Source of the DNA: Circinella umbellata | Lineage: Eukaryota; Mucoromycota; Mucoromycetes; Mucorales; Lichtheimiaceae | Direction: 5' to 3' | Length of the DNA stretch: 64,000 nucleotides | Assembly: GCA_025093555.1 (NCBI GenBank) | Contig: JAIWNF010000017.1 | Location: 1 to 64,000, forward strand | In this document: positions 1-64,000 of the stretch, piece after piece | Layout of the letters: every line of letters begins with the position of its first letter | How positions within the stretch are numbered: the first letter of the stretch is position 1 | The notes under the pieces: model-generated | The model's database searches: none | What the model was told of the DNA's origin: nothing | Seen by the model: only the letters and a program-made list of their open reading frames with translations | Translations under genes and position numbers: made by a program

Positions 1-1046
1 TACATAAATGCTACGACCATGATTATTTTCTTCTGTTCTCGACTTTTCAATGTTCAAAATACACTTGTTGAAAGACACACCCTGTAGAACTATTTTGGAC
101 ATAACATCAGTCCGGGGAAATCGGTGACAAATATGGGCCCAATGAGGTTTTGTAACAAAAAATGTTAATTTCAGGTCTACTCCAGTATAAGAGCAAAAGA
201 TAATTATTTTATCATGATTTGATATTCTTTCTTTTTTTTTGGAACGAGTTCTTGATTATTATACTGGATGATGGAAAATTATACTCATTCAACAAAATTT
301 ACACTGATCTTCCAAGAATTTTACTAATGGAAGAAGATTTTCATTGACAGAATCAAAAATTATATTTGGTTCCCTCAAATTTTATATTTTTAAATGCAAA
401 ACACTTTATTAAGGTTTATATACATTTGCAATATCGACAATCTCCCTAATAATTCAATAAGAAAAAAAATAGAAATGGTTATTATCGTTTGCTTCATTTC
501 GCTCTTCCTATTTTTCTTTTTATTCATAATATCACTTACCAGTCTCCTGCTTCTTGATCGACACTCTTCACCAGTAACTCATATTGGTTACATACATGCT
601 GAAGTGAATCTACAGCTCCTTGCATCAGTGTAATCCGTTCATTATCAGAAACAGCCCATAGCTTTTCTGAGATAAAATCTTTTAATTTGATACACTCATT
701 GTAAGTATCCTATTTTTCATATAAGAACATATATAAAAATGTGTTATTTCTTTTTTTATTTTAGGTATTCTTTGAAATGAAGTTGGTGAATGAGAAAGTT
801 TACATGAGCAGTTTCATTCGAATTGGCTTGGTTAGGTTCGAGCATTTGCAACATTTCAGAAAGAAAAGTGGCAGAGTGTGTTGCTTGAGTTATAGCTTCA
901 TCGACACTAAAATTCAAATTGGTAGTCTATGTATATATGTGTGTGTTGTTTTTATTAGCAAACATAATAGTATTATATTTATGAATAGGAAAAAGAGAAA
1001 AAATATTTACTTGAAGTACAGTGTAGCCTGCAACTTGAGTAGCCAT
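1..1046 (-). CDS. GAT-domain-like protein, 3' end beyond the window
   Basis: Five exons join in frame on the minus strand: 1046-1011, 926-804, 709-540, 373-303 and 176 to the window edge, each with GT/AG borders and matching phases, giving 192 codons so far. Residues ~25-95 are helical, with segments such as FLSEMLQML, DTYNECIKLKDFI and the run ending in QHVCNQYELL. This is the pattern of the three-helix GAT domain of GGA and TOM1 adaptors (LLxEML, then LYxxCxxL, then NDELxxVLxxY). GAT domains bind Arf GTPases or ubiquitin in endosomal and Golgi sorting. No VHS domain precedes it: the protein begins only about 20 residues upstream, so this is either a short GAT-only protein or an earlier exon was missed. 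The last exon is open for 58 codons but has no recognised domain. The exon chain is fairly secure; the family call is inference. Confidence 0.55.
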
Positions 1047-1495
1047 GAGACAAAAAATAAAATGTGAGTCAAACAAAAGAAAGAATAAATAAAAATGAGT
1101 TGAATAGCGTTAAGCGCATTTATAAAGTTAAAATTTCACATGTAACAAAAGTAAATAAATAAATCGGCCCTTTTTGTTTGTGAATCGGCTGGTGTGAATT
1201 TATCCTTTCAGCTCCACGTGGTTTCTTATAAAGTATAAACTATATGCAAAATATGACAATAATTAACTCCTTTTTGTTGCTAATTAATTCGACTGTTTTT
1301 TATTATAATTGACAGTGAACGAATAATTCTTCTATGTTTAATTTACATAAATAAACTCAAGATTTGAAGTGGTTATAATTCTTACTATTATCAATCCAAC
1401 TGATGAAATTGTATACATCTGGTGCAGTAGTTAAATAGGCACCGAAACAAGAAGCTAGGATTGAAGGCTAATCAATAAATTCTAATGAACGGAGG

Positions 1496-1705
1496 TTATG
1501 TGATGAGAAAAAAATTCCGTCTTGCCTTCAAATCATCAGATCTCCTTTTTAGGCGTTTTATAACGGATTCGTCTGACCTGTCTGGTTCAAACTTAATATT
1601 TTTATTTAATTGTTCTACGTAAGCACTATGATGTTCAGTGAATGGGTGAAAAGAAGGTTTTTGAGATAAGATATGATATGGGGTATGGATAGAGAGCGGA
1701 TACAT
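1496..1705 (-). CDS. small hypothetical ORF, possible 3' exon
   Basis: An open frame of 69 codons ending in a basic stretch (IKRLKRRSDDLKARRNFF). The composition looks protein-like: charged, helical and not AT-driven. A pyrimidine-rich tract ending in a plausible AG lies inside it near 1630, so it could be the last exon of a minus-strand gene whose first exon is the ORF at 1852-2004. No splice pair between the two keeps phase, so I list them separately. No family recognised. Confidence 0.3.
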   Translation of the reverse strand: MYPLSIHTPYHILSQKPSFHPFTEHHSAYVEQLNKNIKFEPDRSDESVIKRLKRRSDDLKARRNFFLIT

Positions 1706-1851
1706 AGGAGAAGATAATGGTAATATAATATAAAATAAATTTAATTAGAAAGAGTTCAGTGAAGAATTAACTTGAGAGGTAGGATGTGATAAGAGAAGTT
1801 GATCGATTCACGTTAAAAAGCTATTGTTGTTATGAATCATTTTTCCGTAGA

Positions 1852-2004
1852 TCATGCCACGCTTTCAATAGTTACATGAATAAAATCAGTAACATTTCTT
1901 TTTAAAGTAACATCACTGCGTCTTTCTTTTTTAGATGGTTTATTGTATGATATCAGAAATAATAACAAACCTTTTGGGTCTACCTTTGCTGGCGAAACAT
2001 CCAT
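1852..2004 (-). CDS. small hypothetical ORF, possible 5' exon
   Basis: An open frame of 50 codons starting MDVSPAKVDPKG and continuing with a hydrophobic patch (LLLFLI) and a basic patch (KKERR). It points the same way as the ORF at 1496-1705 and may be its 5' exon, but I could not find a donor and acceptor pair that preserves phase. No function can be assigned. Confidence 0.25.
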   Translation of the reverse strand: MDVSPAKVDPKGLLLFLISYNKPSKKERRSDVTLKRNVTDFIHVTIESVA

Positions 2005-2801
2005 TATTCTACGTCAAATATTCTATTTCTGGATATTACTATTCATATAAACTGTTTATTCTTGAAACAAAAAACATGAGTACAAAACTCACGAAGTTTA
2101 TGATATAAAAATGGCTATTGTTACAACAATAAAAAATCTGAACGCATTATTAAATATTACTAATGTTATTATAAGGTGTAGTACGTAGTATACAAACAAT
2201 TGATATTGATAGAATAACACATAGTGATCATTAACAAACATGGTTTAATATCAACCAATTAAACATTTTGCATAATTATCAGATAGCGTTAGACTTTATT
2301 GTTAGATTCGGTGCATGAATATCTATATTTTACTTTCTGTTTGTCTTGATGTTTATCGGGCGATCCAATAAGAAACTCTCTTGTCGTATGATCAAGTCTT
2401 TATTGATAAAACATTGTCCATCATTTAAATCTGACATGAACTCATTTTGACCAACATACACCTCTTTTTCTCTCACTTTTTTTTTCTTTTTTGAATGATC
2501 TTCTTCACGTCAAAAAACCTAATTTTTTTTCACATAAATCCTTCCATTCTGCTTATACTCTTATTTTATCTTTTCACTTTAAAAAACATCGTTTTTCTCA
2601 TAATATAAAAAAAATACTTTGGACATACATATATTATATATATATATATATATATATTCGTACGTATTAGCTTATCACTGGAATTTTTTTACAGTTTAAT
2701 ATATACACGCCAAGTCAAATATCCATCAAAGTGAATATTAATCTTTCTAATGTCTTTTGATTTTTTTAAACAGATATCAACCATTTAAACCTACATAAAA
2801 A
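2005..2801. other. intergenic, no gene seen
   Basis: AT-rich DNA with long T and A runs and a (TA)n tract near 2635-2657. Stop codons are dense in all frames and I see no RNA gene. It may hold the left border of the decayed Fanzor locus that follows, but I found no terminal repeat. Confidence 0.5.
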
Positions 2802-5800
2802 ATGCGTACCGAGATTGGAAATATTATTTTTGAAAGCAAAAGCGATATAAAATGGGATAATGTTCCTGTTTGTTCACCAGAAAGACTTGATAAGGCGTGT
2901 AAGCAACTTCACTCTTTTGTACCTGGTAAAGAAAATTTACAAAAGTTTTTGAAACTTCTAAAACGTCATGGATTAGAACCAAACCAAGACCCAAAACAAG
3001 AAATATCAAAGCACCAAAAAGAAGAATTAAAGGGACAACAAAAGCCAATAGAAACAACTATTGCTGAAAGACTGAATGAAAACAATAAAGAAGTCGTCCT
3101 CATTTCTTCTACAGTATCAATAGTAGTAAAAAGGCTCCTTGTACTTGTGGGGTATTCGTGCTTACACGATCTTTGTGTATATTATTTTTCGACAAGAAGG
3201 TATGCTCAAATCATCAATCCATCGGGAAAGGTGGTCATTGAAGTGCTCCATTGCGTAGATTCTTACTTAAACTTAGAAGCGCAATGGTTTGACTTAAAGG
3301 ATGTCATGAAATACAAAGTATGTTATACTTTGGACTGTATATATATGGGATGGTTATATGTAAAAATATATACATGTATTTTATAACAGATCATTTACTA
3401 ATTATAATATATGCTTTCATTAACAGCCACCAAAGCCTTACAAGTATGAACGTATAAGACCCACACCGTTACCATGAGCGGCTGCGACCAAAAAAGAAGA
3501 AGATGAAGAGCAACATCGATTGACTGGTATTAATTGAGCCACTATAATTGACACATATGAAGCTGGTGTTTCAAATTATCACCATGATAAAATCATGAAG
3601 ATCTTGAAAAAGTCGTCGAGTCATACAAAAGCAACCAAGGATATACGAAAGTATGAAAACTCCCTCGATCAACGTCGTACTTTACCACATAATTTCCTCC
3701 TACCTATTCAAGAAACCCTTATGCTCAGTAACCCTAATGCTAATCTATCCAGAACATGGTTGGCAGATCGTTTAAAGGGTTACAAAGACTACGTATGACA
3801 GATTAAAAATTTTCAAGGAAGCTGGACGTAAATGTATAGTTAAAGTACGTGGTCGTTTGGAGGTGTCTACGTTGGAACAAGTGTGCGGTGTTCAGTCGAA
3901 TGATGATGATGATGATGATAACAACAATAGTGACGACGATGACAATAATATAGAAGAAGAAGAAAAGGAGGAAGAGGAAGGTGGTGGTAAAAATGTCATT
4001 GAAATGATGATGTTTTCTTTACAAAGCATTGTGCGCCCAGAAACGAATTTTAGTGATTTTTTGAATGTTCTAGAAAACGAACAACGTCAAGTTGGAAGAT
4101 GTTTGTCCGAATTGTCCACAGCTGTCTCCGTATTGACTGATCTGATCATGGTTGGGGAACTCGGTTCCTCTGTGGACATAAACGTTGAACATAATACGTT
4201 AGATATTAAATCTTTGGCCCCAAGGTTTGACTTTGGTACTGATATCGCCACTTTGACGAATGGTGTACCCATACCAAAAGAAGATGATAGACAAAAACTT
4301 ACAAATAGTCGTGTTTATTCTTCTTTTCACGTTTCAAATATTCTTTCTGGTATGTTCTCACTTTTTTTTTATCTTTATTGATGGTATACATTTATTTTTT
4401 TCAATTTGTGCTCTAAAAACTTATTTATTTAACAGGATGCGCTGGTTCAAGTGTGTGGGAAAAGACAGAACAAGCGAACTTCAAAAAGGTTCGTGGATTG
4501 ATCAACAACACTGGAAGAATTACGATGCAAACGATTTTTCCTTTACCAGGGCAATGAATAATGGACTGGGTGAATTCTATACAGCCATAAAAAACCTACG
4601 GACTTGTAAACGGCATGAACGAGATTTACGTGTGCTGATAACAGCATTATTTCGAATCAACCTGGCGCCTGATCACGTTAGAAGGTATCATCAAAAGGTG
4701 ATGCAGTCTGGGGAAAAATCCAAGTCGACCAAAGAAAAAAAGAAAGAAGAAAAGGAGGGTGAAGGGGATGTCAAGTATTTGAAAGCAGGGTTGCATCAGG
4801 CCAAAAATGAATTAGCTTAGGGAATTGCACGAGGAAGAAATGTTGCTGTTACAAATATGTTGTTTAACAAACTTGAAAGTCTTTATAACAAGGTACACCT
4901 GGTTAATTTTAATTTTCATCACATCTTCTAAATGTATAAGCATCTCCATATTCTAATCTGTTTGAGTAATTAACTATAGTATGAACGGTGTAATCCGCAT
5001 GCGCAAAGAACGGCCAGTGAATCGACAGCCTTATTACCAAAGTTAGTATCTACAGCAACACTGAAGAATGATATTCGTTTTCTAGATCCATTGCGGTTAT
5101 CAGCAGATACGTAACGAAGACGAGGATGAAAAGCAGCAGGAAGAAAAAACAACAAATGAAAAAGAAACACCACAGCATCGTATAAAAGCATTGGTATCTA
5201 TCGCTAATCGCTTGCTTAACACTGAGACAAAAGATGTTAATGCCCAGGATGTTGAAACCACTGCATTCAAGAATAGCTTTCAATGATAAGGAATGTGAAG
5301 TTGCTGCTACGTTGGTAAACTCGATTCGGCCTTACTATTACCCAAAGCCTAAAGAACAAAATGCTGATGATGGCAAAGAAGAAGAAGACGAAGAAGAAGA
5401 GGTGTGGTCTGTATCTGAATGTGCTCCGCTTGCTTATATTACAAATAAGATGGTTTCATTGGTGGTTCCCCAACAAGAAGAATGGACAGTGCATCCAGAG
5501 GTAGAACCAAATAATCATTCCATCCATTTTTCCTCCGATGTATTGTACACTCTCTTCGGACAGACTTTCAACATCCCATCGAACTCATCATCCCAAGATT
5601 ATATTACAAGCAAAAGTGATTCAATGCATCCTCACAGAAGACGTGATGTATTTGGTGCTTTTTTTAACCTTTCTCTCATCTTCAAGGCCTTACAAACAAA
5701 GAAACGCTTAATGAAATTTTGAATGACCTTTGTTAATCGATATATAATTCGCATACTGGGTGTACGCCAACATGAGGGTGAAGCCACACTTGCTGAAACT

Positions 5801-6217
5801 GATATTGGTGAGAAGAAGAGTCAAATTTATAAAGGGTCAAAAGCGACTCAAACTAGCATTAGCGACAAGAAAAAAGGGAAAGCGCGTGCTGTAAAGGGTT
5901 TCGCGGGGAAGGGTAAATCTGGGAAATCTCACAAGAAGCGAAAGGCAGCAACTAGTGAAGGTAAAACGGATCCACCCACAAAACGTGGACCTATCAGTAT
6001 TATAGCAGAAGGGAAGCTGAAGTGCGAAAAAGAAGATATACAGAATCGAGTCAAGCGCTTAGAATTAAAAGTTACAAAACTTGCCAAGGAATCAGTGAGC
6101 GTGGAAAAAGAACGAGCTGACAAAGTGTTACAGACTTCGGTTAAAGCGAACTCATGGTTATATGGGTTGTACAAGCCGGTTCAGCAGTATAAAAGGGCTG
6201 CTCGGCTGGAAAAATAA
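2802..6217 (+). pseudogene. decayed multi-exon locus upstream of the Fanzor-like segment
   Basis: A chain of plus-strand open stretches (2802-3318, ~3427-3800, 3857-4350, ~4436-4894, 5234-5722, 5723-6217) broken by stops and frame changes, with some credible introns between them (for example donor at 3319 and acceptor ~3426). The fragments include an acidic Asp/Asn/Glu tract (~3900-3990), a segment NILSG followed by a spliced continuation, a Lys-rich region and, near the end, a coiled-coil-like helix (~6030-6130). Orientation and spacing suggest it is the N-terminal part of the gene whose nuclease core lies at 6347-7464, but it could be a second decayed transposon gene. In-frame stops within stretches that otherwise read as protein (for example near 3474 and 5721) argue against a working product. 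I recognise no catalytic motif here. Confidence 0.45.
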
Positions 6218-6346
6218 AAAATTAATCTCTTTTTCTACTGTATCATTTATTGACCTGGTTAAAAGTTCATTATAGACGGGATTAGTCTATAACACAAAGG
6301 GTGTTCTTTTCGCAAAGGGAAGGCAAACGGGCTATGGGATACTCAA

Positions 6347-7464
6347 TTGTATTCCGACTTAGGAGAAGTTAGACAACGTGCTAATAGTATCGAACGTGAT
6401 TTAGCTGTGAACCGGAGGGATCTGGCAGATGCAATATCACAATTGTATGCCTTGGAGATGAAACTTCTGGGAAACGATGTTGACAAAGTAACGAAACTGG
6501 ATGAAGACCAGGTATTAATAAAAAATAATATGAAATTCAATATCATATGTAGATATACGCTATCATGCGATTAAGATACTTATGACGATATATATTTATA
6601 GTTGGCTATTCAGAAAAGTCTGATCGCAAGTACTGACAGTGAGAAGCCATTGGTGATTGTAGGTGCGGATCCAGGGATTGTAGTGGTAGCGACAGCAACA
6701 ATTACAAAAGCATCTCAACTTCTTGAAACAATAAAACCTTATTGGAAGTATTCAACGTCTGATCCATCAGAGTCTTCATCGTCATCATCAGTTCCAAAAA
6801 CAACTATAGGTACACAACAAATAACAACAAACTATATCCGACCACCTAATGCACTGAAATATACTGCCAAGCAAAAAAGTGCAGCTAATTTCTCATCTAA
6901 ACATGAAAAACGACGTGAACGATATAAACAAAAGCATGAAAATAATGGCGACAAACAATAACGACAAAAAAAAGACAAGACACGGGAAATTTGTCACAAC
7001 ATTTATCACCAAAAGCTAGTTCCAGCTGGCGAATTAAAAACTCATTGGGAAGTGTTGTGTTCTTTGAATCGTATAGGGCAACAAACAGTCGAATTAAAAA
7101 TCACAAACGAGGTGCAAACTCCAAATTGATCAAGCAACTGGATGCTCCTGCACATGATCATGTATATATTACCAACGAACATAGGAGTAGTCGTACTTGC
7201 CCGGTTTGCCATAGTCCCACCAAGCACCAAAAATTTAGACGCAACAACAAGCTAAAGTCTGTCAATGGCGCGTTAAGATGCACCAATCCGCAATGCCCTG
7301 CCCATAATTCAAGTACATTTAATCATGATGAAGTTGGAGGATTCAACATCGCGGTTTCTGGACTATCAAAATCTTTATCTTTCACAAATACATCGATTCT
7401 CCCCTTCTCCCGTTATAAATTCTCATATTCGCTTGCTCCCCACATGGAGAAATTGTTGGCGTGA
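6347..7464 (+). pseudogene. Fanzor-like (eukaryotic TnpB family) RuvC nuclease, C-terminal part, broken
   Basis: Fanzors are eukaryotic relatives of TnpB: RNA-guided DNA endonucleases carried by mobile elements. Exon 6347-6511 splices in phase across a 90-bp intron (6512-6601) to 6602. The RuvC-I motif reads VIVGADPGIVVVAT, with the Asp codon at 6668-6670. RuvC-II reads YITNEHRSSRTCPVC, Glu codon at 7177-7179. The zinc ribbon is CPVC followed after 24 residues by CTNPQC, and RuvC-III reads NHDEVGGFNIA, Asp codon at 7327-7329. The order and the ~170-residue gap between RuvC-I and II fit the family, whose usual final motif is NRDxNGAxNI. A stop at 6959-6961 and a change of frame before ~6985 break the gene between RuvC-I and II, so this looks like a dead copy that kept its catalytic residues. 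An unseen intron or a base error near the A-run at 6964-6972 is the alternative. Confidence 0.72.
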
Positions 7465-10272
7465 CACCAGTTCTTCATTCTTATTTGTCTCTCGCATGAG
7501 GCTGGATTTGAAAGAGTTTTACTTTTGTGAAACGCCTGTATTTTTTTGTGTACATGTTACAAATAAACTTATAAACTACAGTAATTGTTGACACATTAAT
7601 AATCTTACCATTCAACATTCTCCATTTAAATATCAAATATCAAATATTAAACAGACTTGATACTAGTGCTATTTATCAATAGCAGCTAAATCCGATTCAA
7701 AATTAACTCTGATTGTTATAATGTTCTTTTGTACATTTTATTGATAAGAGCACCATATGTAACAGTACTATTTTTGTATGTAGCTTATGCAGAATGTATT
7801 TCTTCTCAGTAGTCATGTGGATATCTATTCTCTTCATGTAACTGAATGGAAAATGAAATCATTTCAAAAATCGATAACCAGTGATAAAATTAGCAAGACT
7901 GATACGTATCACTTTTTTAATTTAACGCATGAGACGTAATTATTGTTGAACCACCTTGATTTTTGTTAATGACTTCATTAAAATATACAGTATGTATATT
8001 ATTGAAATACTATTATACTTAATATCGCATATATCTTTTTTACATGGTAGTTTCTAAAGTACACAACATACTGATATACTGTTAATTGCAGAACATTTAG
8101 CTTTGCTCACTTGCAGGAAATTTAATCATACACTGTATTTCCGTTAATAGCTCTTTCATAATGAATAATTTCTTCTCAATACGTAATAAATTGGTTTGCA
8201 ATACCAAAATATAGATGTGGGCTAAAAAGCATAAAACCGTTGAGAGATACAATTATATGATGGTCTACTATACAATATGTATCACAAACGAGCGAAAAAA
8301 AAGAGCAAGGCACCTAATCCATATAAATGAGATCGAGCACATTAGCCTGGATAGCTGTATGAAAAAGTGAGTATTTTATAATACATAACATAGTACATAC
8401 ATTTCTAATTACTAATATAATTATCAAAATAAGCTCGTATCTTTTTTAAGCAGCCTTAGAAACATGTGACACTATGGTGATTAATACTGCAAAAGCGTGC
8501 AACATTTGAACCTCAACAATTGTCTAGAATAATGTATCACCACGGAGAAAGTCTCTAGGCAAAATGCATATGAAGTATGGTCTATTTTTCGGATCACACT
8601 GGACGATACTCGTCATTACTTATCAAAGCTGCAAAGAGTTGTGTATTATGAGGCATGCCCAGAGTTTGGTATTTTATGACTTTGGTACATTATACATTAG
8701 AAAGCCCAAATACTAAATAAATTTATGCAAAAACTTGTTCATAATTTTATTAGTATGGTTGAACCTATTGAGAAGTTATATATTGTGGATATATTAGTTA
8801 AAATTTTTATTTATTAAATGGAAGACTAGAATGACCTTCACCAATGGGCATGTGGTCGCTTCCTTGCGATACAAAATGTACTCGAGATAATAGGCAAAAG
8901 AATAGAGATGTATAAACTGAAAACTGTAGATATGTACTGTAGATAAATAATTAATAACAGTAATACTACGTGCTTATCATACTTTCAAATATAGTTTCTC
9001 ACTAAAAAAAATGCTGCAAATTTATACAAAAGAAAGCACTTGATCGTTTTATAGCACTATAAAAAGCGATGTCATTACATTATTGGAATTTTTGAAGAGG
9101 CTTAATTTATCAGGAACAACAAGATGTGTTATTGTGAAAGTCGTTGTTATAACATACCATTAACATTTGTACTCGTATTAGGTTATACTCGACTAACAAG
9201 AGACACTTGCAACTTTATGCACCTTTTCTATTTGCAGGGATACGTACGTATTATGACCGACAATGGGTCAATGGTAATAACACGGCACAGAAAAATCAAA
9301 CGTATTCTGGAATCCAACCATGGGTCCTATCAATACCTTTATTCATCTTATGCACTTGAAGGTATGTATTATCCATCCGATACCACAGCTAAAATGTATA
9401 TTCAAATGATGTGCTATAGAAATATGATATAATAATAATTGGTTTAGCTTGATTTTTGATTTATTGATATTTCACCTTGTTAATTGATGAGAAAATTGGC
9501 AATTTTATGTTGGAAAGAAGTATTGAAGGAGTACTACTAGTGACAAACGAACTAAAGGTGGACGAGCTAATATCATGTTGGATAACGTTATTTTATGGGA
9601 CTAAATTCGAATCCAACAGTATATGGTTCAAATCAAAGATGAGCTTTCTGAAAACACACTTTTTACATTTCAAGCTTTAGGTATTTCCAGGTAGGTAACA
9701 AACTTTAGACCCAATCATTATTACGAACACCCTTAATATATCATAAACACTCTATGTTTCTTGTCTTCATATCCTACCTTAACACAGAACTTCACTGGAG
9801 GAAAATATTTGTATTCTTTTTATGATGTAACAGTGTATTTTACTGGATAAGCGTATATGAGACATTTCGACATGATATCCATTACATGATTATTAGGAAG
9901 CTTCAAGACAGTTAAAACGGTTATTACATGTCACAAAAATCGTCTGTACGTTATATGATTGTACCATACCTTTTAAGAGATACAACTGACAGTCCTATCC
10001 CTACCCCCCTTGATTTTTGCTGTTGTCATCGCAACCAACAAGGCAAATAAACTTTACCAAGCTATAAATCAAAATCCATACACTACTTTTAAATTTTTAT
10101 AAATAGTACTCATCAATACTATATGTTGACAGATGAAAATCTTTCTGTTTACCGAAACACCTACTTTTGCATATCTACTGAGTATAGAAAATGATAAACT
10201 AAAAATCGGTCGGGTTTATCCCCTTGGTAGTTCTTTTTCCGTTGGCACGATCGATTTTGTAACCTCCATACC
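7465..10272. other. long gap without a confident gene
   Basis: About 2.8 kb of AT-rich sequence. Short open stretches occur on the plus strand (around 8220-8370, 9124-9432 and 9477-9680) and a few read like worn coding exons, but none extends, splices cleanly or matches a family I know. The first ~150 bases after the Fanzor-like stop are where a guide RNA would lie in a live Fanzor element. The last ~300 bases are the NAA35 upstream region, with a poly(A) run inside its first intron. Confidence 0.5.
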
Positions 10273-11198
10273 ATGGAATCCATGACGGACAGTTTACGAG
10301 GTATCTTCAATCGCGTGCTTATTTTTCTTAAAAAAAAAAAAAACGAACAAAAAAACTGAACCTACAATTAACAGGGTCTTTTATTTATACTCACTTTTTT
10401 TTTAAAAAAACTAGAGGTAATCTCGAACATAGACGTTACAACAAACAACCAGGCTCGTTTAGGCAACTATAACGCCAACAATAACAACTTTCTCGCACCA
10501 CCATGGAAAGATATCACTCAATTCTTAGACGACGCAACTAATGGTAATACATTATAACATGACAGGGATTACAAGGGTTTAAAAGAAACTGAACCTGATT
10601 ATGCGATTTATCAACACAACAACAATGATGTTATTTTTAGATTTCCAAGTTGGGCAACTTGTTCACCTTCAATCATTTACTTTATTCGATGCCATGAGTG
10701 CCATTGAAATTATGGATCCAAAGATGGATACCGGAATGCTTTTAGAGGAAGACAAAAACAACCATAAGGATGATATGACGTTCAACGTGAATCGTGTACT
10801 TGAACCTCGTGAGCTATTGTGGATCATGGATCGACTCTTAAGCTGTGAGGTATAAGAAGGAGAGAAAAAGAGGGAAGAGTTGAGGAGCGGAGAGGATGAT
10901 CATAAATATATATTCATACTTATTTATGATGATGAAAAAAAATATTATGTACCATATAGATGGCATGGATATCAGGGCATTCATTAGCACAAACGATATA
11001 TACATGCACCTATTTTCATCATATTCAAGAGTTAGTGTCCGAAGAATGTGAAAAAAGTCCGGAAGGTGTAATTCAAAATGCATTAAAAGCTTATGTTCTC
11101 GCCACTATTAAATGCTGTCACCATATTTGGAACGAAATGTCTCTTTGTAACGTGTATGAGGTAAAAAAAAAAGAGTTATCCTTTATTTATTTGGGTTC

Positions 11199-11276
<78 letters not shown>

Positions 11277-13979
11277 AGATTTTAAGTTTTTTTTTTTTTG
11301 GTTTCTATAGGAAGAAGATTTCACAACAAATTTATTTGGATTGTCACTTTATGAACAATATACTGATTCCACAGTAATGAATATGATTGACGCTTCACTT
11401 TTAGAAATACGCAATTTAGTAGATCGTGGAAACACAGGAGGTAAATCAAGCAAAACAAAAAAAAAGTCGAGTGGAAAAAATAATCACATATCTGGGTAAT
11501 ATTAAACTATTGGATTTAATGTTACATATAGAGCAAACTACACATCCTGTTGAAGATTTAGCGCCCCTATATAATCGATTGTTTATGCGAAAATCTTATT
11601 TATTTGGATTACTTTATGCATCTCATGGTCAATGCGCCTATCTACCACATGCTAAATCAGAATTTGAAACGATTTTACAACTTTTAAGTGTCAAAGATGA
11701 TCCATTATCGATCTCAGATACCATTGGGAAAGGAAAAGTGGTTGAAGGAGGTAAATTATATTTTTAAATAGAGAGAGAGAGAGTATCAACCGATGTGGAT
11801 ATCAGGACAAAGCTAATTTATGTGTTTTTTTTAATCGTTGGGGTCATTGATAGCTTTTGATCCGAATATCAATCGTAAATTGACTGCACAGGCACCTCCT
11901 CGACCTATTACTTTACCTTCAGATAAAGAGGTATATATTTTTACTACATGAAGCATTAATGTCTATTCGATTACTTTTTTTTTCTTTTGCATGTTTGGTT
12001 TAATTGAACATATTTAGTCTTTTGCACATTTTAAAGAACTTACAGAACGAATGGTTTCAATTTGTGGAGTAAATCAATATCCAACAGTCGTTTCTCTCTT
12101 GGTGAGCTGCTATTTAACTGTTTAGATAGTTATTAGCTTTTGAAACATACTCTAACGATCATTATTATTTCCATCATCTTCGGATAGAACTATTTCAAAA
12201 GCTTTGGTGCTAGAAAGCCTTATCCAGATCCATTTTCTCGATCAAAATTAAATGTAAGACCAAAAAAAAAGCTATGTCTAATATAAATCAATGAGACATT
12301 AACTGAGATTTCTTATAATACTAGACGATATTATTTCATGATCAACGAGTATTTGGAACTGAATCTGTCATCAGTTTTGTATCGCTTGCTATTGATGAAC
12401 TTGTACGGCCACCACGATGGATTCTATTCCCTGGAACTATTAATGCTCCTGATCATGTATTGTCATCTCCTCATTTAGATGATACTCGAAAAAGTCTTTC
12501 TAACTTTCTTGAACGAGCAGCTTTGGTAAGATTCCAAAAAAACAAAAAAAAAAATTACAAGCAGACTCTGATGAAATTTAGACTTATTAAAGATGTATTA
12601 TTATCTATAGCCGTTTATAGATTATTTCAAAATTCAATGCCATAATCGCTCTCGCCAGCGTAGAATACTATGCAAAATCGTTCATGAATGGGAAATGTTG
12701 GAAGATGAGGTAGACATAATTATGGTTTTTTTGTTTGTTTTTTTATAACCAGCCATAATATATAAGACACATTTCTCTAAATTATTGTTACTATTATTAC
12801 TTTATATAGGCAGCAATGATTGATCAAAAGATTCAAAAGTTAGTGGTAAAGTATATAAAAAACAGAGAATAAGGAAGAAGTATATGATTATAATTCTAAA
12901 CCAGGTTTTTTTTTACCCATATTATTAGGACTCTGAAACGAATCCATGTTACTTTGCGTCATGGGCTTATTTGATTAAACTTGAAATGATGGAAACTATC
13001 GTTTTACTTGGTTTCGAATTAGAATTGTATAGTAACAACGAATATCTGATAATGTACTTGTAAGTTGATTCTATGTTAATAGAGCAGAAATGTTTATAAA
13101 TAAGAACATTCACGGATCTCATTGTTATTATCATTATGGTTATAATGGTAGATATTTACTAGATGTACTCAAAGCTCGAAAACGTGGATTGGAACATATT
13201 GAAAATCAGGCGATTTTACAAAGTATGTTTTAGATTATTTTTGAGATAGTAATTATTTACACTGACTCAATCATTTGTAAAAAAAAAAAATAGAAAATCA
13301 AGCATTAAGTACAGATAAAAAAGGCAAAAAGAAACACGTTCCACAAGACATTACATCCTATGATCATTTTCTGCAATTTATACAAAGTCAACAATATTAT
13401 AATGAAGCTCAATTCCGAATGGCAAATGGTATATATAATTTGCTATTGGTGGTCCAGCACAAAACACACCAGTTGGATATATTAAAGCCGCAATTTGATG
13501 ACCCACCCACTCGACTTCGTCAACGACTTAAGCCTTTCTTACTCTTAGCCACACCACAACCTCAACCTACATTTGAATCATTAGAAAACTCGATTAATAC
13601 TAATTCCTCTCTTGATATGGATAACTTATTAAAATTATCAGATGCCCATTTTGCTGCTGCAAAAGAAGCAATGGAAATTTTATTGAATATGTCTCCAGAA
13701 CAAACGAGGTCAGAAATGTGTCGAGAATCTTATAATCAGGTAATAACATATATTATTGACTAGGCAATATAAAAAAAACGCTCACATATATTCACTTATA
13801 TACTTATTTCTTTCTATAAATAATGATTATGTAATTAGGAAATACTTGGAATGAAGCGTACTTATTTAGGCAATAAGATCAGTATTATGAAATTGTCTAC
13901 TGACGAGAAAAATCGCTCAAAAAAGGTTGACGTAATCTTTAGATACCATCCTTTCTGGCCTGTTATTGAACTAAAATAG
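10273..13979 (+). CDS. NAA35: N-alpha-acetyltransferase 35, NatC auxiliary subunit (Mak10)
   Basis: NAA35/Mak10 anchors the NatC complex (with Naa30 and Naa38), which acetylates nascent proteins starting Met-Leu/Ile/Phe on the ribosome. About 15 short exons can be chained by GT/AG sites. The first runs 10273-10300 and the last ends at the TAG at 13977-13979. The family signature is unmistakable: SFTLFDAMSAIEIMDPKMDTGM near residue 65, preceded by GQLVHLQ. Later stretches also fit, such as NRSRQRRILCK and FASWAYLIKLEMMETIVLLGFELELY. The C-terminus ends RYHPFWPVIELK. One problem: in exon 5 (from 11311) the reading frame shifts by one base around the A-runs at 11452-11487, and no intron explains it. 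A homopolymer base error is the simplest reading, since both sides are conserved; a true frameshift would inactivate the gene. A GA microsatellite fills intron 4. Confidence 0.9.
11203..11272. repeat. (GA)n microsatellite in a NAA35 intron
   Basis: About 35 uninterrupted GA dinucleotides followed by a T-run ahead of the splice acceptor at 11310. It lies wholly inside the intron between NAA35 exons 4 and 5. A long purine-only strand of this kind may be length-polymorphic. Confidence 0.95.
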
Positions 13980-14369
13980 TCTGTATAAATTTAATAGTAG
14001 TCAGTTTTGGTAGAAAACACGAAAAAAAAATGTAACTATAATAAAAACAACACATTAAAAGTGTTATTTAAGAACGTAGGTTAAAGTCGCGTGGATTTTT
14101 TTGGGAGGAAAAGAGAATATCCGAGCTACATTACATATGATTCTAGCGATTGCTGGATATATTTGTTATTGTTTAAATAGTGTTAGGTATTTCATGACAT
14201 TGATCAAATAGTCCCTCATGAACTATGCAATTAACGGATAACAAACATCTCTAAAACAAATGTAATAGTTAAGATGTTACACAACATCATGTGAACAATG
14301 ATTCAATGAGCAACTTAGGACTCAATCATTTTCCTCCAACCAAAGCGTTATATTATACATACCCAAGAC

Positions 14370-16553
14370 ATGTACATAAAAAAAAAGATAAAGAATCAGA
14401 TCCTTACTAGTAATGCATTCTTTTTTAATCAATTCCCATTCGATGTTGTTACCAAAATCTTCTCACATCTCAATCAAAGTGAATGCTTGACATGTATGGC
14501 AACCTGTCAATCTTGGTATAAGGAATTACCTCAATACACGCAAGACACTGTTTGGACAAAGTTATCTATTTCTTCCGTTCGTATGCCACCCCAAAATAAT
14601 CAGCGTTGGCAACTTTGTGTTGGAAAACATGTAACGCATGTAGAGTTTCAAGGTTTCAACAATGAACAAAATCTTTATCTTGCTTTAAGTCACATTTTTG
14701 AATTTAACTGCCAGCATATTGAGTCATTAGGTACTACTATTAAACTACAGGGGAGGAAGAATGAAATTGAAGAAGGGGTTGTCGTGCTGAACCATAAGAG
14801 GATGTGATAATAATCATAACGATAACACTGTACAATGTATTTAGAATTTTCTGGATGCGTGATACCAAGTCAATACGTGCTTCTATCTATATTAAAAACG
14901 TTGGAAACAACTTTGAAGAAACTTGTTTTCAACAACCATGGAGCTGACTTAAATTTTCTTGATGTTCTCAAATTATATCCAAATCTTACCTATTTTTCAT
15001 TTTCACAAATAACACGTCGTGGTCCATTAACATCCGACAATGGAAGAAGGGAATTACTAGCATCATCGTCATCATCATCACCAGCTACAAACGACAAAAG
15101 CAATAATATCAATATCAATATCGATAATGACAATTTTGTATTCGAAAACTTGACTCATTTATTCATGAATAACAACACAATACGAATGCAAAACCGGCTT
15201 GTACCTATTTTACAAAAATGTCCCAATTTACGATACCTTGCTTTTGGTAATGCACAACAATCTCCATTCGAATATCTTCCGTCGTCAAAGGATGCATACA
15301 TTGATCCTCAACTGATATTTTTCTGGTGTCCACATCTTATTTATTTGGAAGTGTATAATTTAAGATATTCAGAGTATCGAAAAATGGCTATTGATCATTT
15401 ACAGCAGAATCATCAGCAATCATACAACAATAGTAAATCGACACTGATTACAAGAGCCGATATATCTTTGCCAGCGAATAATAATTATAATGGTTTACGC
15501 TCATTGATTGTTTATGAAAGCGATCCATACTATCTACCCGAGACAATCAACAATACATGTTTTTTTGAAAATACTAATACGTTGGAATTCCTTGTACTAG
15601 GTCGATGTTTTCAAAGTCGCACATCAGGAAATTGGGGTCCAATATTGCAGAACATTGGTATTTTACCAGTACTTCATACATTAGTTCTCGATGATATTGT
15701 ATATTATCATGATGGTGACTCACTTGATTCAATTAATATGATGTTGGCCCAGTGTCCCACATTAGAAGTACTTATATTACATGATACTGGTAGTCGAGTA
15801 AAACAACCGTGCGTAAATCTTCCTGCGGTTCTTTCATGTTTAAAGCAATTGAAGCGTCTAGATTTGAATAACATCGACTTCACTTGGGATTACGTCATCA
15901 ATAATGACGAAGAACGAGAAGTCGACACAACAAATGCAACATCAACTTCCACACTCATTACATCAATAATATCACAGGAACAGCAATTCTTTGAACAATT
16001 GGCCAATAATAACTCCAAAATCAACAAAATCCGATTTAATGGTAGCTCTCCAGTATTAACAGATGAATTGATACTGGGATTTGCTTGTTTACCTTCATTA
16101 AAGGAATTATTTCTTGGCACCTTTAATAATTATACGAAAGAAGGCTTTTATCGTTTTTCAGAAATGCTACACAAAAGGAACAGTTGTATTGAAACATTAG
16201 AAGCAAAAGGTTTGCAAGGAGATTGTATATCTGATTCTACACTTTATATTCTTGGAAAATTACCTCATATCCAAAGAATTCATTTATCCGGTGCCTCAAC
16301 ACATATTTTGGAAATTAATTCTGCTGCCGTCATAAAATTACTTTTATGTAATGTTTATGCTTCTCGTTCATTGAGAAGTTTGTATTTGGGCTATATGGTA
16401 TTTTCTGATATGATTAATAATCATAATCATAAAAAGAAAGTAGATCCTGTTGAACTTTTGGAAAGCAAATTATCCCATCACTATGATGTTATAAGGCTAG
16501 CCCATAATTTTAATTTTTATTCTTTGGGTATTGCGTATAGAAATCGTAAATAA
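14370..16553 (+). CDS. F-box / leucine-rich repeat protein
   Basis: Two exons, 14370-14730 and 14845-16553, joined in phase (G|AA) across a 114-bp intron, give 689 residues. Near residue 23 is an F-box: FPFDVVTKIFSHLNQSE followed by CLTCMATCQSWY, the Skp1-binding motif of SCF ubiquitin ligases. The rest is a long series of irregular leucine-rich repeats (phrases such as CPNLRYLAFGN, CPTLEVLILHD, LKRLDLNNIDF), the usual substrate-binding part. A Ser/Asn-rich low-complexity insert lies near residues 200-225. It is a clear paralogue of the gene at 39136-41046, with the same F-box layout and intron position. The start is uncertain: an upstream ATG at 14310 could supply another exon. The target protein is unknown. 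A long TIR element is inserted five bases after the stop codon. Confidence 0.82.
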
Positions 16554-16558
16554 ATTTA

Positions 16559-18188
16559 CAGCTTTGGAAGTTAAATTTGGCCACCCAAAATGAAAATGAG
16601 CCATGATTGTGAAAATGAGCCACTTTTCAAAATTGAGCCATTCGAACGAAATTGAGCCAGCGATCCTAAAGTTGAGCCATGCCAAACAAATTTAGGCTAC
16701 TCATTTCTAAAAATGGCATGAGTTTCAACCAAGATATGTCAAACATATATAACTAATTGGGCTCCATGACCATAACTCTCTTCACTTTATGTTTTCTATG
16801 CTGTGAAAGAAATGTACGAGAAAAAAGAAAATGAAAAGTGAAAACACAATATATAAGAGATTTCGACAAATAAATGTATATGTCCAAGTTTCAAAATAAA
16901 GAAAGCAAAAACTCTTTTACTGTTACTAATACATTATACTACAAAGAAGAATAAATGATAATAATATGCATGAAGAAGAAGAATATTATTATTACTATGG
17001 TGCATTTCACTTGTAATCGCCAATAATTTCCACTGGTTTCTAGAGGCTTCAGCTTCACACTAAATCAGTATTTTCTAAATCCACACTTTAAGTATTATTT
17101 TTAAGCTTATTATAAACAGTTATTAAAGTTTGGAAAGTTGTAAAAATGTTTTAAAAAAAAGCTGAAGCTTGTCAAAGTTGGTCGGTCATGGCCCATTTCT
17201 GATCATTTTGGCTGGGCAAGAGACAAAATTGAAAGATGAAACCTACATATCGGAGCTCTCAAGCATGGGTGGAGCAAATCACGTGATATGAGTAGTAGGT
17301 GAAAATCTTAGAATGAGCTGTATCACAGTATCACAATATTGGAATCTAAGGCCATAATATAAAGATAAGAAACTATAGAAAAGAATTTTTAGTCTACTAA
17401 AAATATATATATATATATATTTGGTAAAGTTTACTGCGTTTAATATTAATGCTTAAACAAATTGATTGTACTATATTCCTCATATGTATAAGCTTCTTCT
17501 TATTACAGATGTGGTGTACTGTAGTTATTTTTGCTATTACTTCAAAAGAAATAAGAAAACAGAGAGTTCTAAATTCTAAGTGCTAATATTAATTGCAGAA
17601 TCGATTCTGCAAAGAATCAAATACTAAAGGCAATGTAATACTAGGTACATAGACAAGTTTCTTGATTTTGGTTTATACAAAACACAAGAAAAAAATTTAA
17701 AATAGGGACGGAGTCAGTTTTAAGTTTTAAGCTATGATATAAGACTATTGAGTAATGTAATGTATCTATATGCTTAAATTTATAAATACATATTAGTGTT
17801 TTATCAGAACATAATCATACCATAAGCCTACAAAAGAAGTAGTAAAACTAATCAAAATTTTTAGTATAGAACACTACTTTATGATGGCGCAAAAACAACT
17901 ATATGTAAAAGTAATAACTGTAACACAAATTACCAAATAAAGAAGCGGATTTTAAAATTGAAAAATTGAAATAAAATAAATTATTGGCGATTACAAGTGA
18001 AATGCACCATATACTTTATTTTAGCTATTATATTGAGATTTGATTAAATATGATATATATACATTACAAGATCAAAATGATCTGCTTCAGGAAGAGCCAT
18101 AAAAAAGGAGAAAAGAATTTATTTTGGATTTTGATTAGATAGAATAGAATATCGATAATAAGAAGAGCAATGATAGTTGAATTCAGTC
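16559..18188 (+). repeat. left terminal inverted repeat (interrupted by a MITE)
   Basis: Matches the reverse complement of 24297-24921 with scattered differences. The match is continuous except for the 1012-bp insertion at 16998-18009 and its duplicated TA. It ends at GAATTCAGTC, after which the two arms diverge completely. Confidence 0.85.
16998..18009. mobile_element. nested 1012-bp MITE with 32-bp inverted ends
   Basis: Begins TGGTGCATTTCACTTGTAAT and ends with its reverse complement; the inverted match runs about 32 bases. It is flanked by TA on both sides (16996-16997, 18010-18011). The right arm of the host element keeps the corresponding uninterrupted site (TTACTATGCTTTATT, reverse strand near 24480), which proves insertion after the host arms formed. 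No coding capacity is seen. The TA duplication suggests mobilisation by a Tc1/mariner-type transposase. Confidence 0.88.
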
Positions 18189-19769
18189 TCTTAGCAATTT
18201 GTATTGGGGAAACAATTTTTTTTAATAAATTGCTTTCCCACACACTGAAGTAATTTTTTTTCCTCAATGAATAAAAAGAAGGATATATTTACACCTTGTA
18301 TTGTATACTCTCGGGTCATGTCGACACTTTCTTTAACCTTGGTAAAAGTTCGCAAGATAATTATACCTTTGTTACTGGGTTGCTTCGTTTAATGCTGTAA
18401 ATTCTATGGATTTTAATGAGTCTCCGTTGTTGCTGTTTGTAAAAAGAAGTAAAAAAAAGGAGGAGAGAAGGTGTTGTGTTATTTGCAATCATTGCACCAG
18501 CTGTTCCAGAAACAGAAAGAGGTCATTACTAGTGTAAGCATCACGATAACGCTCGCTCGTCTCTTACGTATGTCATAACTTTTCTTTTTTTATAAAAAAA
18601 AACAGAAATATATAGCAAACTTCAAGCTCGAATACTTTGTGATACATCTTCCAGACTTTACTACGACAACTCTTATAATATCTGCTTCGAGCTATACTGC
18701 CATTATCATACATATAAACAATAATAATAGAAATATAAAGAAACCAAAGGTATTTTTATTTCATGAGAAAGAATTCGTGAATTTAATGTGTATAATGGTT
18801 TAAAAAAGGTAGTTTGAAAGAATTATTAATGATATCAAATGAAATCTACATTGATTTTTCTTTCATAGTTGTCGAAAGATAATAATCAATACGAAATATC
18901 GAGTGCATAGCTACTTTTGTTATCACTGGAGAAGGTATAATCACAACAATATTGAGAAAGTTATACGATTGGTATTTTGTGGTTGTCATTAACGAAAGAG
19001 AGACGCTAGCAATATGAAACAAAACTACACTCATTGATTTTTGCTTGCATTAGAGAAGGTATAATTACAATATTCGGAGGATATACTGAAGCGTTCAATG
19101 TGTGATTGAAGTACTTCGTGTAAAGATATAAAATAAAGAAGAAATAATACACTATGTTGTTGTATTTGAGTAATAAATTATATAATAAAGAATAGAAATA
19201 TGGGTTGTGGGAGTTCTTATATTCAGGAATATTACGTCTGAATCCACAAAAGAGAAATCTTATAATGAGTTTAAGAGACTTTATGCTCAAAGGAAACTAT
19301 TGTTAGGTCAATTTAATTGTTAAGAGACTGGGAGATTTTAAAGGTAAAGATAGAACTGAAGAAAAGAATTTTATTTGAAATAATTTGGGGGTATTTATAC
19401 TAATTGGCAATGCCGGTAATGTGGCATTGCTTTGCCAGAAAAGTGTCTTTGCCACAAATGTGTCTTTGCTTTGCCAGAAAAGTGGCATTGCTTAGGCCAA
19501 TAAGATCACGTAACGAGGCAGCTTGTGACACAATAATAATAATAATAATAATGTCGGTAATCAAGATGATATAAAAATGTCTTTAATTTTTATACGTTAC
19601 AATACAACACTGGTTTTTTCGGTTATTCTCGAAGATATGATATAATGTTGAAAAAAGATGTTGCTTTCGTTGTTGTTGGAGGAGGATTGTTGGTGGATGA
19701 ATTGGGTAAAATCTACATTGGGTGTTTGTTGTCGTTGTTTTTTGTTGAATGTTGGTATAAAAAAGATAT
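18189..19769. other. 3' region of the element gene, no gene seen
   Basis: AT-rich DNA between the left arm and the stop of the element's gene. It holds loosely repeated phrases (GAGAAGGTATAATCACAA-like at ~18930 and ~19050), a cluster of short repeats built on TTTGCCAGAAAAGTG at ~19430-19495, and an (AAT)n run at 19531-19552. Short minus-strand ORFs here look like chance. Confidence 0.5.
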
Positions 19770-22603
19770 TTATCGTCCATAATGGACAAAGCATAATCGT
19801 CCGTTTGATTTTGTTTTATCGATAGCATGCGTATATTGTGGTGTATCCAACGTTTCTCTGTGATTGTCCTGCCAATAGTCTTCATCCAATGATTGTTGAA
19901 TCGATCTGAATGCTTTGTAGATGGTGTAATAAGAGCTGACATCGTCGATGAAAGTCTTTACATCGCTGATGGCACGGGGGAAACCAATTTGTGCTAGTTC
20001 AATACATGTATACGTGGTTTCTGGTTGTAATGATTCCACAAAAAAAGTTACAGCTTCGCCTTCAAGAAAAAGAAAGAAGAAAAAGCAAAATTAATTTAGA
20101 ATGTAAATATTTTCGTATCGTTGTAAAAAAAAAGTATTATTAAAAAACGGATAATCCATTAGACATACCGGCAATCTGAAATGTAATAACATGATTTAAC
20201 TTGTACGCATCAATGCAGTCTTTTCCAAATACTGCTAGTCGTATCAAATCGACACCTTTTCCATGGTTATCCATATTGGCTGCCTTGGCTTCACCATATG
20301 CGACACACTTTGAATATTGAACTCCTTTAACTTCGGAAATCATGGCATCGGGTCGTTGTGTTCTCGTGGTTCGATATTTTCTGACATCGGCATTCACTTC
20401 GGGCCTATTTACTCAGTTAGTATCTGTATATCAATTACTTTGTCCTTATTGATATTCGTCAAAACAAATACTTACCAACGAAGACGACACGTGCTTGAAC
20501 TAAGAAAGGAACGAAGCACTGGATCAATAATGTTATGAATCAAATCATGCTCCTTAATATCCTGTAAAGGTTGATCAGGGAATTCTTCGACTCTAAGTTT
20601 TTATAAATGATGATGTTACTGAATAAAATCGAACTAAATAAATTGTTTCTTGTTTAATCAAGGACTACTTACATGTTCTGTAAACATCTTAACACGCAAT
20701 ACTCGAATGATCCCAATTTGTAGGTCATCATCTTGTCATGTAAATCTTCAACAATTTCATCCCGTTTAAAGCCTGCTCGTTTCAGACTCTGTCAAATAAT
20801 AACTCGAAAACGCATGTTAATGGATGTAGTAATAGTAGTAGTAGTAGTAGTAGTGACAAAGATACCTTTTTTTTACCAAAATAAAAAATAATGTTGATTA
20901 TTACGTTGAAATTTATTATTTTATTAATGACGAAATTAAATTGAACACGCGCTGATTGCAGCTTATTGCTCTCGTCTGTTCACAAAGAGAGGAACTGAAA
21001 AACCTGCAGGGATGTAGGGAAAAGGTGTATTGAAAACGACAGTACATAGTTAACAATGAGGGGGATGAGGTAGGAACCGTCTAAGATAAAAGAGAAAGTA
21101 GTGAAGAAACAATGTCACAGAAAGAAAGATGGAGAAGTGTTGATTATTACAGTCGAACCCCGTTTTTTGCACTCCCGGTTTTTGCACACCCCCACTTTCT
21201 GCATGCCTCTCAGCCTAAATCCCACTATAATTTTACTATGTTTTCGACCCCACTTTTTGCACCCCCCCCCGGTTTTTGCACTACTTTCAAGCCAAATCCC
21301 ACCTGTGCAAAAAACGGGGTTCAACTGTACCTTATTTATATTCTTCAATTCCGATCTAAACTCTTGATTATCATATTCGACATCAAACTTATCCTTAAAG
21401 TCATTGTATATTTCATTTAATACGACTTCACACATTGTTCCTAATTGTAAATCAACATGGGTTTGCTTCAATAATAAAATATGTGTCAAAGCGCTATAAA
21501 AAGATGATATAGTAATGAGATAATAGTGTAAATCATCATATTGTTAAGATGCATAGCAAAAGCATAGAACTTACAGGATTTCGTGCGTGTTGGATTCATA
21601 TGTTAATATGTTGTTCAATCCTTGTTTAACAACCGCCTCTTTGTACTTATGAAACTCCTTGGCCAATCTGCTGTTCTCATCGTTTGGCATATCTTTAGGT
21701 GCTGGACCAATATCAATTGCTTTGGTTGTTGCAAGAGCAGGGTACCCATTGTCTAAAATTATGCACTGGATAAAAATTGTTAGCAACAAAAAACTGGTTA
21801 TCTCTAAAAATTGAGTAGTTACCTCTCTTTTTTCTTCCTCCTCCTCTTCTTCGTCCATAGTTGATTCAATTTCTTCAACACTCGGATTATAATCACCATC
21901 GACTATTCTCATAACATCATTATTGCTTGTTTCTTGTTTATCTTGATTATTTTGATGCTCTTCATTATCTTGTTCTACGTCTTGCTCAATCTATAATCAA
22001 TATAGAACCATTGAAATTATTCACCACCTTAGTACTTTTGCTTCTCGTTTGTCAACCAATCTACATTTATTTCAATATGCTCCATACCTCCTTAGCAAGT
22101 TCTTCGGCACCCTTTCTCGAAAGAATAGCACCAGTTCTTTGTCCGGCAAGTATTGCTCGTTGTTTTTCTTTGTCCAAGTTGACGATTAAAAGTTTTGCAT
22201 CATATAGCTGTCGCACTTCTTCTTTTATAAGATGGACATTGTAATATGTATGCATTCGAGACGCATACTCTCCAAGAACAGAGGGGCCTTTATCTTCCTT
22301 GATTGTGTTTAAAGTTGAGATCAATAAGTTGTGGAATTCATTACCGTTCTTTAACGTAGCAGTGGTTTCAGAAAAGTAACTTTTAAGAACTTCTTGAATA
22401 TTTGACCAGTGTTTTGCAGGTACAGTTAAAAATCCATTTAGAACATTCAAGTCGACGCGTAACTTCTGAGGTAGATTATAATCACCAGGTAAACCATTTA
22501 AAGGGGGCTTTCGTGGGTACCCACGTGGATCTCGTTTTTGTTGCTTTTTTGCGATGTTATTACCATCTTTTGTAGGCCGTTTACGTTTAATTTGATCAGG
22601 CAT
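19770..22603 (-). CDS. intact element-borne protein with PD-(D/E)XK-like nuclease signature
   Basis: Eight exons (22603-22088, 21990-21823, 21765-21575, 21493-21331, 20788-20673, 20592-20476, 20404-20169, 20059-19770) with GT/AG borders and fully consistent phases give an uninterrupted 598-residue protein. The first ~40 residues are basic (KRKRP, KKQQKRDPRG), probably a nuclear signal. The middle is helical with an acidic Glu run (~residue 220). At about residues 430-455 are RPDAMI and then YGEAK, spaced as the PD and (D/E)xK strands of restriction-endonuclease-like folds, followed by a helix (GVDLIRLAVFGKDCIDAY) that usually supplies further active-site residues. The remainder (ITFQIAG, YTCIELAQIGFP) looks like a continued alpha/beta fold. 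I recall proteins with this layout as highly multiplied in Mucoromycota, without a known function. It could be the element's own nuclease or a captured passenger. Exons and intactness are solid; the fold is inference. Confidence 0.78.
21150..21327. mobile_element. 178-bp pogo/Tc1-type MITE at a splice donor
   Basis: Starts CAGTCGAACCCCGTTTTTTG and ends with the near reverse complement (AAAACGGGGTTCAACTG), bordered by TA at 21148-21149 and 21328-21329. The interior repeats GGTTTTTGCAC-like phrases. It lies in an intron of the gene at 19770-22603, and its right-hand TA is part of the donor GTA of exon 4. It codes for nothing; chance ORFs across it arise from the repeat. Confidence 0.9.
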
Positions 22604-23705
22604 TTTTAGTAAAATAGGCAAAGCTGCGGAAAAAAAGCGGGTAGGTTGGTGAAGAAGCAAGTTAACGATAAAAAAACGGCACGGATATCCAATTTAATTG
22701 TTCGCAATTAGGAAATGGCCCCAGTAGCGAAGCAAAAGGGAGATTATTCTATTGTAAAATGACGATTATATTTAATATATGGAAAGAAAATAATGATAAT
22801 AGTTAGCTATTCATTATACGTACTGTATATGTGATGTTTAAGCATTTAATTGTCGAAGTAATCAAATGGTCATGTTCGAGAACATGTATTTTGTTTCCTT
22901 GTTGTTCCCTTTACACTAAATGGTGCCACAAATAGTACATGATTTTATTTTTTTTACAGACGCCTTTAAGGAGATTATTATTGCTGCTGCTATCTGTAAA
23001 TATTTGTAGTGCTATAATAGAATTTGAATCTGTCAACACTAAATTATGTTGCAAAACTACAGTTAACACTTTTGAAGACATACTTATCACTTCAAATAAA
23101 CTCGATTCCGCAGCGATGCATTCAATGGCAGCGGTTCGACTAATGGTAGATTCCTTATTTATGGTTCGGTTTGTCGACAATAATGTTCTTGGAATCACTA
23201 ACAACAGTAGAATTTTTATCTCCACACGCAATCATGAACTCTCCATTAGAAAATGCTTTTGTTCCAATGGTTTCTCTCCCGGCATTAGGGTTTCTTCCTT
23301 CTGTTTTTTCTTCCACATCTTTTATTATTAGAGTTATATTTCATTGTGAAACTATTGATGCAGTCCAAGACAGCAATAACCTTTTTTCCATATTGACGCG
23401 AATAATGTACGTACTTCTCAACTTTTTTTTGTCTTATGCTTTATGCTATCTGTTTAAGTCTCAGCAGCATGTCATAGTCAAAATTGATTGGCTAAATCCA
23501 AAACGTCATAATCTCTTTTTATTGGTTTTCATTGCCTCATTCACTTTAGCTGTGCCAATAAAATATCCTTTCCCCCCAGCTGGAATTAAAAAAGAAATTA
23601 ACTGGCTGCTTTCCATTTTCTCTGACGGCGTCCCTAATTATTTATTTACTTTATAGCAAGCAACAAAAAACAAAATTTTTCCTTTGTGCTTTCTCCTTCT
23701 TTGTG
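22604..23705. other. upstream region of element gene; possible worn minus-strand coding
   Basis: Minus-strand reading of about 23345-22930 gives two adjoining stretches that resemble protein: one containing TIGTKAFSNGEFMIACGDKN and the next containing SRTAAIECIAAESSLFEV. They lie in different frames with a stop between them. The plus strand is also open over part of the region but reads as low-quality hydrophobic sequence. I treat this as a possible degraded gene of the element and cannot name it. The sequence just before 22603 is the presumed promoter and 5' leader of the 598-residue gene. Confidence 0.3.
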
Positions 23706-23848
23706 TTAGTTGATCTCTTTGCATCAGTCTTGATTCACCCACCTACTCTGAACTGCCTCGTCTACGGGCTATAGCTTGGAATGGTTGCGCAAGCTGCATC
23801 AAAAACAGTAATCTGAATGTAGGCCTTCAGAACTTTATCAATTAATAC
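23706..23848. repeat. 143-bp direct repeat, copy 1
   Basis: Starts TTAGTTGATCTCTTTGCAT and ends TATCAATTAATAC. It recurs 175 bases downstream with only a few substitutions and is far less AT-rich than its surroundings (CTCGTCTACGGGCTATAGC). It lies inside the TIR element, near the right arm. Confidence 0.93.
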
Positions 23849-23880
23849 GTCAAGGATAAGAAGGAGAAAGCATTAGAGTA

Positions 23881-24023
23881 TTAGTTGATCTCTTTGCATA
23901 AGTCTTGATTCACCCACCTACTCTGAACTGCCTCGTCTACGGGCTATAGCTTGGAACGGTTGCGCAAGCTGCATCAAAAAGAGTAATTTGAATGTAGGCC
24001 TTCAGAACTTTATCAATTAATAC
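23881..24023. repeat. 143-bp direct repeat, copy 2
   Basis: Second copy of the unit at 23706-23848, separated from it by 32 unrelated bases. Differences are single substitutions (for example GAATGG to GAACGG). The function is unknown; a subterminal transposase-binding array is one possibility. Confidence 0.93.
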
Positions 24024-24296
24024 TTTAACAAAACGAATGAAGTAATAACATGAGATAAGTAACACATTTTTTATATATTTTATTTAATATTATTTGTGAA
24101 AGTTTCTAATGAATTTCAATATTTTTTTTATGTTACGGTATTAACTACAATATAGAAGCCATGTCTTTTAATGCGAATTATTAAAAAGTTGGCGTTTCCT
24201 GGTAACATGAATCAATATTTTGGGTCAAACGATTTATTGGACCTTGTATAAAACATAATATATAATAGTTTACAATTATATTGGTTTATATGGGAT

Positions 24297-24921
24297 GACT
24301 GAATTCAACTATCATTGCTCTTCTTATTATCGATATTCTATTCTATCTAATCAAAATCCAAAATAAATTCTTTTCTCCTTTTTTTATGGTTCTTCCTGAA
24401 GCAGATCATTTTGATCTTGTAATATATATATATATCATATTTAATCAAATCTCAATATAATAACTAAAATAAAGCATAGTAATAATAATATTCTTCTTCT
24501 TCATGCATATTATTATCATTTACTCTTCTTTGTAGTATAATGTATTAGTAACAGTAAAAGAGTTGTTTTTGCTTTCTTTATTTTGGAATTTGGACATATA
24601 CATTTATTTGTCGAAATCTCTTATATATTGTGTTTTCACTTTTCATTTTCTTTTTTCTCGTACATTTCTTTCACAGCATAGAAAACATAAAGTGAAGAGA
24701 GTTATGGTCATGGAGCCCAATTAGTTATATATGTTTGACATATCTTGGTTGAAACTCATCATGCCATTTTTAGAAATGAGTAGCCTAAATTTGCTTGGCA
24801 TGGCTCAACTTTAGGATCGCTGGCTCAATTTCGTTCGAATGGCTCAATTTTAAAAAGTGGCTCATTTTCACAATCATGGCTCATTTTCATTTTGGGTGGC
24901 CAAATTTAACTTCCAAAGCTG
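24297..24921 (-). repeat. right terminal inverted repeat of the 8.36-kb element
   Basis: Continuous 625-bp reverse-complement match to the left arm. It lacks the nested MITE and so shows the empty site. The outer ~150 bp carry the TGGCTCA motif array (for example near 24800, 24820, 24840, 24860 and 24876). Confidence 0.88.
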
Positions 24922-24923
24922 TA

Positions 24924-26168
24924 TCGCCAAAAAAAAAACGGCTGCTTTTTTTTTCTTTCCATAATTCTAAATAGAGGATTTTAATGCCTATTTCAATTAT
25001 CTATGTATGCTTCAAACTATACAAATATGGAGCGAATAAAATAAGCTCTGTATGTAGTAACCATATTAACCAGTTATAACATAGCTGTATGGTATTGTGT
25101 GACACCGAAAAAAAATTATGAAGAAATTTCATATGATACAATGTTTATTTCCCACCGTTGAATATGTTGCAAGAACTATACCTCTATTTGAATCCCCCCT
25201 TGTTAATATAATTCAGTCAGATTGATACAATTTAAACAATGCTTCAGTCAGATTTATTACATATCAAGACTCACTATCTCCCACTTAATCAACTTGTGAA
25301 AATAAACTAATGTTTAAATGATATTGATGGTCAAGTCCCTCACGTGTTGACGTGGCTTTGTTTGTTGTTTATTTATTTACTCTGTTTTTTGAGATTTTTT
25401 GCTTGGCTTGCATAATAAAAAACCATTGTGTGTATTTTTTTTTATTCATTGTACGATCGTTACCCAAGATCCAACCTACCATTTATTATTTTACAGGATT
25501 CCCAGTGTGTGAATTATTGTTAAAAAGAATATATTAATACGTATAATTAAAACGCAACAATGTCAAAGCGAAACAAAACAAAGATTAAAATAACAAAAAC
25601 AATAATAAACAAAATCGAGTATAGACTTCAAAATAATACTTTTACCCTTTTTTTTTCATATTAACCTTATATGGATCGACATATTTATGCCTCTTCTTTT
25701 TTTTCTGAACCCCAAAAAAAGCTACTGTGAAACCGACCCTTTATAACTCTATTTTCATGATGTATTTTTATCTCTCGATTTTTTTTTATTATTGTTGTTT
25801 TTCTTTTTATTATAAACGGAAAAACAACAACAACCAACAAAAGAAAAACAAGAACTCTTCATAATAAATAATAATGCTATTAAATAAATAGAAATGTATG
25901 TTAGCTAGATAACAAAGTGTAAAAGTCAAAAGGGCTGTGTTAAAAAAAAGTAAACCAGTTGAAAATAACAATAGCTCACTTAAGTTGAAACAACGATTAA
26001 AAAGATATATATGTATATAATGCTTAAGTAAAAATGCGAGGCTGAGCCCTGTTTATTTTCAGCTTTTTTTTTTTTTTTTTTGCCCTATTCTCAAAGGAAG
26101 AAAGCATTCATCAACAACCAACAAAAAAAAACCAAAACCTTTTCTTTCTCTTTTCCCACACAAAAAGA
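24924..26168. other. intergenic, promoter side of the glycosyltransferase gene
   Basis: AT-rich DNA with many A and T runs and no extended ORF of coding character. The final ~100 bases (poly-T at 26064-26081, then a CA-rich leader) precede the ATG at 26169. No RNA gene seen. Confidence 0.5.
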
Positions 26169-28342
26169 ATGACAAAAAAAACATCATCACAACACGAAGC
26201 ATTATGGATACCACCATCATCATCATCAACACCATTACAACGACTATCACCACCATCATCGATTGATAATTCAAGTACCAGAAGAGCCACCTTATTATTA
26301 TTATTGACATGTCTTTTATTTTTATTAGCATTCAATGCTCGACTTGTTTCAAACGCTCCAGAAGATGATGATCAAGATTTTGGACTCACAATCCCTCTTA
26401 TACCATCAGACTTATCATCAGCTCAAAGAGATCCTTATTCTATTTCTCCTGCATCATCTAATAATAAAATATCTCCTGGTCCTCTTGCACCTGCACCGAT
26501 CGCAATCACACCATCTCCTTCAACTACAGAACAACAAGATCAAATTCAACAAAAACCACCCTTTTCTGATGAAGATGATGATAAAGTAATTGCAGCGGAA
26601 ACAACGACAGATGGTTCAACTCATTATGCTTATATTGTGGTCATTGCCTCCGAAGCTTCACATCAATCTCGGCGGAATTTAATCCGTTCCAATTATTTCG
26701 GATTGCACGACAATCTCATTCCTTGTATGCGACATAATACAGATGTTTATTATACTTTTTGGATTCATGGTGGTCCACCACCTAGTAATACGCCAGAAAG
26801 AAGACGTTATGAAACTGAAAAAATGGAATGGAATGATATGGCTGAAATGCCTAATGATGTACCTTTTGAACAAGAAACCGTATTAGAATGGGTAAACAAA
26901 TATATTTGATTATATATATACATATAGTTTAATCTAAGAATATCAGGTTTTAGCTATCAAGAATCGAACATCCAATGAATATTAATTTCTCATTTTTTTT
27001 TTGTCTTTGTTATTATAAAATCCCAAAACTGTATTAGGTTGAGAATACATTAAAAGCAACTAGACGAATCGAGTATGATTATTTAATTGTTCAAGATATT
27101 GAAACATTTCTTCAACTCCATGCCATTAAACGAGAATTAGATGCCGGAGTCATTGGCGAATATTCTAATATGCCATATGTTGTCAGTATGGATCAACCAC
27201 TCAATTTAATATGGGGATCATTTTTAGGCAACGATGATGATCGGCAGGCTTTTATTATTGGATCCGATGCAGCACAACTTGTCATGAATAAACGAGATCA
27301 TATCCAACAACAATTTGCCGTCTCCAAACATTTATTAACAAATACCTTCACTTATTATCGAGCTGTTTCTGGCGTATTAAAAGCTGAAACGGATGCTTTT
27401 CTAGTTCCTGAAGAAGCAGTAGAAGAACAAGGTCGCTTAATTCCTGAATTCATAAGAGAGGATCGTTTAGGCGAAACACAAAGATTTATCCGATGGGAAA
27501 ATAATGTGGAATCAGTCCATATTGAAGATCATGTTATTTCTCGGGTTTATCAAGATAAAGATTTCCTAGCTTTGGCAAGATGGACAAGTTTACGACCGGT
27601 TCCAACGTGTGCTCGACATTATTATTCATCCGACCGACCGAATGACCGGGATCCAGCCAGTATTGCCGTAGTAACCTCTTCTTATATTTATGATAATTGT
27701 ATGGAACCTTCTGCAACATTGGCAGCAGAAAATAAACGACACTATGCCCTTCAACATGGATATTCTTTTGTGGCTCGAGCACCTGAATTTGAACAACAAT
27801 TGGTAAAACATCGCAAGATTGTATGGGGCAAAATCGATGTTGTTGAAAAATTACTACCAAAGTATCGATGGTTGTTTTGGATGGATATGGATGCTGTTGT
27901 CATGGACCCTGGTCGTTCCGTTGAAGCTTTGTTGGAAAAACTCAGTGAATCGACAAATAATAATAATTATGACTTGGTGATCGCCAGACCTCATCAAGAT
28001 AAAATGATTAATGCTGGTGTATTTTTGATTCGTAATTCACGTTGGAGTTTACAATTTTTACGTGATGTTCAAGATACAATGTCGTGGTATAATAAAGGTC
28101 CTTCATTTGAACAAGGAGCTATGGCAGAAGTGATCAATCGACCGGAAAATCAAAATCATGTGTTATTGTTAGATGGAGATGACCAAACGTTTAATACTTT
28201 ACCCAAGTTATATATACCCAATGTTTCATTTGTGGTACATTTCGCACCTGATAAATGTCCGAATGATGCTGTATTAAAAGGTCTTCAAGCGGCTGATATA
28301 CTTCAACAAGGTGGTCTTGTTTCATCTCTAGATGAAGAGTGA
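26169..28342 (+). CDS. type II membrane glycosyltransferase: GT31-like plus GT34-like halves
   Basis: Exons 26169-26891 and 27038-28342 join in phase 0 for 675 residues. A short cytoplasmic tail precedes a Leu-rich membrane anchor (~residues 40-57), then a Ser/Pro/Asp-rich stem to ~residue 145: the layout of a Golgi enzyme. Residues ~150-390 resemble GT31 galactosyltransferases (IVVIASEASHQSRRNLIRSNYF and the MEWNDM region), although no clear DxD is seen there. Residues ~460-650 look like GT34 (Gma12/Mnn10): KHRKIVWGKIDVVEKLLPKY, then WLFWMDMDAVVMDP with the metal-binding DMD, then MINAGVFLIRNS. GT34 enzymes add alpha-linked galactose or mannose in fungal cell-wall glycans. Both halves sit in one reading frame, so this is a two-domain protein. 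The GT34 half is confident; the GT31 assignment is weaker. The acceptor sugar is unknown. Confidence 0.82.
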
Positions 28343-28601
28343 TAAAGTTCTGTTTTTTTTTTCCTTTAAAAAAACCGAATTAAAAGAAAGATAGAAGAAA
28401 AGAGAGGTGAAGGATTGATCAAGTTTTGTACATGTACTTTTTATTTTTATTTTTGATTTGTTTTTTTTTTTTTGTGGTTTGTAAATATATATTTTAGATA
28501 GATAATAATAATTTTTTTTTATCATTATTATTTAATATCAATGATAACCCTTTTTTGTTTATATTTTATCCAATCCATCTTTCTTTCTTTTTGTTTCTTT
28601 T

Positions 28602-30826
28602 TTAAATGATACCTTGTCGTCGTAAATCTTCATATGTCTTTCTATTAAATACATTGCCTTCATCATCTTCATATTCTTCCATTGAATCTGGAACAAAATC
28701 TTCTTGAGCATTTTCTTTCTTTAACTTTCCATATACTATATTTTTATAAAATTAGTTAGTAAACTATCATCATCTGATCTTCGTTCCCTTTATATATATA
28801 ATTACTTACAAGAGAAAGCATCGTCAATTTTTGTGATTTCATGGAAATGTCGAGTATTTGGAATACCAAGACAACGCATACCATGAGCGTGTCGCCATTC
28901 TTGGAAATGTTTATCAAAAGCTTTACGACCCATATATACATAGTTACCACAAATTTCACAAGGATATTCCACACCTAAGCCATGAAGTTTATATAACCAA
29001 TAAGGAATTGGTTTACCATCCCAACCGAGGGGTAATTTAAGTGGATTATATATACGATCTTCTTCATCGTCATCTGAATCTTGTTCAGCAAGTTCAATTT
29101 CTTCTAGATCTTGTTCAAGCTATTATATAGAGTAGATGATTTTTCAAAACATAATTTAAAATGAGTGTTATTTTTATCTATAACATAATATTTTTACTTC
29201 CTTTATCCCCACCCCCATTCAATCTCAACCTCTATCTCTTTTTATTTATAAGAATACTTACGGTACGTTCTTTATCAGTAAGTGCTTGTTTTCGTTCCAC
29301 ATTTGCTTTTGTTTCTTCTCTGACATCTGATAAACCTTCAGCATATTTTGTAATTAATAATTCTTTCCATGCAAGTTCTTTTCGTCGATCTTGTTTTGTA
29401 TTATTTTCAGAGTCACCATTTGTTGTCGATTGTTCATTGTTTAATTTTTCTGCATTCTTTCTATGTTTTTTTCCTGTCAAATGGGCATCATATACAGTTT
29501 TTTTTGTAAATTGTTTTTGACCTATCCATAACAAATAAAAAACATACATGCACCCCATATTAGTTTTATATAAAAGAACTTTTTCTTTTCTAATATCCTC
29601 CTTTTCTTTTAAAGTAAAAAAGTAATGAATACGTTATAACTTACAAGCTTGACAATATAATTCTGGATCTAACATTTCATTTCCAATTTCCTCCCAACCA
29701 ACAAGTTGACCTTTTTCCCATTTTTCATCTAATTCTTGTCGTGCTTTTTCTTCCAATTCTGCAAGATCAAATAATGGTTTTGCTCGACGGAAAAATGAAT
29801 ATAAATATTCACTCAAATCATTCAAATACCTAAATATTTCCCCCATTTATATTTCATTAGTAATATGAATAATAAACATGTATAGAATAAGATATAAAAA
29901 TGGATGTGAATAACAATAATAATATCTTACTCTTTATATTCAGGACTTGTTTTCATAGATTTTGGATAAGCATTAGCAAAATCATCAAAATCGCTTAAGT
30001 ATTGTAAATATTCCAACTTTTTAACATCCTTGAGATTGATATATTTTCCATGTAATGAATTCATATCCAGGTACCGACCATAACTTTCTTCACCAGAGAA
30101 CTTTTTTTCGAGTTCTGAATAGATGGCATATAAAAAGTTATTTTCATTTTCTCTCTCCCTTTAGATATTATATTTTTTTTTAAAAAGTAGAAATTGAAAA
30201 GCTTACCGTCTTCTTCACCATCCTCGCCATTGCCATGAATTTGATTCATGTGAATAAATTCCATTTCTGGTGGTTCAACAGGTTCATTAGGGTATTTACG
30301 ATGGTGGTCTTTAATAACACGTAAACGTTCATAAAATTCACTAAACTCAGTTGATGCAGATAGTGTTTCAATTTCAGATTGTCGAAGTCTTTATATACAT
30401 ATAAATACATTGAAAGAATATGAGAAAAAGTTAGTTTTTTCTTTTTTCTGAAAAAAAAAAAACAAAAATAATATATAAAATGAGACAACAAATGATTATT
30501 AAATACATTACCCATCTTTATCTTCATACAAATCATTTAAATCAATACTCTTATCAGAAATACGTGTTAAGAATTTATCAACAACATGTTCATTACGTAA
30601 ACGGTCTCGATGTGTTTTTGGATCTTGCATGAATTGATCTACGATCGCTTGTTCCAGACGTTCAATCTCTTCATGAAGTCTATATATATAATAAATATAT
30701 AAAAGAGAACATTATAAGCATTAAATATTTCTTTTTGTTTGTTTCTTTTTCTTTTTCCCTTTTTTTTTCTCTTTGTTAATAAAAGTTTTTAAATTACCCT
30801 CTTTGTCGTTCAATCAAATTATTCAT
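28602..30826 (-). CDS. SF3A3: splicing factor 3A subunit 3 (SF3a60/Prp9)
   Basis: SF3A3 belongs to the SF3a complex that joins the U2 snRNP and helps it bind the intron branch site. The protein starts [10 protein letters not shown] at 30826. About eight exons follow with consistent phases (30826-30798, 30679-30512, 30388-30207 and onward to 28602). Hallmarks in order: [15 protein letters not shown] with [19 protein letters not shown] (the conserved N-terminal block); a long helical middle; a first zinc finger CQACQKQFTKK...HLTGKKH (the Prp9 finger); and the C-terminal matrin-type finger [19 protein letters not shown]. The C-terminus ends [10 protein letters not shown], as in the family. It is divergently oriented to the unknown gene at 32865, with a 2-kb shared upstream region. 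Nothing looks broken. Confidence 0.93.
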
Positions 30827-32864
30827 TATTATATGTTTATTAGGTATTGTAATATCGATAAAAAGACTAAAGTGAAAAAAGAAAAACTTCAAAGAGCTTA
30901 TTTCTGGAATTGAATTTTTTGATTTTTTTGCTTTATCTCTATGGCAATTAAAAAATTGAATGTCATGGTAACCACTTGATATAATATAACAGTGAAATCG
31001 ATTATATTTAAATAACATAAAATAAATGTTTAGACTTTAGTGATTGAACCTATTCTTTATCCCTTTTACAATAATTGAAGGTCGCCGATTTTTTATTCTC
31101 TTTATAAATTAATCCCAATAACTTGGATCCATTCATCCTTGATACACTTACAGCGAAATAGTTTACTTACAGCTCGATAATACAGGTAATTATCACCTAA
31201 GAAGAGTATATCGTATTATCCGAATTATCTAAAAAGCTTTATTTGGTTTATCTTCAAACATTAATGTTATTGGTGCATACTTTCTTTTGATTAAAAAATC
31301 TCGTCATTACATATTAACTGAACTCTCTTTTTGTGATTTCGTTTACGTATGTATTATTAATCTATTGTGATCTTACCGCATTGTATCATAACTGCTACGT
31401 ACTTAAACTTTAAACTTGATCTATTCCCCCGTACGTAGTTATTTTTCTTTTTGTAGGGGATGAATGAGTCTTTTGTTATTTTTTAGTTTGCTAAGTACTA
31501 AACAATTGAGATACGTACTTAACATTTATAAAATTTATTACAATTTTTCTTGTTGATGTACCGTGATCTTTTAAAAGTAGTCTTGTTTCTTTTTCCTCGT
31601 GAGTACTTTGTAAAAATTAAATATAGTGTACATGAGTCAAAATAAAAGTGATTTCTAATATCATTCTATTATTATATCTACCGGCTATTACATATTAATT
31701 CTCAATAACCGTATTATGTATCAGTAATAGAACTTGATCAAAATATTATAAATGATTAATTGAAGGCCCAGAAACTAACGAATAAAGAAAATAACAACAT
31801 GATCACTTGGCCAAAGAAGAGAAAATACATACCAAAATAGCAACTGTGAACCTCATAAAATAAACAGTTTCTTTTTTTCTCTACAATATCAACTATTATA
31901 TTAATTGTACCTTTATGATTTCTCGGGTTACACTAAGATATTTGGTTATGATCTTTTCTTCTTTGCAACTAAATTCAAACACAGTGCTGTTACTTTCACC
32001 TGATTCTGTTGGTCAATGTATTAGGGTTTGTTTGTTATTGTTTTACCAACTAACAAGTGTACCTCTCTCATAAATTATTCGTAAACTCTGCTCAACCGAA
32101 GCGTGTCAAATCACATAAATTTTCATAATTCAATAATAATGTAAGTTATATGATAAACGTATCGAAAGAAAAAAAAAGATAAAACAAAAACAAAAATAAT
32201 ACTTTGGACACAAAATAAATAAACAGTGACATAAAAATCAATAAAATTCAGTAAGTTTTGCTTTTAAACTAAACGTACGTACTATGGCGTTTAAATATTT
32301 TTAACAAGTTAAAAAATAAAAACAAGCCGATTCTTCCGATATATTTCGGTTTATGCAGGACCACATGCTGTGTGTGTGTGTGTGGGAGGTAGGACCCGAA
32401 CCCGGTGACTGTTACTTTGTTTTTTCTCCAAAGAAAAAAAAAATCTTTCAAAAGAACGGGGAGTTTCTTTTTATTTTTCATGAACCGGAAACTTGTTTTT
32501 ACGGCTCGCACAATCACTTCTTCCTTTCATTCCGGAAACTATTTTCTTTTTGCTTTTGGGTCTAAGTAAAACGTGAAAAAAAAAACGCATTGATCAAGAT
32601 AAATACTTTATTTATTTACTCAGGAAACCATTCGATTATATCCATTTTGTCTTGGGAACAGAATAGTTCTTTTTAAGTACAAGAAAAAAGTTAACTTTTT
32701 TTCTTTTTTTCTTATCCTTTTTTTTTGTCCCTTTAAAAATCCCCCCTTATTTCAATCAACATTTATAAACATATACACACCTATATACAAACAACTTTTT
32801 ATCCACACCTTATATATATATATATATATATCATAAACAACAACAATAACACCAGATAAGAATA
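30827..32864. other. divergent intergenic region between SF3A3 and the 32865 gene
   Basis: About 2 kb of AT-rich DNA containing both upstream regions. Seen: several TACGTA repeats (31350-31520), a (GT)n tract at 32368-32382 followed by a GC-richer stretch (GACCCGAACCCGGTGACTG), long pyrimidine runs at 32695-32750 and a (TA)n run at 32812-32831 about 35 bases before the next ATG. No gene or RNA was identified. Confidence 0.55.
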
Positions 32865-34792
32865 ATGGACCCAGGTTCTTCGGCACAAGGTACATTTCAT
32901 GTCAATATGTCAACAAATAATAATAGTAATAATAATAATAATAATAATTCAACAAATGTATCATCATCATCATCTACACCTTCTACATCCACTCAACAAC
33001 AACACTCACAACAAGAAGATTGTTTATTTTTATCGCCTACATTAGCTGATATTCTTAGTGATGATCGCATATTACGTTTTTATCAATGTGTTAAAGATAT
33101 CAAAACTCAACGTTCACCCATGCAAACAGCTGCTATGTTTTTTGCTTTATGTCATGCTTTGGGAGATAATGTTGTTTTTCTTAAAGTTCCACATATGTCT
33201 AAAGTTATGTTTCGTCAAGAAAGTCAAGTATATGCTGTTAATGTAACAGGGACAACACAACAAGATCATCTTTTCAATACTAACCCTATTCCTACACCAT
33301 CTACACATTCTACGAATAACAACAATAATACTAATAATGAATACGATCCATTCAAAATGGCTGCCGCTGCTTCAGCAGCAACAACAACAACAAGTGGTAC
33401 TGGAGTATCAACAACACCAAATACACCTTCATCATCTTCAACAGCATTAAATCCATCAATTTCTTTTTTTCAACAATTTCAACATCATCATCATCAACAA
33501 CAACAACAACAACAATCAAACCAAGATATGCTTTCCGCTGCTGCTGCGGCTGCGGCAGCAGCAGCAGCGGCAGCAGCAGGTACAGAATCATCACCTAGAC
33601 AATTATTACAAGCGGCATTAGCTTCGGTCACATCACCCGCAATTCCAGCCGTTGGTGGTACCGGAAAACGTAAAAACACGAATGATAATAATAAAGATGG
33701 AAATAAACGACCTAAAAAAGCGAGTCCACGCGATAAAGAATATTCTGTTCGACGTAATTATAAATGGAAAACTTTATAATAGAAAAGATCAACATATAAG
33801 AATCATAAAAAAAAAAAAGAAACCTAATTTTTCTCTTTTCTTTATTGTATCAATCATTCATATATATAGGAAATGATATAATTCAAGATTTACTTAAAGT
33901 ACCAGAACATGATTTATTTCATCAAGCTAACGTAGTAGACGACGATGTAAAACTTATTATACAAAGTCAACCTAATGCTACTTCCATGTCTTCTCCTTTA
34001 CATCGTTTTGCTACCTTTGCTAATTTACCTGCTCATTACGATTGTGATTTCGCTCCAAGAAACGCAGGTGTTTATTTTAATTATGAATATTTTCAATTAT
34101 TTTTAGCCTATCGAGATTTAGAAATAGAAAAACAACAACGACAAAATGATGATACACGACCTATTTTAGTTCAATGTCGATCTGATATTGAAAAAGTACT
34201 TGTGAATACAAACTGGGAAGCAATTCGACGTCGATTAACTATTGGTGAACGTATTTGTCAAATATCTTCTGTTCTTGGACGTGGATTTTTATTATTAAGT
34301 AAACAAGTATCTGGTCGTAAATTACTGCATAATTTTAATACCGGTGAATGGGCCGAATTCATGCGTGAATTTCAACGTCCAGAAAATCATACATTATTAC
34401 AAAATCTTCAAACGAAATTTTCTCCAAGTCGATTTTATGGTACTCCAACTACAACGACCACAATAACAGGATCATCATCATCATCAGCTTCATCCATAGT
34501 TGGAACAACAGCAACAACAGGTACTACAACTTCAACAACTGTACAAAATGTAGGATCATCATCATCATCACTTGGCTCTTCTTCTTCTTCACAATCAACC
34601 CCAATAATTACTGCAATTCCAAATCCTAATATGACTACACCAACTAATTCAATTACTTCTATATCACCAACAACAGTCACTACAGAAGAAAGAATACCTG
34701 TAGTAATACCCCATCATCATGATCAACAAGGAGATACCAAAGAAACAATAAATACAATACAATTACAGACACAATCATCCAATCAATCTTAA
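32865..34792 (+). CDS. low-complexity, probably nuclear protein of unknown function
   Basis: Two exons, 32865-33753 and 33870-34792, join in phase (C|GA) for 603 residues. Two ordered stretches are embedded in low complexity. Residues ~50-130 (DILSDDRILRFYQCVKD... and ALCHALGDNVVFLKVP) are helical. Exon 2 residues ~300-495 include FANLPAHYDCDFAPRN, an Arg-rich helix (NWEAIRRRLTIGERICQIS) and RENHTLL-type sequence. Between and around them are poly-Asn, poly-Ser/Thr, a Gln/His run (~33480-33520), a 17-residue Ala run (~33536-33580) and a basic stretch (KRPKKASPRDK) that could be a nuclear signal. The C-terminal ~110 residues are Ser/Thr-rich. The composition suggests a transcriptional regulator, but I recognise no domain and do not assign a function. 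Confidence 0.7.
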
Positions 34793-34803
34793 TATCGAAT
34801 CAC

Positions 34804-34804
<1 letters not shown>

Positions 34805-34833
<29 letters not shown>
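34805..34833. repeat. (AAT)n microsatellite
   Basis: About nine AAT units just after the stop codon of the low-complexity gene. The remaining gap to 35277 is AT-rich and holds the 3' regions of the two convergent genes; nothing else is seen in it. Confidence 0.9.
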
Positions 34834-34834
<1 letters not shown>

Positions 34835-35277
34835 GCAATTTACTGCATTATAATAAAGAATCTCTTCTTTTATTTTGACTTGAGTGTGGCCCTGTTGTAA
34901 AATATAAAATGGATTAAGTCCCGTTTTGATTGAAGCGTGACCCCTTTTAATTTGTTTGTTTGAAATCTAAAAGTATAACAACAATAAGAATAGTAATAAT
35001 AAGAATAGTAATAGTAATAATAAAGCAAATTGAAAATAAAAATAAAAATAAAAGGATAATCGATTATGGAGAGTGGGAGAGAAAGACAAAGAGAGCGAAA
35101 GAATGGAAGAAGAAGAAAAAGATGGGTTTCTATACATTTGTAATTTTCTTTTTATATAATTTTAAAATTGTTGATATAATATTAGGAAAGAAAGGGGATG
35201 AAAAGAAAAAAAAATTCAAAAGTAAACTTTCTTTTTGAAGGGAGAGAGGATTAAGATTAATAAGAAAAAGAAGATAT

Positions 35278-37585
35278 TTAACTCCAAACATCTTCTTGGT
35301 ATCTACCACTGTTTCTAAGGTTCTTGACATAATCATGAGCCTTTTCTTCAGTTAAACCACCAAATTCAATGGCAAAGTTAACAAAGGTTTGATTGACATC
35401 ACGAGCCATGTTTTTAGCATCACCACATACAAAGATAGTACCATTCTTTTTCAATAATTCCCATACTTCTTTTCCATTTTCTTGTAAACGATGTTGTACA
35501 TATACTTTTTTATCTGTTTCACGAGAGAATGCAGTAATCATACGAGATTCTTCACCAAGAGTTTCAAATAATCCAGGCCATTCTTCTTTATATAAATAAT
35601 CTTGTTCCGAGTTACGACAACCAAAGAATAATAAAGTAGGTCCAACAGGTTTACCTTCAGCCTTTTGAGCAGCACGTTCATGAACAAATCCACGGAAAGG
35701 AGCAACACCTGTACCAGGTCCAACCATGATAACAGGGACATTAGGATTACGAGGTAACTTGAATTGAGATCGACGAATATGAACAGGTACTTTAACACCT
35801 TGTAAAGCATTACGTGGACCAGCCAAATCATAGGTAGGATACTTTTGACCATCTTCTACCTTATTAGCAGCAGCATGTAATTGCCATAAATAATTAGTAC
35901 AGACACCATAAACAGTACGTTCAGGAGTGGGATCAGGTTGATAAGTAAGAGTGACTGCAGTAACAGCAATTTTCTTTGGGGATTCTTTGGCAGAGGATGA
36001 AATAGAATAATAACGTGGTTGAAGACGAGAAATACTTTCCACAATCAAATCAAATGGAACAGTATTAAAAAAGCCTGGCTTAGCTTGATTACCAGCAACG
36101 AATTCAAGAACTTCACCCAAATTACGAACAGCTTCTCCCACCTTTAAACGATATTCATCCTTATCCTTGGATAATTGACGTAAAACTTCCTTGGTTTCTT
36201 CTGTAGGAGCATATTCAACCAAAGACATTAAAGTTTGACGAGAAGTAGGTGCACAAATATCAAGATAATGACGGAAAATGGATCGATAGGTGGCGGGAAC
36301 AGGGAATGGATATTTTTTAGAAGCAGTCGAATCAATAGCTTTGACCATCACGGGAACATCAAGCTTATCAGATAAGCCAAGCATCGATGCGAGACGTGTA
36401 ACTTCATCTTCATTATTAGTAGGCCAGATTGCAATATGATCACCTGTTTGATAAGTTAAATTGGAATCTGAAACATCTACTTCAATATGTAAACAATGAC
36501 GATCAGTATTCTGGAAAAGATCGCGAGAAGTAATAGGGGCATTATAAGGTCGTTTGGCATCATAAATAATTCTTCTAAAATAATTAATATATATAAAATT
36601 CAATCAGTATATCTTTGATTCTTTGCCGTAAAAAACAGGGGTGAAATTATCAATGACAAAAATACTTACGCTCCTTCTTTTGGTTTTTCACCAATTTCAC
36701 CTAAATAAACTTGATCCATATCTTCTTGTCCTTCAAGTTCTTCAACTGAAAAAGTAGCTTGTCGTGGACCATTAGCAGTATTTGTTTCATCCACACCTAA
36801 AGCATCACAAAATACAGGCCACATATTATCTTGCCAAGCAAGAAAATCTTCTTCAAGAGATGCATCATCATCCCCTTCACCTCTTTCACCAATACGTTGA
36901 GCACCCAATTTACTGAATCGTTGATCCATTTTACGTGCAACTTCATTATAATGTTCATAAGTTTTGTTACCCAAACCAAACATAACATAACGCAAGTTTT
37001 TCAAATCTTCATTTTCAGAAAATTGAGGTTCTTCTTCCATTAATAATTCCCAAAAATCAACTGCATTGTCAGTAGGCTCCCCTTCACCATAAGTAGCCAT
37101 AATAAAAAATACCAAACAATCTTCAGGTACAGTATCCAAATATTGTAAATCATATAATTCAATATCGGCTGTCATACAATTCACACCATATTTTTGTTGA
37201 CATTCTTTAGCTAAACGTGAGGCGTAATCTTCAGCTGTACCTGTTTGAGAACCATAAAAAAAGATCACTTTACGACCCTAATTTTACAATTTTTATATAT
37301 ATTCTTTAGTTAATCAAATTCAAAATGAAAAAAGAGTAATTCTTTTCCCTTTCTCTTTTTCTTTTTTTTTTTTTTTACCTGTTCTTGCATAACTTTGACA
37401 AAGTTACGTTCTCTTTTAGGTGCAGTACCATTTCCATTAAGTTTTTCATTAGTATCTTGTTCTTTTGATCCAAAAATCTTTTCAGCAATTTGACGACGTG
37501 CAAACCAGGCAATAGTACCGAGACCAATGGTACCAAGAAATACCATGTCAAGAGTATCAAGTAAAGCAGGTGACGGTTGAGCCAT
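35278..37585 (-). CDS. NADPH-cytochrome P450 reductase
   Basis: Transfers electrons from NADPH through FAD and FMN to microsomal P450s (ergosterol synthesis, detoxification). Exons 37585-37379, 37277-36670 and 36574-35278 join in phase for 703 residues, the normal family length. An N-terminal membrane anchor (LDMVFLGTIGLGTIAWFA) is followed by the FMN/flavodoxin domain (FFYGSQTGTAEDYA, ATYGEGEPTDNA, GLGNKTYEHYNE), the FAD domain (PRYYSISSSA, GVCTNYLW), the NADPH-binding motifs (VPVIMVGPGTGVAPFRGF, FFGCRNSEQDY, FVCGDAKNMARDV) and a C-terminus in DVWS with the expected aromatic residue. All catalytic segments are present. I give no symbol because fungi use NCP1, NCPR, CPR and POR interchangeably. 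Confidence 0.96.
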
Positions 37586-39135
37586 TCTATCTGATATATC
37601 CTAGATAAGACAAAGAGAGAGAGAGAAAGAGAGAGGAAAGAGAAGTAAAAGGTGAACAAAGAAAAAAAAAAAGAAGGGACGAATATTCAAAAGTGGGGGG
37701 TGTGGTAGAAGGAAAGTAAAAAAAAAATTACTTAGACTAGGGTGGGGGGGACTTATGAATATGACAGACCGAAAAAAAGATAGGGTGTAACGATAACTTA
37801 TAAGTAAAACAACACTACACACACATAACACACACAGAAAATAAAAAATAAAAACTCAGTTGTAACACAATTAAAAAAAAGCATATTTCGGCCTTGGTGT
37901 CCGTAAAATTTTTGAAGTTTATGGATGTAATCTGCGCGATCATTATTCCAATCGATGTTTATTATTATTATTATTATTATTAAAACTATTAATATAAATT
38001 GAAATAAATGAAGACTCTTTTTATTTTTATCAAGTTTGAAAACATACACTGGACCAAAAAAAAAAAAAAGAAAGATCGATAACAACTTATTTACAAAAAC
38101 TCTTCTTTTTCTTTCCAAATACGCACCATCTATATTTCATTCTGTATTACAAACAGCTCGTGTTTTATTTTTTAAACTTTATAGATTATTATAACTAATT
38201 TTATTTGATTTAGTTTGTACTTGTACTTGGAATCAATGCTCTTTTTTTCAAAAAAAAAAATCATGCCATATACTTGCATAAAATTAAAGATTTATTATCT
38301 TGATGGCTATTAGACAACAATTACTATTAATAAATCTTAACGACGATTTACATAGTCTAATCAATATAAAGTTGGAGCGGTGAAAAATAAAAATAAAATT
38401 GTGGGAAAAACGGAGTCAAACACCACAGAGATTAATCCATCTCTTCATCTTGCGTATAGAAATATACATTATTAGACTTATAATGATATTGCAGCTTTAT
38501 TATTATTATTATTAGGTACGTTCTAATGATAATAAGCTTGAACAAATCTGAACGAGTTATTCTTTCTATGTTATGAACGAGATACATTCATCATAGAAAC
38601 GAATTTACATGTAAAACCCAATAGAAAAGGGCAATATTAATACCATGTATCATTTATCACGTATGTCATATACCAAGTCATTCACATCAGTATACAAAAA
38701 AAATAACACATTGGCCTACGAATGATAGATCACGAGCTTAGCCAAGAGTGCTTGTTTATAGATAGGACATATGAAATAAAATAGTTTTTTTTGATGATGA
38801 CAGCCACACATGCATAACACCTGGTTCCTTCTATAACCACTATTATAATCATTCATCATTGTTTACGTATTACGTACATACGTCAAACCCCCCCCCACTG
38901 AAGTATCTATATTCTCTTCATAACATATGTTACACAACAACGCTTTGACCCCACCTTCTTTTTTTTGGTCGTCATGACATTATTGGCATAAAAATAAAAT
39001 ACAATCTAAACAGATGGAAAAAAAATTCTTCTTTTTTTATTATTCTTTCTTGCCTTCATTTTCTCTTAACGTAGATATAAAATCGAGATAATATATCTTT
39101 AATATTTCCAACTATATTATTCTTAACAAGAAAAA
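37586..39135. other. intergenic
   Basis: AT-rich region upstream of both neighbours (P450 reductase on minus, F-box gene on plus). It contains long A and G runs at 37640-37760, an (ATT)n run at 37958-37982, another at ~38495-38515 and a C-run near 38887. Short minus-strand ORFs here are pyrimidine-tract artefacts. No RNA gene found. Confidence 0.55.
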
Positions 39136-41046
39136 ATGAAAATCAATCATTTTCTACAATTACTTGCAAATAATAACAACAATAATGATAAGAAACTCAT
39201 ATTACCTTTTGATATTATAACCAAAATTGTTTTATATCTAACGCAACATGATTGTTTGAAATGTATGCAAGTATGTCACACTTGGAAACAACAAGTACCC
39301 TCTTATAGTCAATCTGTTTGGTCTCAACTACGACTATATCCGACTGATATTACAACTTCTAATACAATACTTCACGAAAAATATAAAGATCATCAACAAC
39401 AAGAACAATTGTTACTATGGGAAGAATGTATTGGACCACATGTTAAACATATTATATTTGATGGATTTTGTGATGATGAAGAAGAAAAATTATATATTGC
39501 AATGAATAAATTGGTAAAGAGTCATTGTAATCGAATTGAATCTATTGGTAAAATCTAAGAGTTAAATTTAATATAGAGAGATATTAATAAGGACACGTCG
39601 TTTATATTATACTCATTGGTATACTGTATTTTAAAATTGTATATATACGTAATAGAGTTTGTTCATTGTGATTCACGAGACGAGGTATTACTTTTAAGAC
39701 TATTACAAAAACTTGCATCACCATCAACAAAGAAACTCGAATTCACTAAACATTCAGCCGATTTATACTTTATTCATCTGATCAACACTTGTCCAAATTT
39801 AATTCACTTCTCATACTCTCGAACCTACTATGGTAGTTTTCGCCAAAGAAAAAAAAATTCAACAAGTTCCAATATTACCAGACCAAAATCACCGTTTCTT
39901 CCCCCGATTTATGAGCACCATGAATTATCACTGCAACAACGCCCATTGTTTCCTCACCTACTTCGGTTTACCGTAGAATCTCGATGTTCTGATACTACTT
40001 TAGTATCGCAAATTAAACATGTACTAGAACACAGTCCTAACCTTCAATATCTATCCTATGAATTACGGGGCGATAGAGTATTTACATTTTGCTACGACTT
40101 TATCAATCTTGATCTAAATGAAATTTTTACATCATGTCCAAAACTCAAATACTTTCGGGGCAATATATCAGATAATGATAGTGTGCTTTTTAAACATACC
40201 GCAATAATGAGTGATGATGATAGTGATACTCCTGAATTGTTATTACCGTCATTATCAGTATTTGAAAAGGACAAGCAACATCAAAAACAACTTTGTTATT
40301 TTATGGGATGTGAAACGAGAAACTTTGGTCCTGAAAAAATGGAACCTCACCTTATACAAAATGCTTCTACATTAGAATTCTTGTTATTTAAAGGGACCAT
40401 GCCATTTACTGAACTGTTATCATCATCATTTCAGCCTGTTGGAGCCACAGTAACAAGAACATTAGTCAATTGGACACGGCTATTACAATCAATTCATGCC
40501 CCACGATTACGTAAACTCGTTTTTTATAACATATTACTAGATACCCGTAATCCAGATATTATTCCAAATATGACAAGTCAATGTCCTGTTTTGGAAGAAC
40601 TTGTTATAGAAGTCTATTCTCCAAATAACCGACGAACAGTGACAGTAGATATAGTACACCTTGCAAATAATACAAAACAACTTAAACGGTTGATACTTGC
40701 TGGGATTACTCTTATTGCTATTATTCCCACTATTGACAACAACAGCAATAGTTATAATAATAATGGGCGTCAGAAGATATTGAATCATGTAGAACCTTTT
40801 CCGCATTTACCCACCGGTGCTGACGAGCAACAAAAAGTACAGAATAAAGACATTAATAATCCAATGGAATCATTATTTACTGTAACAGCATTGTTTGGAA
40901 ATACATGGACTCGCGTACAAGAAATATACATGAATAATATCCATCTTGTTTGCAATGATAATGACATATTTTATATGGCGTTAAGACATCTTCCAAACTT
41001 GAAGTATTTACAAGTACCAAAGAAACTGGCTATAGTTCCTAATTAA
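39136..41046 (+). CDS. F-box / leucine-rich repeat protein, second paralogue
   Basis: Exons 39136-39547 and 39656-41046 join in phase (G|AG) for 600 residues. The F-box reads LPFDIITKIVLYLTQHD, CLKCMQVCHTWKQQ at residues ~22-55. An insert rich in His/Gln/Glu follows, then irregular leucine-rich repeats (CPNLIHFSYS, SPNLQYLSYE, CPKLKYFRGN, CPVLEELVIE, LPNLKYLQVP). The intron lies at the same place as in the paralogue at 14370-16553, so both derive from one spliced ancestor. It probably works as a substrate receptor of an SCF ubiquitin ligase; the target is unknown. The second half of the gene (from ~40200) and its downstream DNA were duplicated to 54827 onward, where the copy is broken. This copy is intact. 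Confidence 0.82.
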
Positions 41047-41194
41047 TCCAATGCTATCAATATTAAAAAGTGTGAAATTGTACTACCTTTTCTCCTTCGT
41101 AAGTACACTTCTGTGTAAATTCTAGAAGTGGCCCAGAAAGTAGATTGAGAAATTTTCATTTGTAAAAAAAAATAGCCTCAAATAATATTTATGC

Positions 41195-41270
41195 AGAGGA
41201 CCCCCGTTAATTTAATATTCGTTAACTTCACATCCTCATTATTTTCACAGAAATTAGAGAATGGAAAAAC
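41195..41270. mobile_element. fragment of a pogo-type MITE end
   Basis: Reads CAGAGGACCCCCGTTAATTT and continues ATTCGTTAACTTCACATCCTC, closely resembling the ends of the complete MITE at 56038-56854. No matching right end was found nearby, so it is probably an old solo or decayed copy. It is present again in the duplicated segment near 55825-55900. Confidence 0.6.
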
Positions 41271-41411
41271 TGACATAATAAAACTTTCACATTTTCATTT
41301 ATTTTCTATGATCTCTGATAATATGTATACGTAGATAATGTAAGTGTGTAGAATCTTTTGTACGTACGTACGTAGTAGGTGAGAAAGTCGTTTTTATATC
41401 ATAGTTAGCAA

Positions 41412-44400
41412 GATATTTGTGAGTAATAAAATACTACGTACTTTGATTACAATGATATATTAATGCAAAATTATAAAATGTCAAAGAAAAGTTATCTTTA
41501 TCAATGTACATATTAACCCGAGAGTGATTGAAATATTGTACTGTAATAAACAAATGCTGTCCAAAAACTCGATCCAAATTGAAAACGGAAGATACGTACA
41601 GTACGTAGTGCATATGATATATAGCTTTATTATATATGGAAAGGTGTTATATAGGACATAATGGCTGGTAATAAATAAATGTAATAAGATTATTAAAAGA
41701 TAATAATGTAGTACTTTCAAACTTGAGCATTTTTTATTTTAAAAGATTATCAGGCATTATAAAAACATAATGAGCTAATATTAGTATAAACCTAATTGAT
41801 TTTTATAGCCCTATAACAAATATACCGAGTCCCTTCGATGTGTGGTTGTTTCATTCAAGCCATTGATGAATTCACAAGTTGTTTATCTGATACAAGACAA
41901 AAAATATGAGAGTGAGGTTGATACAGCTGTGTTACGTTGCTTTTTTTATGGTTTCGAAATAGACACAATTTTTGAAGATAACATTTCTTCAAGAACGATG
42001 TTGCTTTTGAAGATGACAATAATATTGGCGATCAAGTTGATGATTGTGGCGATAATATGAAATAGGAAATAGGAGGACTGTTTGATTCACTGAGAGATGG
42101 AGCTGAAACATGGCTGGTAATAGTTGCTTTGATCACTCTATCCATTTCCATGGCTTTTTTTTACTGATAAGAAATTTTTAAAAATTGGAAGTAACCTATA
42201 GGTAAATGCTTCAATATCTGAAATGATGTTGTATCTTGGGGAGCGTGTGATTCGACAAATACTGCATCCAGGCGAGTCCATTACTAATACGCTAACAGAA
42301 AATCCTGGATACGTATAAAACATTAGTACACTATACATCTTTAAAAACTATAAACTACTGCTAATAATTACCCATCATGATAAAGCCAAAGATTGATAAT
42401 TCGCCTTGTTTATTGAGATATTTTTCCAGCATCTGAACAAACATATCACGTAATTTCTTAAGACTCTCGAGTTCCTATCAATCGAAACAGCGCGACCTCC
42501 TGGAACAACGCGACCACCAGCTCGGATCAACTTGGACTAACTGATCATAACCCATCTAACTAACTTGGTATTAAATTTCAGATCGAGGTAGACCCACCTC
42601 GTTTTAACTACCGAAGCAAACATTTCTTCTGTTCCTGATTCACCTTCATCAACACATCCTGCTTCAGCACATTTAAAGTTCGAACCGACATACATAAATT
42701 TAAAATCCACGCATGTTCCATGCATCTTCCGCTTTCCAAACGATCAGTTGAAGTTGTTATTACAGTTTGGCGCCTTACTTTCTTTTTCACCACTGAAATT
42801 TATACAAAAATTCATTAGCATACCCACCAAAAGTACCCCATTAATATTGAAGAGAAAGTGTAAACATGTATATACCTGTTTACATCAATTTTACTCTTAT
42901 CGAATGCATTATTGAAAACATGACCATACACGAAAAAGAATGTCTAATTCAGTACTGCCATTTTTCGAGAAAAGGGTTGCTTGATAGTTCATTAGTAAAT
43001 TCATGATGGATTGTCGGAGCCATGTTACGTTGTAACTTTCTTCGCGGGTGTATGGCGAGTGGCGAGTCAAGTGTTCCATCAATTCATCGTACGAGTTCTA
43101 TCGTAAAAGTTGGCCAAGTAAAACATTTATGAATTAGCGAAGAGATAGAAAGAAACTTTAATATTATTATTACTCAAAATGATACTAGAGTCAGCTAACC
43201 AAAATAAAATTTACCTTATTACTAAATGATGCTGAATAATCCTTAACATCTTGGAACGAAGGTGGGAACAGAAAAAGTTTTGAGACGATTTAAACCATAT
43301 TTATCAAACACTTGCTTCCAGCACGAATCTCCAGTATCAAGTATAAAGCTATGTCCAGCGCTATAGCTCTGTTAGTCATTTGTTATATAGTAAAGATTAC
43401 ATTGTGTTTGCCTTCATTATTTAACATATGTAGCTATCACTTACTGTTCTTTATCAGGCTTAATACAAAATTCAACCATTTTATCTTCCACTACTACACC
43501 CGAAGGTAAGGTCCATTTTCGAGTCATAGACTTGTGGGCTTTTTTCATTTGGTCAGCAAACGGTTTTGAAGAAGTCGAAGCAGTGGTATTTGGTGTATTT
43601 GGTGGCGGGGTATTAGTGACAGTGATTTTACTACCAAAACTTCTTATAATAGCTTTGTACCAATCTGGAGCACCTTCAACCTAAAGAAGGAAAAAAAAAA
43701 AAGGGATGGTGAGCTCGGAAATAGACAAAAAAAAAAACAAAGAAAAAAATATGCTTACATGTTAAATGTTAGGATTTCTCACTGCTATCTTGTATTCACT
43801 AGTCCAACACTGCTTGATATCAAGATTTTTGCTTCGGCACTATGGAAAGCGTTTCTTTCTCAGCATACAATATGCCAAATGACCTAATAAACCCTTTATT
43901 TGGAAACTTGGGAAGTGCCATATGTGCCAAATGTGCCAAAGTTTTCCATGATGACTTGGGGTTACCGTAGACATATTGGTTTCGGCGAAACCCGGCAAGA
44001 GTTCGTCTTTCAGTTGGTTCAAAATAATTTGTAATTGCTACGACATATATATAATCAGCAAGGATAAACAATGCAATTCAAAAATGGTTTAACAGATCAA
44101 AATTACCTTTTTGTGGTTCAGAATGCGTCACTGAGCTCGTGATTGCCATGGTGCAATAAAAAGAAGTTGTATGTTGGCGCTTCTCCGTGCTGCATAAATT
44201 CATTTTGGGACAAAATGAGGAATTTATTTACAAAAACAGCGCCTGTTTGATTGAGTTGGGTTCGGATGGGTATAAATGTAATTTCTGATACCTGTATGCT
44301 TATGACTTGGGCATTGTCCGTTATACGATGATACTTTTTGAATAGCTAATAGTTATCCATGATATCTAAGGTCATCGAGATAAAACTAAAGCGATGATAA

Positions 44401-44605
44401 GTAACTAATCCGCATTTTTTTTTTTCAATTATAGTCAAACTAGAAAATTGCAGGTTTTTATTTCTTAAAAGGTCCCATTACCCTTGAGAGACTTTACCTT
44501 CATGTTGACCACACCATATGGTGAGATAGTTCCCAAATGATAGTAGGCATATTTGACCTTGTCTTTGATGTTACGACCACCTTATAAAGTGCTTCATGTT
44601 GATAT
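41412..44605 (+). repeat. palindrome arm A (3.19 kb)
   Basis: Reverse complement of 46404-49596 with almost no differences; one extra A in a run near 41428 is visible. It begins ATATTTGTGAGTAATAA and ends CTTCATGTTGATAT. It contains a dead minus-strand gene (41898-44149). The sequence continues beyond the arm to ~45160 in common with the third copy at 56857-60598. Confidence 0.95.
41898..44149 (-). pseudogene. broken copy of the 51368-53351 gene family (arm A)
   Basis: Reading the minus strand from the ATG at 44149 gives the same exons, in the same order, as the gene at 51368-53351: GAPDWYKAIIRSFGSK, HSFILDTGDSCWKQ, RKMHGTCVDFKFMY and SDIEAFTYRLLPI. It carries damage: a deletion and stop after FVP, stops in the next exon (the segment matching YAFDKSK), an extra ~145-bp insert after GTEEMF, and a frameshift before the tail. 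The same damage is in the other two arms, so the gene was already dead before the arms were copied. Confidence 0.85.
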
Positions 44606-44815
44606 AAAACCGAGTGTTGTCAATAAAAACTCAACTATTTTCATAGTCTTTATCGATATTCCCCCAACGTTTGCCCTATTGATATCTTTCTTGGATTTTC
44701 GCAAGACTGTTCTGCTCAACAGAATGAAATATGCTCTTTGCAAACTGATGTATTTTTTTTTTGGAATTTTCAGACTGGCGAACCAAGTAGTGAAGTTCTT
44801 GATCCTTCCATCCAA
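44594..44815 (-). pseudogene. possible worn coding exon in the spacer
   Basis: The minus strand is open for 73 codons starting MDGRIKNFTTWFASL with an even, charged composition (LRKSKKDINRANVGGISIKTM). It is present again at 60032-60253. It looks like a remnant of a transposon-type protein; I do not recognise the family. The plus-strand ORF over it is a shadow. Confidence 0.3.
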
Positions 44816-46403
44816 ATTAATATAAGGTACTTCATGGGTTAGATTGGACGTGTCCTTTTTTTTTTATTCTTGGTAGAAATATAGTCAAAGCAGGAAGACC
44901 CATTGTATTGTAATGAATCAAACAAAATAGAGAAGTAATCTATAATAACTTTTAGTTTTGAAAGTAAAAAAAAAAAAAAAAAAGATATTCCATAACGTAA
45001 CAATTGTTATAGTAGTTGGTTTGTCCTTTTACATACAAATATGAACAGAGATTTAGATTAAATATTTTAGTTCGAAAAATGGTTTGGAGATGGCTAATGG
45101 CAACTAGCAGTAATTTATATTATAAATATAAAAACATATTACATTGCGTAATGTATAAATAGACAAAAGCAGGACGATGAAAAGGAGACACTAATTGAGT
45201 TGCTGCCCTTAAATAATTAAAAAAACACGCATAACTTTTCAAAATAATAGTTTTTCTTGTTTCTGTCTATCCAACCACGGCATGTACTAAAAGTCGTGCC
45301 ATCCTGCGGTCGTGCCATCCCCCCATGACTGCGTTTATTTTATTCCGCTGTACTTGGTCGTGCCATTGATACCCTGCCCTGCCGTGAAAGTTGTATCTTT
45401 GCATAGATAATATTTTCCAACATATAATGACGTTAAAAAAGCCGGTGCTTTTGTTTCGTTTTAAATACTTTTCTTTTTGGTTCAGTAGTGTAATGATAAT
45501 GAATTAACTTATTCAACTTACTATAAATAGAGTACGAAATTATAACAGGGATGAAATAAAATGATAAATAATGCGAAAGTTGATTAAATCTTTTTACTAA
45601 AGGAAAAATTTGAAAATAATATAAATGTTAGTAGTAAAAAACAATAAAATAAGTACAATAACTATTAAAAAAAAAAGATAAAGAAGACCAAATGTGTATT
45701 TATAAGATAAACCATTTTCCAAAAATCATATTTGGAATTGTAATAATGTATAAGTGGTCAAGTTAACATGCATATCATGTACTTCCATTAATCAAAAGTA
45801 ATACTTACATTGGTAAAGGGGGTTTGAGTAAAAGATATTCATTACGTATTACCTGATAAATAAGAATAATCTATCATCTATACACAGATGTGATCTTATT
45901 ATCATAAAGCTCATATATCATAATATCAAGTGTCAATGGGCAGCTATTGAAACGGTAGGATAGTAAGGCGTGATCGAAGACAGAGTAGTCAAATTATGGC
46001 AGATGGCACGACTTTCGGTTGCTCTCATTAAAAAGTGTTCAAGTTTAGAAGTCCGTTCAGTGATGTAACAGCATATGCTCTTTTTTAAAAAAAACTTAAA
46101 TAACTGCTTTTGAAGCCGAAATGTGGATTTTCATTTGAAAAGAATAAAAACTTTGTTTGACGAAGTGCGCATACTATTTGATGCGCTCAACTTATCATTG
46201 GGACAATACAACAAACTTTGTTCGGTACAATGACGGTACAGTAAGCTCCCCGAAAAAATAAAAAGGAAATCCCAAAAAGGGTTCGTATAATAACGCCATA
46301 ATCGAATCTTGTATACTTACGATCTAGTCTGCTCGATCAATTAAGTGAGGAAGCTTAGTATAACAAAAGGTGGTAGAAAAAAAGAAGATAGAGACTGGCT
46401 TAC
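44606..46403. other. 1.8-kb spacer of the palindrome
   Basis: Unique AT-rich sequence between the inverted arms. Its first ~550 bp are shared with the third copy (to 60598), and similarity continues weakly to ~45255. It contains a long A-run near 44970 and a smaller inverted-repeat element at ~45289-46015. No intact gene. Confidence 0.7.
45289..46015. mobile_element. possible small inverted-repeat element in the spacer
   Basis: AAAGTCGTGCCATCCTGC at ~45290 and GCAGATGGCACGACTTT at 45999-46015 are inverted matches with one indel, about 727 bp apart. Further GTCGTGCCAT copies occur at 45309 and 45360. Target duplications are not clear, so element status is unproven. Confidence 0.45.
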
Positions 46404-49400
46404 ATATCAACATGAAGCACTTTATAAGGTGGTCGTAACATCAAAGACAAGGTCAAATATGCCTACTATCATTTGGGAACTATCTCACCATATGGTGTGG
46501 TCAACATGAAGGTAAAGTCTCTCAAGGGTAATGGGACCTTTTAAGAAATAAAAACCTGCAATTTTCTAGTTTGACTATAATTGAAAAAAAAAAAATGCGG
46601 ATTAGTTACTTATCATCGCTTTAGTTTTATCTCGATGACCTTAGATATCATGGATAACTATTAGCTATTCAAAAAGTATCATCGTATAACGGACAATGCC
46701 CAAGTCATAAGCATACAGGTATCAGAAATTACATTTATACCCATCCGAACCCAACTCAATCAAACAGGCGCTGTTTTTGTAAATAAATTCCTCATTTTGT
46801 CCCAAAATGAATTTATGCAGCACGGAGAAGCGCCAACATACAACTTCTTTTTATTGCACCATGGCAATCACGAGCTCAGTGACGCATTCTGAACCACAAA
46901 AAGGTAATTTTGATCTGTTAAACCATTTTTGAATTGCATTGTTTATCCTTGCTGATTATATATATGTCGTAGCAATTACAAATTATTTTGAACCAACTGA
47001 AAGACGAACTCTTGCCGGGTTTCGCCGAAACCAATATGTCTACGGTAACCCCAAGTCATCATGGAAAACTTTGGCACATTTGGCACATATGGCACTTCCC
47101 AAGTTTCCAAATAAAGGGTTTATTAGGTCATTTGGCATATTGTATGCTGAGAAAGAAACGCTTTCCATAGTGCCGAAGCAAAAATCTTGATATCAAGCAG
47201 TGTTGGACTAGTGAATACAAGATAGCAGTGAGAAATCCTAACATTTAACATGTAAGCATATTTTTTTCTTTGTTTTTTTTTTGTCTATTTCCGAGCTCAC
47301 CATCCCTTTTTTTTTTTTCCTTCTTTAGGTTGAAGGTGCTCCAGATTGGTACAAAGCTATTATAAGAAGTTTTGGTAGTAAAATCACTGTCACTAATACC
47401 CCGCCACCAAATACACCAAATACCACTGCTTCGACTTCTTCAAAACCGTTTGCTGACCAAATGAAAAAAGCCCACAAGTCTATGACTCGAAAATGGACCT
47501 TACCTTCGGGTGTAGTAGTGGAAGATAAAATGGTTGAATTTTGTATTAAGCCTGATAAAGAACAGTAAGTGATAGCTACATATGTTAAATAATGAAGGCA
47601 AACACAATGTAATCTTTACTATATAACAAATGACTAACAGAGCTATAGCGCTGGACATAGCTTTATACTTGATACTGGAGATTCGTGCTGGAAGCAAGTG
47701 TTTGATAAATATGGTTTAAATCGTCTCAAAACTTTTTCTGTTCCCACCTTCGTTCCAAGATGTTAAGGATTATTCAGCATCATTTAGTAATAAGGTAAAT
47801 TTTATTTTGGTTAGCTGACTCTAGTATCATTTTGAGTAATAATAATATTAAAGTTTCTTTCTATCTCTTCGCTAATTCATAAATGTTTTACTTGGCCAAC
47901 TTTTACGATAGAACTCGTACGATGAATTGATGGAACACTTGACTCGCCACTCGCCATACACCCGCGAAGAAAGTTACAACGTAACATGGCTCCGACAATC
48001 CATCATGAATTTACTAATGAACTATCAAGCAACCCTTTTCTCGAAAAATGGCAGTACTGAATTAGACATTCTTTTTCGTGTATGGTCATGTTTTCAATAA
48101 TGCATTCGATAAGAGTAAAATTGATGTAAACAGGTATATACATGTTTACACTTTCTCTTCAATATTAATGGGGTACTTTTGGTGGGTATGCTAATGAATT
48201 TTTGTATAAATTTCAGTGGTGAAAAAGAAAGTAAGGCGCCAAACTGTAATAACAACTTCAACTGATCGTTTGGAAAGCGGAAGATGCATGGAACATGCGT
48301 GGATTTTAAATTTATGTATGTCGGTTCGAACTTTAAATGTGCTGAAGCAGGATGTGTTGATGAAGGTGAATCAGGAACAGAAGAAATGTTTGCTTCGGTA
48401 GTTAAAACGAGGTGGGTCTACCTCGATCTGAAATTTAATACCAAGTTAGTTAGATGGGTTATGATCAGTTAGTCCAAGTTGATCCGAGCTGGTGGTCGCG
48501 TTGTTCCAGGAGGTCGCGCTGTTTCGATTGATAGGAACTCGAGAGTCTTAAGAAATTACGTGATATGTTTGTTCAGATGCTGGAAAAATATCTCAATAAA
48601 CAAGGCGAATTATCAATCTTTGGCTTTATCATGATGGGTAATTATTAGCAGTAGTTTATAGTTTTTAAAGATGTATAGTGTACTAATGTTTTATACGTAT
48701 CCAGGATTTTCTGTTAGCGTATTAGTAATGGACTCGCCTGGATGCAGTATTTGTCGAATCACACGCTCCCCAAGATACAACATCATTTCAGATATTGAAG
48801 CATTTACCTATAGGTTACTTCCAATTTTTAAAAATTTCTTATCAGTAAAAAAAAGCCATGGAAATGGATAGAGTGATCAAAGCAACTATTACCAGCCATG
48901 TTTCAGCTCCATCTCTCAGTGAATCAAACAGTCCTCCTATTTCCTATTTCATATTATCGCCACAATCATCAACTTGATCGCCAATATTATTGTCATCTTC
49001 AAAAGCAACATCGTTCTTGAAGAAATGTTATCTTCAAAAATTGTGTCTATTTCGAAACCATAAAAAAAGCAACGTAACACAGCTGTATCAACCTCACTCT
49101 CATATTTTTTGTCTTGTATCAGATAAACAACTTGTGAATTCATCAATGGCTTGAATGAAACAACCACACATCGAAGGGACTCGGTATATTTGTTATAGGG
49201 CTATAAAAATCAATTAGGTTTATACTAATATTAGCTCATTATGTTTTTATAATGCCTGATAATCTTTTAAAATAAAAAATGCTCAAGTTTGAAAGTACTA
49301 CATTATTATCTTTTAATAATCTTATTACATTTATTTATTACCAGCCATTATGTCCTATATAACACCTTTCCATATATAATAAAGCTATATATCATATGCA

Positions 49401-49596
49401 CTACGTACTGTACGTATCTTCCGTTTTCAATTTGGATCGAGTTTTTGGACAGCATTTGTTTATTACAGTACAATATTTCAATCACTCTCGGGTTAATATG
49501 TACATTGATAAAGATAACTTTTCTTTGACATTTTATAATTTTGCATTAATATATCATTGTAATCAAAGTACGTAGTATTTATTACTCACAAATATC
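46404..49596 (-). repeat. palindrome arm A' (3.19 kb)
   Basis: Inverted, nearly identical copy of 41412-44605. The outer end stops at CACAAATATC (49596), after which unrelated sequence begins. The small chance ORFs of the arms translate identically in all copies, showing how few substitutions separate them. Confidence 0.95.
46861..49110 (+). pseudogene. broken copy of the 51368-53351 gene family (arm A')
   Basis: Plus-strand twin of the pseudogene in arm A, starting at the ATG at 46861 with the same exons, stops, frameshifts and ~145-bp insertion (~48386-48533). Relative to the 51368 gene it keeps ~130 extra bases in the second exon (around 47030-47180), so the two differ in their N-terminal region. 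Confidence 0.85.
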
Positions 49597-50635
49597 ATGA
49601 TTAGTGATACCGCCAGGTACGTAATAGAGGGAAAGACACAACAATCATCTCAAGCACGTCAATAGCACATACGTATCCACCATTGACAGTAAGATAATTG
49701 TATTTGATAATTCTATTCAAGAGCTAGATGTGTATTTTTCGTTTTATTTTCTCGCAAATATCTTGTTTATGATACAGTAGATCTCTGTAACTCTTATTAC
49801 AGTAGTTTTCTTTTTATTTTTATCATCAAACACTTGTAAAATCACACTTTGGGTATCCGATATTAACATCAATAATAACAAATGACTTTCACTTCCCCAT
49901 CTCTTTAAGGTAGTATATATCCTTGTAAATAAAGATTTTTCTTTGTCCTTCTCCTCTCTTTTTTTTTCTATATGTGTACATTTTCATCAAAGCAACACTC
50001 TCTGGATTGTATCTCGTTTACAGAAAAAAACATTTACAACAATAGTGTGTAATATAATATTAAGAAAAAACAGTTATTATGGATAAAACAACAGGATATT
50101 AAAGCTGTTAAGTAACCATTGTAATATTTGAAGAGTATAAGAGTTTTTCGTTCCGGAATTTCAATATCAAACAGCACAAAAATTATATTTATTTGTTTAG
50201 TAGTATACAGATGAAAAACAAGAGTTGAGAAAGCCTATATGTTTTGCTATATATTGAATATGCTTTGAATGAAAGTAAATGTTAGCATTATAAAACATAA
50301 GACACTGATCCTCACTATATAAACACGCTACTTCTTTGATACCAATTGCGTATATACTGACGTGTGCTGGATAATGTCAGCAAACCAAGCCCCATCCTTG
50401 TCACAATAGCTATTTGGCAATCCTATTTCCAAGAGCACACTTCTTCAAAATACACATACTGTTAGCAATGATGGTTGTTCTACCACACTCAGATTATCGC
50501 ATTATACATAGTTCATTTTCAGTAAAAAAATTCTCTCCCTCCCTAATTTATGTATCGATTTCACCTTTATACGTTAAGAAGTTGATCTCGGCGTCCTACG
50601 ATACCAGTGCGCTTACTTGGAGAATGAACAATGTT
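49597..50635. other. intergenic, no gene seen
   Basis: AT-rich sequence between the palindrome and the minisatellite. No coding-quality ORF and no terminal repeats were found; a weak 77-codon frame at 50414-50647 reads as chance. Confidence 0.5.
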
Positions 50636-51182
50636 CACATCGTGTAGAGATTGAGCACCTCAGTAACAAAGCGTGCACCATGATCACTTGAACATATCTA
50701 TACCTCGGTATAGTAGCGGTCCTAAGAAAAAAAAAAAGATGAATCGCTCACATCGTGTAGAGACTAAGCACCTCGGTAACAAAGCGTGCACGATGATCAC
50801 TTGGACATATCTATACCTCGGTATAGTAGCGGTCCTAAGAGAAAAAAAAATGAATCGCTCACATCGTGTAGAGACTAAGCACCTCGGTAACAAAGCGTGC
50901 ACGATGATCACTTGAACATATCTATACCTCGGTATAGTAGCGGTCCTAAGAGAAAAAAAAAAGATGAATCGCTCACATCGTGTAGAGACTAAGCACCTCG
51001 GTAACAAAGCGTGCACGATGATCACTTGGACATATCTATACCTCGGTATAGTAGCGGTCCTAAGAGAAAAAAAAAAGAAGAATCGCTCACATCGTGTAGA
51101 GACTAAGCACCTCGGTAACAAAGCGTGCACGATGGTCACTTGAACATATCTATACCTCGGTATAGTAGCGGTCCTAAGAGAG
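50636..51182. repeat. minisatellite: five units of ~111-114 bp
   Basis: Units start at CACATCGTGTAGAGA (50636, 50749, 50860, 50974, 51088). Each contains CTATACCTCGGTATAG, a perfect hairpin with a six-base stem and CTCG loop, then GTAGCGGTCCTAAGAG and a run of 9-12 A. Units differ by a few substitutions and by A-run length. The long minus-strand ORF across them exists only because most unit lengths are multiples of three. Confidence 0.95.
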
Positions 51183-51367
51183 ATGGTATGGAGACTAAAT
51201 AGCACGGAGCTAGCTTAGTTAATAGCAACAGTGACTTGGTTTTCGGTTTCGTTGTGTAACAAAGCATCATACCAGGCGGAGTACGAAGTCGCGTGAAATT
51301 TAAGCTTTCGACGCGTTTCGCAGCAACAATTTTCTCCACACAACTTCTTTCTTTCTAATATATCACC

Positions 51368-53351
51368 ATGGCAACTACCAGCTCAGTAATGCATTGCGAA
51401 CCACAAACAGGTAATTTTGACTGTCAAACCTCTTTTTGAATTGCATTGTTTATTGTTGCTAATTATTTATGTGTTATAGTAATTAAAAATTATCTTGAAT
51501 CAGCTGAAAGGCCAACTCTTGCCGGTTTCGTCGAAACCAATATGTCTTCACTAACCATTAACAAAAATCCTTTGATATCAAGCAGTATTGGACTAGTGAA
51601 TACAAGATAGCAGTGAGAAGTGCTAACATTCCATATGTAAATGTTTTTTTCTTTGTATTTTTTTGTCTATTTCCGAGCTTACCATCCCTTTTTTTTCCTT
51701 CTTTAGGTTGAAGGTGATCCAGATTGGTACAAAGCTGTTATAATAAGCTTTGGTAGTAAAATTACTAATACCCCACCAGCAAATACACCAAATACCACTA
51801 ATTCGACTTCTTCTAAACCATTCGCTGACCAAATGAAAAAAGCCCACGAGTCTATGACTCGAAAATGGACCTTACCTTCGGGTGTAGTAGTCGAAGATAA
51901 AATGGTTGAATTTTGTTCTAAGCTTGATAAAGAACAGTAAGTGATACCTACATGGGTTAAATAATGAAGGCAACATAATGTAGTATCTACTATACAACAA
52001 ATGACTAACAGAACTATAGCGCTGGACATAGTTTTATACTTGATACCGGAGATTCATGCTGGAGCCAAGTATTTGATGAAGATGATTTAAATCATCTTAA
52101 AACTTTTTCTGTCCCTACCTTCGTTTCAGTAGAAGACCAAGATGTTCATGATTATTTAACATCATTCAGCAATAAGGTGAATTTTTATTTTGGTTGACTG
52201 ACTCTAAGCATAAATATATACTATTTAGAGTGATAATAATACGTAAATTTCTCTCTATCTCTTGGCTAATTTATGAATGTTTTACTTGGACAACTTTTAC
52301 GGTAGAACACATACGACGAATTAATGAAACACTTGACTCACCACTCCCCATACACTCCCCAAGAAAGTTACAACATAACATGGCTCCGACAATCTATCAT
52401 GAATCTACTAATGAACTATCAGTCAAACTTTTTCTCGAAAAATGGCAATACTGAATCAGACATTCTTTTTCGTGTATGGTCATGTGTTCAATATGCATTC
52501 GATAAGAGTAAAATTGATGTAAACAGGTATATATATGACTCTTTTTGTTTGGTCCTAATACAGTAATTTTAATAAATATGCTAAATAATTTTTGTTTAAA
52601 TTTTAGTGGTGAGAAAGAAAGCAAGGCGACAAGCTGTAATAATAACTCCAATAGATCACTTGGCAAGCGGAAAATGCATGGAACACGCGTGGACTTAAGA
52701 TTTATGTATGACGGCTCGGAGCTTGGATGTGCTGAAGCTGGACGTGTTGATGAAGGTGAATTAGGAACAAAGGAAATGTCAGAAAGTCAACTCAAGTGTC
52801 CCAAGACACTACGTGATATGTTTGTTCAGTTACTTAAAAAATATCCCGATAAACAGGACGAGTTATTAACTTTTGGCTTTATCATGATGGGTAATTATTA
52901 ATAGTAGTTTATAGTTTTTAAAGATGTAATGTGTACTAATCTTCTATATCCAGGGTTTTCTGTTAGCGTAATAGTAATGGACTCGCCTGGAGGCAGTATT
53001 TGTCGAATCACACGCTCCCCGAGATACAGCATCACGTCAGACATTGAAGCATTTACTTACAGGGTACTTCCAATTTTGAAATTTTTTTTATCAGTCAAAA
53101 AAACCATGGAAAGAGTAATTAAAGCAACTATTACCAGCCATGTTCCAACTCCGTCTCTCGGTGAATCAAACAATCCTTCTATTCCTTATTCCATATCATC
53201 AACACAATCATCAACCGCATCGTCAAAAGCAGCATCATCTTCAAAAGCCTCTTCATCTTCAGAAGAAACATCACCTTCAAAAAATCCGTCTAATTCAAAA
53301 CCATTAAAAAAGCAACGTACCGCACCTCCATCAAATTCAACATCATCTTAA
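51368..53351 (+). CDS. Mucoromycota-type repetitive-family protein, nearly intact; N-terminus unresolved
   Basis: Exons 51707-51936, 52020-52176, 52306-52526, 52607-52890 and 52954-53351 join with GT/AG borders and consistent phases, giving 429 uninterrupted residues, probably preceded by an exon ending ~51638 (IAVRSANIPY). The first exon 51368-51410 (MATTSSVMHCEPQT) and second exon are alignable to the arms, but the frame is lost around 51550-51580, so the 5' part is either mis-spliced by me or damaged. Landmarks: DPDWYKAVIISFG, HSFILDTGDSCW, then KRKMHGTRVDLRFMY...ELGCAEAGRVDEG and TKEMSESQLKCPK, SICRITRSPRY and a Ser/Lys-rich tail with KPLKKQR. The D...E pattern faintly recalls PD-(D/E)XK folds with the Lys replaced. 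I remember this type as expanded in Mucoromycota, function unknown. Dead relatives fill the three repeat arms. Confidence 0.65.
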
Positions 53352-54826
53352 AACTCTTAATTCTCAAATGCAAAATACTAACACATGTCACATCACCAAT
53401 ATTTTTTTTTCACATGCTACTTCATTATCCAGTTTATTCACATCAAATATTTTTACATTTTCATTTTAAATATCACATACCTTATATGTTCACATCATTG
53501 TTGCATGGATAACGAGTATTCAACCTTTATTATATACCTCTCACTTCCTTTATATTTCTTAAAATGGTATAGCCTTACTTTTTTCTTCTTTCTTTTCTTT
53601 GTCATCCGCTCTTATTTTTACGTTTTTACGTTTTTACGTTTTTCCGTTTTTTTTTTTGTTTTTTCATCAAATGATAGTTTATGTTCATCTAAAAAATCAC
53701 GTATTGACAGCGATTATATGGAAAGTACATAAATATAGGAAAAACAGATGATATTGCTTATTATGAATTATACAGCTAAATGAAAGTATTTGTATATTTT
53801 GTATACTTGTTATAATATAGTCTTATATTGCTATTTTTCTAAAGTATATATACCTAAATATGTATTATTATATGTCACTGTATCCACGCAGTTTTATGTT
53901 GCTGCAGTGTTACCAATAAGAATAAACTCAGTTAAATAACCAGTGGTTGATCGGCATGTAACATAAAAAATAATGTATATATTTAACACATAGTTCTTCT
54001 GCTTTATTTTCTCTTTCGATATCTTTTAACTTTTCTACACTATATAATAAGATATATAAGCTATATGTCGTATGGTATCAACAGCTGCACCATCAGACAC
54101 GTGATAATTTAACTCACTTTCCAAGCGTCAAAAAGTAAAAAAGAACTTAAACACAGGAACGAAAATATCAACATTGTGCATTTTGTTTCTTCTTTTTTTT
54201 CATTCGGATAATTTAATTTGTAGACTCGCTTGATAAGAGAGATGTTATAATTTGATCGCCGTATTAAGCGATAGGGGTATCTACCCGTATCGTCATGAAC
54301 GAAGTTATATATTTTGTTGAGTACCTCAATCCAGAAATACTGTGTACTGTAAATTTGCCTGAAACTTATCTTAACCACAATATGGCCTACTTTTTTCGTC
54401 TTGTGACAGGCTCAGAGTTTTTATTTGTTCTTTAGTTTCTAGGCTTTAGAGCAAGTGCAATGTCAAGAGATTACGTACACCGCCAAATGCGCAACACGAC
54501 TGGGTGGGGTATAACATATCTTTTGAGTGCCTTTGATACGTCCATACTCAAACCTTTTATTTTTGGAGCAAGATGACCACATGTCATTATCAGCACACAA
54601 GAAAACAACACAGGCACCAATCTTCAAAAGGAAAAACTAAAAGTGACTAATCCCCGGACGATAGCACCCTTATGAATTACTTTTTTAAATAAATAGAAGT
54701 TTCTGATATGATACCTACAATACTTTCCTTGTGTTTGCTCCATAGTACACAATAGCTTTTCAAGACTCTCAATGATAACGAAAAAATTTTATATTATACG
54801 TACAAGTTGACGAATGACTTCCTACA
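53352..54826. other. intergenic, no gene seen
   Basis: AT- and pyrimidine-rich. A short tandem of ACGTTTTT units lies at ~53620-53650. A minus-strand ORF at 54109-54378 lacks coding character in my reading. The right border is where similarity to the second F-box gene starts. Confidence 0.5.
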
Positions 54827-55676
54827 ATGACAAATGGTGCTGATAGTGTTACTTCTGAATCGTTATTACCGTCATCATCAGTATTTGAAAAGGACAAACG
54901 ACATCAACAAAAGCAACTCTGTTATTTTATGGAATGTGAAACGAAAAACTTTGCTCCTGAAAAAGTGGAACCTCACCTTATACAAAATGCTTCTACATTA
55001 GAATTCTTGCTATTTAAAGGGACCATGCCATTTACTGAACTGCTAGCATCATCATTTCAGCCTGTTGGAGCCACAGCAGCAAGAACATTAGTCAATTGGA
55101 CACGGCTATTACAATCAATTCATGCCCCACGATTACGTAAACTCGTTTTTTATAACATATTACTAAATACCCGTAATCCAGATATTATTTCAAATATGAC
55201 AAGTCATTGTCCTGTTTTGGAAGAACTTGTTATAGACGTCTATTCTCCAAATAACCGACGAACAGTGACAGTAGATATAGTACGTACACCTTGCAAGTAA
55301 TACAAAACAACGTAAACGATTGATACTTGCTGGGATTACTCTTATTGCTATTATTCCCACTATTGACAACAACAGCAACAGTTATAATAATAATGGTCGT
55401 CCGAAGATATTGAATCATGTAGAACCTTTTCCGAATTTACCCACCGGTGCTGACGAGCAACAAAAAGTACAGAATAAAGACATTAATAATGCAATGGAAT
55501 CACTATTTACTGTAACAGCATTGTTTGGGAATACATGGACTTGCGTACAAGAAATATACATGAATAATATACATCTTGTTTGCAATGATAATGACATATT
55601 ATATATGGCGTTAAGACATCTTCCAAACTTGAAGTATTTACAAGTACCAAAGAAACTGGCTATAGTTCCTAATTAA
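54827..55676 (+). pseudogene. truncated, frameshifted copy of the 39136-41046 F-box gene
   Basis: Matches the gene's coding sequence from ~40200 to its stop with scattered substitutions; the F-box half is missing. A four-base insertion at ~55281-55284 (ATAGTACGTACACC against ATAGTACACC) shifts the frame and ends it at ~55300. The remainder (ILAGITLIAIIPTIDN to LAIVPN) is still readable. The duplicated block continues into the 3' flank and the repeat arm. Confidence 0.9.
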
Positions 55677-56037
55677 TCCAATGCTATCAATATTAAAAAG
55701 TGTGAAATTGTACTACCTTTTCTCCTTCGTAAGTACACTTCTGTGTAAATTCTAGAAGTGGCCCAGAAAGTAGATTCAGAAATTTTCATTTGTAAAAAAA
55801 AATAGGCTCAAATAATATTTATACAGAGGACCCCCGTTAATTTAATATTCGTTAACTTCACATCCTCATTATTTTCACAGAAATTAGAGAATGGAAAAAC
55901 TGACATAATAAAACTTTCACATTTTCATTTATTTTCTATGATCTCTGATAATATGTATACGTAGATAATGTAAGTGTGTAGAATCTTTTGTACGTAGTAG
56001 GTGAGAAAGTCGTTTTTATATCATAGTTAGCAAGATA

Positions 56038-56854
56038 CAGATGGTCCCCGTTAATTTCATATCCGTTAATTTTCACACCTCAATAACTTCACCAAAAATC
56101 AAGGAATGGTAAATTTCACTTTCACAGCACTTAGCGGCATTGAATTCTTAATGGGTATACAAATCAAAAAAAAATTATGTGATAAATATAAGGATTGTAA
56201 TTAAATTAGTATACAGGATGGGTTACTTTTTTTATTACGCCATTTGCATGTTTTTTTTAAGAGTTTATTCAATGTTTATTCTTTTCTTGTTTTTCTCGCT
56301 TTAAGCCTTTAGATACCGTACTAATATCAGGTGCCTTAAACAAGTTGAATTAATTTTAGCCCATAATGCTAGTGATCGGTTTGTCATGGTTCGCGGGTTA
56401 AGTCTTTTTTTTCTCAGCCAGAATACTATAGTGTTCAGCTGTCAAGCCAACGTTAGATTTGGTTACTGTCATTTTGTTTTAGTATATATAAAACAGTGAT
56501 ATAGAAAGATGGAAAAAAAAATGAAAAAATGGAATAATATAATATATAAATTATCTCTGCATCTCTTGGGGACTATACATAGCTTTTATTTTTTAAAAAA
56601 AAGTCATAGATATGCTCAAATAAAAAAAGAAATAGTTCCAAAAATGCATTAAGAGCGATCATATAGAAATAAGTTATTAATTAATACGTATTTTGATACA
56701 TTAAAAGATACTGTATACAGTAGTAAGCTGAAGTATTCAATATATGCACATTCTTGGAAAAAAATTTCATACGTAGTATCCGTTAATTTTCACACCCCTT
56801 TATTTTCACAAAAAAATTGGGAAATGGCCCTATGAAATTAACGGGGACCCTCTG
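56038..56854. mobile_element. 817-bp pogo/Tc1-type MITE with visible empty site
   Basis: Starts CAGATGGTCCCCGTTAATTT and ends ATTAACGGGGACCCTCTG, flanked by TA (56036-56037, 56855-56856). The parental segment at 41405-41425 reads GCAAGATATTTGTGAG with a single TA, the undisturbed site. Insertion therefore followed the segmental duplication. No protein is encoded; the terminal ~24 bases are inverted with one mismatch. Confidence 0.93.
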
Positions 56855-57337
56855 TATTTGTGAGTAATAAATACTACGTACTTTGATTACAATGATATAT
56901 TAATGCAAAATTATAAAATGTCAAAGAAAAGTTATCTTTATCAATGTACATATTAACCCGAGAGTGATTGAAATATTGTACTGTAATAAACAAATGCTGT
57001 CCAAAAACTCGATCCAAATTGAAAACGGAAGTTACGTACAGTACGTAGTGCATATGATATATAGCTTTATTATATATGGAAAGGTGTTATATAGGACATA
57101 ATGGCTGGTAATAAATAAATGTAATAAGATTATTAAAAGATAATAATGTAGTACTTTCAAACTTGAGCATTTTTTATTTTAAAAGATTATCAGGCATTAT
57201 AAAAACATAATGAGCTAATATTAGTATAAACCTAATTGATTTTTATAGCCCTATAACAAATATACCGAGTCCCTTCGATGTGTGGTTGTTTCATTCAAGC
57301 CATTGATGAATTCACAAGTTGTTTATCTGATACAAGA

Positions 57338-59588
57338 CAAAAAATATGAGAGTGAGGTTGATACAGCTGTGTTACGTTGCTTTTTTTATGGTTTCGAAAT
57401 AGACACAATTTTTGAAGATAACATTTCTTCAAGAACGATGTTGCTTTTGAAGATGACAATAATATTGGCGATCAAGTTGATGATTGTGGCGATAATATGA
57501 AATAGGAAATAGGAGGACTGTTTGATTCACTGAGAGATGGAGCTGAAACATGGCTGGTAATAGTTGCTTTGATCACTCTATCCATTTCCATGGCTTTTTT
57601 TTACTGATAAGAAATTTTTAAAAATTGGAAGTAACCTATAGGTAAATGCTTCAATATCTGAAATGATGTTGTATCTTGGGGAGCGTGTGATTCGACAAAT
57701 ACTGCATCCAGGCGAGTCCATTACTAATACGCTAACAGAAAATCCTGGATACGTATAAAACATTAGTACACTATACATCTTTAAAAACTATAAACTACTG
57801 CTAATAATTACCCATCATGATAAAGCCAAAGATTGATAATTCGCCTTGTTTATTGAGATATTTTTCCAGCATCTGAACAAACATATCACGTAATTTCTTA
57901 AGACTCTCGAGTTCCTATCAATCGAAACAGCGCGACCTCCTGGAACAACGCGACCACCAGCTCGGATCAACTTGGACTAACTGATCATAACCCATCTAAC
58001 TAACTTGGTATTAAATTTCAGATCGAGGTAGACCCACCTCGTTTTAACTACCGAAGCAAACATTTCTTCTGTTCCTGATTCACCTTCATCAACACATCCT
58101 GCTTCAGCACATTTAAAGTTCGAACCGACATACATAAATTTAAAATCCACGCATGTTCCATGCATCTTCCGCTTTCCAAACGATCAGTTGAAGTTGTTAT
58201 TACAGTTTGGCGCCTTACTTTCTTTTTCACCACTGAAATTTATACAAAAATTCATTAGCATACCCACCAAAAGTACCCCATTAATATTGAAGAGAAAGTG
58301 TAAACATGTATATACCTGTTTACATCAATTTTACTCTTATCGAATGCATTATTGAAAACATGACCATACACGAAAAAGAATGTCTAATTCAGTACTGCCA
58401 TTTTTCGAGAAAAGGGTTGCTTGATAGTTCATTAGTAAATTCATGATGGATTGTCGGAGCCATGTTACGTTGTAACTTTCTTCGCGGGTGTATGGCGAGT
58501 GGCGAGTCAAGTGTTCCATCAATTCATCGTACGAGTTCTATCGTAAAAGTTGGCCAAGTAAAACATTTATGAATTAGCGAAGAGATAGAAAGAAACTTTA
58601 ATATTATTATTACTCAAAATGATACTAGAGTCAGCTAACCAAAATAAAATTTACCTTATTACTAAATGATGCTGAATAATCCTTAACATCTTGGAACGAA
58701 GGTGGGAACAGAAAAAGTTTTGAGACGATTTAAACCATATTTATCAAACACTTGCTTCCAGCACGAATCTCCAGTATCAAGTATAAAGCTATGTCCAGCG
58801 CTATAGCTCTGTTAGTCATTTGTTATATAGTAAAGATTACATTGTGTTTGCCTTCATTATTTAACATATGTAGCTATCACTTACTGTTCTTTATCAGGCT
58901 TAATACAAAATTCAACCATTTTATCTTCCACTACTACACCCGAAGGTAAGGTCCATTTTCGAGTCATAGACTTGTGGGCTTTTTTCATTTGGTCAGCAAA
59001 CGGTTTTGAAGAAGTCGAAGCAGTGGTATTTGGTGTATTTGGTGGCGGGGTATTAGTGACAGTGATTTTACTACCAAAACTTCTTATAATAGCTTTGTAC
59101 CAATCTGGAGCACCTTCAACCTAAAGAAGGAAAAAAAAAAAAGGGATGGTGAGCTCGGAAATAGACAAAAAAAAAACAAAGAAAAAAATATGCTTACATG
59201 TTAAATGTTAGGATTTCTCACTGCTATCTTGTATTCACTAGTCCAACACTGCTTGATATCAAGATTTTTGCTTCGGCACTATGGAAAGCGTTTCTTTCTC
59301 AGCATACAATATGCCAAATGACCTAATAAACCCTTTATTTGGAAACTTGGGAAGTGCCATATGTGCCAAATGTGCCAAAGTTTTCCATGATGACTTGGGG
59401 TTACCGTAGACATATTGGTTTCGGCGAAACCCGGCAAGAGTTCGTCTTTCAGTTGGTTCAAAATAATTTGTAATTGCTACGACATATATATAATCAGCAA
59501 GGATAAACAATGCAATTCAAAAATGGTTTAACAGATCAAAATTACCTTTTTGTGGTTCAGAATGCGTCACTGAGCTCGTGATTGCCAT
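57338..59588 (-). pseudogene. broken copy of the 51368-53351 gene family (third arm)
   Basis: Same exons, stops, frameshifts and ~145-bp insertion as the copies in arms A and A'. The start ATG is at 59588 on the minus strand. No private damage was noticed. Confidence 0.85.
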
Positions 59589-60031
59589 GGTGCAATAAAA
59601 AGAAGTTGTATGTTGGCGCTTCTCCGTGCTGCATAAATTCATTTTGGGACAAAATGAGGAATTTATTTACAAAAACAGCGCCTGTTTGATTGAGTTGGGT
59701 TCGGATGGGTATAAATGTAATTTCTGATACCTGTATGCTTATGACTTGGGCATTGTCCGTTATACGATGATACTTTTTGAATAGCTAATAGTTATCCATG
59801 ATATCTAAGGTCATCGAGATAAAACTAAAGCGATGATAAGTAACTAATCCGCATTTTTTTTTTCAATTATAGTCAAACTAGAAAATTGCAGGTTTTTATT
59901 TCTTAAAAGGTCCCATTACCCTTGAGAGACTTTACCTTCATGTTGACCACACCATATGGTGAGATAGTTCCCAAATGATAGTAGGCATATTTGACCTTGT
60001 CTTTGATGTTACGACCACCTTATAAAGTGCT

Positions 60032-60253
60032 TCATGTTGATATAAAACCGAGTGTTGTCAATAAAAACTCAACTATTTTCATAGTCTTTATCGATATTCC
60101 CCCAACGTTTGCCCTATTGATATCTTTCTTGGATTTTCGCAAGACTGTTCTGCTCAACAGAATGAAATATGCTCTTTGCAAACTGATGTATTTTTTTTTT
60201 GGAATTTTCAGACTGGCGAACCAAGTAGTGAAGTTCTTGATCCTTCCATCCAA
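60032..60253 (-). pseudogene. second copy of the spacer coding remnant
   Basis: Identical in translation to 44594-44815 (MDGRIKNFTTWFASL start). It belongs to the part of the third copy that extends beyond the palindrome arm. Family not recognised. Confidence 0.3.
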
Positions 60254-60717
60254 ATTAATATAAGGTACTTCATGGGTTAGATTGGACGTGTCCTTTTTTT
60301 TTTATTCTTGGTAGAAATATAGTCAAAGCAGGAAGACCCATTGTATTGTAATGAATCAAACAAAATAGAGAAGTAATCTATAATAACTTTTAGTTTTGAA
60401 AGTAAAAAAAAAAAAAAAAAAGATATTCCATAACGTAACAATTGTTATAGTAGTTGGTTTGTCCTTTTACATACAAATATGAACAGAGATTTAGATTAAA
60501 TATTTTAGTTCGAAAAATGGTTTGGAGATGGCTAATGGCAACTAGCAGTAATTTATATTATAAATATAAAAACATATTTCATTGCGTAATGTATAAATCA
60601 TTATAGTAGAAAGCAAAACGACACTAGTTGAGTTGCTGCCCTTAAATAATTAAAAAAAACACGCATAAATTTCAAAATAATATTTTTTATTTATAAGCAA
60701 CTTTTTTGACTTTGCAG

Positions 60718-62172
60718 ATCTATCGAATAATTGGATCGGGTATTATACCCCTCCCCGCATTTGAATACGAAAGTAGATCGGAGAAGCGGATGTTGGATGA
60801 GATGACGAACGCTAGATATTTGTATCGAATTGTACAAAGAAAGAAGGCAATTATAGTTACTCTTCGTAACATTTTTTACTATTTGCAATCAATTGAAGCT
60901 GATTTCATATACTTTGATGACGCTTTCAAGGTCAAGGATTCACGCAAGCAAAGGTATTATTTATTTATAGATATTATTGAATGTGAAATAATACTTATAA
61001 CTTATTATAATAATAGTTCTGATTTACAAACTGTACGGTTTATCAATAACAGTCGTGCGCCAGACACGACAAAGCCTCTTTTTGGCCCTGATAAAGTACA
61101 AAACATCTATATTACACAAATGGATTATTTTAGTATTCTTATACTCATGCATTTTATTTAATAGGTCAAGAAAAAAAATGGAAAGCAAGGATTAAAGAAT
61201 GGGACAAAAGACAAAAGAAGCCACGTCGAAGAAGAGTCGAAGGCAAGACGTGCAAGATTGACGAAACGTTGTGAAGAACAAACTAAAAAAGTTCCCGAAG
61301 AATACAAGAAAGCCAAACAAAAACGAAAACAAGAATCAGAAGAAAGAGAAGTAAAACGCCTCAAAACATTAGATCCGTCTGCTAGGTGAGTGGTACTTTG
61401 CCAGCAAACATCAAACATCAACGAAACGAATAAAATGGGAGGTAGGTATGAATTTAAATTACTAACTATATATTATATTTGAGGGGGTAGGTATAATCTC
61501 TTGTTTAAAAAGCTTCATCTTTCAAATATTCCAGAGTATATTTTTCAGCAATACAAATTCGACAAGGAGGATTTTGTTGGACGCTTCTGTCCGAAAGATG
61601 ATGGTAACTGTGGCTGGAGAGCAGCTTCTCTTGTGATGTTTAATGATGAAAAGCATTATTACACACTAAAAGAAATTATGCGAGCTGGTTTAAAACAAGA
61701 ACAAGCTTTTTTCAAACAGTTGTTTGGTGTATTGGACTATGAAAAACTACGCGAAAAACTCTATCAACCAGAGGGATCTGTGAGCTCCATTAACTGGTTT
61801 GATAGTATTGATTGTGCTGTTCTTTTGGCTACAGTATGTAAGCGACCTGTCGTCATACTTGCAGGAATAGAATCCAATACATATCTGCCTTTCGAAGAAG
61901 CTTCGTCGGTTACCCATCCTGAACAAGTCCAAGATATTACGCCCATTGTATTGCACTTACACATGAATCATTTCTATGCATTTATCGTCAAAGAAGAATC
62001 CATTGGCAAAATTAAATGGCCACGTATCTGTCCAACATACAAACATGAGGTAGTCGAATACAATCGCTCGACAGCATGGTTGGGCATTTACAAAGGTAGA
62101 TGCTATGTTACTCGTGAAGATATAAATTATGCATGTTTACAGCTGATTCTACTTTTTTTTAAAAAAAATTAA
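60718..62172 (+). CDS. OTU-type cysteine protease domain protein, possibly transposon-derived
   Basis: The secure part is exon 61165-61385 joined in phase (AG|G) to 61491-62172. The last exon contains CPKDDGNCGWRAAS, the Asp/Cys motif of OTU deubiquitinases, and ends with LHLHMNHFYAFIV, which supplies the catalytic His; ~110 residues between them fit the fold. The preceding exon is a Lys/Glu-rich linker (EEQTKKVPEEYKKAKQKRKQ). Upstream exons are less certain: 60718-60955 (YRIIGSGIIPLPAFEYE) and a piece around 61020-61096 (DTTKPLFGPDK) can be joined to it by a ~70-bp intron. No start codon is clear, and the upstream side borders the repeat block ending near 60598-60690, so the gene may be truncated. 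OTU domains follow MULE-type transposases in some fungi, so a transposon origin is plausible but unproven. Confidence 0.62.
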
Positions 62173-63071
62173 TGATGGCAGTATGTCATTGCACAAAATT
62201 GTACACAATCTATCTTCTAGTTTGTTATCCTAATTGTCCGATGTTATTTTTTTTCTTCTTGTGATTTTATCTTGTTTGAATTGAGTGAGAAAATGATTAT
62301 TATAATGAATCTGGTTAGTTCGATTAAATATCGATTATCAAAGTGAATGTTGAACCCAATCTAATTCTTGAATTTTATGTATTATTCTTCTTTCTGGTGT
62401 TATATTCCTTTGTTCCATTTTCATACATGTATCTACCGTAATAAAAGAAATTTAACCTCACCAGGTTATTTATATAAAAAAAAATCAATCAGGTTCTATT
62501 TCACCTCATAATATAGCTTCTTCTTCATTCTGAGTATTGATCTGACTACACTATACACTTCCGAGCGTTAACTATACTATAGAATATTAAAGTGTAGTAA
62601 TAGAGGTGGGGTTTCTTTCTCTCATGACTTAGAATGTCTATCTAAAAGACAATTACTTCATGTACGTATTTATAAAATAACCCATATTCTTTTCATCACT
62701 TATGGTGGATTTAATATATGGATCAGTTATTCGTACGATAACAAAAACGTTACTGTCGTTGAATGATCCTCATTATCTTAAGCAAATATCATTTACATAT
62801 TTAATCAAACGTTTACTACTACTTGACTCTATTCTCTTGTTCTTATACACTAAAGTTTTCTTTGATTTTTAGAAAAAATGTATTATACCTCTTCCTTTGA
62901 ATAATAGTACTTCTTACAGGAATAACAAAAAAGATCAGAATTGAAATCAATCAATATATCCCCAAAAAATATTCAAAGGCCGTGAGTCCGGGCCGGGGAG
63001 GACGCGGTTGACAAGTAAAGTGAATCCTTGAAACCCAATAATCCTTCTCTTTTTGCATATCCACGGCAACG
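62173..63071. other. intergenic upstream of eL24
   Basis: AT-rich, with no ORF of coding quality and no RNA gene. The last ~100 bases are the presumed eL24 promoter and leader. Confidence 0.55.
62978..63009 (+). promoter_or_regulatory. GC-rich block upstream of eL24
   Basis: A 32-base stretch (GGCCGTGAGTCCGGGCCGGG onward) stands out in AT-rich surroundings about 65-95 bases before the eL24 start codon, followed by a pyrimidine tract (CCTTCTCTTTTT). The position fits a ribosomal-protein promoter element, but I recognise no named motif. Confidence 0.35.
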
Positions 63072-63957
63072 ATGAAGTAAGAAGGGAGATCAACATCAAA
63101 AAAAGAAACGAGTGGGAGAGATAGATAGATATGGATAATACAATATACGAAAAGGATTCGAAATGGATAAAATTGGATGAATTAATCGATGGAATGGATG
63201 GATGGATAATTGTATTGGAATTAAATTTTTAATTTTTGTGAATGATATAATATAGGCTCGAGATTTGCTCCTTCTCCGGCTACAAGATCTACCCTTCCAA
63301 GGGTAAGGTTTACGTTCGCATTGACAGCAGGTAAATTTCAATTCAATTTTTAATTATATATAATATTATTTTAGATATCAAACATTAAAAATAAAATTGT
63401 ACTAATTTAATTATCATTATTATTATTTTATATGTATATAGAGTGAGTAAATAATAATAATAATAAATTTTAAAACGAATAAACGAAAAAGAAAAAAATA
63501 ACGAATGAAAGTCGACATAATAACTTTGAAAAGAAAATTAACCAAAAACGACCCTATTTATAAAAATAAAATTATAGACCTTCCGTTTCATTAATGGTAA
63601 GGCTGAATCTTACTTTCTCCAACGTTTGAGTCCTCGCAAGATTCGCTGGACTCAAATCTACCGTCGTCTTAACAAGAAGGGTATCACTGAACAAATTGTT
63701 AAGAAGCGTACCCGTCGTACTGTCAAGGCTGAACGTGCCGTTGCTGGTGCCACTTGGGATGAAATCCGTGCCAAGCGTAACGAAAAGCCTGAAGTCCGTG
63801 CTGCTGCTCGTCAAGCCGCTATTGAGAAGACCAAGGAAAAGGCTAAGGCTAAGGGTGCCAATAAGGTAAATTTAATGGGGATAAACTTTTTGAGGGGTAA
63901 TATATGAGAGATAAGAGAGATAATTAATCTATTTTAAATTAGGCTGGTAAGCAATAA
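63072..63957 (+). CDS. RPL24: 60S ribosomal protein eL24
   Basis: Structural protein of the large ribosomal subunit. Exons: 63072-63076 (ATGAA), 63256-63330, 63578-63865 and 63943-63957. The translation begins MK, LEICSFSGYKIYPSKGKVYV, continues TFRFINGKAESYFLQR and SPRKIRWTQIYRRLNKKG, and ends GANKAGKQ: the classic eL24 N-terminus and RKIxWT motif. It is ~126 residues, shorter than the ~150 usual in fungi, because the C-terminal basic tail is reduced. One inconsistency: exon 2 ends with two bases of a codon (AG) but exon 3 starts in phase 0 (ACC), so the join is one base out of frame with the only GT and AG available. Codon use (AAG, GCC, CGT) is biased as expected for a highly expressed gene. 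Confidence 0.92.
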
Positions 63958-64000
63958 AAATATTGCAAACTCATTTACCACCAAGAAATAACATTTTTTA

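What the first reader, a model, noticed from the sequence alone, without database searches (positions are those of the whole stretch)
16559..24921. A long-TIR, TA-duplicating element that carries one intact nuclease-like gene
Seen directly: ends starting CAGCTTTGGAAG, ~620-bp inverted arms, TA on both sides, insertion five bases after an F-box stop codon, and a single intact 598-residue gene inside. TA duplication is known for Tc1/mariner-type elements, but no DDE transposase is visible. The only intact protein has a PD-(D/E)XK-like signature. Inference: either a non-autonomous element that captured a gene, or a transposon class moved by a restriction-fold protein. The protein family is, from memory, strongly expanded in Mucoromycota, and mobile carriage would explain that.
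Basis: partly seen in the sequence, partly recalled or inferred. Interest (0 to 1): 0.78.

Follow-up and report, generated by a model that had tools for sequence, protein, structure and literature searches.

The report
Gene-carrying Tc1/mariner-type fungal transposon
In a fungus, probably a mucoralean mould, a jumping-gene element of the common Tc1/mariner kind has picked up a whole eight-exon gene for a restriction-enzyme-like protein; relatives of the element carry the usual transposase or another gene, so the passenger is very unlikely to be what moves it.

Summary
In detail: 16559-24921, TA on both outer sides, inverted arms of 616 and 625 nt (98.7% identical without gaps), and one open 8-exon, 598-aa gene. 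The left arm is split by a later 1,014-bp insertion. The genome has 104 matches to the TIR end (0 in the control). One copy has an intact 424-aa transposase but only one recognised end. Two 5.4-kb copies at different sites (98.6% identical, unrelated flanks) carry an F-box-like gene, so this family copies passengers. A second locus (C113) has the same arm plus a truncated, decayed nuclease-like gene. The window protein keeps an E...RPD...ExK signature; a paralogue's model resembles restriction nucleases. The gene shows little sign of constraint. In 28 of 28 ends examined there are inward TGRGYYA iterons, often about 19 bp apart, probably transposase-binding sites. Best reading: a non-autonomous, gene-capturing (Pack-TYPE-like) Tc1/mariner element mobilised in trans. 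Pack-Mariner in plants and Tc1/Mariner transduplication in an ascomycete are published. New here: the lineage, the cargo family, a whole multi-exon gene, and duplicated arms.

The parts
16557..16558 (.). TA target-site duplication, left
   Evidence: sequence
16559..16999 (+). left inverted arm, outer part (end CAGCTTTGGAAG)
   Evidence: inverted repeat, alignment, 104 genome matches to the end pattern
16597..16679 (+). array of five inward TGAGCCA-type iterons at arm positions 39, 58, 76, 95, 115
   Evidence: 85 inward, 3 opposite, about 2 after shuffling in 28 ends
17000..18013 (.). later insertion of a high-copy repeat with ~34-nt inverted ends, splitting the left arm
   Evidence: not in the right arm nor in the C113 arm
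18014..18188 (+). left inverted arm, inner part
19770..20059 (-). exon 8 of the nuclease-like cargo gene
   Evidence: splice model
20169..20404 (-). exon 7: RPD (D443) and GEAK (E462, K464)
20476..20592 (-). exon 6 (helix-1 glutamate E399)
20673..20788 (-). exon 5
21148..21329 (.). 182-bp inverted-repeat insertion inside intron 4
   Evidence: I8; no BLAST match to this stretch in the C113 relative
21331..21493 (-). exon 4
21575..21765 (-). exon 3
21823..21990 (-). exon 2
22088..22603 (-). exon 1, start codon at 22603
22690..23560 (.). ~870-bp high-copy repeat between gene and right arm
23703..24040 (.). 163-nt direct repeat in two copies; part of one copy also in the short relative C143
24297..24921 (-). 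right inverted arm with mirror-image end and iterons
24922..24923 (.). TA target-site duplication, right

Best explanation
It is a non-autonomous, gene-carrying member of a Tc1/mariner-superfamily (DD34E) transposon family of a probably mucoralean fungus. Shown: its ends belong to a family with 104 end matches; at 12 loci of that family a DDE_3 transposase lies just inside an end; one sister group carries another gene and sits in two unrelated places; the window's arm and gene occur together, decayed, at a second locus. Inferred: the DDE transposase made by relatives binds the iteron arrays in both arms, cuts at the CAG ends and inserts at TA. The gene was caught between two inverted copies of one end (neighbouring insertions or inverted duplication during repair), and has since been a passenger with little sign of constraint. 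The nuclease-like protein does not move the element.
For: End matches 104 against 0 in the control. 16 convergent pairs among the 100 listed ends, 390 bp to 10.9 kb. DDE_3 within 2.5 kb inside an end at 12 loci, in 9 cases 352-403 bp from it (I gave that script 21 of the 150 listed DDE_3 rows, picked by contig). C101 ORF of 424 aa: DDE_3 E 6.5e-28, D230/D329/E364, 34 residues between the second D and E. C177 and C24 are 1.77- and 1.74-kb elements with both ends and a transposase with a stop in the DDE match. Of 15 elements tested, the nuclease-like gene is in the window one only and transposase sequence in 8 of the other 14. C178a/b: 5.4 kb, 98.6% identical, different flanks, F-box-like gene inside a broken transposase gene. 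C113: arm plus gene colinear with the window. Iterons in family ends. Window branch 19 synonymous / 53 non-synonymous changes against 33/90 on the C113 branch. No transposase remnant in the window element.
Against: No full 8.4-kb second copy was found, and C113 lacks a clean end and, in the 12.8 kb read, a right arm. No copy was seen with an intact transposase and both ends. No parental gene of high identity was found (best exons 73-75% at C113, about 70% at C146 and C130), unlike what is usual for Pack-TYPE elements. Window against C113 gives dN 0.120 and dS 0.204, ratio 0.59, so some constraint on one branch or before the split is not excluded. TA on both outer sides would also be left by two separate inverted insertions. 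Movement of the window element itself was not observed.
Confidence: 0.75

Rival explanations
1. Two separately inserted, truncated copies of the same family happen to flank a resident host gene in inverted orientation; the whole never moved as a unit.
For: TA is expected on the outer side of each separate insertion. Inverted near-identical neighbours of DDE_3 transposases are common in this genome (10 inverted pairs at 9 loci against 1 direct within 25 kb). Long inverted pairs with unrelated middles exist (C79:275-287k, C68, C169).
Against: Neither arm has an inner TIR end (scan, up to 6 mismatches). The arms (98.7%) are far closer to each other than to the other arm copies found (C113 87.5-89.1%, C156 89-91%). 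Arm and gene occur together, colinear, at a second locus, C113. A cargo-bearing sister element moved as a unit (C178a/b).
Confidence: 0.17
2. A new transposon class in which the PD-(D/E)XK-type protein is the transposase.
For: It is the only open gene of size in the element; signature E399...D443...E462-x-K464; a paralogue's model is nearest to type IIG restriction enzymes.
Against: Relatives with the same ends have a DDE_3 transposase. The gene is in 1 of 15 elements tested. On the window branch it has changed much like the decayed C113 copy. 34 of 38 family loci have no listed end within 20 kb; of the other four, the window is inside a pair, C46 lies between two weak ends, C139 and C166 are 9 and 15 kb from a single end; C113 has an arm but no listed end.
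Confidence: 0.04
3. The nuclease-like protein is an accessory factor kept by the element (for example host-defence suppression or target cutting) rather than a chance passenger.
For: The ORF is open; the dN/dS of window against C113 is 0.59; a second PD-family gene lies inside another Tc1-type inverted pair at C68.
Against: Branch counts look close to neutral; the C113 copy is truncated and has two in-frame stops in my alignment; two co-occurrences are too few to show association.
Confidence: 0.06

Closest known systems
Pack-Mariner / Pack-TYPE transposons of plants (Gisby and Catoni 2022, PMC8903248, passages seen)
   Same: Non-autonomous mariner-superfamily elements with TIRs and TA duplications carrying captured coding DNA; capture proposed from neighbouring insertions.
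   Different: Here in a probably mucoralean fungus, with a complete 8-exon gene, ~620-nt duplicated arms, iteron arrays, and no close parental gene found in the genome.
Tc1/Mariner and hAT transduplication in Pyrenophora tritici-repentis (PMC3538342, passages seen)
   Same: In a fungus, an ORF between the TIRs of a Tc1/Mariner element multiplied in the genome (46 members reported there).
   Different: Different cargo and lineage; here few copies, and the transposase is absent from the window element but present in relatives.
Tc1/mariner elements with long or iterated inverted repeats (IR/DR group, Bari, Paris; foldback elements) - recalled, not tested
   Same: Long inverted ends with internal binding sites.
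   Different: Up to five sites per end, often ~19 bp apart, and arms of ~620 nt or, at C79:275-287k, ~5 kb.
Type IIG restriction endonucleases BpuSI and DrdV, nuclease domain (fold only)

Membership tests
Tc1/mariner (IS630-Tc1-mariner) superfamily | TA target-site duplication | tested here: met
   Window. Of 13 relatives, 8 have TA on both sides (C178a, C178b, C162, C203, C27, C177, C200, C167) and 5 on one side only at the coordinates used (C24, C136, C153, C156, C143)
Tc1/mariner (IS630-Tc1-mariner) superfamily | DDE/DDD transposase encoded by autonomous members with the same ends | tested here: met
   DDE_3 inside these ends at 12 loci, e.g. C101, C203, C177, C24, C178a/b; DD34E in C101. 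Not in the window element itself. No copy with both ends and an intact ORF was seen
Tc1/mariner (IS630-Tc1-mariner) superfamily | N-terminal helix-turn-helix DNA-binding domain of the transposase | tested here: inconclusive
   HTH_23 E 0.0021, below its curated cut-off
Tc1/mariner (IS630-Tc1-mariner) superfamily | The transposase cuts and moves these ends | not testable with these tools
   needs an excision or transposition assay
Pack-TYPE (gene-capturing) TIR element | Non-autonomous, TIRs and TSD of a known family around non-transposon coding DNA | tested here: met
Pack-TYPE (gene-capturing) TIR element | Recognisable parental gene elsewhere in the genome | tested here: inconclusive
   Only paralogues, best exons 73-75% (C113, itself arm-linked) and about 70% (C146, C130) protein identity, others lower; none close enough to be a recent donor
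Pack-TYPE (gene-capturing) TIR element | More than one copy with the same cargo | tested here: met
   Window and C113 share arm and gene, C113 truncated and decayed; F-box-like cargo in C178a and C178b
PD-(D/E)XK nuclease superfamily (cargo protein) | Conserved E ... PD ... (D/E)xK residues | tested here: met
   Alignment of 17 ORF pieces from 14 loci plus one Lichtheimia protein, the window protein not among them: the RPD and ExK columns are kept in most rows that cover them, with exceptions (RLD in one piece of C189, KxK in C150); window E399, D443, E462, K464
PD-(D/E)XK nuclease superfamily (cargo protein) | Restriction-endonuclease-like core fold | tested here: inconclusive
PD-(D/E)XK nuclease superfamily (cargo protein) | Metal-dependent nuclease activity | not testable with these tools
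   needs purified protein

The most novel reading that the evidence does not exclude
In this fungal lineage Tc1/mariner-type elements repeatedly acquire long, nearly identical inverted arms and thereby behave like eukaryotic composite transposons: two inverted copies of one end, each with an iteron array, mobilise whole multi-exon genes lying between them (PD-(D/E)XK gene here, a second PD-family gene in another Tc1 family at C68), next to gene capture inside ordinary two-ended copies (F-box-like gene, C178a/b; another gene, C162).
Probability: 0.2. Interest if true: 0.6.

Novelty: new member of a known kind. Interest (0 to 1): 0.42.

Why it matters
It gives a worked case in a probably mucoralean fungus of a Tc1/mariner family that carries and copies whole genes. 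It also names a testable transposase (C101), its probable binding iterons, and a nuclease-like gene family without a Pfam match. If the inverted-arm route is general, it would be a simple way for small cut-and-paste elements to pick up complete genes.

Tried and rejected
Restriction-fold transposase: rejected, because relatives with the same ends carry a DDE_3 transposase. Hidden transposase inside the window element: none by tblastn with the C101 protein at E up to 10. Composite of two complete short elements: no inner TIR ends in either arm at up to 6 mismatches. Expansion of the gene family by this transposon: of 38 loci, the window lies inside a listed pair of ends, C113 is tied by its arm, C46 lies between two weak convergent ends 13.7 kb apart that I did not read, C139 and C166 have a single end 9 and 15 kb away, and the other 33 have no listed end within 20 kb. 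One PD gene (C68) inside the nine inverted DDE_3 loci compares with about 0.06 expected by a hand estimate (38 loci, about 82 kb of 50.8 Mb), so a chance of roughly 6%; I make no claim from it. Parental source of the F-box-like cargo: none close (best other about 27% protein identity over most of its length; DNA matches elsewhere are short). Outside relatives of the cargo protein: one Lichtheimia protein, none in a second search restricted to residues 240-598 (which did not even return that protein); absence elsewhere is not shown, since that search needs shared exact words and scores a capped list. Papers: searches for Mucorales or Mucoromycota with Tc1/mariner capture and for a nuclease family in Mucorales gave nothing on point in their listings; this is not proof that nothing is in print. 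PMC13317346 and PMC10853768 were seen in passages. Absence of a family from the structure lists was not used as evidence. An F-box label for the C178 cargo rests on Pfam F-box E 8e-4, 19.6 bits against a cut-off of 20.5; an LRR part is my reading and has no significant match.

Rows left out: one search listed 100 of 104 matches and only those were paired. One search listed 150 of 164; all 150 went into, but only 21 that I picked by contig into. One search scored 73 of 101 candidates; its 74 matches were grouped into 38 loci by hand. Element C146:319558-324400 was not read, and the first 1.9 kb of C199:95761-102596 was not read.

Full report
What is there. The window element runs from 16559 to 24921 with TA outside both ends; its left end begins five bases after a TAA stop. 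Its arms are inverted repeats of 616 and 625 nt with 608 identical positions and 9 gap columns, 98.7% identical without gaps. The left arm is split by a later 1,014-bp insertion of a repeat of which 18 other listed copies cover at least 965 of 981 queried bases at 91-98% identity. Between the arms is one gene on the minus strand, 8 exons, 598 aa, with GT/AG introns placed by hand. A roughly 870-bp high-copy repeat lies upstream of the gene and a 182-bp inverted-repeat insertion lies in intron 4. No transposase remnant was found.

The family of ends. A 25-nt pattern of the end with up to 3 mismatches occurs 104 times in the 50.8-Mb genome; the reversed pattern occurs 0 times. Of the 100 listed ends, 16 convergent neighbours lie within 13 kb: five of 390-509 bp, two of 1.74 and 1.77 kb, and nine of 3.0-10.9 kb including the window. 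The ends share inward TGRGYYA iterons, often at positions near 39, 58, 77, 96 and 115: 28 of 28 ends of 200 bp have at least one and 24 have two or more; the total is 85 inward, 3 on the other strand and about 2 after shuffling. Both window ends have five, 18-20 bp apart. These ends were chosen by similarity, so shared ancestry alone could keep the register.

The enzyme of the family. DDE_3 (PF13358) has 164 matches in the genome. At 12 loci one lies within 2.5 kb inside one of these ends, in 9 cases 352-403 bp from it (21 of 150 listed rows given). The C101 copy is an open 424-aa ORF (DDE_3 E 6.5e-28) with D230, D329 and E364, 34 residues between the last two. Its three best matches are Circinella minor proteins at 84-93% identity; from this I infer, without more, that the host is a mucoralean near Circinella, though transposons can cross species. 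C177 and C24 are complete in outline (1.77 and 1.74 kb), but their DDE matches contain a stop. C203 is a copy split by a 9.1-kb insertion that has its own short inverted ends and encodes a PF04827 transposase (E 2.5e-69; PIF/Harbinger by recall). I found no copy with both ends and an intact transposase. Of 15 elements tested with both proteins, the nuclease-like gene is in the window one only, and transposase sequence is in 8 of the other 14.

Other cargo. C178a and C178b are 5,446 and 5,427 bp and 98.6% identical, with unrelated 250-bp flanks and TA on both sides. They hold an F-box-like gene in a 3.8-kb stretch inside a broken transposase gene. The F-box match is just below Pfam's cut-off. 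The gene's 408-aa exon is open in one copy and has two stops in the other. This is the clearest sign that the family copies passenger genes. No close source gene was found. C162 carries another probable multi-exon gene of unknown family (no Pfam match). It resembles, by eye only, an ORF group beside C101.

Relatives of the window element. C113:599.8-603.7k is colinear with the window from the arm through the gene to exon 1, in pieces of 74-86% DNA identity. Its end is degraded, no right arm was found in the 12.8 kb read, the gene is cut off within exon 1, and my alignment shows two in-frame stops before the natural one. C143 and C156 are short relatives with the same arm and no such gene. Against paralogue C130 as outgroup, the window branch has 19 synonymous and 53 non-synonymous changes and the C113 branch 33 and 90 over 528 aligned codons. 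The window gene has therefore changed much like the decayed copy although its frame is open. Against this stand the pairwise dN of 0.120 and dS of 0.204 (ratio 0.59) and an exon identity of 87.4%, while the six short introns are at 85-95% and the long one at 65%; changes at codon positions 1, 2 and 3 are 69, 57 and 70 of 521. So weak constraint at some time is possible. The outgroup is distant, and this is a rough test.

How it most likely works. The transposase made by relatives binds the iterons in both arms and moves the element between TA sites; the gene rides along. Both arms are copies of one end and are closer to each other than to the other arm copies found, which fits capture between two inverted copies or an inverted duplication during repair. 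A matching pattern is seen in the genome: among the 150 listed DDE_3 matches, neighbours within 25 kb with near-equal scores and lengths are inverted 10 times (9 loci) and direct once, against 20 and 18 for all neighbours. I read three of these. C79:275-287k has arms of 4,968 bp at 99.7% identity and belongs to this TIR family (its transposases have stops); C68 has arms of 1,652 bp at 97.3% and holds a PD-family gene; C169 has arms of 1,253 bp at 99.7%. C79 and C169 do not have clean matching ends, so these are leads, not proof.

Known or new. Pack-Mariner elements in rice and maize (PMC8903248, passages) and a Tc1/Mariner transduplication in Pyrenophora tritici-repentis (PMC3538342, passages) are published, so the kind is known. 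The lineage, the whole multi-exon gene, the nuclease-like family and the iteron-bearing duplicated arms are the new parts, as far as my searches show.

Noticed in passing
G000:C79:275298-287549 (L054, L055): A 12.25-kb inverted structure of the same TIR family: arms of 4,968 bp at 99.7% identity, each with a transposase 87% identical to residues 68-424 of the C101 one but with stops, and remains of another transposon in the middle; the right outer end is degraded.
   Followed up: partly
G000:C68:370579-380566 (L056, L057): A different Tc1-type family: 1,652-bp inverted arms (97.3%) with DDE_3 transposases next to TA, enclosing a gene of the same PD family (30% identity) and ORFs that look LINE-like to me.
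   Followed up: partly
genome-wide, 150 listed DDE_3 rows: Near-equal DDE_3 neighbours within 25 kb are inverted 10 times (9 loci) and direct once, while all neighbours are 20 to 18.
   Followed up: partly
window 17000-18013: High-copy ~1-kb repeat with ~34-nt inverted ends (GGTGCATTTCACTTGTAATCGCC); 18 other listed near-full-length copies at 91-98% identity.
   Followed up: no
window 22690-23560: High-copy ~870-bp repeat: 16 other listed near-full-length copies at 93-97% identity, one at 85%, one partial; class not determined.
   Followed up: no
window 21148-21329: 182-bp insertion with 25-nt inverted ends (TACAGTCGAACCCCG) inside intron 4 of the cargo gene.
   Followed up: no
G000:C203:64436-75323 (L033, L034): Transposase gene of the family split by a 9.1-kb insertion that has its own short inverted ends and encodes a PF04827 transposase and a stretch weakly matching Transposase_21.
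   Followed up: partly
G000:C46:37955-51635: A weak PD-family match (C46:45678-45881, E 9.8e-5) lies between two convergent weak matches to this family's end, 13.7 kb apart.
   Followed up: no
G000:C146:66780-75141 (L058, L059): Two copies of a PD-family gene in an inverted duplication of 2,131 bp at 99.8% identity, without a match to this family's ends at fewer than 6 mismatches.
   Followed up: partly
L032:3226-3663 and L037:834-1370: Two ORFs, inside or beside TIR elements, that look alike by eye and have no Pfam match; possibly a second nuclease-like cargo family.
   Followed up: no
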